Assembly: GCA_009773055.1 (NCBI GenBank)
Contig: WOUW01000008.1
Location: forward strand, 1 to 64,000
Length of the DNA: 64,000 nt
Reading direction: 5' to 3'
Source: Paracoccaceae bacterium
Lineage (GTDB): Bacteria > Pseudomonadota > Alphaproteobacteria > Rhodobacterales > Rhodobacteraceae
Part shown: piece by piece, positions 1 to 64,000 of the stretch
How positions within the stretch are numbered: the stretch's first letter is position 1
Layout of the letters: every line of letters begins with the position of its first letter
Program-made: the position numbers and the translations under genes
Notes under the pieces: model-generated
The model's input: only the letters and a program-made list of their open reading frames with translations
Databases searched by the model: none
Told to the model about the DNA's origin: nothing

Positions 1-99
1 TCTGTGATCAGTTCCGTCGGCTCAGGCCCTGATCTCAACGTCGCAAAGGGGGTCAATTTTGGACGCCGATGCGGGGTCAGTTTTGCGCGCCGATTGACA
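1..99. mobile_element. terminal part of an IS21-family-like insertion sequence (one end only; rest lies left of window)
   Basis: Two near-identical 22-bp direct repeats, GGGGTCAATTTTGGACGCCGAT (49-70) and GGGGTCAGTTTTGCGCGCCGAT (73-94), then terminal ...TTGACA ending in CA at 99. Multiple subterminal repeats are typical of IS21-family ends. The boundary lies inside a hipA reading frame. Confidence 0.65.
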
Positions 100-910
100 T
101 GAAACAGCGCTCCTCAGTTCCGTTCCGCTGATACTTCATCTGCGGGCCCAGACCCAGCGCCTGTGCGAAGTCTTCTTGGTGCAGGCGTCGCACCGTGTTC
201 CCTTCGACAATCCGGTCAAACCGTTCGACAAGCAAACCGCGTAGGTCGCCTTCGCCGATCATCTCGGTGTGAGCGACAGGGTGCCTCTGAACCGCTGCCA
301 TGATCCCCATCAGCAAGTGTTCCTGGTTGACGGTCATCATCTCTCCGGCTCGCGGGACTTTCAGGATGTGCGTGGTTGGGACGTTCAGTCCCGGACGTGG
401 CAGGGCAAAGCTGCCGTCCGGCCGCCGTGCGAGGGCTATCTTGCCTTGGACGCCAGCTAAGGGTGATGGATCATTGGTGTCGTCTGGCACGCGCCGGAAG
501 TCGCGCAGCGATGCCATCACGCGGAGAAGGTCCTTCGAGGTCAGCGGCACATAGTCCGCCTCGAGGTCGCCCGGCATCTTGGCCGGCCCGGTCCCGACGG
601 GCACACAGGAGATCGATCCAGGACAGTCAGCGCCGAGATGCGCCAAGAGGCCGACGATATCCGAAAAGTCGATCCCGTGTCGCTGCATGATCTGCTCGCG
701 TTGAGCGTTTTCGAACAGCAGGTTCGAAAAGAAGCCACGCGTAAGGCTGTCGCTGAACGGCTCAGCGCGCACCGGCAGCGAGAGCGACAGCGGATGTGGA
801 AGGTCGTCGGTCAGGTATCTGAACGAGGTGGCGCCGTCATCTGACCGGACCAGCCGACCAGCGGGGGTCGCCATGCCCTCAAAGAAAACATCGAGTTCCA
901 GCGCGGCCAC
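77..910 (-). pseudogene. hipA: HipA-family serine/threonine kinase toxin, C-terminally truncated by the IS end
   Basis: N-terminal HipA signature (LDVFFEGMATPAGRLVR..., GVQGKIALARR..., THILKVPR...NQEHLLM, LLVERFDR). The HipA-like sequence stops at about codon 270 and the last residues are read from the IS end; the catalytic C-terminal domain is absent. Confidence 0.8.
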
Positions 911-912
911 GA

Positions 913-1158
913 TTAGCCCTTCGCCTCAAGCCGCAGACCAAGGTCGCGGCAAATCTGCAGGACCAAACCTATTCGGGCATTCTCCTTGCCGTTCTCGATC
1001 GCGCTGACTGTGGCCAGCGTTACACCACTCTGAAGTGCAACGTCAGACTGTCGCAGGCCAAGCTCCTTCCTGCGTGCACGGAGCGCGGAGCCGAGATCGA
1101 GAGGCGTTTCTATGGTGTGGGTATGTGCCATGATTTCTGCGATCGTTGAAATCTTCAA
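913..1158 (-). CDS. hipB: XRE-family HTH antitoxin, HipB-like
   Basis: 81 aa HTH (LGSALRARRKELGLRQSDVALQSGVTLATVSAIENGKENARIGLVLQICRDLGL), directly upstream of hipA. Confidence 0.8.
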   Translation of the reverse strand: MKISTIAEIMAHTHTIETPLDLGSALRARRKELGLRQSDVALQSGVTLATVSAIENGKENARIGLVLQICRDLGLRLEAKG

Positions 1159-1280
1159 GGAACATGCCTCAGCACTCCCAGAATGTCAACGATCGCGTAA
1201 ATTTGGCTCTGAAGTGAATGACTGACGTCAAATTAGCACGATCATAGAAAGATCCAGTCTCTGGCACCGGACGAAGGTGA

Positions 1281-2882
1281 TCACCCTTCATCAGTCTTCA
1301 CAAGGGCAGGCTCCAATTCATAGTCCGGAAGGACGTCGATTACCCGCGCCATTGCCACGATGCTCACATCCCCATAGCTGTCTCCTGCCGTTCTGCCAGC
1401 ATGTCCTTGGATAGCATCGACAACACGATCCGAAAGTCCGATTTCACGGCCCAAGGACTTGAAGCGGTGGCGCCAACCATGCGACGGCTGCACGCCGTCG
1501 GGAACCAGGCCGGTCCGATTCAGCCATTCCGAAAGCCGACCGGAAGTGACCCTCGCACCATCAAGAAACTTCTCCGGTTTAACAGCGTTGTGGAACAACG
1601 GGCCCGATTTGGCGGATTTCACGAAATCGAGGAACCCGAGCGCAATGATCTGCCGATGCAGCGGCACGTCCCTATAAACTCCGGTCTTGACTGAACCAGC
1701 TTCTGGCGAGATCCGGATCACCCAATGCTCACCTTCCTGGCGAACGTCGTCTTTTCGGAGCTGCGCCACTTCTACCACCCGCGCACCCGTGAAGGCACAT
1801 AGGATCGGAACCCAGCGCTTGGCAGCAGTCAGGCAAGACTTCTCGCGGTTCGACGGGTTGGCGGGTTCTGCCGGGACGTAACCGATCGAAGAGCGAAGCA
1901 GTCGCGTCGCTTCGGCGGTGGTGTAACCTCGCTCTCGGGATCGCACCTTCTTCCGCGTCTCCTGCCGGACCCCCTCTGACACGTTTGTAGGGAGGATATC
2001 CTTTTCATAAGCCCAGCGAAGGATCGCGCGAACGCTAGCCAAGTAAACGTTCGCCACGGTCCGCGTCGAAATACCTTCGCCTTGCAGCTTGTCCAACCAG
2101 CTGTTCAGGTCCCGCTTTGTGATCTTCCGCGCGTCGGAATTGCCAAGATGCTTGACGAGGCTCTTGATCGCGACGGTCCATCTTCTGCCGCCATCCGCGT
2201 GTTTGCCCAATGCTTGACGAGACTTGATGTAGTCGTCGAAGAGATCCGACAGAGGCACCGGGGGAACCGGCTCATCGGGAAGGGAAGTTCGGACGACAGA
2301 TGTCTCAGGCGGGGTGCCAGTAAAGTCTCCCTCGTCCCTCTCGACCATCCGAGACAGCGCCTCCAGTTCTGCTTCGCAAAGAACCTGCGCGAGCCGACGC
2401 CACTCCCGTGACCTTGGAACTACGGTGACGTTGCCCGCCAGCCGAAACCGCTCGATCTGGGGGCCGACAAGATCATGCAACTCGATGTCTGACAACGTGC
2501 CTGCACGGGCAGCGCGCAAGTTCGCCACGTAGCCGTCGTCGATCCCGATAGCGGCATAGCCCTGGGACAGGCGTCCTTGTTCATCTAGGTCCAGCCTTAT
2601 CTGATAGAGGCGCGCTGCCAACTGTTCGTCAGTCAGAGGAAAGCGACGTTGGCCCTCCTCAATTTCGCCGGCCTGCGTTGCTTCCATGCCTGCTCTCGTT
2701 ATCTGCGCCTGAAGACGCACGACAGCTGCGGGGTGCAGACGCATTGCTGCACGCCTGTCGCCCCCTAAGGGTTCGATCAGTTCCGATCTACCAATTAGCC
2801 GGACAAGCTCCTTCGGCACCGCAACGCGAGCGTAGAATCTGCCATCCTTCTCCCGCCAGTGACGCAACTTCCCTGCCACCAC
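1281..2882 (-). CDS. tyrosine recombinase / site-specific integrase (DUF6538-like N-terminus)
   Basis: 533 aa; core-binding domain plus catalytic motifs (ALTGARVVEVAQLRKDDV, HGWRHRFKSLGREIG, GHAGRTAGDSYGD); located next to a tRNA gene. Confidence 0.88.
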   Translation of the reverse strand: MVAGKLRHWREKDGRFYARVAVPKELVRLIGRSELIEPLGGDRRAAMRLHPAAVVRLQAQITRAGMEATQAGEIEEGQRRFPLTDEQLAARLYQIRLDLDEQGRLSQGYAAIGIDDGYVANLRAARAGTLSDIELHDLVGPQIERFRLAGNVTVVPRSREWRRLAQVLCEAELEALSRMVERDEGDFTGTPPETSVVRTSLPDEPVPPVPLSDLFDDYIKSRQALGKHADGGRRWTVAIKSLVKHLGNSDARKITKRDLNSWLDKLQGEGISTRTVANVYLASVRAILRWAYEKDILPTNVSEGVRQETRKKVRSRERGYTTAEATRLLRSSIGYVPAEPANPSNREKSCLTAAKRWVPILCAFTGARVVEVAQLRKDDVRQEGEHWVIRISPEAGSVKTGVYRDVPLHRQIIALGFLDFVKSAKSGPLFHNAVKPEKFLDGARVTSGRLSEWLNRTGLVPDGVQPSHGWRHRFKSLGREIGLSDRVVDAIQGHAGRTAGDSYGDVSIVAMARVIDVLPDYELEPALVKTDEG

Positions 2883-2968
2883 ACACCCCGTTCTGGAACG
2901 AATTCTGGAACAGAAAATGGCACGAAGCCCTTGAGATCAAGGCTTTTCTTTAGGATCAAGGGGATGGC

Positions 2969-3043
<75 letters not shown>

Positions 3044-3155
3044 GCCGTTTGTGGCGGGGGAGATAGACGCAATCGGACACCTGTGCAAGGGGGATTTGGC
3101 GGGAAACCTGACCCTCTCTGGACCCAACCTCGCCATTGCGCTAGAAGCCTTGGCC

Positions 3156-3329
3156 ATGCGCAGCCCTTCGAACCCGGACCACGGCAACACGTCCCGGAAA
3201 CCTGAGCGACAGTCCAGCCGCGAAGACCGGTTGAAGGCGGCTCTCAAGGCCAACATGGCGCGCCGGAAGGCACAGGCAAAGGCTCGGACCGCCGAAGACG
3301 CGGCCGGGGAAACGGCAGACAAGGATTAG
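3156..3329 (+). CDS. small conserved hypothetical protein (57 aa) upstream of murA
   Basis: Internal ATG at 3156 gives [57 protein letters not shown]; stop 5 nt before murA. Confidence 0.55.
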
Positions 3330-3334
3330 GGCAG

Positions 3335-4603
3335 ATGGATTCGATTCTGGTGCGTGGCAACGGGGCCTTGTCGGGGGCGATCCCGATTGCCGGGGCGAAG
3401 AACGCCTGTCTCACGCTGATGCCCGCGACGCTTTTGTCGGACGAGCCGCTTACGCTGACCAATGCGCCGCGGCTGTCGGACATCCGCACGATGACGCAGC
3501 TGCTGCAATCGCTGGGCGCGGAAGTAGCCAGCCTTCAGGATGGCCTTGTGCTGGCGCTATCGTCGCATTCGATCACCAGCCTGAAGGCCGACTACGACAT
3601 CGTCCGCAAGATGCGCGCCTCGATCCTTGTGCTTGGGCCAATGCTCGCCCGGTATGGCGAGGCGACCGTGTCCTTGCCCGGCGGCTGCGCCATCGGCGCG
3701 CGGCCGGTTGATCTGCACCTCAAGGCGCTGGAGGCGATGGGCGCGACGCTTGACCTGCGTGACGGCTATGTCCACGCAAAAGCCCCCGGTGGTCGCCTGA
3801 AGGGCGCAGTCGTCGAGTTTCCCTTCGTCTCGGTTGGCGCCACCGAGAATGCACTGATGGCGGCAACCCTGGCCAAGGGGACGACAGTCCTGAAGAACGC
3901 GGCGAAAGAGCCCGAGATTGTCGATCTGGCCCGCTGCCTGAAGAAGATGGGTGCGAAGATCGACGGCGAGGGGACTTCGACCATCACCATCGAGGGCACC
4001 GACCGGCTGGGCGGTGCCACGCATCAGGTGGTGACCGACCGGATCGAGCTTGGCACCTACATGCTGGTCCCCGCAATCTGCGGCGGCGAGATCGAATGCA
4101 TCGGTGGCACGCTGGATCTTGTTGGCGCCTTCGCGGAAAGGCTGGATGCCGCTGGCGTGTCCGTGACGCAGACCAACCGGGGCCTGAAAGTGTCGCGCAA
4201 GAACGGCCGGGTGCGGGCAGTGGACGTCACGACCGAACCCTTCCCGGGCTTCCCGACTGACCTGCAGGCGCAGATGATGGCGCTTCTGTGCACGGCCCAA
4301 GGGACGAGCGTTCTGGAAGAGAAGATCTTCGAGAACCGCTTCATGCACGCCCCGGAACTGATCCGGATGGGGGCAAAGATCGACGTCCATGGTGGCACGG
4401 CCACGGTGACCGGGGTCGAAAAGCTGAAAGGTGCGCCGGTGATGGCGACGGACCTGCGCGCCTCGGTCAGCCTTATCCTTGCCGGGTTGGCGGCAGAGGG
4501 CGAAACCGTCGTGTCCCGGGTCTATCATCTCGATCGCGGCTATGAGCGGGTGGAAGAAAAGCTTCGGGCGTGCGGGGCGCATATCGAGCGTATTCAGGCA
4601 TGA
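3335..4603 (+). CDS. murA: UDP-N-acetylglucosamine 1-carboxyvinyltransferase
   Basis: 422 aa; [34 protein letters not shown]..., [24 protein letters not shown], typical MurA. Confidence 0.96.
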
Positions 4604-5073
4604 CGGATGCCAAGTTCCAAGACGGCGGCGAAGGCCCGTTGCGGCTGGTCGCGCAGGATGCCGAGGACCTGAAGGTCATCTCGTCGCTGGTGCAGGACGC
4701 GGTCCTGCCGGTGACCGAGCTGAAGTTCGACCCCAAGCGCCGCCGTTTCGCGCTGCTTCTGAACCGCTTCCGCTGGGAAGACCGGGTCGAGGCCGAAGCG
4801 GTGGGCCGCGCCTATGAACGGGTGCGGTCGGTCTTGGTGGTGGACGACGTTCTGAAGGTGCAGAGCTTCGGCTTCGACCGCGCCGACAAGGATCTGGTCC
4901 TGTCGGTGCTCGCGCTGGACTTTGCGCCGGGCGCGGATGGCACCGGTCGGCTGGTCCTGACGCTGGCGGGCGACGGCGGCATCGCGCTTGACGTCGAGGC
5001 GCTGGAGGTCCGGCTAGATGACGTCACGCGGCCCTACCGCGCGCCCTCGGGCAAGGTTCCAAAGCACGTGTAA
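4600..5073 (+). CDS. DUF2948 family protein
   Basis: [65 protein letters not shown] overlap with murA stop. Confidence 0.85.
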
Positions 5074-5193
5074 GGCCGGGCCAAATTCCCTTGCAGGAAT
5101 TTGCGGAAGACCTCGAAGACTTTTGACCCCGACACCAGCCTTGAGCCCGGCGTCGCCCCGCGCTATCTGACGCCCGACCAGCCGGAGTCCCCG

Positions 5194-6495
5194 ATGCCCG
5201 TCTTCCTCAATACCGCCCATCCGGACTTCGAGACCGCCTTCCAGACCCTCCTCGGGCAAAAGCGCGAAGAGGCCGAAGACGTGGATCAGGCCGTGGCCGC
5301 TATCATCGCGGATGTTCGCGCCCGGGGCGATGCCTCGGTCATCGACCTGACGCAACGTTTCGACCGGCTGAGCCTGACCCCCGAGACGTTGGCCTTCACC
5401 CCCGCCGAGATTGCGGCCGAAATCGTCAAGGTCAGCCCCGAGGACCGCGCTGCCCTAGAGCTCGCGGCGGCCCGCATCCGCGCCTACCACGACCGGCAAA
5501 AGCCGCAGGATGAAAGCTGGACCGACAGCGCCGGGGCCACCCTTGGCTGGCGCTGGACGCCGGTGTCAGCCGCAGGCCTTTACGTCCCCGGCGGCCTTGC
5601 GTCTTACCCGTCCTCCGTCCTGATGAACGCGATCCCGGCCAAGGTTGCCGGGGTTGAACGCCTTGTCATCGCCTGTCCGACGCCGGGTGGGGTGGTCAAT
5701 CCGCTCGTCCTTCTCGCCGCGCAGATTGCGGGAGTGGATGTGGTCTACCGGATCGGCGGGGCGCAGGCGATTGCCGCGCTGGCTTACGGGACCGAGACCA
5801 TCGCGGCGGTCGACAAGATCACCGGCCCCGGCAACGCCTATGTCGCTGCCGCCAAGCGCCGGGTTTTTGGCCGGGTCGGGATCGACATGATCGCGGGGCC
5901 GTCCGAGATTCTGGTCATTGCGGACGCGGACAACGACCCCGACTGGATCGCGCTTGACCTTCTGTCACAGGCCGAGCACGACGAAAGCGCGCAGTCGATC
6001 CTGATCACCACCAGTGCTGCTTTCGGTCAGGCCGTCGCAGCCGCTGTCGCCAAGCGCCTGGAATCGTTGGAGCGCCGCGCCATCGCCGGGGCGTCCTGGG
6101 CCAACAACGGGGCGGTGATCGTCACCCGCGATCTCTCTGAGGCGGCACAGCTTTCCAACCGCGTCGCGCCAGAGCACCTTGAACTCTGCGTGGCCGATCC
6201 CGAGGCTCTGAGCGAAGAGATCACCCACGCCGGCGCGATCTTCCTTGGCCAGTACACACCCGAGGCCATCGGCGACTATGTCGGCGGCCCGAACCACGTG
6301 TTGCCCACCGCCCGCTCGGCGCGCTTCTCCTCGGGCCTTTCCGTCCTCGATTTCATGAAGCGCACGACGCTGGCAAAAATGACGCCCGAGGCGCTCAAGG
6401 CCATCGGCCCCGCGGCCGAACGTCTGGCCAAGTCGGAGAGCCTTGAGGCGCATGGCCTGTCGGTGCGTGCGCGGCTGGATCGGCTGAACGACTAA
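5194..6495 (+). CDS. hisD: histidinol dehydrogenase
   Basis: GLYVPGGLASYPSSVLMNAIPAKVAGV, KITGPGNAYVAAAKRRVFGRVGIDMIAGPSEILVIAD; start at MPVFLNTAHPDF. Confidence 0.95.
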   Translation: MPVFLNTAHPDFETAFQTLLGQKREEAEDVDQAVAAIIADVRARGDASVIDLTQRFDRLSLTPETLAFTPAEIAAEIVKVSPEDRAALELAAARIRAYHDRQKPQDESWTDSAGATLGWRWTPVSAAGLYVPGGLASYPSSVLMNAIPAKVAGVERLVIACPTPGGVVNPLVLLAAQIAGVDVVYRIGGAQAIAALAYGTETIAAVDKITGPGNAYVAAAKRRVFGRVGIDMIAGPSEILVIADADNDPDWIALDLLSQAEHDESAQSILITTSAAFGQAVAAAVAKRLESLERRAIAGASWANNGAVIVTRDLSEAAQLSNRVAPEHLELCVADPEALSEEITHAGAIFLGQYTPEAIGDYVGGPNHVLPTARSARFSSGLSVLDFMKRTTLAKMTPEALKAIGPAAERLAKSESLEAHGLSVRARLDRLND

Positions 6496-6881
6496 CTTGT
6501 CTGCCGGGCCCACTCCTCCGGGTCGAACCACCCGCGCGAGGCGGTCACTTTCAGGTCCGACCCAAGCTCCCATTCCTCCCACCCGACGATCCGCAAGGGG
6601 CGGCCCGTGCCCGAATGCGTCCCGGTGAAGGTCCAGAGATACAGCATATGCGTCCCTGCCAGCTTCACTCCGTCGCAGACCAGCGTCAGGTCCGGCACGT
6701 CGGCGAAAAACCCCGCCGCCATTGCAGCCACTCCGGCGCGCCCCTCCCAGGGCGTACCCCGGTTGATCACGATCGCTCCGGTCTCGGCAAAGAACCCCGC
6801 CACCGCTTCGGGCCGCCCGCTGTTCCAGGCCGCCGTGTAATCCGCGGCCAACTGACCAGCCGCAGCTTCCGAAACAGCCAT
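6492..6881 (-). CDS. SnoaL-like / NTF2-fold protein
   Basis: 129 aa from ATG at 6881: MAVSEAAAGQLAADYTAAWNSGRPEAVAGFFAETGAIVINRGTPWEGRAGVAAMAAGFF...; the longer upstream ORF is antisense noise. Confidence 0.75.
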   Translation of the reverse strand: MAVSEAAAGQLAADYTAAWNSGRPEAVAGFFAETGAIVINRGTPWEGRAGVAAMAAGFFADVPDLTLVCDGVKLAGTHMLYLWTFTGTHSGTGRPLRIVGWEEWELGSDLKVTASRGWFDPEEWARQTS

Positions 6882-7028
6882 CCCGAAATCCCCCGCTGAA
6901 ATGCCCTGCCTGCGCAAGCGTCGACCCCTCAACACCTGCCTGTCAAACGAAATCCCCGCATAGCGCCCTTGCACGGTTTGCGGGGCTCGGGCATCACGGG
7001 CTGTGTTGTCCTTTGCAAAGCCCCGCCC

Positions 7029-7505
7029 ATGAACCGCATCTGCCAGATCGAGATCGACGAGAAGGGTCTTGCCCGGCCCACGCCCGAGATCGAACAGGAA
7101 CGCCGCGTCGCGATCTTCGATCTTCTGGAAGAGAACTCTTTCACCCCCGCCCGCCGCCCCGACCGCGAGCTGCCGCAGGGCCCCTACCGGCTGCACCTTG
7201 GCATCCGCGAGGGCCGGCTGGTGTTCGACATCGCCACCGAGACGGGCGAAAGGGCGGCGGAGTTCCACCTGTCGCTTGGCCCCTTCCGGCAGGTCGTGAA
7301 GGACTATTTCCAGATCTGCGAAAGCTATTTCGACGCGGTCAAACGCCTGCCTCCCAGTCAGATCGAGGCGATCGACATGGCCCGCCGCGGCATTCACAAC
7401 GAAGGCGCGTCGATCCTGCAAGACCGCCTGACCGGCAAGGCCGAGGTCGACACCGACACCGCGCGGCGCCTGTTCACCCTGATCTGCGTCCTGCACTGGG
7501 GCTGA
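7029..7505 (+). CDS. UPF0262 family protein
   Basis: MNRICQIEIDEKGLARPTPEIEQERRVAIFDLLEENSF...; ATG at 7029; position between hisD and a LMW phosphatase. Confidence 0.85.
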   Translation: MNRICQIEIDEKGLARPTPEIEQERRVAIFDLLEENSFTPARRPDRELPQGPYRLHLGIREGRLVFDIATETGERAAEFHLSLGPFRQVVKDYFQICESYFDAVKRLPPSQIEAIDMARRGIHNEGASILQDRLTGKAEVDTDTARRLFTLICVLHWG

Positions 7506-7509
7506 CGCA

Positions 7510-7962
7510 TTGAGCGATTTCCCCCAATCCGTCCTTTTCTGCTGCGACCACAACGCCGTGCGGTCCCCGATGGCGGAAGGCCTGATGAAACAGATGTATG
7601 GCCAGCGCGCCTACGTGCAGTCTGCGGGCGTGCGAAACGACATGGAGATCGACGGTTTCTCGGTCGCCGTTTGCCAGGAGCTCGGGATCGAGCTTTCCCG
7701 CCATCGTTCACGGTCGTTCGACGAAATGCAGGACTGGGGCGACGACCTGTCCCAGTTCGACCTGATCATCGCGCTGTCCCCCGCCTCGCAGCGCATGGCG
7801 CTGGAACTGACGCGGTTCCACCACCTCGACATCGAATACTGGCCGATCCTCGATCCAACGGGATTGGGAGAAACGCGGGACGCAAAACTTGCCGCATACC
7901 GGCAGGCAAGGGATCAGATTAGAACACGAATGCTGGACCGTTTCGGGCCGCCGACGGCTTGA
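7510..7962 (+). CDS. low-molecular-weight protein-tyrosine-phosphatase-like / arsenate reductase-like protein
   Basis: SVLFCCDHNAVRSPMAEGLMKQMYG P-loop-like motif, ELGIELSRHRSRSFDE. Confidence 0.85.
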   Translation: MSDFPQSVLFCCDHNAVRSPMAEGLMKQMYGQRAYVQSAGVRNDMEIDGFSVAVCQELGIELSRHRSRSFDEMQDWGDDLSQFDLIIALSPASQRMALELTRFHHLDIEYWPILDPTGLGETRDAKLAAYRQARDQIRTRMLDRFGPPTA

Positions 7963-7976
7963 ATTTCTACCTAATA

Positions 7977-7994
7977 TGACCTATATTATGGTCA
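7977..7994. promoter_or_regulatory. operator-like palindrome TGACC-TATATTAT-GGTCA
   Basis: 5-bp perfect arms around an AT-rich centre, 12 nt upstream of the antitoxin ATG. Confidence 0.5.
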
Positions 7995-8006
7995 GAGGTG
8001 GCTCCC

Positions 8007-8246
8007 ATGCAGATCGCAATCGCAGATGCCAAGGCCCGGTTCGCCGATCTGGTCCGTCGTGCCGAAAGTGGCGAAAACATAGTGCTGACCCGGCACGGCA
8101 AGCCTGTCGCGCAACTGACCGGCGCGCCGCGGGCGCAGCGGCTGCCGCTGTTCGGCGCGCTGAAGGGCCGCATCCGGATCGCCGATGACTTTGACCAGCT
8201 TCCCGAAGGTTTCGCGGCAGGTCTTGGTGGCGCAATCGACCCTTAA
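8007..8246 (+). CDS. type II antitoxin, Phd/YefM family
   Basis: MQIAIADAKARFADLVRRAESGENIVLTRHGKPVAQLTGAPR; stop overlaps the PIN toxin start. Confidence 0.88.
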   Translation: MQIAIADAKARFADLVRRAESGENIVLTRHGKPVAQLTGAPRAQRLPLFGALKGRIRIADDFDQLPEGFAAGLGGAIDP

Positions 8247-8617
8247 TGATCCTGCTGGACACCCATATCCTGCTTTGGGCTCTGGCGGATGATCCGCGCC
8301 TGACACCCGGAATGCGCACCCTTCTCGAACATGCCGAGGTTCGTTTCATTAGCGCGGCGTCGATCTGGGAAATCGAGATAAAGCGAGCCGCTGGCAAGCT
8401 GTGGATCGATGGCGATATTCTGGAGAGCGCGGGCGGTGCCGGGTATTCGCCCCTCGCCATCACCTGGGTCCATGCAGCCGAGGCCGGACGCCTGCCACCG
8501 CATCATGCCGATCCGTTCTTCCGGTTGCTGATCGCGCAGGCCAGGGTCGAAGGTCTGCCGTTCCTTACTGCGGACAGGCAGTTTTCATCATATGACGTAA
8601 AGCGGGCCAGACAGTGA
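8246..8617 (+). CDS. PIN-domain toxin, VapC-like
   Basis: MILLDTHILLWALADDPRLTPGM..., FISAASIWEIEIKRAAGKL, HHADPFFRLLIAQA; PIN acidic residues present. Confidence 0.9.
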   Translation: MILLDTHILLWALADDPRLTPGMRTLLEHAEVRFISAASIWEIEIKRAAGKLWIDGDILESAGGAGYSPLAITWVHAAEAGRLPPHHADPFFRLLIAQARVEGLPFLTADRQFSSYDVKRARQ

Positions 8618-8813
8618 GGTCCGGCTCCTCGTGACACGATCTTGAACAAGAGCGCGCAGAATGAATTTGCGAAGCCATACTAGCCCGTTGCTTCTGATTT
8701 GTTTTTGCTTGGGCGCTGCGGTCAAGGCTCGGGACCTCAATCCAATCGAAAGGCTCTATGTGGACTTCGGCATAGGCCCCGCGCCCTCGCAGCAAAGGTC
8801 TGGCTGAGGACCC

Positions 8814-9206
8814 TCACTCTGCCGCAAGCGCCAGTTTCCCCGCCATGATTTCCGGCAGCGCGCCCTCGATCCAGCCGACCAGCGCCACCACATGCCCCGC
8901 CGCCTGTTGCCCAAGCGGGGTCAGCTCGTAATCCACATGCGGCGGGACCACCTGATGCGCGGTCCGCAGCACGAAACCGTCCGCCTCCAGGTCCTTCAGC
9001 GTCTGGCTCAGCATCCGTTCGCTGACGCCCCCGATCTTCCGCCGCAGCTCGGCAAAGCGGTGCGGCCCGGTTGCCAGCGCCACCATCACCAGCGCGCCCC
9101 AACGGTTGGTCAGGTGGCTCAGAATGCCCCGCGACGGGCAATCGGCTGCCAGAACATTCCCGAGCTGCCAACCGTCCAGTAAACCCTGTGCAATCCGGTC
9201 CATCAT
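8814..9206 (-). CDS. HxlR-family transcriptional regulator
   Basis: DCPSRGILSHLTNRWGALVMVALATGPHRFAELRRKIGGVSERMLSQTLKDLEADGFV. Confidence 0.9.
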   Translation of the reverse strand: MMDRIAQGLLDGWQLGNVLAADCPSRGILSHLTNRWGALVMVALATGPHRFAELRRKIGGVSERMLSQTLKDLEADGFVLRTAHQVVPPHVDYELTPLGQQAAGHVVALVGWIEGALPEIMAGKLALAAE

Positions 9207-9303
9207 CCTGTGCGCCCTTTCGGTATACTAACAAATTTGTGCGTACTTCCTTTTCGTAAGTAATCCCGTATCTGTTCCCCTGTCAACCAGCAGGAGAGAC
9301 CAA

Positions 9304-10134
9304 ATGACCATCGCCATTACCGGAGCCACCGGCCACCTCGGCCGCCTTGCCATCGAAGCGCTCAAGGCGCGTGGCGCGGCGCCCATCGCGCTTGCCCGCG
9401 ACCCGGCCCGCGCAGCAGACCTTGGCGTCGAGACCCGCGCCTTCGACTATACCAAGGCCGATCCGTCGGCGCTGAAAGGGGTGGACACCCTCGTTCTGAT
9501 TTCGTCCAACGATTTCAGCGACCGCGTCGGGCAACACCGCAATGTCATCGCAGCCGCGAAGGCCGCAGGGGTCAAGCGGCTGGTCTACACCTCGATCCTC
9601 AAGGGCGACCAAAGCCCGATGATTCTGGCGCAGGACCATATCGCCACCGAAGCCGCGATGGCCGACAGCGGCATCCCGACCACGCTTCTGCGCAACGGCT
9701 GGTATACCGAGAACTTCACCGGAGCCCTTGGGGCCGCCGTCCAGCACGGCGCGATCCTCGGCGCTGCGGGTGAAGGCCGCGTCTCCTCTGCTGCCAGGAA
9801 GGACTATGCCGAGGCGATTGCGGTCACCGCGCTTGACGCCGCCCATGCGGGCAAGACCTACGAACTTGCCGGCGACACCGCCCATACCGGGGCCGACTTC
9901 GCTGCCACTGTGGCCAAGGCTGCGGGCAAGCCGGTCGCTTACGCCAATATGCCGCAAGCGGATTATGCGGCGGCGCTGGTCGGATTTGGTCTGCCGGAAG
10001 GCTTTGCCCAGGTCCTTGCGGACTGCGACGCGCAAGCCGGGCAGGGCACGCTTTACGACGACAGCCGCACCCTCAGCCGCCTGATCGGACGCCCGACCAC
10101 TCCGATTGCCGAAACCATCGCGGCGGCGCTGTAA
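9304..10134 (+). CDS. SDR/NmrA-like NAD(P)H:quinone oxidoreductase (QorB-like)
   Basis: MTIAITGATGHLGRLAIEALKARGA..., LLRNGWYTENF; divergent from HxlR regulator as in the ytfGH/qorB-qorR arrangement. Confidence 0.85.
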   Translation: MTIAITGATGHLGRLAIEALKARGAAPIALARDPARAADLGVETRAFDYTKADPSALKGVDTLVLISSNDFSDRVGQHRNVIAAAKAAGVKRLVYTSILKGDQSPMILAQDHIATEAAMADSGIPTTLLRNGWYTENFTGALGAAVQHGAILGAAGEGRVSSAARKDYAEAIAVTALDAAHAGKTYELAGDTAHTGADFAATVAKAAGKPVAYANMPQADYAAALVGFGLPEGFAQVLADCDAQAGQGTLYDDSRTLSRLIGRPTTPIAETIAAAL

Positions 10135-10170
10135 GGCAGGCTCGGCCCCGGATCAGCCCCGGGGCCGACC

Positions 10171-10247
10171 GTTACCAAATCCCTAACGCCCGCATCCAAC
10201 CCTTTGATTTCCCTTGCATCCGAAACCTGCCCACGCGCGGGCACCCC
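10171..10247 (-). repeat. 3'-proximal structured repeat element, copy 1 (downstream of ade)
   Basis: Minus-strand GGGGTGCCCGCGCGTGGGCAGGTTTCGGATGCAAGGGAAATCAAAGGGTTGGATGCGGGCGTTAGGGATTTGGTAAC starts immediately after the ade stop; alignable with copies at 35238 and 53070. Confidence 0.75.
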
Positions 10248-11948
10248 TCAGGGCATCACCTCGAACCGGTCCACATCGACCATCCCCATATCGGTGATCT
10301 TCAGATGCGGGATCACCGGCAGGCACAGGAAGGCCAGCTGAAGGAAGGGCTCCTCCAGCGTGACCCCCAAGGACCGCGCGGCGGCCCTCAGTGCGACCAG
10401 CTTTTCCCGGACCTCCTCGAAGGACGACAGGCTCATCAGCCCCGCGACCGGCAACGCCAGTTCGGCCAGGACCCGCCCCCCTTCGACGACAACAAAGCCG
10501 CCCTCGATTTCGCCCAACCGGGTCGTCGCCAGCGCCATGTCGCCGTAGTCCGCCCCCACCACGGCGATGTTGTGGTGGTCGTGGCAGACCGTCGACCCGA
10601 TGGCACCCCGGCGCAGCCCGAAGCCCTTCACGAACCCCGTGGCCCGGTTCCCGTTCACCCCGTGCCGCTCGATCACCGCGATCTTCACCAGGTCGCGGGC
10701 AATGTCGGGTCGCTTGTCACCATCCTCGGGCGCGATGTCGAAAATCAGGTGCTCGGTGATGATCTTGCCGGGAAGGATGCCGATCACCGGCGTCTCCACG
10801 CGGTTGCCGCCGGTCCGGAAGTCACCTGACGTGATGGGAGGCGCCTTGACCGAGTGTCGGGCCACCGGCTCGGTCACTGCCCGAGCCGCAAAGGCTGCAT
10901 CGTCGGCCACAACGCCGCCCGCCAGCACAAGGCTGGCATGGCACCCCTCAAGGCTGTCGACCACCACGATGTCCGCGCGCTTGCCCGGCGCGATCAGCCC
11001 GCGGTCCTTCAGCCCGAAGGCCTCGGCCGCCGACAGCGATGCCGCCCGATACACCGCCAGCGGCGCGGCCCCCAGTTCGATGGCGGTCCGGATCATGTAG
11101 TCCAGATGCCCATGCTCGCCGATGTCCAGCGGGTTCCGGTCGTCGGTGCACAGGCACAGATAGGGCGAGAATCGTTCCGTCAGCAGCCCCGCGAGCGCGT
11201 GCAGGTCTTTCGAGACCGAGCCCTCGCGGATCAGCACACGCATCCCCTTGCGCAGCTTTTCCAGACCCTCGTCGTAGGTCGTCGCCTCATGCTCGGTCCT
11301 GATCCCGGCGCTGATGTAGCCGTTCAGATCGTTCCCCCGCAGCAAGGGCGCATGGCCGTCGATGTGGCGGCCGCGAAAGGTCTCCAGCTTTTCCAGACAG
11401 CCTTCATCCTTCATCAGAACGCCGGGGTAGTTCATGAATTCGGCCAGTCCGATCACCTTCGGATGGTCCATGAACGGCACGAGGTCGGACGCCGACAGCC
11501 GTGCCCCGGTCGTCTCCATGTGGGTCGAGGGCACGCAGGACGACAGCTGCACCCGGAGGTCCATAACCAGTTGAGACGCAGAGTGAAGAAAGAACTCTAT
11601 CCCCCGGATACCGCACACATTCGCGATCTCGTGGGGGTCGCAGATCGCTGTCGTCACCCCGCGCGGGGTCACGCAGCGGTCGAATTCGTGCGGGGTCACC
11701 AAGGACGATTCCACATGCAGATGCGTGTCGATGAAGCCCGGCACCAGCACGCAGCCCGAGACGTCGATCTCTTTGCGCCCGACGTATGATCCAAACACCC
11801 CGACGATGGTGTCGCCGCAGATCGCCACGTCGCTTTCCACCAGATCGCCGGTGATCAGATCGAACACCCGGCCCCCCTTCAGCACCAGATCGGCGGGTGC
11901 CATCCCCCGGCCCTGATCAATTCTGTCGGCAAGAGATGATTTGGGCAT
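10248..11948 (-). CDS. ade: adenine deaminase
   Basis: 566 aa; [45 protein letters not shown]. Confidence 0.93.
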
Positions 11949-12041
11949 GGTCTTCTCCTTTCCGAACAGGGAAACTCAACCCGGGCGCTGCGTCCATAGC
12001 CAACCGCCTGAAACTGTCCAAACGATAGCAAGAGTAGCCCC

Positions 12042-12962
12042 ATGCGCCCGCTGCGCGGCATTGCCCTGAAACTGGCCTCGGTGGTTGTCTTCATCGTGAT
12101 GGCCTCGCTGATCAAGTCGACGGCAGCACATGTTCCGGCGGGGCAGGCGGTTTTCTTCCGGTCGCTGTTCGCGATACCGGTGATTGTCGCATGGCTGGCC
12201 TGGCGGCGGGAACTGGCGACCGGGCTGAAGACTGCCAACCCCCTTGGCCACGTCTGGCGCGGGGTGGTGGGGACCATGGCGATGGGTCTGGGCTTTGCGG
12301 GCCTTGGCTATCTGCCGCTGCCCGAGGTTACTGCGATCGGCTATGCCGCGCCCTTGCTGACCGTGGTTTTCGCCGCGATGTTTCTAGGCGAAGAAGTGCG
12401 GGTCTTCCGCATATCTGCGGTGATCCTGGGGATGATCGGGGTTCTGATCGTGCTGACGCCGCGCCTGTCCATCGACCCCAAGACCGCAAACGTCGCCGAG
12501 GCTTTGGGGGCGATGCTGGTCCTCGGCGGGGCGGTCTTTGCGTCGCTGGCGCAGGTCTTCGTTCGCAAGCTGGTGAACACCGAGCAGACCTCGGCCATCG
12601 TCTTCTGGTTTTCCGTCACCGCCACCCTGATGTCGCTGATCACGCTGCCATTCGGCTGGGTTTGGCCAACGTCGCGCGAGGCCGCGATCCTGGTCGGCGC
12701 GGGCCTTATGGGCGGGGTCGGGCAGATCCTGCTGACCTCCAGCTACCGCGAGGCGGATGCTTCTCTGGTCGCACCTTTCGACTATGCCTCGATGATCTTT
12801 GCCCTTGGCATCGGCTATTTCGTCTTTGCCGAGGTACCGACCTGGCCCATGGTCGGCGGCGCGGCCCTGATCGTGACCGCTGGCATCCTGATCATCTGGC
12901 GCGAGCGGAAGCTTGGGCTGGAACGCGCCCGGCAGCGCAAGGCGATGACGCCGCAGGGCTGA
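12042..12962 (+). CDS. DMT-superfamily (EamA) transporter
   Basis: 306 aa, ten hydrophobic segments, two EamA repeats. Confidence 0.88.
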   Translation: MRPLRGIALKLASVVVFIVMASLIKSTAAHVPAGQAVFFRSLFAIPVIVAWLAWRRELATGLKTANPLGHVWRGVVGTMAMGLGFAGLGYLPLPEVTAIGYAAPLLTVVFAAMFLGEEVRVFRISAVILGMIGVLIVLTPRLSIDPKTANVAEALGAMLVLGGAVFASLAQVFVRKLVNTEQTSAIVFWFSVTATLMSLITLPFGWVWPTSREAAILVGAGLMGGVGQILLTSSYREADASLVAPFDYASMIFALGIGYFVFAEVPTWPMVGGAALIVTAGILIIWRERKLGLERARQRKAMTPQG

Positions 12963-13165
12963 AGTGGCATCCGACGTGGCGCGGTGTGTGTGATGGCGTC
13001 CATTTCGGCATCGACAAGGCTTATCGGTCGCTCCCGGTTCCCGAACCAGATCAGTCCCCGGCGGTGGTCGCGGGTCGGCAGGTTCGGGGACATTTGCCCG
13101 TGCAATTGCGGGGCAGGGGCCTTAAAGTCGGTTGCGGCCATCTGGGCCGGCAGGGGGATGCGGCG

Positions 13166-13291
13166 ATGGCCAAGGGCATGAACAAACGCAAAGAAGTCAA
13201 GAAGCCGAAGAAGGAGGCCGCGAAGGCCCCGGTCTCGGTTTCGTCCAGCAATGCGAAGGTCACGATCTCTTCGGGCAAGCCGAAGGACTAA
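13166..13291 (+). CDS. 41-aa Lys-rich small protein
   Basis: MAKGMNKRKEVKKPKKEAAKAPVSVSSSNAKVTISSGKPKD at the end of ORF 12191-13291, from ATG 13166. Confidence 0.5.
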   Translation: MAKGMNKRKEVKKPKKEAAKAPVSVSSSNAKVTISSGKPKD

Positions 13292-13623
13292 GCGGGCTTG
13301 TGTGCGGCTGCCACCACCAGAAGGCCGCCTGCAATCGCCCAGTTCTTGACGAAGATCGACATCTGCCAGCCGTCCTGTGGCTGCAAGTGAAAAAGGCTGG
13401 TCACTGCGCAGTAGCTTGCCGCTGCCAGTGCCGCGAGCCACACGGTGCGCGGCACCAACAGCCCAACGGCCAGCCCTAGGTTCACTGCCAACGCGGGCCA
13501 GACCAGCCAGCCCGGCGCGCCCAACCCTTCCAGAAGGCCCCCGGCCACCTCGGGTGCCAATACCTTCTGGACGGCTCCCGCCACGAAGAGGAGGGCCAGC
13601 AGGGAACGTCCGAAAAGGTCCAT
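13288..13623 (-). CDS. DoxX-like membrane protein
   Basis: 111 aa, MDLFGRSLLALLFVAGAVQKVLAPEVAGGLLEGLGAPG..., four hydrophobic segments. Confidence 0.75.
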   Translation of the reverse strand: MDLFGRSLLALLFVAGAVQKVLAPEVAGGLLEGLGAPGWLVWPALAVNLGLAVGLLVPRTVWLAALAAASYCAVTSLFHLQPQDGWQMSIFVKNWAIAGGLLVVAAAHKPA

Positions 13624-13693
13624 CTTCGCCTCCGTTTTCGGAAGCTACGCAGGGTCGGACCGGAAGTTGCGCTGCAGCGCCCGCCTTTGACTG

Positions 13694-14155
13694 TCAGAAC
13701 ACCTCTTTGACCGCCTCCATCGCCACATAGGTCGAAGTCGAGGCGACATGGGGCAGGGTCGAGATCACCTCGCCCAGCACCCGGCGATAGGCCTGGATGT
13801 CGGCCGTGCGGACCTTGAGAAGGTAGTCGAAGGACGAGGCCATCATGTGGCACTGTTCGACTTCCGGCACCAGAAGGACCGCCCGGTTGAAGGCCGTCAA
13901 CGCTGCCTCCCGGGTGTCGGAAAGCCGCACTTCGACAAAGGCGACATGGGCCTGCCCCATTCGGATCGGGTCGAGGATCGCGCGGTAGCCGGTGATGATC
14001 CTGGCCTCCTCCAGCCGCTTCATCCGGGCCTGGGTGGGCGATTTCGACAATCCGATGCGGCGGGCAAGTTCGACGGCGGCGATCCGGCCTTCGGTCTGCA
14101 GCACCCGCAGGATCGCAAGGTCGAAGCGGTCCAGATCGGCGCGGTCGTTTGGCAT
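13694..14155 (-). CDS. putR: Lrp/AsnC family regulator, probable PutR
   Basis: LDRFDLAILRVLQTEGRIAAVELARRIGLSKSPTQARMKRLEEARIITGYRAILDP; divergent from putA. Confidence 0.85.
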   Translation of the reverse strand: MPNDRADLDRFDLAILRVLQTEGRIAAVELARRIGLSKSPTQARMKRLEEARIITGYRAILDPIRMGQAHVAFVEVRLSDTREAALTAFNRAVLLVPEVEQCHMMASSFDYLLKVRTADIQAYRRVLGEVISTLPHVASTSTYVAMEAVKEVF

Positions 14156-14258
14156 CGTGTTGTCCTGCAATTGGCGTCGTTCGGACTGGGTAACACGAAT
14201 GTTTCGGGAAAACAGCCCGGCACTTTGGCTGTATGCTGGGCGGAAAGCGAGGTGCCCC

Positions 14259-17200
14259 ATGCCAACCGATACCGCCCTGTCCGCCTGGTCGATCATCCGG
14301 ACCGCAAGCCTGACCGACGAGACCGCACTGGTGCAGCGCCTGGTAGCCGAAGCGGCGCTGGACTCGCCGTCTCGCGCGGCCATCGTGGCAGAGGGGGCGG
14401 ACCTCGTAAAGCGCATCCGCGCCAGCGCCCGCCCCGGGCTTATGGAGGTCTTTCTGGCCGAATACGGGCTTTCGACCGACGAAGGCATCGCTCTGATGTG
14501 TCTGGCCGAGGCGCTGCTGCGGGTGCCGGACGCCGAAACGATGGACGCGCTGATCGAAGACAAGATCGCGCCATCGGACTGGGGGCGACATCTGGGCAAG
14601 TCGGCCTCGTCGCTGGTCAACGCCTCGACCTGGGCCTTGATGCTGACCGGCAAGGTCCTGGACGATCGAGAAGGCGGAATTGCGGGGGCGCTGCGCGGGG
14701 CTGTGCGCCGTCTGGGAGAGCCGGTGATCCGCACCGCCGTCAGCCGCGCGATGAAGGAGATGGGGCGAAACTTCGTCCTGGGCGAAACCATCGACAAGGC
14801 AATGGATCGGGCCGAGGAGCTTGAATCCAAAGGCTATACTTACAGCTATGACATGCTGGGCGAAGCCGCCCGGACCGAAGCGGACGCGCGGCGCTATCAC
14901 CTGAGCTATTCCCGCGCGATCACGGGAATTGCCCGGGCCGCCAAGGGCAACGACATCCGGACCAACCCGGGGATTTCGGTGAAGCTGTCGGCGCTGCACC
15001 CGCGCTATGAGGTTGCGAAGCGCGACAGGGTGATGGAGGAACTGGTCCCCCGCGTCCGCGCTCTGGCCTCGCTCGCTAAGGCCGCGGGCCTTGGCTTCAA
15101 CATCGATGCCGAGGAAGCCGACCGTCTGGCTCTGTCGCTGGAGGTGATCGAGGCTACTCTGTCCGACCCCGCGCTGAAGGGCTGGGACGGGTTCGGGGTC
15201 GTCGTGCAGGCTTATGGCCGCCGGGCGGGGGCGGTGATCGACTGGCTGCATGCGCTGGCCGTCCGGCTGGATCGGAAGATCATGGTCCGTCTGGTGAAAG
15301 GCGCCTACTGGGATGCCGAGGTCAAGCGGGCGCAGGTGATGGGGCTGGAAAGCTTCCCCGTCTTCACCCGCAAGCAATCGACCGACGTCAGCTACATCGC
15401 AAATGCGCGCAAGCTTCTGTCGCTGACCGACCGGATCTATCCGCAGTTCGCCACCCACAACGCCCACACTGTCGCCGCGATCCTGCACATCGCCAAGGCG
15501 CAGGGCCTGACGGCGATGGACTACGAATTCCAGCGCCTGCACGGGATGGGCGAACGGCTGCATGACATCGTCCTGACCGACAAGGGCACCCGCTGCCGGA
15601 TCTACGCCCCGGTCGGCGCACATCGCGACCTGCTGGCATACCTTGTCCGCCGCCTGCTGGAAAACGGCGCGAACTCCAGTTTCGTCAACCAGATCGTCGA
15701 TGAGGATGTGGCCCCGGAAACCGTCGCCGCCTGCCCGCTGGCGGCGGTCGAAGCGCTGGCAGCGATCCCAAGCCCGGCTCTGGCGACCGGCCCAACACTG
15801 TTCACACCACGGAAGAATTCCAAAGGCTGGGACCTGACCGATGCGGCTGACCTTGCCGCCATCGAAGCCGCTCGTTCGCCATTCGCCAAGGCGCAGATCG
15901 ACGCAGCACCCCGTCTGGCGGGCCGCATCGTCGGTGGGCCACGCCTGGCCGTCCTGAACCCTGCCACCGCCGCGCTTGTCGGACATGTCACCACGGCGGG
16001 TCTGCCGGATGTGGAAACGGCCCTGCGGCTTGCTGAGCCCTGGGCCGCTGCTGCGCCAGAGCGCGCAACCGTCCTGCACCGCGCGGCTGACCGGATGGAG
16101 GCCGATACAGGGCGCATCTTCGCGCTCTTGGCGCGTGAAGCGGGCAAGACACTGGCCGATGCGGTGTCCGAACTGCGCGAGGCGGTGGATTTCCTGCGCT
16201 ACTACGCGTCGCAGACCGCGCAGACCCACCCCGCGCGCGGCGTCTTTGCCTGCATCAGCCCTTGGAACTTCCCGCTGGCGATCTTCTGCGGCCAGGTCAG
16301 CGCGGCCCTTGCTGCCGGAAATGCCGTCCTGGCCAAACCCGCCGAGCAGACCCCGCTGATTGCCTGTGTCGCGGTTGATCACCTTCTTGCCGCAGGCGTC
16401 CCCGCGACCGCCCTGCAGCTACTGCCCGGCGATGGTACGGTCGGGGCCGCCCTGACCCGCGACCCGCGCGTCAACGGCGTGGCCTTCACCGGCTCGACCG
16501 ACACTGCACTTGCGATCCGGCGGTCGATGGCCGACCACCTCGATCCCACCGCGCCCCTGATCGCGGAAACCGGTGGCCTCAATGCGATGTTGGTCGACAG
16601 CACTGCCCTGCCGGAACAGGCCGTCCGCGACATCATCGCCTCCAGCTTTCAGTCCGCCGGGCAACGGTGCAGCGCGCTTCGCTGCCTTTATGTGCAGGAA
16701 GACGTGGCAGAAACGGTGTCAGAGATGCTTTTCGGCGCGATGGAGGATCTGGCGCTGGGCGATCCCTGGCACCTTTCCACCGACATAGGCCCGGTGATCG
16801 ACGCCGAGGCGCAGGCGGGCATTCGCGCCTATGTCGATGCCGCCCGGGCCGAGGGCCGCGTCCTGAAGGAACTGAAAGCTCCGGGGCAGGGGACCTTCAT
16901 CGCCCCAACAGTCTTGTCGGTCAAAGGCATAGCGGACATGCCGCGCGAGATCTTCGGGCCGGTCCTGCATATCGCCACCTTCAAGGCGCACGAGATCGAC
17001 AAGGTCATCGCGGCCATCAACGCCACCGGCTATGGGCTGACCTTCGGTCTGCATTCCAGGATCGACGACCGGGTGCAGCGGATCGTCGAGGGCATCCGGG
17101 TCGGGAACACCTACGTCAACCGCAACCAGATCGGAGCGGTGGTCGGCTCCCAGCCCTTTGGCGGCGAGGGGCTATCGGGCACCGGCCCCAAGGCAGGCGG

Positions 17201-17708
17201 TCCACATTACCTGACGCGGTTCACCAGACCAGCAGCGGCGCAGGTCGCGCCCGATGAGGCCACGGTGACCGCCGCCGAAGTCGCGAAGGCCCTCGCTGCC
17301 CCGTGGACCGCGCCTGTGCCCCGGACAGAGAACATGCCTGGCCCGACCGGCGAATCGAACCGCCTGTCCCTGACCCCCCGCCTGCCGATCCTCTGCCTTG
17401 GGCCGGGTCGGGCCGCAGCGCTGCAGCAGGCCGAGGCGGTGCGCAGACTTGGCGGCCATGCGGTCGAGGCTCCGGGCCTGCCCGCCGAGGCGCTGGCCAC
17501 CCTGCAAGGCTACTCTGGCGCGGTCTGGTGGGGCGACGCCGAAGCGGGCCGCACTCATGCCCGGGCGCTGGCACAGCGCAAGGGGCCGATCCTGCCCTTG
17601 ATCGACGTGCCCGACGCGGGCCACGTGCATCTGGAGCGGCATCTTTGCATTGATACCACCGCCTCGGGCGGCAATGCGCAGCTTCTGGCCGCCGTTGCCG
17701 ATGCTTGA
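14259..17708 (+). CDS. putA: bifunctional proline dehydrogenase / L-glutamate gamma-semialdehyde dehydrogenase
   Basis: 1149 aa; PRODH core (SVKLSALHPRYE, VRLVKGAYWDAEVKRAQ) and ALDH core (SPWNFPLAIFCGQVSAALAAGNAVLAKPAEQTP, QSAGQRCSALRCLYVQ). Confidence 0.96.
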   Translation: MPTDTALSAWSIIRTASLTDETALVQRLVAEAALDSPSRAAIVAEGADLVKRIRASARPGLMEVFLAEYGLSTDEGIALMCLAEALLRVPDAETMDALIEDKIAPSDWGRHLGKSASSLVNASTWALMLTGKVLDDREGGIAGALRGAVRRLGEPVIRTAVSRAMKEMGRNFVLGETIDKAMDRAEELESKGYTYSYDMLGEAARTEADARRYHLSYSRAITGIARAAKGNDIRTNPGISVKLSALHPRYEVAKRDRVMEELVPRVRALASLAKAAGLGFNIDAEEADRLALSLEVIEATLSDPALKGWDGFGVVVQAYGRRAGAVIDWLHALAVRLDRKIMVRLVKGAYWDAEVKRAQVMGLESFPVFTRKQSTDVSYIANARKLLSLTDRIYPQFATHNAHTVAAILHIAKAQGLTAMDYEFQRLHGMGERLHDIVLTDKGTRCRIYAPVGAHRDLLAYLVRRLLENGANSSFVNQIVDEDVAPETVAACPLAAVEALAAIPSPALATGPTLFTPRKNSKGWDLTDAADLAAIEAARSPFAKAQIDAAPRLAGRIVGGPRLAVLNPATAALVGHVTTAGLPDVETALRLAEPWAAAAPERATVLHRAADRMEADTGRIFALLAREAGKTLADAVSELREAVDFLRYYASQTAQTHPARGVFACISPWNFPLAIFCGQVSAALAAGNAVLAKPAEQTPLIACVAVDHLLAAGVPATALQLLPGDGTVGAALTRDPRVNGVAFTGSTDTALAIRRSMADHLDPTAPLIAETGGLNAMLVDSTALPEQAVRDIIASSFQSAGQRCSALRCLYVQEDVAETVSEMLFGAMEDLALGDPWHLSTDIGPVIDAEAQAGIRAYVDAARAEGRVLKELKAPGQGTFIAPTVLSVKGIADMPREIFGPVLHIATFKAHEIDKVIAAINATGYGLTFGLHSRIDDRVQRIVEGIRVGNTYVNRNQIGAVVGSQPFGGEGLSGTGPKAGGPHYLTRFTRPAAAQVAPDEATVTAAEVAKALAAPWTAPVPRTENMPGPTGESNRLSLTPRLPILCLGPGRAAALQQAEAVRRLGGHAVEAPGLPAEALATLQGYSGAVWWGDAEAGRTHARALAQRKGPILPLIDVPDAGHVHLERHLCIDTTASGGNAQLLAAVADA

Positions 17709-17739
17709 CGCCTGATGGCGGATCGGAAAGGGTAGCCCC

Positions 17740-18483
17740 ATGTTTCCGATCCGCGACCATAACCCCTCGGGGCGCACACCTTACGTCACCTTCGCGCTGA
17801 TCGCGATCAACATCCTCATTTTCCTGGGCTATTTTACCACCCAAACCGAATGGCAGCTGCAGGATTTCTTCATGACCTGGGGCCTTGTCCCCGCCCGCTT
17901 TCTGTCGGGACAGGGGCTGGAAACCATCGTCACTTCGATGTTCCTGCACGGCGGTTGGATGCATCTGGCAGGGAACATGCTGTTTCTCTGGATCTACGGC
18001 GACAATCTGGAAGAAGAGATGGGCCATTTCGGCTTTCTCATCTTTTACCTGGCCTGCGGGGCCGCAGCGGGTCTGGCGCAGGCGCTGCCCGATCCTTCCT
18101 CGCCCGTACCGATGGTGGGCGCATCGGGGGCTATCGCCGGGGTGATGGGGGGATACCTCCTTTTGTTCCCCAAGGCCAAAGTGGATGTCCTTTTCATCTT
18201 CATCGTCTTCTTTCGCATCTTCGCCATTCCCGCCTGGGTCGTTCTTGGCCTTTGGCTTGCGATCCAGATCTTCTCGGGCGTTTCAACCCCCAGCGACGCG
18301 GGTGGGGTGGCCTACTGGGCGCATGTCGGCGGCTTTGTCGCAGGGTTGGTGCTGACGCTTCCGGCCTGGCTGCGGCGCGGCGCACGCGGTTACTGGCAGC
18401 AGACCGAAGGCCATCCCCCGCATCCCGAGACGCAGTTTCAGGCCTCGCGGTCGAACGTGCCATTGATCCGCCGCCAGCGCTGA
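17740..18483 (+). CDS. rhomboid-family intramembrane serine protease
   Basis: FLHGGWMHLAGNMLFLWIYGDNLEE, PMVGASGAIAGVMGGYLLLFP, AHVGGF. Confidence 0.93.
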   Translation: MFPIRDHNPSGRTPYVTFALIAINILIFLGYFTTQTEWQLQDFFMTWGLVPARFLSGQGLETIVTSMFLHGGWMHLAGNMLFLWIYGDNLEEEMGHFGFLIFYLACGAAAGLAQALPDPSSPVPMVGASGAIAGVMGGYLLLFPKAKVDVLFIFIVFFRIFAIPAWVVLGLWLAIQIFSGVSTPSDAGGVAYWAHVGGFVAGLVLTLPAWLRRGARGYWQQTEGHPPHPETQFQASRSNVPLIRRQR

Positions 18484-18542
18484 ACCACCGCTTTGCGCAC
18501 CCGATTGACGGGCGTAGGATCGCAGCCGGGAAGGGGGCTGCC

Positions 18543-19232
18543 ATGCTGCGTATTGCCTGCCTTTGCGCTGTCCTGGCTGCCCCGGCCAATGCCGAGTGCC
18601 GCCTTGCGTTGGCGCTTGCGGTCGATGTCTCGCGGTCGGTCGATTCGCAGGACTATGTGATCCAGACCGATGGCCTGGCTGCCGCCCTTGAAGACCATGC
18701 GGTCCGCGAGGCGATCTTCGGCCCGGAGGGTGACGTAGCACTGGCGATCTACTACTGGTCGGGGCGCGGCTATCAGGACCTGATCCAGCCCTGGGTGATC
18801 CTTGACAACCCCGAGGCGCTGGACGCCGCGATCTGGACCGTCCGCCGCACGAAGCGCCCCTCGTCCCGTCTTGCGACGGCGTTAGGCGACGCGCTGCGCT
18901 ATGGGGCCGATCTGATGGCCAATGCTCCGGACTGCGCGCGCAAGGTCATCGACGTGGCGGGCGACGGGCAGAACAACGAAGGCATTTCCGTCGCTCGCAC
19001 CTACGAGCGCGAGGATTTCACCGGCATCACCGTCAACGGCCTTGCGGTCGGCGAACACGAGGCCGGGATTGTGTTTTACTACCAGACCGAGGTGATCCGC
19101 GGCCCCGGCGCGTTTGTCGAGACCGCCGTCCGGCAGACAGACTACCCGGCTGCCATCCGCCGCAAGCTCTTGCGTGAACTGCAAGGTCCGATGATCGGTG
19201 CCAACGTTGTGCCCGGTGGCAACGAAGGCTGA
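18543..19232 (+). CDS. DUF1194 (vWA-like) exported protein
   Basis: Signal peptide then CRLALALAVDVSRSVDSQDYVIQTDGLAAALEDHAVREAIF; ATG 18543. Confidence 0.88.
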   Translation: MLRIACLCAVLAAPANAECRLALALAVDVSRSVDSQDYVIQTDGLAAALEDHAVREAIFGPEGDVALAIYYWSGRGYQDLIQPWVILDNPEALDAAIWTVRRTKRPSSRLATALGDALRYGADLMANAPDCARKVIDVAGDGQNNEGISVARTYEREDFTGITVNGLAVGEHEAGIVFYYQTEVIRGPGAFVETAVRQTDYPAAIRRKLLRELQGPMIGANVVPGGNEG

Positions 19233-19347
19233 CCGCAAACCCGCCACAAATAAGGGATTCCCAACCGGAATTTTGCCGGTTTTCGGTTGACTACTGCACG
19301 GAAGCGGGAATTCTTCCCGTGATTGATAGATACATTCGGAGGTTTCC

Positions 19348-19770
19348 ATGCGCCGCCATTTTGCCGCGCTTCTGATGGGCCTGATGTTGCTGCCGGGTGC
19401 TGCTTTGGCAGAGCGCGTCGTCGCCCATGTCTCGATCACCAGCCAGCAAATGAAAGTTTATCACGAGGGACGGCTGCTCTACATCTGGCCGGTCTCTACC
19501 GCCAAGGCGGGCAAGATTACCCCTGCCGGCACCTATGAGCCCGAGTTCCTGTCGCGCAACCATCGCTCGCGCCTTTACAACAACGCACCGATGCCCTTCG
19601 CGATCTTTTACGATGGCAACTACGCGATCCATGGCACGGACCAGATCAAACGCCTGGGCAAGCCCGCGAGCAACGGCTGCGTCCGGCTTGATCCAAAGAA
19701 CGCCGAGATCCTGTTCGAGATGGTGCGGGCCGAAGGGATGGAGAACATGCGCGTGGTGATCGTCAACTAG
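19348..19770 (+). CDS. L,D-transpeptidase (YkuD domain), exported
   Basis: Signal peptide; FYDGNYAIHGTDQIKRLGKPASNGCVRLDPKNAEILF (HG...SNGCVR catalytic motif). Confidence 0.92.
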   Translation: MRRHFAALLMGLMLLPGAALAERVVAHVSITSQQMKVYHEGRLLYIWPVSTAKAGKITPAGTYEPEFLSRNHRSRLYNNAPMPFAIFYDGNYAIHGTDQIKRLGKPASNGCVRLDPKNAEILFEMVRAEGMENMRVVIVN

Positions 19771-20401
19771 GCGCGTTCAACGCCCGGATGATCCGCGTGA
19801 GCATAGCCTTGGCGCGGTCCCAATCTGCGTCGGTGGCCAGCGCCAGCCCGCCGAACCGGCCTGAAGTCGCCCCGGCCAGCACCAGATGCTGGATTGCCGC
19901 AATCAGGATCGCGTTCAACACGGGCGCATCCAGACCCGCTGCAGGCTGACGCTCGCCGCGCAGGCGCGCGACCAGTTCTCCCATCGCCCGGGCCCGCTGG
20001 TCCGACAGGCGGCGCACCTGTGGCGAGGGGTCCGACAACTCCCAGGCCACCAGCTTCTGCATCAGCGAATCGCCCCGCAGTGCGTCGAGGTAGGCCAGCA
20101 TGACCGCCTCCACCAGATCGCCGTATTCAGGGCCGGGGTCCTGCGCCAGCGCCGGGGCCAGATGGGCCGCGACCCAGCCCGCAAGGTCCTCGCCCAAGGC
20201 GTCGACCAGCCCGTCGAGCCCACCGAAATAGCGGTAGATCAGCTGCTTGTCGAAGCCAGACCGCCGCGCCAAGGCATTGACGCCAAAGCCGGAAAATCCC
20301 TCCTCGGCCAGCTGCTTCTGCGCGGCCGCGAGGATCGCCGCACGGGTTTCGTCGCGGTTGCGGGCGCGTGGGGCAGGGGCATCCGGGGTCTTGTCGGGCA
20401 T
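19763..20401 (-). CDS. TetR/AcrR-family transcriptional regulator
   Basis: RDETRAAILAAAQKQLAEEGFSGFGVNALARRSGFDKQLIYRYFGGLDGLVDALG. Confidence 0.92.
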   Translation of the reverse strand: MPDKTPDAPAPRARNRDETRAAILAAAQKQLAEEGFSGFGVNALARRSGFDKQLIYRYFGGLDGLVDALGEDLAGWVAAHLAPALAQDPGPEYGDLVEAVMLAYLDALRGDSLMQKLVAWELSDPSPQVRRLSDQRARAMGELVARLRGERQPAAGLDAPVLNAILIAAIQHLVLAGATSGRFGGLALATDADWDRAKAMLTRIIRALNAPS

Positions 20402-20426
20402 GGGTCAAGGCTCGCTGTTGCACATG

Positions 20427-20466
20427 TCACCGACTGGTGATATACGATTGTCACCATACAGTGACA
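20427..20466. promoter_or_regulatory. two adjacent operator-like palindromes (TCACC-GACT-GGTGA and TGTCAC-N6-GTGACA)
   Basis: Inverted repeats at 20427-20440 and 20449-20466 in the intergenic region between divergent tetR and membrane-protein genes. Confidence 0.6.
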
Positions 20467-20487
20467 CACCCTTGACCCGAGGACAAC

Positions 20488-21216
20488 ATGCAACGGACCC
20501 TTCTGGGACTGGCCGCCCTTTCATTGGCCATCGCCTTCAACCTCCCTTTCGCCTTGCTCGCATCTTCCTTCGATTACCCCGACATCTTGCGCCGCCCGGC
20601 AGGCGAGGTGCTGGACGCCTTCGCCGCCGGGGGCGCACCGCTGATCCTCACCTGGTATGCCTTTGCGCTCTCTGCCGTCGGCCTGATCTTCTTCGCCCCG
20701 GCGCTGGCCCTCACCACCGCCGACTGGACCCGCCGCCCCGGCCTCGCCGTCGGTGCCGCCCTGATCGGCGCGCTGGCCGGGATCGCCCAAGCCATCGGCC
20801 TCTTCCGCTGGGTCTTCGCGGTGCCCGCCCTTGCCACGATGCACGCCGACCCCGCCACCGATGCCGCCACCCGCGCCAGCCTGGAGACCGCCTTCACCCT
20901 GCTGAACGGCTGGGGCGGGGTCGCCATTGGCGAACACTTGGGCCAGATCCTTACACTCGCCTGGGTCACGCTCGCCGCCCTGCAAGCCCTGTCGAACGGT
21001 CAGCGCTTCGCCAGACCCGCCGCAGCCGTCGCTGCTTTGGCAGTGGCAGGCATCGGCGTCGGGCTGGGCGAAGGCCTGTCCATCGCGCTTGGCAACGAAG
21101 CTCCGCTTCTCGCCATGGCCACCGTCGCGGGCTACCTCGCCTTTTCGCTGTGGCTTCTGACCACTGGAGCGGGCCTTGTCGCGCACTCTTTCTTTCCGGC
21201 GCGCCAGACCCTATAG
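20488..21216 (+). CDS. membrane protein, DUF4386-like
   Basis: 242 aa with multiple hydrophobic helices; divergent partner of TetR regulator. Confidence 0.65.
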   Translation: MQRTLLGLAALSLAIAFNLPFALLASSFDYPDILRRPAGEVLDAFAAGGAPLILTWYAFALSAVGLIFFAPALALTTADWTRRPGLAVGAALIGALAGIAQAIGLFRWVFAVPALATMHADPATDAATRASLETAFTLLNGWGGVAIGEHLGQILTLAWVTLAALQALSNGQRFARPAAAVAALAVAGIGVGLGEGLSIALGNEAPLLAMATVAGYLAFSLWLLTTGAGLVAHSFFPARQTL

Positions 21217-21246
21217 ACCGCGCCTGAACCACCGGGAATGACGCGC

Positions 21247-22017
21247 ATGCAAGGCTCTGCCAACCTCAACCTAATGATCAAGGCTGCGCGCAAGGCTGGC
21301 CGGAGCCTTGTGAAGGACTTTCGCGAGGTCGAGAACCTGCAGGTCTCGACCAAGGGTCCCGGCGACTTTGTCACGAAGGCCGACCGTGAGGCGGAGCGGC
21401 TGATCAAGGAGGAACTCCTCGGCGGCCGCCCGACCTATGGCTGGATCGGCGAGGAAACCGGCGTGACCCCCGGTGCTGACCCGACCCGGCGCTGGATCGT
21501 CGATCCCTTGGACGGGACCACGAACTTCCTGCACGGGATGCCGCACTGGGCGGTGTCGATCGCGCTAGAGCACAAGGGCGAGATCGTGTCCGCCGTGGTC
21601 TATGACCCGGCCAAGGACGAGATGTTCTGGTCCGAGAAGGGCGCTGGCTGCTGGCGTCTCCGCGTCTCAGGCCGCCGCACGATGAGCGAAGCGGTGTTTG
21701 CGACCGGCGTGCCCTTCGGCGCAAAGTCCACTCTGCCCGCGATGCTGAAGGACCTTGGCCGCCTGATGCCCGCTTGCGCTGGTGTCCGCCGCTGGGGGGC
21801 CGCCTCGCTGGACCTCGCCTATGTCGCCGCAGGTCGTTTCGACGGCTATTGGGAGCGTGAGCTGTCCGCCTGGGACATCGCGGCGGGCATCCTTCTGGTC
21901 AAAGAGGCCGGTGGTCTGGTCGAGGGCCTGCGCGAAGGCACCGATCCGCTGGACGGCGCGCTGATCGCGGCAAACGATGGGCTGTTCAAGGCGATGGCCG
22001 ACACGATCCGGGCCTGA
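21247..22017 (+). CDS. inositol monophosphatase family protein (SuhB-like)
   Basis: MQGSANLNLMIKAARKAGRSLVKDFREVENLQVSTKGPGDFVTKADREAE, IVDPLDGTTNFLHGMPHWAVSIALE. Confidence 0.9.
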   Translation: MQGSANLNLMIKAARKAGRSLVKDFREVENLQVSTKGPGDFVTKADREAERLIKEELLGGRPTYGWIGEETGVTPGADPTRRWIVDPLDGTTNFLHGMPHWAVSIALEHKGEIVSAVVYDPAKDEMFWSEKGAGCWRLRVSGRRTMSEAVFATGVPFGAKSTLPAMLKDLGRLMPACAGVRRWGAASLDLAYVAAGRFDGYWERELSAWDIAAGILLVKEAGGLVEGLREGTDPLDGALIAANDGLFKAMADTIRA

Positions 22018-22023
22018 CGCTCT

Positions 22024-22082
22024 TCGTTCGACTTCGTCTCCTCCTCGCTGGCCCAACCCGACGAGAAGACGAAGTCGAACGA
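22024..22082. terminator. 16-bp perfect inverted repeat between convergent genes
   Basis: TCGTTCGACTTCGTCT (22024-22039) and AGACGAAGTCGAACGA (22067-22082); no clear T-tract. Confidence 0.45.
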
Positions 22083-22089
22083 GGAGGCG

Positions 22090-23001
22090 TCACCCACGCT
22101 GCAATTTAACCGGCTCGCTGCGCGCCAGCTTCAGGAAATGCGCCATATAGGGCTTGGCCGCATCCTCTTCCCGCGTTGCCGCATACATCCGCTTCGTCAC
22201 CACCTCCGGCCCCAAAGGCCGCGTGATGTAATCCGCGTTGGTCTTCACCTCGCGCATTACCCAGTCTGGCAGCACCGCGACACCCCGGTTAGATCCGACC
22301 AGCATCAGGATCACCGCGGTCAGCTCTGCCGTCCGCTGCGCCCGGGGTTCAACCTTGGCTGGGGTCAGGATTTCGGTGAACACATCCAGCTTGTCGCGGC
22401 TGACCGGGTAGGTGATCAGCACCTGGTCGCGGAAATCTTCCGCCGTGATGAATTCCTTCGCGGCCAAGGGGTTCTGCGCCGATCCGACGAAAGTCGGGTG
22501 ATAGTCGAAGAGGGGGTTGAACACGATCCCCGGCGGCGGTTCGCGGTCGGACGAGATGACGAGGTCAACATCCTCGCGGTTCAGCGCGGGGAGCGCCTCG
22601 AAGGCGAGGCCTGCGCGGATGTCCACGTCAATCTCGGGCCAGGCGTGGCGGAACATCTCTAGGACCGGGAACAGCCAGTCGAAGCAGGCGTGGCACTCGA
22701 TGGCGATGTGCAGCCGCCCGGTCCGCCCGGCGCGCAACGCGCGGAACTCCTCCTCCATCGCGTCGATTTCAGGCAGGATGCGTTCAGCCGCCCGCAGCAT
22801 CCGGACGCCCGCCGCCGATAGTCGCATCGGCTTGGACCGCCGGACGAACAGCTCCATCCCGGCCTGATCCTCCAGCCCCTTCACCTGATGGCTAAGGGCA
22901 GATTGCGTCATGTTGAGCACGTCCGCAGCCCGCGCTAGCCCCCCAGCCTGCTGGATTGCGCGGATCGTTCGCAGGTGGCGCAACTCGATATACATGAACA
23001 A
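22090..23001 (-). CDS. LysR-family transcriptional regulator, MetR-like
   Basis: MYIELRHLRTIRAIQQAGGLARAADVLNMTQSALSHQVKGLEDQAGMELFVRRSKPMRLS; divergent from metF. Confidence 0.88.
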   Translation of the reverse strand: MFMYIELRHLRTIRAIQQAGGLARAADVLNMTQSALSHQVKGLEDQAGMELFVRRSKPMRLSAAGVRMLRAAERILPEIDAMEEEFRALRAGRTGRLHIAIECHACFDWLFPVLEMFRHAWPEIDVDIRAGLAFEALPALNREDVDLVISSDREPPPGIVFNPLFDYHPTFVGSAQNPLAAKEFITAEDFRDQVLITYPVSRDKLDVFTEILTPAKVEPRAQRTAELTAVILMLVGSNRGVAVLPDWVMREVKTNADYITRPLGPEVVTKRMYAATREEDAAKPYMAHFLKLARSEPVKLQRG

Positions 23002-23081
23002 GCCTCATGAAGATGGTGAGAATTATGAATTGGTCTCACATGCCGTAATCTGCGACAAGAGGGTCATTGAAGGAGACCACC

Positions 23082-23948
23082 ATGACCACGCCCCGCATCA
23101 GTTTTGAGTTCTTCCCGCCGCAGTCGCTGGACGCTTCGTTCCGCCTGTGGGAAACGGTGCAGGCTCTGGCGCCGATGCAGCCCTCCTTCGTTTCGGTCAC
23201 CTACGGCGCGGGCGGAACCACCCGGACCCTGACGCACGAGGCGGTTTCGACCATCCATCGCAACTACGGCCTGCCGGTTGCCGCGCACCTCACCTGCGTT
23301 GACGCTACCCGGACCGAGACCCTCGCCATCGCCGAAGCCTATGCCGCTGCTGGCGTGACCGAGATCGTCGCCCTGCGCGGGGATGCCCCGAAAGGGGCCC
23401 AACGCTTTGTCCCGCACCCGCTGGGGTTCGCCAACTCGGTCGAGCTGGTGGAAAAGCTGGCTCGCACCGGCAAGTTCAAGATCCGCGTCGGTGCATATCC
23501 CGAGCCGCATCCGGATGCCGCCGACAGCACCTCTGACGTGACCTGGCTCAAGCGGAAGATCGACGCGGGTGCCTCTTCGGCGATAACCCAGTTCTTCTTC
23601 GACGCCGACACCTTCTTCCGCTTCCGTGATGCCTGCGTGCGGGCCGGGATCACCGCACCGATCATCCCCGGCATCCTGCCGATCACCAGCTGGGCAGGCG
23701 CGAAACGCTTTGCCCACCGCTGCGGCACCAAGGTTCCGCTCAAGCTGGACGAGGCCTTCACCATGGCCGCCCGTGACGGGCGCGAAGAGCTGCTGGCGCT
23801 GGCCCAATGCACCGCGCTTTGCGACAAGCTGATCCAGGGCGGGGTCGAGGACCTGCACTTCTACACCCTGAACCGCCCGCACCTGACCCGCGAAGTCACC
23901 CGCGCGCTGGGCATCCTGCCCGAGCTGGTTCTGGAAAAAGTGGCCTGA
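23082..23948 (+). CDS. metF: methylenetetrahydrofolate reductase
   Basis: RISFEFFPPQSLDASFRLWETVQALAPMQPSFVSVTYGAGGTTR. Confidence 0.95.
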   Translation: MTTPRISFEFFPPQSLDASFRLWETVQALAPMQPSFVSVTYGAGGTTRTLTHEAVSTIHRNYGLPVAAHLTCVDATRTETLAIAEAYAAAGVTEIVALRGDAPKGAQRFVPHPLGFANSVELVEKLARTGKFKIRVGAYPEPHPDAADSTSDVTWLKRKIDAGASSAITQFFFDADTFFRFRDACVRAGITAPIIPGILPITSWAGAKRFAHRCGTKVPLKLDEAFTMAARDGREELLALAQCTALCDKLIQGGVEDLHFYTLNRPHLTREVTRALGILPELVLEKVA

Positions 23949-24127
23949 GATCAACCCCTTCGGGGTAAACGGCGTCTCCCTTGGCGGCTTTCCGCGCTAT
24001 TCCCTCGGCGCCGGGAAAGCCGCCATTTTTTTGGGGATCGCAAAAGGCGGGGTCGCGAAAGTTCTGGCGCTGCGATAGGACCAGTGCGGTCAGTGGATCA
24101 CTGCGATCAAGCCAAGATGCTGCCATC

Positions 24128-24520
24128 ATGAAACAGACGACTCTCCCGGAAGTGGCTGATGCAAGGTCACCGGCCGGAGCGGACATCCGGTTCATCATGG
24201 ACGGTCCGACCGGAAACATGATCCACAGCACGGTAGAAGTCGGACAGATCAACAGGGCAACGGTTCACGCTAGCGTCAGCGAATTCTGGTATGTTCTGGC
24301 AGGAGAAGGCGAGATCTGGCGGCGGGACGGCGATGAAGAGACGATCACGCGTCTTGTCCCCGGTGTCTCGATCGACATTCCAGTTGGAGTGTCCTTCCAA
24401 TATCGAAACGTCGGACATCGGCCACTGACGTTCATTTGCGTCACCATGCCACCGTGGCCAGGAGACGATGAAGCATCTTACCTTGATGGCGTGTGGGAAC
24501 CCACGGTTGGAAAGCCCTAG
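24128..24520 (+). CDS. cupin-domain protein
   Basis: SVSEFWYVLAGEGEIWRRDGDEETITRLVPGVSIDIPVGVSFQYRNVGHRPL; ATG 24128. Confidence 0.8.
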   Translation: MKQTTLPEVADARSPAGADIRFIMDGPTGNMIHSTVEVGQINRATVHASVSEFWYVLAGEGEIWRRDGDEETITRLVPGVSIDIPVGVSFQYRNVGHRPLTFICVTMPPWPGDDEASYLDGVWEPTVGKP

Positions 24521-24628
24521 ACTGAAGCTCCTCCACCCAATCGCGTCTCGCCGTATTGCCCCCGTTTTGCCCGTTGCCCCGGGGGCGTTATCGGCTAATC
24601 TCGCCCGACCCTACCCCGCGAGATCCCC

Positions 24629-25069
24629 ATGCCCAAGCTCGTTACCCTTCTGAACGGCCCGAACCTGAACCTTCTCGGCCTGCGACAGCCCGAGATTTAC
24701 GGGCGCGAAACGCTGGACGATGTGGCAGCCTCGGTCGCGGACCTGGGCGAGGAACTGGGCCTTGCGGTCCGTGCCATGCAATCGAACCACGAAGGCCAGC
24801 TTGTCGACTGGATCCATGCGGCGCGCGGAACCTCGGCGGCGATCATCATCAACCCCGGGGCCTATTCGCACACCTCGGTCGCGATCCTAGATGCGCTGAA
24901 CGCTTACGACGGCGTCGTAATGGAGGTTCACATCTCGCAGATCCATAAGCGCGAGGTGTTCCGGCATCACTCCTACATCAGCCATCGCGCCGACGGGGTG
25001 ATCGTCGGTTGCGGGACGGAAGGCTACCTCCTCGCGCTCCGGCGGATCGCAAGCCTCCTCAAGGCATGA
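24629..25069 (+). CDS. aroQ: 3-dehydroquinate dehydratase, type II
   Basis: [19 protein letters not shown]..., [46 protein letters not shown]. Confidence 0.95.
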
Positions 25070-26325
25070 CCGACGGTTTCAGCTGGCACCCTGACGCCCG
25101 GCTATTTGACAGCACGCGGGCCGAAGTGCGGCCCCGGTTGCCCGAAGGCCCGATCTTGCCCGACACCCCCAAAGGTCTCGCCGCAGCCATCGGCCATCAC
25201 GCCTTCCGCATCGGCGCGCCTGACCAGCCGCCGCCCGACCCCCACGCCCAACCGATCCTGGAAACGCTCACCTCCGGCTCTACCGGCCAGCCGCGCCGCA
25301 TCCGCCGCACCCAAGCCTCCTGGATCGCCAGCTTCGTCGTCAACGCCCGCCTCGGGATCGGGCCCGGCGCGCGCATCGCCACCCTTGGACGCCTTCTCCA
25401 CTCCCTCTCGCTCTACGGGGCAATCGAGGGCCTCCACCTTGGTGCCGAGGTTCACCTTATGTCCGACCTCCGCCCTGACCGCCAACGCGCCGCCGTCGCG
25501 CAACGCCACATCACCCACCTGTACGCCACCCCCGCGCAGCTTCGCCTCGTGACCGACGCCCAGGGCCAATGCCCCGACCTCCGGCTCATCCTTGTCGGCG
25601 GCTCCAAGCTCGACCCCGCCTTGCGCGCTCGCCTCGCAACCTTCGCCCCCAACGCCCGGATCCGCGAATTCTACGGTGCGACTGAAACCAGCTTCATCAC
25701 TTTGGCAGACGAGACCACCCCTGACGCCTCCGTCGGTCGCGCTTATCCTGGCGTCGACATCCACGTCGACCCGACCGGAGAAGTCTGGGTTAAAAGTCCC
25801 TACCTTTTCCTGGGCTACGCGCCTCAATTCCCTTCCGAAAGCATCCCCGCCGGAGGCACCTTCGAGCCAGGTGCGCACCCTTTGCGCGCAGAGGCGAGGC
25901 AACTGGAAAGCGCGTCCGCGCTCAATACAACAGCGCCTGCAACCCAGTGGCGCGACGGCTGGCTGTCTGTGGGCGAGATCGGCGAACTCAAAGACGGCCA
26001 CCTCTATCTGAAAGGTCGCTCCGGACGCATGGTCACCGTGGCCGACCAGAACATCTTCCCCGAGGAAATCGAAGCGCTCCTCGAATCCCTTCCCGGCGTC
26101 ACCCGCGCTGCCGTCCTGCCGGTTCCCGACCTCAAACGCGGGCATCGCCTGGTCGCCATCCTGCAGGGCGACCCCGGCACCGAAGCCCTTATCCTGACCA
26201 TTCTCCGCCAGGACCTCGGCCCGCTCAAATCCCCCAAGTCCCTGATCTGGCGCCAGGATTGGCCCACGCTCGCCTCGGGCAAGACCGACCTCAAGGCGCT
26301 GGAGGCGACGCTTTGGCCCGCCTGA
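25066..26325 (+). CDS. AMP-dependent acyl-CoA synthetase/ligase family protein
   Basis: [21 protein letters not shown] (AMP-binding motif), [61 protein letters not shown] overlap with aroQ. Confidence 0.85.
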
Positions 26326-27386
26326 TCGCCGCCCGCCGCACCGCAGTTGTTCCGCGCGGCGGGGCCTTTGCGCGGCTGTCGATCGAAGACCTCGCCGCTC
26401 CGGTCCTCCTTGCCTGCCTCGCCGATGCCGGGATCAATCCTGCTCAGGTCGACGAGGTGATCCTGTCCAACGCTCTCGGAGCGGGCGGCAACCCCGCCCG
26501 TCGCGTGGCTCTTGTAGCAGGCTTGCCCGAAACCGTCGCCGGTCTGACCATCGACCGCCAATGCGCGGGTGGTCTCGACGCCATCCTACTGGCAAAGGCG
26601 CTGGTGGATTGCGGTGCCGCCGACATCGTCCTTGCCGGGGGCGTCGAAAGCTACTCCCGCCGCCCCCTGCGACTGGCTACCGATCCCGACGGAGGCCCCC
26701 CCGCCCCCTACGACCAGGCCCGCTTTACCCCTTGGCCCGACCGCGACCCCGACATGGCCGAGGCCGCCGAGGCATTGGCCCACCGCCTGTCGATCGCCCG
26801 CAACCGACAAGAGGCCTGGGCCATGCAAAGCCACGCCAAGGCCCTCGCCGCTGACCTTTCGGCCGAAATCGTCCCGCTGAACGGCGTCACCGGTGACGCC
26901 TTCGCTCGCATCCTCACCCAAAGGCTGCTTGCAAAAGCCCCGGTCGTCACCGGCAGCATCACCGCTGCTACCGCCGCCGTCGCCGCTGACGCCGCCGCGG
27001 TCTGTCTGGTCGTGTCGGACCGGCTGGCGCAGGGCAGGGGCCTGGCCCTTCTTGGCGGTGCCACGCTGGGCGGTAACCCAGTGGAGCCCGGCCTTGCCCC
27101 AATTGCCGCCATCCGACGCATCTGGCGGGGCGAACTGCTGCAGCAGGCAGAAATCATGGAGGCCTACGCCGTCCAGGCCCTTGCTGTGATCGACGGCGCA
27201 GGCCTTGATCCGACCATTGTGAACCCGGCAGGCGGAAGCCTTGCCCGCGGGCATCCGATCGGCGCGTCAGGGGCGATCCTGGCGGTCCGGCTGTTTCACA
27301 GCCTCAAGCAGGGCAGGGGCCTTGCCGCCATTGCGGCGGCAGGGGGCATCGGGACGGCGCTGTTGGCCGAAGCCTCAGGCGCGTGA
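26313..27386 (+). CDS. thiolase-family acyl-CoA acyltransferase
   Basis: VPRGGAFARLSIEDLAAPVLLACLADAGI, DRQCAGGLDAILLAKALV (Cys motif), NPAGGSLARGHPIGASGAI; probable TTG start at 26313 overlapping the ligase stop. Confidence 0.85.
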   Translation: MARLIAARRTAVVPRGGAFARLSIEDLAAPVLLACLADAGINPAQVDEVILSNALGAGGNPARRVALVAGLPETVAGLTIDRQCAGGLDAILLAKALVDCGAADIVLAGGVESYSRRPLRLATDPDGGPPAPYDQARFTPWPDRDPDMAEAAEALAHRLSIARNRQEAWAMQSHAKALAADLSAEIVPLNGVTGDAFARILTQRLLAKAPVVTGSITAATAAVAADAAAVCLVVSDRLAQGRGLALLGGATLGGNPVEPGLAPIAAIRRIWRGELLQQAEIMEAYAVQALAVIDGAGLDPTIVNPAGGSLARGHPIGASGAILAVRLFHSLKQGRGLAAIAAAGGIGTALLAEASGA

Positions 27387-27917
27387 CAAAAGCGAGGCAG
27401 GCCGCATCCGCGACAGGCTTTGCGTCACCAGACCCGCGATCACGGCCTTGACCGCATCGCCCGGCAGGAAAGCCATTGCAAGGAACGACGCCTCGGGTAG
27501 CGTCTTGTCCAGCATCACCGCCATGCCGAGGATCCCGAAGACGTAAAGGACCCCGATCCCCCCGATGACCGAAGCCGCCGTCGCAGCCACTGCGGGCGAA
27601 AGCGTGGTCCGCTCCATCACCCAACCGGCAACGAAGGCCGCGATGGGAAAGCCGATCAGGAACCCGACCGAAGGCCCGGCAAAGACGCCGATCCCGCCGC
27701 GCCCACCCGACAGCAGGGGCAGCCCGGCAGCAACCAACGCCAGGAACAACAGGACCGCCAAAGCACCCCGCTTGGCACCCAACACCGTGCCGCACAGCAT
27801 GATCCCCAGCGATTGCGCGGTGATCGGCACGCCGGCGGCGAGGTCGATTTTCGGGATCAGCCCCAGCACCGCGATTAGGGCGGCGAAAAGAGCGATGTGG
27901 GTCAGATTGCGTTCCAT
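27375..27917 (-). CDS. bioY: biotin transporter S component BioY
   Basis: HIALFAALIAVLGLIPKIDLAAGVPITAQSLGIMLCGTVLGAKRGALAVLLFLALVAAGLPLLSGGRGGIGVFAGPSVGFLIGFPIAAF. Confidence 0.93.
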   Translation of the reverse strand: MERNLTHIALFAALIAVLGLIPKIDLAAGVPITAQSLGIMLCGTVLGAKRGALAVLLFLALVAAGLPLLSGGRGGIGVFAGPSVGFLIGFPIAAFVAGWVMERTTLSPAVAATAASVIGGIGVLYVFGILGMAVMLDKTLPEASFLAMAFLPGDAVKAVIAGLVTQSLSRMRPASLLSRA

Positions 27918-27942
27918 GGGTCCCCCGTTGGTCTTTTGCCCT

Positions 27943-28539
27943 TTAACCAGCCCCACCCCGCGCCCGCAAGGCCTCTGCCACCCGGTCCGCGTCATCGAGG
28001 GCGGCAAGCGTCGCCGGGACCAGCACGCGCCAGCGCGGACGGCGCGGGGACCTTGCCCGCCAGCTTGCGCCGATCTGCTCCAGCCGGTCCAGCATCACCG
28101 GGATGGATCGGATCACGAGTGCAAAAGCCAGCGCCAGCCGACGTGGCGGCAGGATCGGTGCGAGCGGATGCGCCAGCCATTCGAAGACCGCCAGCATGTC
28201 TGAAAGGCGCGTGGTCATGGTCACGAAGTTTGCCAAAGCCACGGCCGTGACCATCCGCAAAAGGATCGCCGTCCCCGCTGCGATGTCCCACGCCCACAGG
28301 TGCCAGAGCCCCACGATCAGGACAAAGGGCCAAAGCGGCCAAAGCTGCCGCAGCCCCGTCCGCGCAAACGCCGCCCCGCCCGAAAGATATAGCCCCGCCG
28401 TTGCGACACAGGCCCCGGCCAGCACCCAGGGTGAGCTTACCAGGAACAGCCCGGTCGTCACTGCCGCCAGCGTCGCGAGCTTCACCCCCGCAGGCAGCGG
28501 ATGTGCCCATGTCTCAACCGGAGAGGTCAGCGTCAGCAT
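27943..28539 (-). CDS. bioN: ECF transporter transmembrane (T) component BioN
   Basis: MLTLTSPVETWAHPLPAGVKLATLAAVT..., LALAFALVIRSIPVMLDRLEQIGASWRARSPRRPRWR (T-component Ala-Arg motif region). Confidence 0.85.
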   Translation of the reverse strand: MLTLTSPVETWAHPLPAGVKLATLAAVTTGLFLVSSPWVLAGACVATAGLYLSGGAAFARTGLRQLWPLWPFVLIVGLWHLWAWDIAAGTAILLRMVTAVALANFVTMTTRLSDMLAVFEWLAHPLAPILPPRRLALAFALVIRSIPVMLDRLEQIGASWRARSPRRPRWRVLVPATLAALDDADRVAEALRARGGAG

Positions 28540-29211
28540 CTTGCGTCCCGATCCGCGCCATTTCGGCAGTGAAGGCTGGCAGCACCCTGTCGGGCGGTCC
28601 ATCCGCGACGATCCGGCCTGCTTCCAGCCACAGGACCCGGTCGTCACCAGCCGCTGTGGCAGCGCCGCAAAGCGGCGGGCCAGACGGGCCTGCGTCGGCA
28701 GGTCCAGACCCGCAAGTGGTTCGTCCAGCAGTATAGTGCGCGGCGCCATCATCAAGACAGCCATAAGGCATAGGTAGTGCCGCTGGCCCTGGCTCAGGCT
28801 GGTGACCGGCACTTTCGACCAATGCGCCCGTCCCTCGGCCCGCAGCGCCTGATGTGCCTGCGCCAATGCGTTGGCTTGCGTCACGCCCTGCTGGGCCAGG
28901 CCAAAGGCCAGTTCTTCCTCGACTGTCGGGAACAGGATTTGGTGATCGGGGTTCTGGAACAGGATGCCAAGTGCTGCCAGTGCCGCACGCCGATCGGTGT
29001 AGGGATCGAACCCATCCACCCGAACCGTGCCCGTGTCCGGCGCGATCAGCCCAGCGATCAGCCGCAACAGCGTTGTCTTGCCAGACCCGTTACGACCGAG
29101 AATGCCGATCCGGCCTTCGGTCAGGTGCAGGTTCAGTCTGTCCAGCACCAGACTGCCGCCAAGCCTTACGCTGGCTGCGGCAACCACGATCCCGGATGAA
29201 GGCTCTGCCAT
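28514..29211 (-). pseudogene. bioM: ECF transporter ATPase BioM, frameshifted/internally deleted near 28640
   Basis: Walker A (GILGRNGSGKTTLL), signature (SLSQGQRHYLCLMAVLMMAPRTILLDEPLAGLD) in one frame to ...ALPQRLVT, then the expected C-terminus DRVLWLEAGRIVADGPPDRVLPAF... in another frame; H-loop segment missing. Confidence 0.75.
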
Positions 29212-29302
29212 GGGCCGCCCTTGGATGACTGGCCGCCCTTCTAGCGCCTGGTCACGCCCCAAGGGAAGGGCACTTTGCACCGCAACCGGCAACGGAAAAC
29301 CC

Positions 29303-29332
29303 CCGACCCGTCTCCGGGCCGGGGGTTGATCT
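29303..29332. terminator. probable hairpin terminator between bioM and the glycine-zipper gene
   Basis: AACCCCCGACCC...GGGCCGGGGGTT inverted repeat. Confidence 0.5.
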
Positions 29333-29350
29333 GCTCAGACTGCGAAGGTC

Positions 29351-29617
29351 TTACTGGCAGTTGGCGATAAAGCGGTTGCCATACTGGTCGCGATAATAGC
29401 ATTTGCCACGCTGCTGCGGGACCGGGCCGATCAGTTGCGAAGCGGCAACGCCGACGATCGCACCCACGATGGCACCCTTTTCGCGGTCTGCGTCAGACGA
29501 AACTGCGGCCCCGACCGCGGCCCCACCCAACGCGCCGATCGTGGCATTCTGTTCAGCTGGCGTGCAGGCGGCCAAAGCGGCCACCAAGAGGGGAAGTGCA
29601 AGGATAGTGCGGGTCAT
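29351..29617 (-). CDS. glycine-zipper lipoprotein
   Basis: MTRTILALPLLVAALAACTPAEQNATIGALGGAAVGAAVSSDADREKGAIVGAIVG; lipobox LAAC. Confidence 0.75.
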   Translation of the reverse strand: MTRTILALPLLVAALAACTPAEQNATIGALGGAAVGAAVSSDADREKGAIVGAIVGVAASQLIGPVPQQRGKCYYRDQYGNRFIANCQ

Positions 29618-29734
29618 GTCTTTGCTCCGATGAGTGAGTCTGCGGGACGAGTCTACTGAGCTATAACGCGGACGCCGCCGGAAAGTTCCGCATTGGCGGA
29701 TTTCGTCCGAAACCCGCGCACGGAACCGGCGAAA

Positions 29735-31012
29735 TCAACCCTGACGGGCTGCGGCCACCGCTGCCTCAAGGATCTCCATCGCCTCGGCGAAATGCGTGTC
29801 CGGAATGGTGATCGGTGCCAGGAAGCGGACCACGTTGCCATAGACGCCGCAGGTCAAAAGGATCAGGCCGCGCTTCTGCGCCTCCATCCGGACCCGGCCG
29901 GTGAAGCCCGCGTCAGGCTCATGCGTGCCGGGTTTGCCGAACTCGACCGCGACCATGAAGCCCGGACCGCGAATGTCCATGATCTCGGGCGTGGTGGCGC
30001 GCAAGGCCTCCAGCCGCTGCTTCAGCCGGCTGCCAAGCTCGTTCGCCCGGGCGCAGAGGTCTTCCTCCTCGATCACGTCAAGGACGGCATTGGCCGCCGC
30101 AATCCCCAAGGGGTTCCCGGCATAAGTGCCACCCAGACCGCCCGGATTTGCCGCGTCCATAAGCTCTGCCTTGCCCGTGACGGCCGCCAGGGGCAACCCG
30201 CCTGCGAGCCCCTTGGCCATCGTCGTCAGGTCAGCGGCCACACCGTGCACTTCCATCGCGAACAGCGCGCCGGTGCGCGCAAAGCCGGTCTGCACCTCGT
30301 CGGCGATCATCACGATGCCATGCTGGTCGCACAGGGCGCGGATCGCCTTCACCAGATCGGTCGGTGCGGGATAGAACCCACCCTCGCCTTGCACCGGTTC
30401 AAAGATGATCGCGGCGACGCGTGCTGGGTCAAGATCGGCTTTGAACAGCTTTTCGATCCCTGCCATCGCGTCCTTGGTCGAGATGCCATGCGGCTCCATC
30501 GGGAAGGGGACGTGGAAGACGTCCGGCATCATCGAGCCAAAGCCCTTCTTGTAAGGCTCGACCTTGCCAGTCAGCGACATGCCCATGAAGGTCCGGCCAT
30601 GAAAGCCGCCGCCAAAGGCGATGACGGCATTGCGGCCCGTGGCGATACGGGCGATCTTGATCGCGTTCTCGCAGGCTTCCGCGCCCGTCGTCACGAAGAT
30701 CGTCTTCTTCTTCCAAGGGCCTGGCACCTTCTCGTTCAGCCGTTCGGCCAGCCGGATGTAGTTTTCATAGGGCATCACCTGGTGGCAGGTGTGGGTGAAC
30801 TTCGCCATCTGGCTTGCAACGGCTGCCATCACCTTGGGGTGGCAATGCCCGGTGTTCACCACCGCGATCCCGGCGGCAAAGTCGATGTAGCGGTTGCCCT
30901 CGATGTCCCAGATCTCCGAGTTCAGCGCCCGATCCGCGTAGATCTGGGTCATCATCCCGACCCCGCGCGAAATGGCATCATCACGGCGCTTGGCGACTTC
31001 GGCATTCAGCAT
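29735..31012 (-). CDS. gabT: 4-aminobutyrate aminotransferase
   Basis: 425 aa class III aminotransferase; IEGNRYIDFAAGIAVVNTGHCHP, VMIADEVQTGFARTGALFAME. Confidence 0.92.
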   Translation of the reverse strand: MLNAEVAKRRDDAISRGVGMMTQIYADRALNSEIWDIEGNRYIDFAAGIAVVNTGHCHPKVMAAVASQMAKFTHTCHQVMPYENYIRLAERLNEKVPGPWKKKTIFVTTGAEACENAIKIARIATGRNAVIAFGGGFHGRTFMGMSLTGKVEPYKKGFGSMMPDVFHVPFPMEPHGISTKDAMAGIEKLFKADLDPARVAAIIFEPVQGEGGFYPAPTDLVKAIRALCDQHGIVMIADEVQTGFARTGALFAMEVHGVAADLTTMAKGLAGGLPLAAVTGKAELMDAANPGGLGGTYAGNPLGIAAANAVLDVIEEEDLCARANELGSRLKQRLEALRATTPEIMDIRGPGFMVAVEFGKPGTHEPDAGFTGRVRMEAQKRGLILLTCGVYGNVVRFLAPITIPDTHFAEAMEILEAAVAAARQG

Positions 31013-31211
31013 GGTCTTGGCTCCCCAGAATCCATGGCCACCACGCGGGTCAGACTCGCGCCTTCGGGCCTTTGCGCCATTTGATCAAATATCGCGCCGG
31101 GGTTCAACTGTCTTGGCAATGAATCAAGTCGGCCAGGGAACAGGATGCGATTCAGCTTTCATTAACCATCTGCGGTGCAGCCTGTGCCCGAAGACTGCGA
31201 GGAGGGCGCGA

Positions 31212-32342
31212 ATGGCGGACGGCCAGCTATCAGGCTTCGAAGACGACCAGCTTGACCGGCTGCGTCTCCTGCGGTCGCGCCGGGTCGGGGCCGTCACCTA
31301 TCATCGGCTGATTGCCGAACACGGCTCGGCCCGTGCAGCCCTAGCGGCGCTGCCTGACATCGCCCGTTCTGCCGGGGTGGAAAACTACGAACCCTGTCCG
31401 CTGGGCGTGGTCCTGGCCGAACAGCGGCAGGGGCTGGCGGCGGGGGCGCGGCTTTTGGTCCATGGCGGGCCGGGCTATCCCAAGGCCTTGACCGAAGTCC
31501 CCGACGCGCCGCCGGTTCTCTGGGCTGTCGGCAACATTGCTTTGCTCAACCGTCCCGCTGTCGGCATGGTCGGCGCCCGCAATGCCTCTTCGCTTGGGAT
31601 GCGGATGGCCCGCAGGCTGGGCCTTGGCCTGTCCGAAGCCGGGTTCACTGTCGTCTCCGGCTTGGCCCGCGGCATCGACACTGCGTCGCATGAGGCCGCG
31701 TTGGAGGCGGAGGGGCGGACCATTGCCGTGATGGCTGGTGGCATCGACGTCATATACCCGGCGGAAAATGACGAATTGGCCCGCCAGATCGACGCAAATG
31801 GTTGCCGGATCAGTGAACACCCGCCCGGCCTTGAACCCAAGGCGCGCCATTTCCCGCTTCGCAACCGGATCGTTGCAGGTCTGTCGCGCGCCGTCGTCGT
31901 GGTCGAGGCTGCGGCGAAATCCGGCAGTCTGATCACCGCGAAGGCCGCGCTGGACTATGGCCGCGACGTCATGGCTGTCCCCGGCCACCCGTTCGATGCC
32001 CGCGCGTCGGGCTGCAACATGCTGATCCGCGACGGGGCCTTGCTTGCGCGCGGACCGCAGGACGTGCTGGAGGCCCTGGGCGCGCCGACCCGTGACCTGC
32101 CCGAGCCAGCGATGCGTCAGGCACCGCGTTCCGGCCCCGAAACCGTGCAGCGACCGCTGAAAGAAGTGGCCCTCCTCCACTCGATGATCCTCAACCGCCT
32201 TGGTCCCAGCCCGCTGGCAGAAGATCAGCTGATGCGCGACCTCAATGTCACTCCGGCCGAGCTTGCCCCCGAACTTCTGGCGCTTGAACTCGACGGTCGC
32301 ATTTCCCGACAATCAGGCGGATTGCTGGCCCGGGTGGACTAG
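31212..32342 (+). CDS. dprA: DNA processing protein DprA
   Basis: VGMVGARNASSLGMRMARRLGLGLSEAGFTVVSGLARGIDTASHEAALE; ATG 31212. Confidence 0.93.
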   Translation: MADGQLSGFEDDQLDRLRLLRSRRVGAVTYHRLIAEHGSARAALAALPDIARSAGVENYEPCPLGVVLAEQRQGLAAGARLLVHGGPGYPKALTEVPDAPPVLWAVGNIALLNRPAVGMVGARNASSLGMRMARRLGLGLSEAGFTVVSGLARGIDTASHEAALEAEGRTIAVMAGGIDVIYPAENDELARQIDANGCRISEHPPGLEPKARHFPLRNRIVAGLSRAVVVVEAAAKSGSLITAKAALDYGRDVMAVPGHPFDARASGCNMLIRDGALLARGPQDVLEALGAPTRDLPEPAMRQAPRSGPETVQRPLKEVALLHSMILNRLGPSPLAEDQLMRDLNVTPAELAPELLALELDGRISRQSGGLLARVD

Positions 32343-32647
32343 GGTCGATTCGACGCGAACGGTCTGCGTTGCACGGCCTTTCTTTCCGGAACACGCCAGA
32401 AAGACGCGCGGAAGACGGGTGGAAGACGCTTACCCTTTACGAAACCTTGCCAATTAACGCCCGTTCCCAAGCACTTGGCTGGCGGCTGAGGACCCCTTGG
32501 CCCACCCGTTCGTCCCCCTCCAAACACACCTTCAGAATCGAGAACAGCGACACGACGAGCGACCCCGTGAAGCCCCCCGGTTGACAAGCCCTCACCTTCC
32601 CCCACATGTTGCCCCGCCATTTGCCGGGCGCGGGAGTTTCACGAAAT

Positions 32648-35237
32648 ATGCCAGTCGTTGTCGTCGAATCCCCCGCCAAGGCCAAGACAATAAACAAGTA
32701 TCTCGGCCCGGACTTCGTCGTCCTCGCCTCCTACGGCCATGTCCGCGACCTGCCCGCAAAGGACGGATCAGTCGACCCCGAGAACGGGTTCGACATGCTT
32801 TGGGAAGTTGCACCCGAATCAAAAAAGCACATCCGCGCCATCACCGAGGCCTTGAAGACTGACGACACCCTGATCCTTGCCACCGACCCGGATCGCGAAG
32901 GCGAGGCGATCAGCTGGCACTTGAGGGAAGCCCTGCAAGGCTCTCTGAAAAAAGGGAAAAAAGTCGCCCGCGTGACCTTCAACGCGATCACCAAAGACGC
33001 GGTGACCAAGGCGATGAAGGAACCGCGCGACATCGACACGCCGCTCGTCGAAGCCTATCTCGCCCGTCGCGCTCTGGACTATCTGGTGGGCTTCACGCTT
33101 TCCCCCGTCCTCTGGCGCAAACTTCCGGGCGCGAAGTCCGCAGGCCGCGTGCAATCCGTCTGCCTCCGCCTGATCGTTGAGCGGGAAATGGAGATCGAGG
33201 CCTTCAAGGCCCAGGAATACTGGACCGTCAAGGCGGTCTTCCGCACCCCGAGGGGGCAAGAGTTCGAGGCCGGCATGGTCACCCTTGGCGGCAAGAAGCT
33301 GACCAAGTTCGATATCCCTACCGCCACGGCCGCCGAGCTTGCTGTTCAGGCCGGAAAATCCCGCGATTTCAAGGTTCTGGCGGTGGAATCGAAACCTGCG
33401 GCCCGCAATCCCTGGCCGCCCTTCATGACTTCGACCCTTCAGCAAGAAGCGAGCCGGAAGTATGGCTTGGGCGCCAAACAGTGCATGAATGCAGCGCAAC
33501 GCCTGTATGAGGCGGGGCATATCACCTACATGCGGACCGACGGCATCGACATGGCCCCCGAAGCCGTGATGGCGACGCGCGGCGAAATCGACAAGCGGTT
33601 CGGCAAGGCCTACGTTCCGGATTCTGTACAAGAACAAGGCCAAGAATGCTCAGGAAGCACATGAATGCATCCGGCCGACCGACATGGGCGTCGGGCCCGA
33701 TAAAATCCGGGTCGAGGACGACCAGCGCAAGCTTTACGACCTGATCTGGAAACGCACCATCGCCAGCCAGATGGCCGCGGCTCGGCTAGAGCGGACGGCG
33801 GTCGACATCACCTCGCCGGATGGCCAGGTCGGGTTCAGGGCCAACGGACAGGTCGTTCTTTTTGACGGATATCTCAAGGTCTACGACCAGGGCCGCGATG
33901 ACCGGCAAGATGGCGACGAAGACGAGGAAGGCCGCCTGCCGCAACTGATGCAGGGCGAGGCTCTGGACAAAGGCGCTGTCACCCCGGACCAGCATTTCAC
34001 GCAGCCCCCGCCGCGCTATACCGAAGCGACGCTGGTGAAGCGGATGGAAGAGCTGGGGATCGGGCGACCGTCGACCTATGCCTCGATTCTGACCACGATC
34101 GTCGACCGGGAATATGTCCGCAAGGACAAGAATCGCCTGTTCCCGGAAGACAAGGGGCGGCTCGTGACGGCTTTCCTGTCGAACTTCTTCCACCGCTATG
34201 TTGAATACGACTTCACCGCCGACCTTGAGGCCGAACTGGACGACGTTTCGGCCGGAGACCGCGATTACAAGGACGTGCTGACCCGGTTCTGGCGGGATTT
34301 CAGCGCGGCGGTGGCCGAAACGGCTGACCTGCGGATCGGCGAGGTGCTGGAGAAACTGGACGAATTCCTCGCTCCCCATCTTTACCCGGCGCGGGCAGAT
34401 GGTAGCGACCCGAGGGTCTGCCCGACCTGTGGGTCCGGGCGTCTTCACTTGAAGACCGCGCGGTCGGGCGGGGCTTTCATCGGCTGCGGCAACTATCCGG
34501 AGTGTCGGTATACCCGGCCCTTGGCGGGGGATGCCGAGTCAGTGGCCTCGGATGGGCGCATCCTGGGGCAGGATGAAAACGGGGTGGAGATCAGCCTGCG
34601 CGCGGGCCGGTTCGGCCCATACGTCCAGCGGGGCGAGGCGTCGGAGGCCAATCCGAAGCCGGACCGGGCGAGCCTGCCGAAGGGGTGGACGCCGGATGGG
34701 CTGACGCTGGAACGGGCATTGGCGCTGTTGTCCCTGCCGCGCGAGGTGGGCAAGCACCCGGAAGATGGGGTGCTGGTTGAGGCCGGGATCGGGCGGTTCG
34801 GGCCCTATGTGAAGCATGGGTCGGTCTATGCCAACATTCCGGACGTGGAGGAGGTCTTCACCATCGGGATGAACCGGGCGATGGAAGTGCTGGCTCAGAA
34901 GGCCACGCGGGGCGGAAGGGCGGCTCCGGCGGGGCCGCTTCGGACCCTTGGGGCGCATCCGGACGGGGGTGAGGTCCAGGTGATGCCGGGCAAATACGGG
35001 CCCTATGTGAAGTGGGAGAAGGTCAACGCGACCCTGCCGAAGGGGGTGGAGCCTGAGGCGGTCACGCTGGAGGAGGCTCTGGTTCTGATCTCCGAGAAAG
35101 CCGGGAAGTCGGGGGGCAAGAAGAAGGCTGCGCCGAAAAGGGCGGCCGCACCGAAGGCTGCGGTGGCCAAGAAGGCTGCCCCGAAGAAGGCGGCAGCGAA
35201 GAAGGCTCCGGCGAAAAAGGTTGCCGCGAAGGCTTGA
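32648..35237 (+). pseudogene. topA: DNA topoisomerase I, reading frame interrupted near 33628 (frameshift or assembly error)
   Basis: Frame 1 32648-33664 (MPVVVVESPAKAKTINKYLGPDF ... GKAYVPDSV) and frame 2 continuing through KNKAKNAQEAHECIRPTDMGVGPDK... to 35237; together they make a complete TopA with zinc-finger and Lys/Ala tail. Confidence 0.9.
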
Positions 35238-35314
35238 GGCTGTCCACGGTGGGCAGCCGAGGCCAGTCCTGCAAAATCAACGGCTTGGCCGTGGACATTT
35301 ACCGGATCTTAACA
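35238..35314 (+). repeat. 3'-proximal structured repeat element, copy 2 (downstream of topA)
   Basis: GGCTGTCCACGGTGGGCAGCCGAGGCCAGTCCTGCAAAATCAACGGCTTGGCCGTGGACATTTACCGGATCTTAACA directly after topA TGA; outer arms TGTCCACGG (35241-35249) and CCGTGGACA (35289-35297). Confidence 0.75.
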
Positions 35315-35345
35315 AGCGCCCACAGCGCAACGGGCGGGCTGGACC

Positions 35346-35394
35346 AAATTCCTTACTCAAGGAATTTTCCAAGAATCTTACCTGAAATTCTTGG
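35346..35394. terminator. two consecutive hairpins between convergent topA and choV
   Basis: AAATTCCTT-ACTC-AAGGAATTT (35346-35367) and CCAAGAAT...ATTCTTGG (35369-35394). Confidence 0.65.
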
Positions 35395-35396
35395 CT

Positions 35397-36428
35397 TTAG
35401 CCGCGCGGGTTGATCAGCTTCGCCATCAATCCGGCTGTCCGCACCATCCCGAGGTTCCGGCCGTTTTCTGTCACCACCAGCTCGGCCACGCCCTTGGACA
35501 TCAGGTCCATGATGTCCTTGACCGGGGTTTCGGCGGGCAGCTCGTGCGCATGAGCCGAAGCCTCGCCCGGCTCCATCACATCACGCGCGGTCAGGACACC
35601 CAGCGGGTTCATATGGGCCACGAAGTCGGCCACATACTCTGAAACCGGGTTGGCGATGATCTCGCGCGCCGTGCCGCACTGGACGATCCGGCCGCCCTCC
35701 ATCAGCGCGATGCGGTTACCTATCTTGAAGGCCTCATCGAGGTCGTGGCTGACGAAGACGATGGTGCGCTTGAGCTTGGCTTGCAGGTCCAGAAGCTCGT
35801 CCTGCAGCTTTGAGCGGATCAAGGGGTCTAGCGCCGAGAAGGGCTCGTCCATCAAGAGGATCGGGGCATCGGTGACGAAGGCGCGGGCGAGGCCAACGCG
35901 CTGTTGCATGCCGCCGGAGAGGTCGCCGACCTTGCGTTCAGCCCATTGGCTTAGGTTCACCAGCTCCAGTTGGGCGTCAACTTTTGGTTTCCGCGCTTCT
36001 GGCGACATGCCGGCAAGCTCCAGCCCCAGGCCGACGTTTTCGCGGACGGACCGCCAGGGCAGCAGACCGAATTGCTGAAAGACCATCGCGATGCGGGTCG
36101 CGCGCAGGCGGCGCAGGGTTTCGGGGTTTGCCTTGGTGACCGAGACCATCCTGTCGTTCTCAAGCACCCGCACTTCGCCCCGGACGACGGGGTTCAGCGC
36201 GTTGACCCCGCGCAGAAGCGTGGACTTGCCGGACCCGGAAAGCCCCATGAGAACAAGGATTTCGCCCTCGGCCACGGTCAGGGAACAGTCGTGGACGCCT
36301 AGCACTTGTCCGGTGGCCTGCTGCACCTCTTGCCGGGTCTTGCCCTGATCCATCAGGGGCAGGGCGCGGTCCGGGTTGTCGCCAAAGACGATGGAGACCT
36401 TGTCGAATTCAACGGCAGCGCGGCTCAT
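35397..36428 (-). CDS. choV: choline/glycine betaine ABC transporter ATP-binding protein
   Basis: GLSGSGKSTLLRGVNALNPVVRGEV, LSGGMQQRVGLARAFVTDAPILLMDEPFSALDPLIR, C-terminal CBS-like region; upstream ORF extension is out of context. Confidence 0.9.
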   Translation of the reverse strand: MSRAAVEFDKVSIVFGDNPDRALPLMDQGKTRQEVQQATGQVLGVHDCSLTVAEGEILVLMGLSGSGKSTLLRGVNALNPVVRGEVRVLENDRMVSVTKANPETLRRLRATRIAMVFQQFGLLPWRSVRENVGLGLELAGMSPEARKPKVDAQLELVNLSQWAERKVGDLSGGMQQRVGLARAFVTDAPILLMDEPFSALDPLIRSKLQDELLDLQAKLKRTIVFVSHDLDEAFKIGNRIALMEGGRIVQCGTAREIIANPVSEYVADFVAHMNPLGVLTARDVMEPGEASAHAHELPAETPVKDIMDLMSKGVAELVVTENGRNLGMVRTAGLMAKLINPRG

Positions 36429-37255
36429 TTCGACACCCTCAGCATGCGGTCGAGAAGAATTGCCACCACCACGATGATGAAGCCGGATTCGAAGCCGAGC
36501 GCGGTGTTGACGCTGTTCAGCGCACGCACGACCGGCACGCCAAGGCCGTTGGCACCGACGAGCGCGGCGATGACGACCATCGAGAGCGACAGCATGATGG
36601 TCTGGTTCAAGCCCGCCATGATCTGCGGCATGGCCCAGGGAAGCTCGACCTTCCAAAGCCGCTGCTTCGGGGTGGCCCCAAAGGCGGTGGCGGCTTCCAG
36701 AAGTGCCATGGGGGTGGAGGAGACACCAAGATGGGTCAGCCGAATCGGCGCGGGCAGGACGAAGATCACCGTGGCGATCAGGCCGGGGACCATGCCAAGG
36801 CCGAAGAAGACGATGGCCGGGATCAGGTAGACGAAGGTTGGCAGGGTCTGCATCAGGTCGAGGATCGGGACAATGGCGGTGTAAAGCCGGGGGCGGTGCG
36901 CGGCAGCGATCCCAATCGGTACGCCAAGGCCCATGCAGACCACGCAAGCCGACAGGATCAGGGTCAGGCTTTCAGTGGTTTCCTCCCAGTATCCCTGGTT
37001 CAGGATGAAGAGAAAGCCGAGAAAGACGCCAAGGCACACCTTCCAGCTGCGCTGCAGATACCAGGTCAGAGCCACGAACAGGGCCACGAGAATCAGCGGG
37101 TGCGGGGCTTGAAGCAGCCACAGGATGCCCTCGATCATCGCTTCCATGACGGTCGAAATGGCATCAAAGAGCGGCGAGAGGTTGTCCTTCATCCAGTCGA
37201 AGATGGTCTTCGCCACCTTGCCGACCGGGATCTTGTAATCCGTCAGCCAGTCCAT
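36425..37255 (-). CDS. choW: choline/glycine betaine ABC transporter permease
   Basis: MDWLTDYKIPVGKVAKTIFDWMKDN...; MQTLPTFVYLIPAIVFFGLGMVPGLIATVIFVLPAPIRLTHLG. Confidence 0.9.
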   Translation of the reverse strand: MDWLTDYKIPVGKVAKTIFDWMKDNLSPLFDAISTVMEAMIEGILWLLQAPHPLILVALFVALTWYLQRSWKVCLGVFLGFLFILNQGYWEETTESLTLILSACVVCMGLGVPIGIAAAHRPRLYTAIVPILDLMQTLPTFVYLIPAIVFFGLGMVPGLIATVIFVLPAPIRLTHLGVSSTPMALLEAATAFGATPKQRLWKVELPWAMPQIMAGLNQTIMLSLSMVVIAALVGANGLGVPVVRALNSVNTALGFESGFIIVVVAILLDRMLRVSK

Positions 37256-37281
37256 GCTGTCCCCCTGGTCGGAACGAAAGC

Positions 37282-37305
37282 GGCCCCGGGTTGGTCCCCG
37301 GGGCC
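37282..37305 (-). terminator. intercistronic hairpin between choX and choW
   Basis: Plus strand GGCCCCGGG-TTGGTC-CCCGGGGCC, 9-bp perfect arms, 6-nt loop. Confidence 0.6.
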
Positions 37306-37312
37306 TTCTTGA

Positions 37313-38242
37313 TTACTGAAGCGCGGCTGTCACGGCAGCCTTGGCGTCGCCGCCGTCCTTGGTGGTCACGCCGTCGAGCCAGGGCTCCCATGCGGTCGGA
37401 TTGGCGGCCAGCCAGGCCTTCGCGGCATCGCGCGGGTCTTCGCCGTCGTTCAGGATCTTGCCCATGATCTCGTTTTCCATGGCCAGCGAGAACGACAGGT
37501 TCTGCAGAAGTTTGCCCTGGTTCGGGCATTCCGCGACATAGCCCGCACGGACGTTGGTATCGACGACGGCGCCGCCGAAGTTGGGGCCGAAGTAGTCGTC
37601 GCCGCCGGTCAGGTAGGTCATCTTGAAGTTGGCGTTCATCGGATGCGGTTCCCAGCCGAGGAAGATGATCGGCTCGCCAGCCTCGGACTTCTTGGCAACC
37701 TCGGCCAGCATCCCCTGTTCGGAGGATTCCACGACTTCAAAGCCGTCAAGTCCGAAGGGGCCCGAGGCGATCATGTCAAGGATCAGGCGGTTGCCGTCGT
37801 TGCCGGGCTCGATCCCGTAGATCTGGCCTTCCAGCGCGTCCTTGTGGGTGGCAATGTCCTTGAAATCAGCGATGCCAAGGGCGGCCCCGGCTTCGTTGGT
37901 GGCCAGCGTGTATTTCGCGCCTTCCAGGTTCGTGCGGACGGTTTCGACCTTGCCTGCATCACGGTGCGGGGCGAGGTCGGCCTCCATCGTCGGCATCCAG
38001 TTGCCGAGGAACACGTCGACGTCGCCCTCGGCCAGGCCGGTGTAGGTGACGGGGACGGAGAGGACCTTGATTTCGGTCTCATAGCCCAAGGCCTCGGCGA
38101 CAAGCGCGGTCGCGGCGGTGGTGGCGGTGATGTCGGTCCAGCCGACGTCGGAGAAGACAATCTTGTCGCAGCCTTCGGCGAAGGCGGACCCTGCCAGCGC
38201 GAAGGTGACAGCAGTGGTCAGAAGGGTTGAACGGATGGTCAT
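37313..38242 (-). CDS. choX: choline/glycine betaine ABC transporter substrate-binding protein
   Basis: Signal peptide; CDKIVFSDVGWTDITATTAATALVAEALGYETEIKVLSVPVTYTGLAEGDVDVFLGNWMPTME. Confidence 0.93.
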   Translation of the reverse strand: MTIRSTLLTTAVTFALAGSAFAEGCDKIVFSDVGWTDITATTAATALVAEALGYETEIKVLSVPVTYTGLAEGDVDVFLGNWMPTMEADLAPHRDAGKVETVRTNLEGAKYTLATNEAGAALGIADFKDIATHKDALEGQIYGIEPGNDGNRLILDMIASGPFGLDGFEVVESSEQGMLAEVAKKSEAGEPIIFLGWEPHPMNANFKMTYLTGGDDYFGPNFGGAVVDTNVRAGYVAECPNQGKLLQNLSFSLAMENEIMGKILNDGEDPRDAAKAWLAANPTAWEPWLDGVTTKDGGDAKAAVTAALQ

Positions 38243-38263
38243 GCAGGCTCCCCATGTTTTTTG

Positions 38264-38285
38264 TTGATTGACGAGTCAATAAACT
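38264..38285. promoter_or_regulatory. BetI-operator-like palindrome
   Basis: GTTGATTGACGAGTCAATAAAC, core ATTGAC-GA-GTCAAT perfect 14-bp palindrome between divergent choX and betI. Confidence 0.65.
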
Positions 38286-38329
38286 TCGCCCTACTTCGGT
38301 TTGGCAAGAGTTTTTTGGGGCCACACCGA

Positions 38330-38911
38330 ATGCCGAAGCTTGGGATGGAGCCTATCCGCAAGGCCGCGCTGGTAAAAGCCACGATTGTCGAGATCGGCAG
38401 GGTGGGGTCCTTGGACGTGACGGTGAGCCAGATCGCCAAACGGGCGGGCATGTCCTCGGCGTTGGCGCACCACTATTTCGGGTCGAAGGAAGAGATGTTT
38501 CTGGCCGCGATGCGCCACATCATGACGCTTTATGGCGCGGAAGTGCGGGGTGCTTTGGCGGTGGCCGATGGGCCGGAGGGGCGGATTCGGGCGGTGCTGC
38601 GGGCGTCGTTCAGCCCCGGCAACTTCCGGCGCGAGGCGGTGGGGGCCTGGCTGAACTTCTGGGTGCTGGCGCAGTCGGTGCCCGAGGCGAAGCGGCTGCT
38701 GGCGATCTATCAGGGGCGACTGCGCTCGAACCTGGTGGCGGGGTTGCGACCGCTGGCCGGGGACCGTGCCGAGGCTATCGCCGAATCGCTGGGGGCGCTG
38801 ATCGACGGGCTTTACCTGCGCGAGGTGCTGAAGTCGGGCGCGCCGGACGGGGTGGCGGCAGTTGCGCTGGCGCTGCGACATCTGGAAGCCGAACTGGTGC
38901 GGGGAGCCTGA
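38330..38911 (+). CDS. betI: TetR-family transcriptional regulator BetI
   Basis: MPKLGMEPIRKAALVKATIVEIGRVGSLDVTVSQIAKRAGMSSALAHHYFGSKEEMFLAAMRHI. Confidence 0.93.
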   Translation: MPKLGMEPIRKAALVKATIVEIGRVGSLDVTVSQIAKRAGMSSALAHHYFGSKEEMFLAAMRHIMTLYGAEVRGALAVADGPEGRIRAVLRASFSPGNFRREAVGAWLNFWVLAQSVPEAKRLLAIYQGRLRSNLVAGLRPLAGDRAEAIAESLGALIDGLYLREVLKSGAPDGVAAVALALRHLEAELVRGA

Positions 38912-38914
38912 GCG

Positions 38915-40564
38915 ATGCACGCGGATTTTGTGATCGTCGGCGCGGGATCTGCGGGCTGCGCGATGGCATACCGGCTGGCCGAGGCGGGCAAGCGGGTTGT
39001 GGTGATTGAACACGGCGGGTCGGACGCGGGGCCGTTCATCCAGATGCCGGGGGCCTTGAGCTACCCGATGAACATGGGGATCTACGACTGGGGGTTCGCG
39101 ACCGAGCCCGAGCCGCATCTGGGTGGTCGGCGGCTTGCGACGCCGCGGGGCAAGGTGATCGGGGGATCGTCCAGCATCAACGGGATGGTCTATGTCCGGG
39201 GCCACGCACGGGACTTCGACACCTGGGCCGAGATGGGGGCGGATGGCTGGGCCTATGCCGATGTTCTCCCGTATTTCAAACGGATGGAGCATTCGCACGG
39301 CGGGTCGGGGCCGGAGTTCCGGGGGACGGACGGACCGCTTCATGTCTCGCGGGGCAAGCGGGAGAATCCGCTGTTCGACGCCTTCATCAAGGCGGGCGAG
39401 CAGGCGGGCTATCCGGTCACGCAGGACTACAACGGCCAGCAGCAAGAGGGATTTGGCCCCTTCGAGGCGACGATCTACAAGGGGCGGCGCTGGTCGGCGG
39501 CGAATGCTTACCTCAAGCCCGCGATGGCGGGGGGGAATGTTCATATCGTCCGGGGCTTCGCCCGCAAGGTGGTGATGGAGGGCAAGCGCGCGGTCGGGGT
39601 CGAGGTTGACACACGGGCAGGTCGGCAGGTGATCCGGGCGGGGCGCGAGGTGATCCTGGCGGCCTCGTCGATCAACTCGCCGAAGCTGCTGATGCTGTCG
39701 GGGATCGGGCCTGCGGCGCACCTTAAGGAGCATGGGATCGAGGTGGTGGCGGACCGTCCCGGCGTGGGGGCAAACCTGCAGGACCATCTGGAGATCTACA
39801 TGCAGTTTGCGGCCAGCCAGCCGATAACCCTTTACAAATACTGGAATCTTTGGGGAAAGGCCTGGGTCGGCGCGCAATGGCTGCTAACGGGAACGGGCCT
39901 GGGCGCGTCGAACCAGTTCGAGGCTTGTGCCTTCATCCGGTCCAAAGCCGGAGTCGAATACCCCGACATTCAGTATCACTTCCTGCCAATCGCCGTGCGC
40001 TATGACGGCAAGACGGTAGCGGAAGGGCACGGGTTCCAGGCCCATGTCGGCCCGATGCGGTCGAAGTCGCGGGGGTCGATCACCCTGCGGTCGGGCAACC
40101 CGACGGACGCGCCGGTGATCCGGTTCAACTACATGTCGGATCCTTCGGACTGGGAAGATTTTCGCACCTCGATCCGCCTCACGCGCGAGATTTTCGGGCA
40201 GGAGGCGTTCAAGCCCTACCTGCAATCCGAGCTGCAACCGGGGCCGCAGGTCGAAACCGACGACCAGCTGGACGATTTCCTGCGTGAGCACGTGGAAAGC
40301 GCCTATCACCCCTGCGGCACCGCGCGGATGGGGCGGGCCAGCGATCCGATGGCGGTGGTCGATCCGGAATGCCGGGTCATCGGGGTCGAAGGGTTGCGGG
40401 TCGCTGACAGCTCGATCTTCCCGCAGGTGACGAACGGCAACCTGAATGCGCCGTCGATCATGACGGGCGAGAAGGCGGCGGATCATATCCTGGGGCGGTC
40501 ACCACTTCCGGCGTCGAACCAGGAGCCGTGGATCAACCCGAACTGGCGGGCGTCGCAGCGCTGA
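38915..40564 (+). CDS. betA: choline dehydrogenase
   Basis: GMC oxidoreductase; [46 protein letters not shown]. Confidence 0.95.
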
Positions 40565-40646
40565 TCTTTCAGGCGTTTGATCCCGGTCAAGGCCGGGACG
40601 CGCGGGGTCTTCTAGACTGCAAGGGACAGTCAAGAAGGAGAGACCG

Positions 40647-40883
40647 ATGTCGAATACCCCGCACACGCTGCACGACGATTTTCCGGCAGACGCGCAGAAG
40701 ATCAGCGCCCTGAAGGCGTCGGATGCGCAATTCGCCAAGCTTCTGACCGACTACGACGCGGTCAACGACAAGGTGCATCGGGCAGAGACGCGGCTGGATC
40801 TCGTGACCGAGACCGACGAAGAAGTGCTGCGCAAGACCCGGGCGCTGCTGAAGGACCAGATCGCGGCGGCGCTGCGAAAGTAG
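40647..40883 (+). CDS. DUF465 / YdcH-family protein
   Basis: MSNTPHTLHDDFPADAQKISALKASDAQFAKLLTDYDAVNDKVHRAET. Confidence 0.85.
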   Translation: MSNTPHTLHDDFPADAQKISALKASDAQFAKLLTDYDAVNDKVHRAETRLDLVTETDEEVLRKTRALLKDQIAAALRK

Positions 40884-42278
40884 TCAGCCGATTTCGTAGG
40901 GCAGCACGTCGCGGGCGTTGGGGTTGATCCTGAGCCGCCCTTCCAGCGGCGGGACGCTGCGCTGGTGGCAGTTGATGCGCTCGCAGATCCGACAGGAAAT
41001 GCCGATGGGCTCGAACCTTCCTTTCAGATCGAGCCCGTCGGAATAGACAAGTTGCGGGGCGTGCTGGACCTCGCAGCCAAGGCCGATGGCATAGCGGCGG
41101 ACGGGGGCAAGGAAGGCCCCTGCGGATTTCGACACATCGCGGGCGAGGCAAAGATAGCGCACGCCATCTGGCGTTTCTGCCAGTTGGCGCAGGAATTGCC
41201 CCGGCGTTTCAAAGGCCCGGTGGACGTTCCACAAGGGGCAAGCGCCGCCGAAGCGGGCGAACTGCAGGCGGGTCGAGGAGTGTCGCTTGGTGATCGTGCC
41301 GGCCTGATCGACGCGGACGAAGAAGAAGGGGATGCCCTTGGCGCCGGGGCGCTGCATGGTTGAAAGGCGGTGGCCGACCTGTTCGATGCTGGCCCCGAAA
41401 ATGTCTGCCAGACGTTCAAGGTCGTGGCGAACCTCTTGCGCGGCGGCGAGGAAAGCGCGGTAGGGCAGAAGGGCGGCCCCGGCGAAGTAGTTGGCGAGGC
41501 CGATCTTGGCGATGTCGCGCGCTTCGGGTGTGGAAAACCGCGCCAGATCGAGAGTTGCCTCCAGAAGTTCATTCTGGGTCAGAAGAGCGACTTGATGCAA
41601 AAGCTGGAAGCGTTGCGAGGGGCCGGAGGCACGCGCGGAGATGTCCAAACGCTTTGCCGAAGGATCGTAGTGCCGCAAGGGTGCGGTGTTCGAATAGTGC
41701 AGGCTAATGCCAACCCTTTTCAAGAGATCCTGAGCCAGAGTCTCGATGGATTTTCCGTTGGTTGCCGAGGTCGCAAAATGTTCTGCAGCGCGGTCGATAG
41801 CATCAAGATAATTGTCGCAATAGTGAAAGAAGTCGCGAACTTCTTCCCAAGCTGAAGGGCGCAGGGCGGCGTCTTCGCGGCCCAGAGCCTCGTCCAAGGA
41901 GGCGAGGCGTTCATGGGTCTGGCGGTAGGCGCGGTGAAGGTCAAGAAAGGCGCGGGCAAGGGCCGGGGCGTTGGACGCCGCAAGGCGCAGGTCGGCGAGC
42001 GGTGGCGTTGCCGTTGTGAAGACCGGGTCGGCCAGCGCCTCGCGCATGTCGGTCACCAGACGTTCGCTTTCACCCACCGTCAGCTCGGTCACGTCGAGGC
42101 CGAACTCTTGTGCGAGCGCCAGGACCACGGCGGCGCTGACGGGGCGGTGGTTGTTCTCCATCTGGTTCAGGTAGGGCAGCGACACCGACAACTTGTCGGC
42201 AAAGGCCTTTTGCGTCAGGGCCATCCGGCCCCGGATTTCGCGCAGCTTGACCCCGGCGTAAAGTTTCTGGGTGGCCAT
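40884..42278 (-). CDS. pccR: short-chain fatty acyl-CoA regulator family (ScfR; PccR/RamB-like) transcriptional regulator
   Basis: HTH (KLREIRGRMALTQKAFADKLSVSLPYLNQMENNHRPVSAAV), central IrrE-like region, C-terminal Cys-rich CRICERINCHQRSVPPLEG; near pccB; preceded by TTTGCAAA boxes. Confidence 0.82.
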   Translation of the reverse strand: MATQKLYAGVKLREIRGRMALTQKAFADKLSVSLPYLNQMENNHRPVSAAVVLALAQEFGLDVTELTVGESERLVTDMREALADPVFTTATPPLADLRLAASNAPALARAFLDLHRAYRQTHERLASLDEALGREDAALRPSAWEEVRDFFHYCDNYLDAIDRAAEHFATSATNGKSIETLAQDLLKRVGISLHYSNTAPLRHYDPSAKRLDISARASGPSQRFQLLHQVALLTQNELLEATLDLARFSTPEARDIAKIGLANYFAGAALLPYRAFLAAAQEVRHDLERLADIFGASIEQVGHRLSTMQRPGAKGIPFFFVRVDQAGTITKRHSSTRLQFARFGGACPLWNVHRAFETPGQFLRQLAETPDGVRYLCLARDVSKSAGAFLAPVRRYAIGLGCEVQHAPQLVYSDGLDLKGRFEPIGISCRICERINCHQRSVPPLEGRLRINPNARDVLPYEIG

Positions 42279-42290
42279 TTGCGTCCCCTG

Positions 42291-42320
42291 TTTGCAAAGC
42301 CGAACGTGGCTTTGCAAAGC
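42291..42320. promoter_or_regulatory. paired TTTGCAAAGC boxes upstream of pccR
   Basis: TTTGCAAAGC at 42291-42300 and again at 42311-42320, exactly 20 bp apart; TTTGCAAA is self-palindromic. Confidence 0.75.
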
Positions 42321-42339
42321 CGGGCCGTCAACTGGAGAG

Positions 42340-43557
42340 TCAGGCGGCTCCGATCTCGCGGGCGCGGCGGATGACGAAAAGGATCGCAATCACCGAGGCG
42401 ACCGAGGAGGCAAGCATCAGCAGGATGAGCGGCATCTCGGTGGACCCCGGGCCAAGAAGGACCCCCGCAAAGGCCGCAAGGGCGGCCCCCCCGCCGATCA
42501 GGATCGCCCCGCCCAGGCCCGAGGCTGTGCCCGCGAGGTCGGGGCGAACCGACAGCATCCCGGCGTTCGCGTTGGGCAGGCAGATGCCGTTGCCGATGCC
42601 CATGAAGATGGTGAGACCGAAGAAGACCACCGGCCCGGAAAGCCCGGCCAGCGTCAGCAGGGCGAGTAACGCGAGTCCGAAAGAGGTGACGAGCGCGCCG
42701 ATGAGGATCATCCGGTTCATGCCGATACGCACGGAAAAGCGGCCCGCAAGAAAGTTGCCCAAGGCGTAGCCGATGGCGGTCAGGGCAAACAGCGCCCCGA
42801 CCTGCGTCGAGGTCAGGCCGAAAATCTTGTCGCCAACATATGGCGCGCCGCCAAGGTAGGCAAAAAAGCAGCCCGAGGCGAAGGCGGCAGAGAGGGTGTA
42901 GCCCCAGAACCGCCGTGAGGCGAAGAGGGTGGGATAGGTGCGGACCTGGTCCATCAGGCTGACACGGCGGAGCGTTGCCGTCTCACCCAGGTCGGCCCAG
43001 ACGAGGGCAAGGGTGGCGAGGCCCAAGAGGAGGAGGAGGGCGAAGTTGGCCTTCCAGCCGTAGATGTCGTCAAGGACCCCGCCGATCACCGGGCCGATCA
43101 TCGGCACCAGGCTCATCCCCATGGTGACGTAGCCGATCATGCTGGCGGCCTGCGCATCGGCGACCATGTCACGCACGACAGCGCGCGACAGGACCATGCC
43201 TGATGCGATCACGGCCTGGGCCATGCGGAAGATCAGAAAGCTGGTGGCAGTCGGCGCAAGGAGCGTGCCGATGGTGGCCAGCAGGAACAGGATCAGCGAC
43301 CCGATCAGCACCTTGCGACGGCCGAAGCGGTCGGAGATCGGGCCGATGATGATCTGCAGGGCCGCCGAAAGCGCGAGATAAAGCGCGACGGACTGCTGCA
43401 TCACGCCGTAAGGCACGCCGAAATAGGTCGCCATGCCGGGCAGCGAGGGCAGGAAGATGTTCATGGCAAGGGCGGAAAGCCCGGCCATGAGGATCAGGGT
43501 GATGATCTTGGGCGGGGTGGTCCGGTCAAGAAAGCGGGGGGTGGGAAGGGAGGTCAT
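42340..43557 (-). CDS. MFS transporter, Bcr/CflA drug-resistance family
   Basis: 405 aa; MAGLSALAMNIFLPSLPGMATYFGVPYGVMQQSVALYLALSAALQIIIGPISDRFGRRKVL. Confidence 0.92.
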   Translation of the reverse strand: MTSLPTPRFLDRTTPPKIITLILMAGLSALAMNIFLPSLPGMATYFGVPYGVMQQSVALYLALSAALQIIIGPISDRFGRRKVLIGSLILFLLATIGTLLAPTATSFLIFRMAQAVIASGMVLSRAVVRDMVADAQAASMIGYVTMGMSLVPMIGPVIGGVLDDIYGWKANFALLLLLGLATLALVWADLGETATLRRVSLMDQVRTYPTLFASRRFWGYTLSAAFASGCFFAYLGGAPYVGDKIFGLTSTQVGALFALTAIGYALGNFLAGRFSVRIGMNRMILIGALVTSFGLALLALLTLAGLSGPVVFFGLTIFMGIGNGICLPNANAGMLSVRPDLAGTASGLGGAILIGGGAALAAFAGVLLGPGSTEMPLILLMLASSVASVIAILFVIRRAREIGAA

Positions 43558-43614
43558 CCCTTTTCCTACGCCCGGGGAAAGGCGAAGTCCATTGCGGGGC
43601 AGGGCAGGGATTGC

Positions 43615-44247
43615 CTACCCGAAATGCGCCTTCTCGACCGCGATCAGCACGGGCAGCGCGCGCATCCTGTGCCAATGTGCTGCAAGGCCGGGGCAGGTAG
43701 TGGCAAGCCAGTCCGCGTCGATCCAGAAGCACAGCATCCAGAGGTAGATGTCGAGGACCGATGGGATGGTGCCGCAGAAAAAGGTGGTGTCGGGACGGAG
43801 GGCAAGCTCGGCCTCGAAGATCGAAAAGTGGCAACGGACATAGTCGGTCGCGGCGGCGGCGACGGCGGGTCCGCCAGCGGGGTCCAGCGTATAGCGGTCG
43901 GGGAAAAGCTCGCGCAGCATGCCTTCGTAGACATTGGCGTGACAGAAGCCGAGCCAGCGGTCGTGCCAGGCGCGGGCAGATGTGCCGGGGGCGGGGGCCA
44001 GGCTTGCGGCGGGAAAGGCGGCAGCAAGGTGCGACAGGATCGCGGGCCCTTCGGTGATCACCGTGCCGTCGGGGTGAATCAGGATCGGCACCTGTCCGCG
44101 AGGGTTGATCTGCAACAGCGCCGCCCGGTCTGCAGCTCTCGTTGGGCGGGGCGTGTCGGCCAGTGTCCAGTCCGCGCCGCAGAGGCGCAAGGCAGCCTCG
44201 ATCGCCATCGACCCGGTCTGACGTCGCCCGTAAAGCCTGTATCCCAT
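43615..44247 (-). CDS. glutathione S-transferase family protein
   Basis: MGYRLYGRRQTGSMAIEAALRLCGADWTL..., NPRGQVPILIHPDGTVITEGPAILSHLA. Confidence 0.88.
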   Translation of the reverse strand: MGYRLYGRRQTGSMAIEAALRLCGADWTLADTPRPTRAADRAALLQINPRGQVPILIHPDGTVITEGPAILSHLAAAFPAASLAPAPGTSARAWHDRWLGFCHANVYEGMLRELFPDRYTLDPAGGPAVAAAATDYVRCHFSIFEAELALRPDTTFFCGTIPSVLDIYLWMLCFWIDADWLATTCPGLAAHWHRMRALPVLIAVEKAHFG

Positions 44248-44302
44248 GGCCCACCTACTTCCGCCTGGCGAGGCAGAGGCTACGCCAGCGACTGGGGGTC
44301 GG

Positions 44303-44656
44303 TCACGTCCATTTGTGGAAGATGAAGAAAGCCCCCGCGGTGATGAAGCCAAAGCCGACGAGGTGGTTCCAGCCAAGCGGCTCTTTCAGGTAGAAGACCG
44401 AGAAGACGGCGAAGACCGACAGGGTTATGATTTCCTGAATCGTCTTCAATTCGGCGGCGGAGAAATATCCGTGGCCGATGCGGTTCGCCGGAACCTGCAG
44501 TACATATTCGAAGAAGGCGATGCCCCAGGAAACGAGGATCACGGTGATAAGCGCGCTTTCCTTGAACTTCAGATGACCATACCAGGCGAAAGTCATGAAG
44601 ATGTTCGACGCCAGCAATAGGCTTATCGTGACGACGGGAATGGGCAGGTTGGGCAT
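44303..44656 (-). CDS. DMT-family protein, DUF486
   Basis: [61 protein letters not shown]. Confidence 0.88.
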
Positions 44657-44726
44657 CAGGTCCTCCGGCAGAATGTGCCGGGCGCAGATACTTCGGATCC
44701 CGCGCTGCGGCCACCCGTTTTGCTGA

Positions 44727-44766
44727 TTTGCAATTTGAAAGGCAGATATCGAAATGACTTTGCAAA
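44727..44766. promoter_or_regulatory. TTTGCAAT / TTTGCAAA boxes upstream of pccB
   Basis: TTTGCAAT 44727-44734 and TTTGCAAA 44759-44766, ~75-110 bp upstream of the pccB start; same word as the pccR boxes. Confidence 0.65.
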
Positions 44767-44839
44767 TTTTCTCATTGGCGCTTCTCGCAGTGGCAGCAAT
44801 CGCCTAGATTGGGCGCGCCATCAGCCGGGGGAGGGCGCG

Positions 44840-46372
44840 ATGAAAGATATTCTGGACGAGCTTGAGGCGCGCAGGTTGGCAGCAAGGGCCGGGGGCGGCG
44901 AACGCCGAGTCGCGGCCCAGCATGCCAAGGGCAAACTGACGGCACGGGAACGGGTCGAGCTTTTGCTGGACGAAGGGTCGTTCGAAGAGTTCGACATGTT
45001 CGTGGCCCACCGCTGCACCGATTTCGGGATGGAGAAGGAACGGCCCGCAGGCGACGGCGTCGTTACCGGCTGGGGCACCATCAACGGCCGGCAGGTCTAT
45101 GTCTTCAGCCAGGACTTCACGGTCATGGGCGGATCGGTGTCGGAAACCCATGGCGCGAAGATCTGCAAGATCATGGACATGGCCATGCAGAACGGTGCGC
45201 CGGTGATCGGGATCAACGATTCCGGCGGTGCGCGGATTCAGGAGGGGGTCGCGTCGCTGGCCGCCTATGGCGAGGTGTTCCAGCGCAATATCGAGGCCTC
45301 GGGCGTGGTGCCGCAGATCAGCCTGATCATGGGCCCCTGCGCGGGCGGCGCTGTCTATTCCCCTGCGATGACCGACTTCATCTTCATGGTGAAAGACAGC
45401 TCTTACATGTTCGTCACCGGCCCCGACGTGGTGAAGACCGTCACGAACGAGGTGGTGACGGCGGAAGAACTCGGCGGGGCCTCGACCCACACCCGCAAGT
45501 CATCCGTCGCGGATGGTGCCTTCGAGAATGACGTCGAGGCGCTGGCCGAAGTGCGGCGCCTGTTTGATTTCCTGCCGCTGAACAACCGGCAGAAGGCCCC
45601 CGTGCGGCCGTTCTTCGACGACCCGACCCGCATCGAGACCAGCCTCGACACCTTGGTCCCCGACAACCCGAACCAGCCCTACGACATGAAGGAACTGATC
45701 ACGAAGGTCGCTGACGAGGGTGATTTCTTCGAGGTGCAGAAGGATTTTGCCGGCAACATCATCATCGGCTTTATCCGGCTGGAGGGTCAGACGGTAGGCG
45801 TGGTGGCGAACCAGCCGATGGTGCTGGCCGGGTGCCTGGATATCGACGCCAGCCGCAAGGCCGCTCGGTTTGTGCGGTTCTGCGATGCATTCGAAATCCC
45901 GATCCTGACCTTTGTCGATGTGCCGGGCTTTCTGCCGGGGACGGGCCAGGAATACGGCGGGGTCATCAAACACGGGGCGAAGCTTTTGTTTGCCTATGGC
46001 GAGGCGACGGTGCCCAAGGTCACGGTCCTGACCCGCAAGACCTATGGCGGGGCTTATGTGGTGATGGCGTCCAAGCACCTGAAGGCCGACTTCAATTATG
46101 CCTGGCCGACGGCCGAGGTTGCGGTGATGGGGGCAAAAGGTGCGGTGGAAATCCTGTATCGGTCCGAACTGGACGAGCCCGAGAAGATCGCGGCGCGGGT
46201 GAAGGATTACGAGGACCGCTTCGCCAATCCGTTCGTCGCTGCCGAAAAGGGCTTTATCGACGAGGTGATCATGCCCCATTCCACCCGACGCCGAGTGGCG
46301 CGGGCTTTCGCGGCTCTGCGCGGCAAGAAAGCCGTGATGCCGTGGAAGAAGCACGACAACATCCCGCTGTGA
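44840..46372 (+). CDS. pccB: propionyl-CoA carboxylase beta subunit
   Basis: [54 protein letters not shown]; carboxyltransferase domain throughout. Confidence 0.95.
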
Positions 46373-46374
46373 TC

Positions 46375-46788
46375 ATGTCCCTTGGCAACGCCCGTCTCAT
46401 TCCGGCCCTGATCGGCGCTTTGGCGCTGGTTGCCGCGTGTCAGGACGAAACCCCGGCGGGCGAGGCGGTTTCGGTGCCTTCGGGACGTGCGCTGACACTG
46501 ATTGATATCGTGACAAACGCGCGGGGGCCGGAAGGTGCGACGGCACGGTTCCGGTTTCTTGCGCCCGGCCTTGATCCGGCGGAGGCCGAAAGCGCCGCTA
46601 TGGACATGCAGGCACTGTGCGACAGCTTTGCCGTAAAGCGCATCGACGGCATGGTGCCTGCGCCGCAGCAGATCATCATCTCGTTTGCCAGTGAAGCCGT
46701 GCCATTCGGTGAGGCCGCGCCGGATGTGGTGCAGTTTTTTGAATCCTATCGCCCGGAAAACGGTGTCTGCATCTGGGAGGTCTTTTGA
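46375..46788 (+). CDS. conserved lipoprotein, DUF6497-like
   Basis: MSLGNARLIPALIGALALVAACQDETPAGEAVSVPSG...; lipobox VAAC; 2 nt after pccB stop. Confidence 0.7.
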   Translation: MSLGNARLIPALIGALALVAACQDETPAGEAVSVPSGRALTLIDIVTNARGPEGATARFRFLAPGLDPAEAESAAMDMQALCDSFAVKRIDGMVPAPQQIIISFASEAVPFGEAAPDVVQFFESYRPENGVCIWEVF

Positions 46789-46999
46789 TGCAGTCGCGAA
46801 ATGTTGTTTTTCTGGCTGGCCATGTACTACCTGCTGATGTAGGAACGCCACAGGTCGAGAACTTGGTCGGGCCGTCATACCAATCCGAAAAACTTTCGGC
46901 TAAGGTAGCGTCAGGCCGGGCCAATTCGGCCTTCAACAGCGAACAGGCGCCGGATAGCTGCGAGGCATCCGAAGCGCCAAGAGAAAGATGGAGTAGAGG

Positions 47000-47128
47000 A
47001 TGTCGAAGAGCGCACGTCTGGTTCTGGTTCTGGCAATGGTTTCGGCTTTCGCCGCTTGCGCCAAAAAAGAAGAGCCGATGCCCGAGCCGGTCACCCCGGA
47101 AGTCGTGGACACCGGCAAGTACAAGTAA
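47000..47128 (+). CDS. 42-aa small lipoprotein
   Basis: ATG 47000: MSKSARLVLVLAMVSAFAACAKKEEPMPEPVTPEVVDTGKYK; lipobox FAAC; not in the supplied ORF list; followed by GC-rich hairpin. Confidence 0.7.
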   Translation: MSKSARLVLVLAMVSAFAACAKKEEPMPEPVTPEVVDTGKYK

Positions 47129-47305
47129 TCTTGCGGAGCGGGCCTGCCGGCTTTTGGCAGGCGGGCCCGCGCCTACCTTCGGCCTCCTGCGCAATTGCGC
47201 GGTTGTCAGGCCGTGTTCCCTAGAAATTTCAGTGACTTCCCTCTGGGCTGCGCTTGTCCGTTCGCCTATTTGTCTCTTTGTCAGCCATGACCAGGGACAA
47301 TACAG

Positions 47306-47707
47306 ATGCTGAAGCACCGAGGCTTTCCCGGCCGGATGCCCGGGACCGATTTCCAGTTCACAATCCGCCGCGCCAATGTGAAAGAGGGCGCAACAAAGCT
47401 GATCAAGCGTGAGCGGTTCCGAGACCGCAAGCATGCCGACCGGATGGCCGATCAGGCCTTCATGGCGGCACTCTGGCAGTATTTCGGGGAAGAACCGTTC
47501 GAGCGTGGCAACCTTGACGCCGGCCGTTTGTCCTGGCTGTTCGGGCGCGAAGTCGTGCCGGCCGAAGACCCATTTGATCCCAGTTCCTACGATGCGCTGC
47601 TTAAGATCGACGCAAAACGTGCCGAGGCGGCATTTCCCGAGATATTCGCTCCCGATGCGCCGGATGCGCTTGCGGACGACTGGGAAGGGGACGGGGACGA
47701 GGATTAG
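47306..47707 (+). CDS. conserved hypothetical protein (133 aa)
   Basis: Acidic C-terminus, plausible codon usage, MLKHRGFPGRMPGTDFQFTIRRANVKEG... Confidence 0.6.
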   Translation: MLKHRGFPGRMPGTDFQFTIRRANVKEGATKLIKRERFRDRKHADRMADQAFMAALWQYFGEEPFERGNLDAGRLSWLFGREVVPAEDPFDPSSYDALLKIDAKRAEAAFPEIFAPDAPDALADDWEGDGDED

Positions 47708-48023
47708 GCATGATTTCGCCGAGACCCAAGGCCTTTTGGCGCGCTTTTGCTCAGGGTTGTGCGGGCGGTTTCATTGGGTTTGCAATGGTTGCATCGTCGC
47801 GCCATTCTCTTGGTGCCGGTCTTCGGCGGTCCAGCCGTGGCTTGCGCAGTCTACGTTGTTACCCTTCCCCTTCCCTGCGGTCCGGCCCGTCCCAGGCCGG
47901 ACCGATCCTTGTGCGGGGGTCGGAAAACGCCGACCGTGTGAGCCGTGCGAGAAACTGCTTCCAAATCCGTGATATTGCGGTAGAATCCGCCGCAATAACA
48001 ACAAACCTACGAGGCAGATCCAA

Positions 48024-48242
48024 ATGCAGAAGTCGCTTATCGTCTTCGCCATTCTTTCCACTTCTCTGGCCGGTTGCATGCAGGACCCCGCGTCCCGCGG
48101 CTTGGCAGGTGCGGCCGCTGGCGCGCTGGTCGCTGACGCGCTGGATGAAAACATGCTTGCAGGTGCCGCCATCGGCGGCCTTGCGGGCGTTGCAACCTGC
48201 GGTATCGAGCTCGGCCTGCCGCGCTGCAACTCGGGCTACTGA
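48024..48242 (+). CDS. glycine-zipper lipoprotein (72 aa)
   Basis: MQKSLIVFAILSTSLAGCMQDPASRGLAGAAAGALVADALDENMLAGAAIGGLAGVATCGIEL; lipobox LAGC. Confidence 0.75.
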   Translation: MQKSLIVFAILSTSLAGCMQDPASRGLAGAAAGALVADALDENMLAGAAIGGLAGVATCGIELGLPRCNSGY

Positions 48243-48349
48243 ACCGCTCACCGACTTGTCCGCTTTCGGGCGGATCGAAACACGCACAAGGACCATCCGG
48301 GCCGACCGCCCGGGTGGTCCTTTTTTATTGCGCCTGATGGGGGAAGCCG

Positions 48350-50353
48350 ATGTTTGACAAGATCCTGATCGCCAACCGGGGCGAGATCGCCTGTCGCGTG
48401 ATCAAGACCGCGCACAAGATGGGGATCAGGACGGTGGCGGTCTATTCCGACGCGGACCGGGGTGCGCTGCATGTGACGATGGCGGATGAGGCGGTGCATA
48501 TCGGGCCACCGCCAGCGGCACAGTCCTACATCGTGATCGACAAGATCATGGCGGCGATCAAGGCCACGGGCGCGCAAGCCGTGCATCCGGGCTATGGCTT
48601 CCTGTCGGAAAACCGCAACTTCGCGGCGGCTTTGGAGGCGGCTGGGGTGGTGTTCATTGGACCGCCATCGCCCGCCATTGAAGCCATGGGCGACAAGATC
48701 ACCTCGAAGAAGCTGGCGATGGAGGCCGGGGTTTCCACGGTCCCCGGCTACATGGGTCTGATCGCGGACGCGGATGAGGCGGTGAAGATTTCCGGCCAGA
48801 TCGGCTATCCGGTGATGATCAAGGCATCGGCAGGCGGTGGCGGCAAGGGGATGCGGATCGCCTGGAACGAGGGCGAGGTCGCCGAGGGCTTCCAGTCGTC
48901 GAAGAACGAGGCGGCGGCGAGTTTCGGGGATGATCGGATCTTCATCGAGAAGTTCGTCACCCAACCCCGCCACATCGAAATTCAGGTGCTGGCCGACCAA
49001 CACGGCAACTGCGTCTACTTGCACGAACGCGAATGCAGCATCCAGCGGCGGAACCAGAAGGTGATTGAAGAAGCGCCCTCGCCGTTCCTCGATGAGGCAA
49101 CCCGCAAGGCGATGGGCGAGCAGGCCTGCGCTTTGGCGAAAGCCGTGGGCTATACCAGCGCGGGGACGGTGGAGTTCATCGTCGACGGCAGCCGCAACTT
49201 CTACTTCCTTGAAATGAATACGCGTTTGCAGGTTGAGCATCCGGTGACGGAGTTGATTACCGGGGTCGATCTGGTCGAACAGATGATCCGGGTGGCGAAC
49301 GGTGAACCGCTGCCCTTCAAACAGGAAGACCTCAAAATCCACGGCTGGGCGATGGAAAGCCGCCTATATGCCGAGGACCCGTATCGGAACTTCCTGCCCT
49401 CCATCGGGCGGCTGACCCGCTACCGGCCCCCCGTCGAAGGCCGCACCAAACGCGGTGGCGTCGTGCGCAACGATACCGGCGTCTACGAGGGCGGCGAGAT
49501 CAGCATGTTCTACGACCCGATGATCGCCAAGCTGTGCACCTGGGGGCCGACCCGCGCCGATGCAATCGAGGAGATGCGGCTCGCCCTGGATACGTTCGAG
49601 GTGGAAGGGATCGGTCACAACCTGCCGTTCTGTTCCGCTGTGATGGACCACCCGCGTTTTGCGTCTGGCAACATTACCACAGCCTTCATCGCCGAGGAAT
49701 ACGAGGGCGGTTTCACCGGGGCCACGCTGGACTCAAGCCTGCTGCGGCGCGTTGCGGCGGCGGCGGCGGCGATGAACCGGGTGGCGGAGATTCGGCGCAC
49801 CCGGATTTCGGGCACCATGGACAACCACACGCGGCGGGTGGGCGATGACTGGGTGGTCACGCTGCAGGGGATCAGCTGGCCGGTGACGATCAAGGCCGAT
49901 CCTGCGGGTTCGACCGTGGTGTTCGAGGACGGCACTGACCTCCGGGTGGAAAGCGACTGGACGCCAGGCCAGCCGCTGGCCCGCCTCTCGGTGGGCGGTG
50001 AACCTTTGGTCATCAAGACGGCCAAGGTCCCGATGGGCTTTCGGATGCGGCTGCGTGGGGCGGACCTGAAGGTCCATGTGCAGTCACCCCGCCAGAAGGC
50101 GCTGGCAGGCCTGATGCTGGAGAAGGCCCCGCCGGATACCTCGAAATACCTCCTCTGCCCGATGCCGGGGCTGGTGGTGAAGATCGCGGTCGCGGAGGGC
50201 GAGGAGGTTCAGGAGGGCCAGGCGCTGGCAACCGTCGAGGCGATGAAGATGGAGAACATCCTGAAGGCCGAACGGAAGGGCGTGGTCAAGACCATCAAGG
50301 CCAGCGCCGGCGCGAGCCTGAAGGTCGATGACGTGATCATGGAGTTCGAGTGA
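48350..50353 (+). CDS. pccA: propionyl/acetyl-CoA carboxylase biotin carboxylase subunit alpha
   Basis: MFDKILIANRGEIACRVIKTAHKMGIRTVAVYSDADRGALHV; C-terminal biotinyl motif VEAMKMENIL. Confidence 0.96.
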   Translation: MFDKILIANRGEIACRVIKTAHKMGIRTVAVYSDADRGALHVTMADEAVHIGPPPAAQSYIVIDKIMAAIKATGAQAVHPGYGFLSENRNFAAALEAAGVVFIGPPSPAIEAMGDKITSKKLAMEAGVSTVPGYMGLIADADEAVKISGQIGYPVMIKASAGGGGKGMRIAWNEGEVAEGFQSSKNEAAASFGDDRIFIEKFVTQPRHIEIQVLADQHGNCVYLHERECSIQRRNQKVIEEAPSPFLDEATRKAMGEQACALAKAVGYTSAGTVEFIVDGSRNFYFLEMNTRLQVEHPVTELITGVDLVEQMIRVANGEPLPFKQEDLKIHGWAMESRLYAEDPYRNFLPSIGRLTRYRPPVEGRTKRGGVVRNDTGVYEGGEISMFYDPMIAKLCTWGPTRADAIEEMRLALDTFEVEGIGHNLPFCSAVMDHPRFASGNITTAFIAEEYEGGFTGATLDSSLLRRVAAAAAAMNRVAEIRRTRISGTMDNHTRRVGDDWVVTLQGISWPVTIKADPAGSTVVFEDGTDLRVESDWTPGQPLARLSVGGEPLVIKTAKVPMGFRMRLRGADLKVHVQSPRQKALAGLMLEKAPPDTSKYLLCPMPGLVVKIAVAEGEEVQEGQALATVEAMKMENILKAERKGVVKTIKASAGASLKVDDVIMEFE

Positions 50354-50405
50354 TGCAACTTACTGATTTGCTGCGAAAATCCGGCGTCTGGGACAGGCGG
50401 CGGGC

Positions 50406-50876
50406 TTACCGCCCCGCCGGGTTCCGCTCCAGTGCTTCGGTGCGCGCGATGGGCATCTTGTCGATGGAATTGACGATCTCGCGCCCTTCCCACGGCAGGG
50501 GCTTGCGGATCATCGGCTTCCAGTCCTTGTCCATCAGCACCAGAGAAAAGCCCCGGGGGCGCAGCTTTTTGCGCAAGCTGGACGGGTTGGCCGGATCGGT
50601 GTCAGTGATGAGGATCACGTCGCGGGCTTCGAACTGCGCATAGTAGCGGTCGAGAAGCTGCATCTGCCGCACGAAGGCAGGGTCGTTTGGACTGTCGGCG
50701 AAGACGATGACCGGGCGGCGGAGAAAGAGGAGGTCGGCTTCGACCACCTCGGCGGCCGAAACCGGGGTGAAAGCAGGAGCGACAGCGGGGGCCTCGTCGG
50801 CCCCGGCGGGAAGGGTTAGCGCCGGAAGGCAAAGGGCCAGGACGGCGAGGAACGGACGACGGGCGATACGCTGCAT
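50406..50876 (-). CDS. DUF4174-like exported protein
   Basis: 156 aa from ATG 50876: [31 protein letters not shown]..., [45 protein letters not shown]. Confidence 0.75.
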
Positions 50877-50942
50877 GTGCCTGATATAGGGGGCCTTTGG
50901 CAAAAGCCCAAGCGCGGTGATCGGCGCGGATTGGAGAGTGTG

Positions 50943-53069
50943 ATGACGGACCTGAAGGGATGGGAGGCGCTGGCCTCGAAAGAGTTGAAGGGCAAGGGCC
51001 CGGACACGCTTAACTGGCAGACGCTGGAAGGGATCACGGTCAAACCGCTGTATACCGCTACCGATGTGGAGGGTCTTCCGCAGATGGGTGAGATGCCCGG
51101 TGTGGCACCTTTCACGCGGGGGGTGCGGGCGACGATGTATGCCGGGCGGCCCTGGACGATCCGGCAATATGCGGGGTTTTCCACCGCCGAGGAGTCGAAT
51201 GCGTTCTACCGGAAAGCGCTCGCGGGGGGGCAGCAGGGGGTGTCCGTGGCCTTCGATCTCGCGACGCACCGGGGCTATGACAGCGACCATCCGCGCGTGG
51301 TGGGGGATGTGGGCAAGGCGGGGGTGGCGATTGATTCCGTGGAGGACATGAAGATCCTCTTCGACGGTATCCCGTTGGAAAAGATCAGCGTTTCCATGAC
51401 GATGAACGGGGCGGTGATCCCGATCCTGGCGTCTTTCATCGTGGCGGGGGAAGAGCAAGGGGTGGCGCGGGCGGACCTGTCGGGGACGATCCAGAACGAC
51501 ATCCTGAAGGAATTCATGGTGCGGAACACCTACATCTATCCGCCCGAGCCTTCGATGCGGATCATCGCGGATATCATCGAGTTCACTTCGGCCGAGATGC
51601 CGAAGTTCAACTCGATCTCGATCAGCGGCTACCACATGCAGGAGGCGGGCGCGAACCTCGTGCAGGAACTGGCCTTCACGCTGGCGGATGGGAAGGAATA
51701 TGTCCGGACTGCCATCGAGCGGGGGATGGATGTCGACGACTTCGCGGGACGGCTCTCGTTCTTCTTCGCCATCGGGATGAATTTCTTCATGGAAGTGGCG
51801 AAGCTGCGGGCGGCGCGGATGCTTTGGCACCGGATCATGGACGGGTTCGGAGCGAAGAAGACGTCGTCGATGATGTTGCGGACGCATTGCCAGACCTCGG
51901 GGGTCAGCTTGCAGGAGCAGGACCCCTACAACAACGTGATCCGCACGGCCTATGAGGCGATGGCGGCGGTGCTTGGGGGGACGCAATCACTGCACACGAA
52001 CGCGCTGGACGAGGCGATTGCGCTGCCCACGGAGTTTGCGGCGCGGATCGCGCGGAATACGCAGTTGGTCCTGCAGGAGGAGACGGGGATCACCCATGTT
52101 GTCGATCCCTTGGCGGGGTCCTACTATGTGGAGAGCCTGACCAACCAGCTGGCCGAAGAGGCTTGGAGGCTGATCGAGGAAGTCGAGGCGATGGGGGGCA
52201 TGACCAAAGCGGTGGCCTCCGGCATGCCGAAGCTGCGGATCGAAGAGTCGGCGGCCCGGCGGCAGGCGATGATCGATCGGGGGGACGAGGTGATCGTCGG
52301 GGTCAACAAGTACCGCAAGGACAAGGAAGACCCGATCGACATCCGGGACATCGACAATGGGGCGGTCCGTGAGGCTCAGGTCGCGCGGCTGAAGTCGGTG
52401 CGGGCTGGCCGCGATGAAGTGCGGGTGCAGGCGGCGCTGGCCGAGTTGACGCGACGGGCGGGCGAAGGCGGCAACCTTCTGGAAGCGGCGGTGGAGGCGG
52501 CTCGGGCACGGGCCTCGGTCGGGGAGATATCGGACGCCATGGAAAAGGTATTCGGGCGGCATCGGGCCGAGGTTAAGACCCTCGCAGGGGTCTATGGCGC
52601 GGCCTATGAGGGCGACGCGGGGTTCGAGGCGATCCAGCGGGATGTGGAGGCTTTTGCCGAGGCCGAGGGGCGGCGGCCGCGGATGCTGGTCGTGAAGATG
52701 GGGCAGGACGGGCATGACCGAGGGGCGAAGGTGATCGCGACGGCCTTCGCGGACATCGGGTTCGATGTGGATGTGGGGCCCTTGTTCCAGACCCCGGAGG
52801 AAGCGGCGCAGGATGCCATCGATAATGATGTGCATGTGATCGGGATTTCCTCCCAGGCGGCGGGGCACAAGACGCTCGCCCCGGTGCTGATCGAGGAGCT
52901 GAAACGCCGCGGGGCGGGGGATATTCTGGTGATCTGCGGGGGGGTCATTCCGCAGCAGGACTATGACTTCCTGAAGGGGGCCGGGGTGAAGGCGATCTTC
53001 GGGCCGGGGACCAACATTCCGGCGGCGGCGAAGGAGATCCTGGACCTGATCCGGGCGGCGCGGGGGTAG
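50943..53069 (+). CDS. mcm: methylmalonyl-CoA mutase
   Basis: 708 aa; [52 protein letters not shown]12-binding [31 protein letters not shown]. Confidence 0.96.
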
Positions 53070-53145
53070 GCTGCCCGCGCGTGGGCAGCTTTTCGACCCC
53101 TTGGAAATCAATGGGTTGGCTGTGGGCATTCAGGGTTTCTTAACC
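53070..53145 (+). repeat. 3'-proximal structured repeat element, copy 3 (downstream of mcm)
   Basis: GCTGCCCGCGCGTGGGCAGCTTTTCGACCCCTTGGAAATCAATGGGTTGGCTGTGGGCATTCAGGGTTTCTTAACC directly after the mcm TAG; aligns with copies at 10171-10247 (-) and 35238-35314. Confidence 0.78.
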
Positions 53146-53170
53146 TCTGTCCAGCCCGCGCCCGCAGCGT

Positions 53171-54721
53171 TCAGCCGCCGATATGTTCCAGCGTCAGGGT
53201 CGTGGTGTCGGTCGAAGTGACGTTGGCATCGGTCCCCTTGCCATCCCAGGTGTAGCTGAAAAGCTTCGGATGCGACCCGGCTTTCATCGTCTGCAGAACA
53301 TAGCCGGGGCCGGCGCGGTTGCGGGCATGGGCGATGCCCCAGGTGCTTTCCGACACCGGAGACTCGATGGTCTTCTTGCCGCGTTTCTTCGAGGTGCAGG
53401 AGGTGACGGCAAAGAGCTCGGGTCCTTTCATCGCCAGCGTCACCCGTTTCGGCGCGTGATCCTTGTCGAAGGTCAGGTCGGTCAGCTTGGCCTGCATCGG
53501 CGCGCCTTGCCGGTAGCTGTCCAGCACCCAGCAGGCGTAGTCCACGAAGGTCACGTTCACATCGGTTGCCGGAGCCTCGCCCAAAAGGGCATAGGAAAGG
53601 ATGCTGTCGCCGGAGAACTTGATGCGGATCGGAACCTCGACCTTGAAATCGACGTCGCCGTAAACCCCGACCCCATCCACCCAATGCCCCTTGGCCTGCA
53701 CCGTCAGCTTGTAGCGCCCGCAACGTTCCATCGCGGCACGCAATGCCGCAGACTTTTCCGGATCAAGAAACGATTCGCCTTTAGTCATGCCCATGAGAAT
53801 GCGCATGCGTTCGAAAAGCAGCGCGAAGTCGGTCAGTGGCTTGAGATCTCCAGTCCCAAGGCAAATCTGGAGAGCCTCATCCAGACATTGTACGAAGCCG
53901 TCGTTGAAGAGCTTGCCAATGACTTCGGTACCGTCGCCGTCAGGGTCGAACCCAAGCACTTGCGATTGTTTTTCAACTGCTGCGATTGCCTTCAAGCTAT
54001 CCTTGACGTCGCTGCAATTGCTTGGTGCACGGCCTGCGATGGCCAAGCGCCCCGCTATGATAATACGCTTGCCGTCTTGCAATGCCTTGACCAGGTCATC
54101 CATCGACCCTTCGCCGGATTTGACCTTCCGGATCAGTTCAGAGACGTGGGTGGCAAGACGGTTCTCGACCTGTGTTTGTTTCCACCGGTCCAGCTGCAGG
54201 TTCAGCCGGTCGGCAAAGCTGATCCCGGCGCCCGAGAAATGGTCGATGGGGATCATGATGCTATCGGTATCCTGCACCGGGATGTGCAGGAACGCATCCT
54301 TTCCGTCCTCATAGAACCCCCAGTGCAGGCGGCTTTCGGGCGGGATCGGGGTCTTCGGCGTGATTTCCAGCGTGGCGGTCGCGGCCAGTTCCAGCCCGTC
54401 CGGTTGCAGGATCAGCCCAGTGATCGGCCCGGCCCCTTCGGGCAGGCCCGCGCTTTCGGTGATTGGAATGGCGGTGATGCGGGTCTCGGTCAGCAGCGCA
54501 CCTTCGGGAAAGGTCAGGACAAAGGCATCGCCGACGGCGTTCTTCAGCTTGAGCGTGCCACCTTTCGCGCCGATGACGGTTGTCTTTGCAGCGGACTCGT
54601 CTGTGGTGATCGCAAGGTCAAGCGGGTTCGGTGGGGCTGTCAGGAACGCCTCCAGCTCTGCATCGGTCTCGGCCAAGGCGGCAAAGGGAAAGAGCAGAAT
54701 GAGAATCAAAAAAATCCGCAT
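53171..54721 (-). CDS. large exported protein of unknown function (516 aa), ZU5-like N-terminal region
   Basis: Signal peptide MRIFLILILLFPFAALA; TVIGAKGGTLKLKNAVGDAFVLTFPEGALLTETRITAIPITES resembles ZU5-type domains. Confidence 0.75.
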   Translation of the reverse strand: MRIFLILILLFPFAALAETDAELEAFLTAPPNPLDLAITTDESAAKTTVIGAKGGTLKLKNAVGDAFVLTFPEGALLTETRITAIPITESAGLPEGAGPITGLILQPDGLELAATATLEITPKTPIPPESRLHWGFYEDGKDAFLHIPVQDTDSIMIPIDHFSGAGISFADRLNLQLDRWKQTQVENRLATHVSELIRKVKSGEGSMDDLVKALQDGKRIIIAGRLAIAGRAPSNCSDVKDSLKAIAAVEKQSQVLGFDPDGDGTEVIGKLFNDGFVQCLDEALQICLGTGDLKPLTDFALLFERMRILMGMTKGESFLDPEKSAALRAAMERCGRYKLTVQAKGHWVDGVGVYGDVDFKVEVPIRIKFSGDSILSYALLGEAPATDVNVTFVDYACWVLDSYRQGAPMQAKLTDLTFDKDHAPKRVTLAMKGPELFAVTSCTSKKRGKKTIESPVSESTWGIAHARNRAGPGYVLQTMKAGSHPKLFSYTWDGKGTDANVTSTDTTTLTLEHIGG

Positions 54722-54762
54722 GGAATCGCTCCGCTGTATGGAGCGAGGTTAGCACGGATTCG

Positions 54763-55152
54763 CTAAAGCTCGATTTCGCCGTTCGGGCCGGGAAGCGGGT
54801 CGGCTTGCGGGCCCATCTTGGGCAAGAGGGGCGCGTTGCGGCGGATCAGGATGTCGCCATTTGGCAGCATGACCGGCGCATCATAGTTTTCGATGTCGTC
54901 GATCAGCGCGATCAGTTGACGGATCTTGGGGCCGATCTCTTCGCCGAAACCTTTCAGCGCGGGACCCGCTTCGTCCAATGCCTTGCCCATCTCGTCGAGC
55001 GCGGGCTGCATTTCTTCCATCATGCCGCGCATGACCAGCTTCATGCCCTCTTCCATCAGGCTGAAGCCGCCGTCGTCGGCCTTCGGCGTGACCGGAGGGT
55101 CTTCGGCAAAAGCCGGAGCGGCGGCGAACAGCAGGGCAAGGACGAGTCGCAT
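54763..55152 (-). CDS. exported hypothetical protein (129 aa)
   Basis: MRLVLALLFAAAPAFAEDPPVTPKADDGGFSLMEEGMKLVMRGMMEEMQPALDEMGKALDEAGPAL; signal peptide. Confidence 0.75.
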   Translation of the reverse strand: MRLVLALLFAAAPAFAEDPPVTPKADDGGFSLMEEGMKLVMRGMMEEMQPALDEMGKALDEAGPALKGFGEEIGPKIRQLIALIDDIENYDAPVMLPNGDILIRRNAPLLPKMGPQADPLPGPNGEIEL

Positions 55153-55183
55153 GATAGAAATATGGGGATGCCCTCCCTGTTTT

Positions 55184-56242
55184 TCAAATCACATCTGGCA
55201 GGTCGATGGTCACCGGGAAATGGTCGGAGGCTTGCAAAAGCGCCTCGCGCAGATCGGGTGTCTCAAGGATGCGGGGATCGTTGAATGGATGCCAGATCCG
55301 CCATTCTGGCGATTTGGCCGCCAGGTCAGGTGAGACCATGATGAAATCGAGGAGCGCCTCGAAGAACCGCTTCTGCGGGGCAAGATAGAAGCGGGCCGAC
55401 GTGGGGGCAATGCCGACCTTGGATTGCAGGGCCATCGCGGCGTGAGGGTCGGTGAGCCGGGTCGCGGGGTCGGGCGAAGTGCCTAGCACGATTTCAATTC
55501 CGGAATGCCCGAACAGCTTTTCGAATTCGTCGATGCCGGGGCCGTCGTTGAAATCGCCGAGCACCACAAGGCTGTCGCCGTGGGCCAGATGCGCCTCGAC
55601 CCGCTGCCTAAGCCAGAGACATTGCGCCAGCTGCTTGCGGCGGTTTTCGATCGACAGTCGGATCTGCGCCTCGCGCCCGATGGCGCCATAGGGGTTCTTC
55701 GATTTGGCGTGGACGCCGATCAGCCGCAGATGCGCGCCGCCTTTCGTGGTCAGCGCCAGTTCCAGCGGAGGCTTCGAAAAGCGGATGGTTTCCGAGATGT
55801 TGTCGGCATCAAGGTCGTAGCGGAAGGTGGTGTCAAAGCGCGGCGCGTCCTGCGAGCCATGGCTGGTGGAGGGATGGCCTTGCGGCGCGTGGCGGGCGGT
55901 CAGGCGGTCCGGATCGTAGAGGAACGCGATTTCCTGTTCGGTCTCGGAGGGATAGCCGATGATCGCCTTGCGGGCGCGAAGGCCTGCGGCGCTGGCGAAG
56001 GTTTCCAGCGCGCGTGTGGTGGAACGCCGCCCGTTGGTATCGGGGGCCTCGATGATGGTGATGCCGTCGGCGTCCATCGCGGTGAAGACGATGGCAAGGG
56101 CCGCAAGCTGTTCGCCCCGCGTGATCTTGTAGCGGGTCGAGGGTTCGCGGTCGTCCAGCAATCGGCCGTGGTCATCGAAAAGCGCGTTGAACCATTCGAC
56201 GTTGTAGGTGGCAAGCCGAAGGCCCGTTGCACGGTCGATCAT
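55184..56242 (-). CDS. endonuclease/exonuclease/phosphatase family protein
   Basis: LRLATYNVEWFNALFDDHGRLL..., SLVVLGDFNDGPGIDEFEKLFG. Confidence 0.88.
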   Translation of the reverse strand: MIDRATGLRLATYNVEWFNALFDDHGRLLDDREPSTRYKITRGEQLAALAIVFTAMDADGITIIEAPDTNGRRSTTRALETFASAAGLRARKAIIGYPSETEQEIAFLYDPDRLTARHAPQGHPSTSHGSQDAPRFDTTFRYDLDADNISETIRFSKPPLELALTTKGGAHLRLIGVHAKSKNPYGAIGREAQIRLSIENRRKQLAQCLWLRQRVEAHLAHGDSLVVLGDFNDGPGIDEFEKLFGHSGIEIVLGTSPDPATRLTDPHAAMALQSKVGIAPTSARFYLAPQKRFFEALLDFIMVSPDLAAKSPEWRIWHPFNDPRILETPDLREALLQASDHFPVTIDLPDVI

Positions 56243-56853
56243 GCGGCTTCCTTCGCGCTGATCTCGCGCCAGGCCTCGTTGATCAGCTGCAACCTGCGTT
56301 CGGCCAGCTTCATCGCCTCGGGCGGGACGCCGCGGGATTGCAGAACGTCCGGATGGGTGTCGCGGACGAGATCCTTCCAGGCCTTGCGGGCCTGATCCTT
56401 CGAGGCGTCGCGGGGCAGGCCGAGGACATCATAGGGATCGCGGGGCGCGCCTTCGACAAGGCGCGAGCGGACGATGCGGAAACAGCCTTCGTCCAGGCCG
56501 AAGGCGTCGGCGACATGGGCGAGGAACGCGTCTTCGCCCGCATGGTAGGAGCCATCGGCGACGGCGATCTGGAACAGAGCCTCAAGGATGTCGACGAGGA
56601 CATGGTGGTCGTCGGCACAGATGCGGTGGCCGTCGGGATTGAAGAGCCGGGCGATCTTGCGGGCATAGGCGTCGAAACCTGCGATGTCTTGCCGGGCCAG
56701 GTTGTAGACGCGGGCGGCGTGTTCCTCTTCGCCGGGCGGAAAGGTGAAGATGCGGCGGAAGGCGGTCACCTCGTCGCGGGTCACGGTGCCGTCGGCCTTC
56801 TCGCCCTTGGCAAGGGCGGCGAGGGCCTCGGTGATGCGGGTCCAGATCGACAT
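56239..56853 (-). CDS. DjlA-like co-chaperone (TerB-like + C-terminal J domain)
   Basis: DPYDVLGLPRDASKDQARKAWKDLVRDTHPDVLQSRG (HPD motif). Confidence 0.9.
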   Translation of the reverse strand: MSIWTRITEALAALAKGEKADGTVTRDEVTAFRRIFTFPPGEEEHAARVYNLARQDIAGFDAYARKIARLFNPDGHRICADDHHVLVDILEALFQIAVADGSYHAGEDAFLAHVADAFGLDEGCFRIVRSRLVEGAPRDPYDVLGLPRDASKDQARKAWKDLVRDTHPDVLQSRGVPPEAMKLAERRLQLINEAWREISAKEAA

Positions 56854-56956
56854 GGGCAGAAGAATAGCCGGGGCTGATGGTGTTGTCAGAGGAATTTCTG
56901 CATCAGCACAATGTGGAGTGATTGGCAGCCGCGCGGCAGGACTTTCCGGCGGCGGA

Positions 56957-57574
56957 TCATGTCAGGACACGGGGGCCGTGCGGGGTGGAAAAGGTCGCGC
57001 GGAGAGAGTGGTAGGGGCCGAGCTGGAGGTGCAAACGCGGATCGGCGGGCTGACCGGCAAGCGCGGTCTGCAGGGCAGGCGCATGCGGATGGGTGATTTC
57101 CAGCCGCTGAAGGCGGATGCCCTGGTCGGGCAGGGCCTGTGCCGGGTGGCGGTCGCCCTGCCACTGGATGAGGGCGGGGAAGCAGTCGTCGAACGGGAGC
57201 TGCCCGGTGGCGGGAATGGCAAAGCGCCAGCGGTAGTCGCCGCGCGACAGGGGGGTGGCGGTGCCGGTGCCCGGCGGGGCAGCGGTGAGGGCGGCGTCGA
57301 GGTCGTCGGTGCGGCAGATCCAGTTCGTCAGGCGCGGGGGGCCGTCGAAATGGTCGAGGTTGAACCAGCGGGCATAGGCGGGGTTCGGGGCCGCCGGGTC
57401 GATCGCAATGACTTCGAGGTAGAGATCGCCGAGGTTCAGAAGCCGGTTGTGGGTGCCCATGTGCGGATGCTGGCCGCCGGGTGCGAGGGGCGCGCCAAGG
57501 GCCATCTCGACCCAGGCAGCGCCTTCGTCGAGGGTGCGCGCCGCAACAGCGATGTGGTCGATAACAAGGGTCAT
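56957..57574 (-). CDS. VOC / glyoxalase-like domain protein
   Basis: MTLVIDHIAVAARTLDEGAAWVEMALGAPLAPGGQHPHMGTHNRLLNLGDLYLEVIAIDP. Confidence 0.85.
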   Translation of the reverse strand: MTLVIDHIAVAARTLDEGAAWVEMALGAPLAPGGQHPHMGTHNRLLNLGDLYLEVIAIDPAAPNPAYARWFNLDHFDGPPRLTNWICRTDDLDAALTAAPPGTGTATPLSRGDYRWRFAIPATGQLPFDDCFPALIQWQGDRHPAQALPDQGIRLQRLEITHPHAPALQTALAGQPADPRLHLQLGPYHSLRATFSTPHGPRVLT

Positions 57575-59142
57575 GCGGCGGGCTTCAGTTCGATCTTGGT
57601 CGTCGCTTTCAGGGCGAGAGCCAGTGCAGCAAAGCGGGCCTGGGCGACCTCGCCGAACAGGCCGACGCCGTCTTCGGTCAAAGCGAGGGTCAGGAGACGT
57701 TTCTTCGGGTTCCAGCGCAGGGCACCGGCTGTGGACGGGTCGTCGATCGAGAACATCGCGCCGAAGCGCATGGCCTTGCCCAGAGCCTCGGCCTCCTGGA
57801 CGTCGCTTTCAGCGAGAAGGCGAAAGAGCGGTTCCATCCGGCTGCCCGCGCGGCTGTTCTTGTAGCGGTGGAGAAGGGCGAGGCCCAGAAAGACCCGGCC
57901 CGGATGGTCAAGGCCACCAAGGTTCGCGCGGGTGGCGTTGTCAAAGCAGGCTTCGGCCCGGTAGTCGGGGTGCGCACGCCAGGTGGTGTCGTGCAGAAGG
58001 CACGCGGCCTTGACGAGGCGCAGGCGGTCTTCTGACGCGCCCTTGAACACGGGTTCCAGGAAGGCGAAGAGCTTCTTGCCGAAGCCCGGGATGCGGGCCT
58101 GGGTCAGCTCGGCCATCCGGGCAGCCTCGATCAAGGGATCGCGGGCGCGCAAGCGGTCGGGCATCTGTTCAAAGAGAAGACCCTCGCGGATGCCATAGGC
58201 CGAGATATCAATCTCGGAGGGCTTCAGCACGCGGATGATTTCGCGCAGGACCTCACAGGCGAGGGGGACAAGCTCCATCCGTTCCGCCGAGGTGCCGGTG
58301 CGCCCGCGCAGGGCGGACAGGTCGGTTGCGGCAAGCCAGTCCAGCGTGGCGATGAGACCGTCGGGCGTCATGCGGTATTCGTGAAGGACGGTCAGGGGGT
58401 AATTCCGCCGCTCCATGTCGAGGCGCGCAATGACGCGCCAACTGCCACCGACCAGGTAGATGCGGTCGTTGTCGGGGCGGATTTCTTTGGCGGCACCTTC
58501 CAGGATCGTGTCGATGTGGTCCTTGCGCTTTTTCGGATCGGACGAGACCTGCTGCAGGCGGAACGGCCCAAGCGGGGTTGAGACGCGCTTGCCGACGCGG
58601 CCGTTGCCAATCCGCGCCAGTTCCATCGAGTTGCCGCCAATGTCGCAGACGATGCCCTTGGCCTCGGGCCAACCGAGAAGCACGCCTTGGGCCGAAAGCC
58701 GGGCCTCTTCGTCGCCGTCGATGACGTGAAGCTTGAGGCCGGTTTCGAGCAGGACCTGGGCCTGGAATTCGGGTCCGTCCTCGGCCTCACGCGTGGCGGC
58801 GGTCGCGACGACGGTGAAGGGGTGGATGTCCATGCCCTTGGCCAGAAGCGAGAACCGCTTGAGGGCGGCGAGCGCACGTATCTTGCCTTCGGGGTTCAGC
58901 CGTCCGGTTTCGGCGAGCCCCTTGCCAAGGCCGCACATGATCTTTTCGTTGTAGAAATAGGCCGGGCTGCGGGCGGCGCCATCAAAGACCACCATCCGCA
59001 CCGAGTTCGATCCCACATCGACAACGCCGACGCGGCTTAGCGCGCGGGCGGATGGGTCGTCGAACAAGGGTTTGCCGAAGGGGCCCCAGTCGCCGGCGTC
59101 ATCATCATCATCGGTTGCGGGGACGGGTCCATCAGCGGCCAT
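57571..59142 (-). CDS. Ppx/GppA family phosphatase
   Basis: VGVVDVGSNSVRMVVFDGAARSPAYFYNEKIMCGLGKGL, VCDIGGNSMELARI. Confidence 0.92.
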   Translation of the reverse strand: MAADGPVPATDDDDDAGDWGPFGKPLFDDPSARALSRVGVVDVGSNSVRMVVFDGAARSPAYFYNEKIMCGLGKGLAETGRLNPEGKIRALAALKRFSLLAKGMDIHPFTVVATAATREAEDGPEFQAQVLLETGLKLHVIDGDEEARLSAQGVLLGWPEAKGIVCDIGGNSMELARIGNGRVGKRVSTPLGPFRLQQVSSDPKKRKDHIDTILEGAAKEIRPDNDRIYLVGGSWRVIARLDMERRNYPLTVLHEYRMTPDGLIATLDWLAATDLSALRGRTGTSAERMELVPLACEVLREIIRVLKPSEIDISAYGIREGLLFEQMPDRLRARDPLIEAARMAELTQARIPGFGKKLFAFLEPVFKGASEDRLRLVKAACLLHDTTWRAHPDYRAEACFDNATRANLGGLDHPGRVFLGLALLHRYKNSRAGSRMEPLFRLLAESDVQEAEALGKAMRFGAMFSIDDPSTAGALRWNPKKRLLTLALTEDGVGLFGEVAQARFAALALALKATTKIELKPAA

Positions 59143-59212
59143 GGCAAGATTCCTTCGGGTCGCGTTGCGGCGGCATGGTGCCGGGGACCGGAAGGCCGGT
59201 CAACGGCCTTGC

Positions 59213-59250
59213 AGGGGCCAAATCCTTCGAAAAGATTTGCGCCTGGCCCT
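59213..59250 (-). terminator. hairpin overlapping the end of the 71-aa ORF
   Basis: GGGGCCAAATC-N9-GATTTGCGCCTGGCCCT nested inverted repeats (CAAATC 59219-59224 / GATTTG 59234-59239). Confidence 0.5.
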
Positions 59251-59464
59251 AGCGTTTTTTCGGTTTCGCCGAGGTGGAGCCGATGGCGCGGGCAGCCTCG
59301 GCGGCAGCGCGCAGTTCTTCGGCTATTTCCTCGGCTTCTTCGGGGTCGAAGTCGAGCGGCAGGTCGACCCCGCCTTCTACTTCGATGAAGATGCGGACCA
59401 TGCCAGCGTCGGTGGGGCCGATCTGCAGGTTTGCGGCGATGTCGCTGGGGGAATTGATGCCCAT
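59249..59464 (-). CDS. conserved hypothetical protein (71 aa), DUF6324-like
   Basis: MGINSPSDIAANLQIGPTDAGMVRIFIEVEGGVDLPLDFDPEEAEEIAEELRAAAEAARA. Confidence 0.75.
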   Translation of the reverse strand: MGINSPSDIAANLQIGPTDAGMVRIFIEVEGGVDLPLDFDPEEAEEIAEELRAAAEAARAIGSTSAKPKKR

Positions 59465-59599
59465 GGGAGTGCTCCGGCTTTGCGGTTCGGGTAGCGGTCG
59501 GCGCGGCGCGGTGCAAGAAAAAACCGTCGGCCGGGCCACCAACGCCGGGGCAAAGTTACTTGCATTCCGGGGGGAGCGGGGCTAAATCGCGCCTCAAGT

Positions 59600-59676
59600 G
59601 CAGCTTTAGCTCAGTTGGTTAGAGCACCAGATTGTGGATCTGGGGGTCCCCCGTTCGAGCCGGGGAAGCTGTACCA
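59600..59676 (+). tRNA. tRNA-His(GTG), CCA encoded
   Basis: GCAGCTTTAGCTCAGTTGGTTAGAGCACCAGATTGTGGATCTGGGGGTCCCCCGTTCGAGCCGGGGAAGCTGTACCA; anticodon loop TTGTGGA. Confidence 0.95.
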
Positions 59677-59684
59677 TCGAATTC

Positions 59685-59717
59685 AAGGACTTGGGCTCTG
59701 ATGCCCAAGTCCTTTTT
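59685..59717 (+). terminator. rho-independent terminator of tRNA-His
   Basis: AAGGACTTGGGC-TCTGAT-GCCCAAGTCCTTTTTC: 12-bp perfect stem plus T-tract. Confidence 0.85.
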
Positions 59718-60045
59718 CATTGGTGCCGCCCGCCGGGGTTCCGACGTCGCGGCGACCGAGGAAGGCGTCGCAGACCAGTCACTTTTTGGCGTTGCAGCGT
59801 GCAGGGTGGGGTTGTGACGGACGATTCTGCCAGGAAAGGGGCATTCTTGCGCAGGCGTCGTCGGGTTCTAGAGGCTGGACCTGACCGCTGGAGCGAGGCG
59901 AAGGATCCTGCGGCGGGGGCATCGTTCCACTGCACCAACCAGAGGTGCCATTTTTCACCGCAGTCATGCCAACGGCCCCCTGTGGTTCGGGACGCGGACC
60001 GTCAAGCTTGCGCCAAGACCGGTGCTTGGCAACACGCGACGGACC

Positions 60046-62391
60046 TCAAACCTGTGCGGTCCGCAGGCGCAGCGCATTCAGGACGACCGAGATGGACGAA
60101 AGGCTCATTGCAATTGCAGCGATGATCGGGCTGACCAGGATTCCGGTGAACGGGTAAAGAAGTCCCGCCGCGACCGGCACACCGGCAGCGTTGTAGATGA
60201 GCGCGAAGAAGAGGTTCTCGCGGATGTTGCGCATCGTCGCCTGCGAAAGGCGGCGGGCGCGGACGATGCCGTCGAGGTTGCCCTTCACGAGCGTGAAGCC
60301 GGCACTTTCGATGGCGACGTCGGCCCCGGTTCCCATGGCGATGCCGACATCGGCCTGCGCGAGGGCCGGGGCGTCGTTCACACCGTCCCCTGCCATCGCG
60401 ACCTTGTGCCCGGCCTTCTGCAGGTCCTGAATGATCCGAGCCTTGTCCTGCGGCAACACGTCGGCGCGTATCTCATCAATGCCAAGTCTCGCCGCGACGG
60501 CCTTGGCCGTGCGCTCGTTGTCGCCCGTCGCCATGATGATGCGCAGACCGAGATCGTGCAGGGCCTTGAGCGCTGCGGGCGTCGTTTCCTTGACCGGATC
60601 GGCCACGCTGACCAGTCCTGCCACGGCACCGTCCAGCACGACGAACATCACCGTCTCGCCCTGATCCCGGCGGGCGTCGGCCTTGGCGACCAGACCGGCG
60701 CCGGAAAGGCCGAGGTCTTCCAGAAGGCGCAGATTGCCAAGTGCCACGGGTCGGCCGTCCACGCGGCCCCGGACGCCCTTGCCGGTTACCGCTTCGAAGT
60801 CGGTCGCTTCCGACATTTGAACCTTGCGTTCCTCGGCACCCCGGACGATGGCCTCGGCCAGCGGATGCTCGGATCCCCGTTCCAGCGACGCGGCAAGGCG
60901 GAGGACTTCCGCCTCGTCATGGCCGGGTTCGGGCAAGACTGCGATCAGGCGGGGCTTGCCTTCGGTCAGGGTGCCGGTCTTGTCCACGATCAGCGTGTCA
61001 ATCTTCTCGAACCGTTCGAGCGCCTCGGCGTTCTTGATCAGGACGCCCGCCTGTGCCCCGCGGCCTGTCGCGGTCATGATCGACATCGGCGTTGCCAGAC
61101 CCAAGGCGCAGGGGCAAGCGATGATAAGCACGGCCACGGCGGCCACCAAGGCGTAGGACAGTGACGGTTCCGGTCCCCAGACCGCCCAGGCGATGAACGA
61201 CAGGGCCGCAACGGCCATCACCGCCGGCACGAAAAGGCCGGCGACGTGGTCGGCGTATTTCTGGATCGGTGCGCGTGACCGCTGCGCCTTGGCGACCATC
61301 TCGACGATCTGCGCAAGCATGGTGTCCGCGCCGACCCGGGCAGCCCGGATCACCAGCGCGCCCGTTCCGTTGATCGTGGCACCGGTGACCGGATCCCCAG
61401 CCACCTTTTCCACCGGCAGTGGTTCACCCGTGATCATGCTTTCGTCGATCGAGGAGCGGCCCTCGATGACCTCGCCATCAACCGGCACCTTGTCGCCCGG
61501 GCGAACGCGCAGGTGGTCACCCACCTGAACCTTGTCCAGCGGCACCTCTGCTTCGGTCCCATCGGGGCGGATCACCCGCGCGGTCTTGGCTGCAAGGTCC
61601 ATGAGGGCGCGGATGGCGCGGCCGGTTCCCTCTCGCGCGCGCAGTTCCATCACCTGACCCAGAAGGACCAGCGTGACGATCACCGCCGCCGCCTCGAAAT
61701 AGAGCCCCACCTGGCCATGTTCGTTGCGGAAGCCTTCGGGGAAGATCTGCGGCGCGATCACGCCTGCGACGCTGAACAGCCACGCGGCCATGACGCCCAT
61801 GGCGATCAGGCTGAACATGTTCAGGTTCCAGGTGACGAACGACACCCAGCCGCGCTTCAGGAAGGGCCAGCCGCACCAGAGGACCACTGGCGTGCCCAAC
61901 GCGAGTTCGATCCACATGTTGGTGTGTTCGGCGAAAACCTCGCGGATGAAGCCGAGGCCGATCATCGGTCCCATGGTCAGCAGTAGAAGCGGGACGGTCA
62001 GGGCCACGCCGACCCACATCCGCCGGGTGAAATCCACCAACTCGGGATTGGGGGCGTCGTCGCCCGCGCTTGTCGGGTCGCGTTCCAGACCCATCCCGCA
62101 GATCGGGCAGGAGCCTGGTTCGGTCTGCCGGACTTGCGGGTGCATGGGGCAAGTGTAGACCGGACCGTGCCAGCCGGCCGGAACGCGGTCATAGCCGGAC
62201 GCACTTGCGGTCTCTCGCGCTGGCATCCCGTGACCATTTGCCGTCGAATGGCCGTGGTCGGCTGCCGCCTGAGCTTCGGGCACCAGTGTCATTCCACACT
62301 TCGGACAGCTACCGGGATGGTCCTGCCGCACCTCGGGGTGCATGGGGCAAATATAGGTGATGCCGGGTGTCGAACTGTGCATGTGTTCCAT
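60046..62391 (-). CDS. copA: copper-translocating P-type ATPase with two N-terminal CPMHP heavy-metal-binding domains
   Basis: [26 protein letters not shown] (CPC), [53 protein letters not shown] and [29 protein letters not shown]. Start at 62391 chosen over 62487. Confidence 0.93.
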
Positions 62392-62680
62392 TTCGGCCTC
62401 GATAAGCTGGTCATGTCCGGGCGCTTCACGCAACAAAGCACCGCCTGCTCTGACCGGCGCCCGAACGGCCGCAGTCCCGTCCATCATCGCCCGACCAGCC
62501 TCTCAAGGCAACATCGCTTGAGACTTCGGAGGCACAACGGGATGCAATGGTCCCGTCTTCCTTCCAGCACCGGGCGGCAGACACTCAATCTTGTATTGAC
62601 GCTGGCGTCGCACCTTCTGCCAGATAGGGGCCAGACGAGATGGGAAGGGAACCCGCAGCGTGCGCCAAACGCCGAGGATA

Positions 62681-63010
62681 ATGGGACTGATCAAGCGGTC
62701 GGTGCAGGTTGCGAGCGTGGCGGTGACGCTGCTGATCGCCGTTGCCTTGACCCAGGTCTCGCATTCCGTTGCTCCTCGCACTGACCCACCGCCTCGCGCG
62801 GAAAGGGCCAGCCAAGTTGGCTACAAGGACTGTCACCTTTCATCACGCGCATGCTGCGACATGGGCCATTGTCAGCCCTTCAATACGGTCGAACCGATGG
62901 GAGAGGTCCGCATCGCTGCAGAGAACGGGGCATCGGCTTTCCGAAAGGTGCGACGCCCGAGCAGCGGTCCGGAAGTTCTGCTGCCGCCGCCCAGACTGAT
63001 GGTGGCATGA
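62681..63010 (+). CDS. small exported/anchored Cys-rich hypothetical protein (109 aa)
   Basis: MGLIKRSVQVASVAVTLLIAVALTQVSHSV... then YKDCHLSSRACCDMGHCQPFNTV. Confidence 0.5.
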   Translation: MGLIKRSVQVASVAVTLLIAVALTQVSHSVAPRTDPPPRAERASQVGYKDCHLSSRACCDMGHCQPFNTVEPMGEVRIAAENGASAFRKVRRPSSGPEVLLPPPRLMVA

Positions 63011-63046
63011 CTGCGCACGACAATCGAAAATTCAGGAGACCTAAAG

Positions 63047-63514
63047 ATGAATATCGTAAGAACCATCGTTGCATCGGCTGTGGCTGCGGCGGCGTTTTCG
63101 GCACCCGTTCTGGCACAGGAGTCCGATTTCCAGTTGCCCGAGCAGTGCAAGACCTCCATGGGCGGAATGGACCATTCAGCCATGGGCGATGGTGCCACCA
63201 GCGGCCAGATGGGCGGTGGCATGATGGGAATGGAAGGGATGGACCTTGGTGCAAGTCCTGAGCATGTCCAGGAGAACATGCGCAAGATGATGATCACCAT
63301 GCCCGCAATGCACGAGGGCATGATGAACGAGGATGCCGACGTTGCCTTTGCGTGCGGCATGATTGCGCACCATCAGGGCGCGATCGACATGGCCGAAGTG
63401 CTGCTGAAGCACGGCGACGATCCGGAGATGCGAACGCTTGCGGAGGAAATCATCGCAGCGCAAGTCGGCGAAATCGAGCGGATGACCGCATGGCTGGCTA
63501 AGAACGCCAAGTAA
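63047..63514 (+). CDS. DUF305 family exported protein, Met-rich
   Basis: MITMPAMHEGMMNEDADVAFACGMIAHHQGAIDMAEVLLKHGDDPEMRTLAEEIIAAQ; signal peptide. Confidence 0.92.
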   Translation: MNIVRTIVASAVAAAAFSAPVLAQESDFQLPEQCKTSMGGMDHSAMGDGATSGQMGGGMMGMEGMDLGASPEHVQENMRKMMITMPAMHEGMMNEDADVAFACGMIAHHQGAIDMAEVLLKHGDDPEMRTLAEEIIAAQVGEIERMTAWLAKNAK

Positions 63515-63598
63515 GACGAAGCGGGCCGTGCGGCGACAGTCGTGCGGCCCGATTCAGCATATCAGCGGGATCGTTCGCTATCCCGCGCAGGGTGTTGA

Positions 63599-64000
63599 TC
63601 AGGCCGCCGCGTAAGCGCTGAACACTTCGGTGGTGCCGTTCTTCCGGACCAGAAAGACTTCATAAGCTTCACGAGACTCTTCCGGCCCCATGCCAGGCGA
63701 TCCGAAGGGCATGCCGGGAACCGCAAGGCCGACGGCGTCTGGCCGTTCGGCAAGCAGGCGACGGATGTCCGCGACTGGCACATGACCCTCAAGCGCGTAT
63801 CCTTCCACGATCCCCGTATGGCAGGACTGCATTTCTGCCGGGATGCCCTGGGCGAGCTTGTGCTGCTGCAGGGCATCAGGGTCCATCTCCTCGACAGTCA
63901 CCGCAAAACCGGCCTGTTCGAGGATTGCCACCCAATCGTTGCAGCAAGGGCAAGTGGGGTCCTTCGCAACGTTGATCGAGGGTTCGAGCGCAAACGAAGG
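63599..64000 (-). CDS. DUF411 domain protein (5' end outside window)
   Basis: Frame continues past the listed GTG at 63931: PSFALEPSINVAKDPTCPCCNDWVAILEQAGFAVTVEEMD...IPAEMQSCHTGIVEGYALEGHVPVADIRRLL. Confidence 0.9.
   Translation of the reverse strand, partial: PSFALEPSINVAKDPTCPCCNDWVAILEQAGFAVTVEEMDPDALQQHKLAQGIPAEMQSCHTGIVEGYALEGHVPVADIRRLLAERPDAVGLAVPGMPFGSPGMGPEESREAYEVFLVRKNGTTEVFSAYAAA

Follow-up and report, generated by a model that had tools for sequence, protein, structure and literature searches.

BIME-1 elements of E. coli consist of REPs together with an IHF site (PMC2817692), and RIBs lie at the 3' ends of transcription units, as Boccard and Prentki (1993) are cited in PMC2817692. 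In E. coli, a share of REPs is found within 15 nt of a stop codon, and REPs at this distance are reported to stall ribosomes (PMC12306157). IHF bends DNA and has the consensus WATCAANNNNTTR (PMC10380432). CGTC REPs carry an unpaired CGTC tag, a stem of 8-9 bp and a CCA-like tail, and occur mostly as head-to-head dimers; their description makes no mention of Rhodobacter, Paracoccus or Roseobacter (PMC3733652).

The stretch of DNA analyzed here (the window, 64 kb) comes from a Rhodobacteraceae bacterium of the Tabrizicola group and contains three sequences that apparently belong to a so far undescribed family of DNA elements ~75 letters long. A reading made earlier from the letters of the window, the sequence-only reading, had placed three similar sequences after mcm, topA and ade, close to the stop codon and oriented with the gene. 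Our searches located them at 53067-53145 (+), 35236-35314 (+) and 10248-10170 (-), respectively; all three begin 2-4 nt past the stop and lie on the strand of the gene. We consider it very probable that the family consists of 3'-end elements that unite a palindrome with an IHF site.

Covariance model R1 was trained on 27 copies, the three of the window included, and it assigns E-values, rough because calibration was short, of 3.4e-30 (mcm copy), 1.1e-18 (topA copy) and 7.3e-28 (ade copy). With filters off, R1 detected no fourth full copy across the 64-kb window, the three known copies all being training members. The mcm copy has a TAG stop (53067-53069) at its edge. Its palindrome, CTGCCCGCGCGTGGGCAG at 53071-53088 (+), comprises hairpin arms 1 and 2 on the evidence of sequence and covariation, and is followed by a predicted IHF site, AATCAATGGGTTG at 53106-53118 (+), to be compared with the published consensus (PMC10380432). 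The genus-specific block GTGGGC (53122-53127, +), which the sequence-only reading called a third arm, is conserved and does not covary with arm 1; the tail, TTCA-N7-TTAACC at 53129-53145 (+), is recognized by its spacing.

The other two copies have the same layout and are backed by orthologous copies. Behind the TGA stop of topA (35235-35237) are the palindrome GGCTGTCCACGGTGGGCAGCC at 35238-35258, the predicted IHF site AATCAACGGCTTG at 35275-35287 and the tail TTTA-N7-TTAAC at 35298-35313, all on the + strand. On the - strand, the TGA stop of ade (10250-10248) is followed by the palindrome TGCCCGCGCGTGGGCA (10228-10243), the predicted IHF site AATCAAAGGGTTG (10197-10209) and the tail TTAG-N7-GTAAC (10171-10186). 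Domain searches support the predicted gene names: the gene upstream of the mcm copy has a B12-binding domain at its end, that upstream of the topA copy has topoisomerase domains, and the adenine deaminase gene upstream of the ade copy has an Adenine_deam_C domain. The topA gene appears split into ORFs at 32606-33664 and 33684-35237 (span 32606-35237), and its orthologs in most of the genus are single open frames of ~860-970 aa; the split may be genuine or may result from an assembly frameshift.

Distribution and position relative to genes

The sequence-only reading depended on the existence of further copies. R1 found ~70 full-length copies in the source genome (a 2.26 Mb assembly that is 59% complete), a density of ~30 per Mb. 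The core pattern AAATCAANGGNTTGG (15 letters, at most one mismatch) occurs at 32 sites in this genome versus 0 for the reversed control, and most of these sites belong to a full element with its parts in identical order. Copies were present in 32/32 genomes of the genus searched with R1. The genus is Tabrizicola, the matches that bear names being T. thermarum and T. aquatica; most genomes have 25-120 each, four have at most 6, and the detected numbers span 1 to 121. In Tabrizicola and its relatives, a notable part of 3' intergenic sequence consists of the element.

A second, broader model, R2, was trained on copies from several genera and has matches in 28 of the 396 genera sampled across Rhodobacteraceae, a figure that may omit genera whose palindromes have diverged; its match numbers per genome in the family and class draws are to be read as "at least." Among 385 genomes of the class, R2 produced, besides the source genome, two marginal single matches only, neither convincing. 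One locus in another family (L373, genome G694) is a lone hairpin-TTTT-IHF-core (TACCCCCGGGAGTGGGGGTATTTTGAAACTCAATGAAATCAATGGGTTG) that keeps the 26.5-bp spacing described below, possibly by chance. A search of Rfam 15 yielded no family above the gathering cut-off, and no match even when E-values up to 10 were admitted. No paper was retrieved by a literature text search for the palindrome strings, and no element match by a plasmid search; one match lies in a viral contig.

The predicted position bias behind stop codons is pronounced. In the source genome, 44/70 copies begin within 15 nt after the end of a sense ORF, with a median of 2-3 nt, as do 32/42 copies in genus-mates (63-76% in the genus versus 5% for random positions). 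In genomes of other genera, copies within 15 nt of a stop number 15/25 (G074), 8/13 (G189), 11/24 (G087) and 2/10 (G108), so stop-adjacency is strong and not universal. All three kinds of stop codon precede elements, and the letters ahead of the stem vary. Between a quarter and a third of the copies have no nearby sense stop, and some are reversed between co-directional genes or antisense to both neighbors. Genes were called with a codon-usage script, and individual assignments may be wrong.

Elements are located at gene ends rather than at promoters or a single origin. At element ends, the ratio of convergent to co-directional downstream neighbors is 47:25; for the other gene ends, taken where the gap is at least 60 nt, it is 60:139. 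This preponderance of convergent downstream genes argues against a promoter within the element (TTGGCT-N18-TTAACC). Classical terminators downstream of elements are so rare in Tabrizicola that they have no discriminating power. Downstream of the topA element, two terminator-like, A/T-flanked hairpins, AAATTCCTT...AAGGAATTTT and CAAGAAT...ATTCTTGG, lie at 35347-35390 and are conserved in some genus-mates. At G000 loci (L095, L060 and L233 among them), a short repeat with a GCAA-loop stem, GGGGGCCGCAAGGG(CC), occurs in intergenic flanks, sometimes immediately before the element.

Among readable Tabrizicola genomes, ~16/29 retain the element after mcm, ~21/28 after topA and ~16/26 after ade. At mcm loci that lack it, other terminator-like repeats occupy the place in several genomes. 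At four such loci (L181, L182, L183 and L184), a different repeat, GAGTATTTGAAAAAAGAGCA...TGCTCTTTTCAAAAATACTC, follows the stop and represents another dispersed 3' element.

Architecture, pairing and the predicted IHF site

From 5' to 3', the stop codon is followed by a palindrome of ~16-20 bp, a variable part of ~17 nt, the block (G)AAATCAAnGGnTTG, 10 nt, and the tail TTNA-N7-TTAAC. The variable part contains a short T-run, with T in 50-66% of copies at three positions; in Tabrizicola, the 10 nt between core and tail include GYGGGC, the supposed third arm. The palindrome differs from genus to genus (GCGTCCGAGCTCGGACGC, TGTCCCACGGTGGGACA, GTGTCCCACGATGGGACAC, GTCCCATGCATGGGAC and CCTGCCCGAGCTCGGGCAGG). 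The first half of the tail is degenerate at its third letter, and GTAA or TCAA frequently takes the place of the second half. In some genera, tails have additional features (copies L063-L154): the tail of G087 bears its own inverted repeat, CGGATTCACGATCCG, and that of G074 a copy of a palindrome half-site, TTGGAC...GTCCGAG.

The spacing of these parts is rigid. In four data sets, the palindrome center lies 26.0-27.0 bp from the IHF site in ~142 of 160 copies, and the distance from the IHF site (R) to the tail TTNA is 10 bp in 133/160, counts that carry a bias because the R1 and R2 searches favor the modeled spacing. In most copies, the distance from the center to W is 26.5 bp if the palindrome is even and 26.0 bp if it is odd. 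Both spacings recur in most of more than 20 further genera, each represented by single copies. In the genus of G176 (L067, L076 and L083), the IHF core and tail are retained, and the upstream part (GGCTTCCCCCTGTGTTACAG) and spacing differ.

The hairpin formed by the palindrome has been maintained through compensatory change. In 50 cross-genus copies it is 89% paired, with a covariation of 0.348 versus 0.125 after shuffling; this value was reached in 0/500 shuffles and is far above slid controls. In orthologous topA copies, none or hardly any of 2000 shuffles did as well at the three outer pairs, with a bias in that the register was picked by best pairing. When 101 distinct Tabrizicola copies were held in a fixed register, arms 1 and 2 covaried at three outer pairs (0/5000 shuffles each), whereas arms 1 and 3 showed no covarying pair (668/5000 shuffles or worse). 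A weak signal for arms 1 and 3 at 27 copies (18/500) was gone with this larger set. An initial covariation count on 27 copies was without power. Where arms 1 and 2 have switched to GCGCC/GGCGC, arm 3 remains GYGGGC. The proposal that pairing is kept despite sequence change, and thus reflects a selected structure, therefore withstands the covariation check against shuffles and slid controls. However, arms 1 and 3 do not change together as had been claimed; the compensating arms were misassigned, the alternative fold of arm 1 with arm 3 is not supported, covariation being absent in the 101 copies, and in place of two alternative folds there is a simple palindrome of arms 1 and 2.

Beyond the hairpin, no consensus RNA fold emerged, RNAalifold yielding 2 pairs. 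Within it, G-U pairs slightly exceed A-C (25:18 and 31:19, or 56:37 overall). Because this excess is slight, the letters of the hairpin cannot separate selection on RNA from selection on DNA.

The conserved middle is a predicted IHF site. The sequence AATCAAnGGnTTG fits every defined position of the consensus, and 33/70 copies of the source genome match it exactly; the remainder are one or two letters off (for example, GATTTCAA). The IHF-like core is conserved across genera. A GG within the N4 of the consensus is conserved more than the consensus requires. Genes for the IHF beta subunit were found in 4/4 element-bearing genomes tested. The sequence-only reading, correct in proposing a selected, structured and repeated 3'-end element and mistaken about covarying arms and alternative folds, had listed a protein site among the possibilities, which suits the fit of conserved AAATCAANGGNTTGG, a predicted site, to the consensus; the fit itself and the rigid spacing it had missed.

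In IHF-DNA structures, the bend center is near W. The palindrome, ~26 bp away, and the tail, ~31 bp away, would therefore be on opposite sides of the bend, and bending by IHF would presumably bring them adjacent. A DNA complex with helical phasing predicts a spacer with variable letters and fixed length. The IHF-consensus core and the fixed 26.5-bp and 10-bp spacings thus make a DNA nucleoprotein element likelier than one that acts as RNA only.

Proposed role and alternatives

We lean toward the view that this is a dispersed Rhodobacteraceae 3'-end element that works like RIB/BIME-1, with an RNA hairpin and an IHF-folded DNA knot serving together as a transcription-unit boundary; the function at transcription-unit ends we infer from position only. 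IHF would bind the middle and bend the DNA sharply, and the palindrome and tail, roughly symmetric about the bend, would come to lie next to each other in a compact nucleoprotein knot. Once transcribed, the palindrome would also fold as an RNA hairpin directly past the stop codon. Knot and hairpin together would form the boundary, at which RNA polymerase coming out of the gene is stopped or attenuated, most of all where genes converge, and the mRNA 3' end would be left capped by the hairpin. Counting against this view are the copies that deviate from the IHF consensus, the extra conservation of GG within its N4, the copies that have no sense stop close by, and the bias of the R1 and R2 searches toward the modeled spacing. 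A bolder version, about which we are rather doubtful, is a dedicated IHF-dependent termination or boundary system in which IHF bends the DNA behind stops at ~100 genes per genome and, with palindrome and tail, halts RNA polymerase where a terminating ribosome would disturb a plain intrinsic terminator. Such a system might include a second protein, perhaps bound to palindrome and tail and co-evolving with the palindrome of each genus.

The elements also have a history of copying. Two copies on a single contig (C82:40636, +, and C82:30904, -) are identical at 75/79 positions with flanks at background, a second pair is identical at 74/79, and a subfamily has the common spacer GTGGRGGCCGCAAAGGATTCC. 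The 94-95% identity of these pairs between flanks that are unrelated, together with the spacer-sharing subfamily, indicates that the element is also copied as a unit, via mobility or gene conversion. At the topA locus, the element is missing in G192, whose sequence aligns, starting 28 nt past the stop, with that of G017 starting 95 nt past the stop. These observations, and the range of 1 to 121 detected copies per Tabrizicola genome, are in keeping with a family that is mainly a selfish or non-autonomous mobile repeat (REP/MITE-like), one that uses its IHF site and palindrome to be copied itself and is merely tolerated behind genes. We consider this unlikely, because orthologous copies persist across the genus with compensatory hairpin changes, the plasmid search found no match, and the sharp edges are equally explicable by gene conversion among copies. 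The Y1/RAYT transposase (PF01797) is absent from 9 carrying genomes (control positive), which argues against a RAYT-driven REP.

Two further explanations are improbable in our estimation. Ordinary intrinsic terminator hairpins, with incidental downstream blocks, would account for the short T-runs after the hairpin and for the greater proportion of elements (8/76 versus 5/199 other gene ends) that satisfy a strict terminator rule. However, 8/76 is also the full extent to which elements combine a GC hairpin with a strong U-tract, in keeping with the earlier remark that this is not a textbook intrinsic terminator. Conservation of the downstream blocks and of their spacing exceeds that of any T-run, the palindrome is near-invariant within some genomes while spacer letters vary there, and topA has the other terminator-like hairpins downstream at ~35347-35390. 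The hairpin also begins 0-5 nt past the stop, and the E. coli test system outlined in PMC4824070 showed almost complete repression of a terminator located several bp past a gene, which makes a plain terminator less likely. An RNA-level 3'-UTR element, either an mRNA stabilizer or a ribosome-stalling, stop-proximal REP with AAATCAA... read as RNA, would suit the sense orientation and the slight G-U excess, and by analogy with REPs (PMC12306157) the stop-proximal hairpin could stall ribosomes. This explanation is countered by the weakness of the G-U preference, the lack of an RNAalifold consensus beyond the hairpin and of an Rfam match, and the copies antisense to both neighbors; a spacer of fixed length and variable letters is also easier to explain as DNA.

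Very improbable is a cell-cycle or regulatory DNA site with the tail acting as a CtrA site alongside IHF. The CtrA box is TTAA-N7-TTAA, and the tail has the same spacing, but position 3 of its first half is degenerate, its second half is frequently GTAA or TCAA, and elements lie at gene ends whereas CtrA sites (TTAA-N7-TTAAC) are usually in promoters. IHF and CtrA sites do occur together in alphaproteobacterial origins, as Brassinga (2002) is cited in PMC2877005.

Comparison with described repeats

The Rhodobacterales RNA motifs HRC-8-4 and uORFC-8-2 (PMC8632094) are located at cco operons and cysS and hence do not fit. Like the small mobile repeats with IHF sites, as far as these are portrayed in PMC2229807, the element is a small non-autonomous repeat with a (predicted) IHF site; it differs in lying at stop codons, and neither the long terminal inverted repeats nor the target duplication was seen. 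GTAG REPs associated with RAYTs are likewise short palindromes that occur in tens to hundreds of copies and for the most part lie downstream of ORFs. In contrast, the element has neither an unpaired GTAG tag (GTAG at some copies includes the TAG stop) nor a PF01797 protein, and it has an additional IHF block and tail. Integron attC sites have complementary GTTRRRY/RYYYAAC ends, which are missing here. The CGTC REPs (PMC3733652) resemble the element as alphaproteobacterial palindromes without a dedicated transposase, and some element genera show CGTCC at the palindrome edge. However, CGTC is inside the paired stem in the element, copies are single rather than head-to-head dimers, and there is no CCA tail.

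The element appears, by analogy, to work like RIB/BIME-1: both combine palindromes with an IHF site (predicted here), are dispersed in many copies, and are located at transcription-unit 3' ends. RIB/BIME-1 has two inverted REP units, whereas the element has one palindrome and a TTNA-N7-TTAAC tail, with no inverted E. coli-type REP units flanking the IHF site. Its sequence is unrelated, its 26.5/10-bp spacing is rigid, it was found in Rhodobacteraceae only, and no RAYT transposase was found. Because of the single palindrome and tail, the unrelated letters and the strict spacing, we do not file it as a RIB/BIME-1 member. The rigid geometry invites a structural model, and the many genus-specific palindrome variants are natural test material. 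Genomes in which a single clean class of element occupies ~100 gene ends would allow a direct test of what RIB elements are for. With the element described here, palindrome-plus-IHF repeats of the RIB/BIME-1 type now reach into an alphaproteobacterial family.
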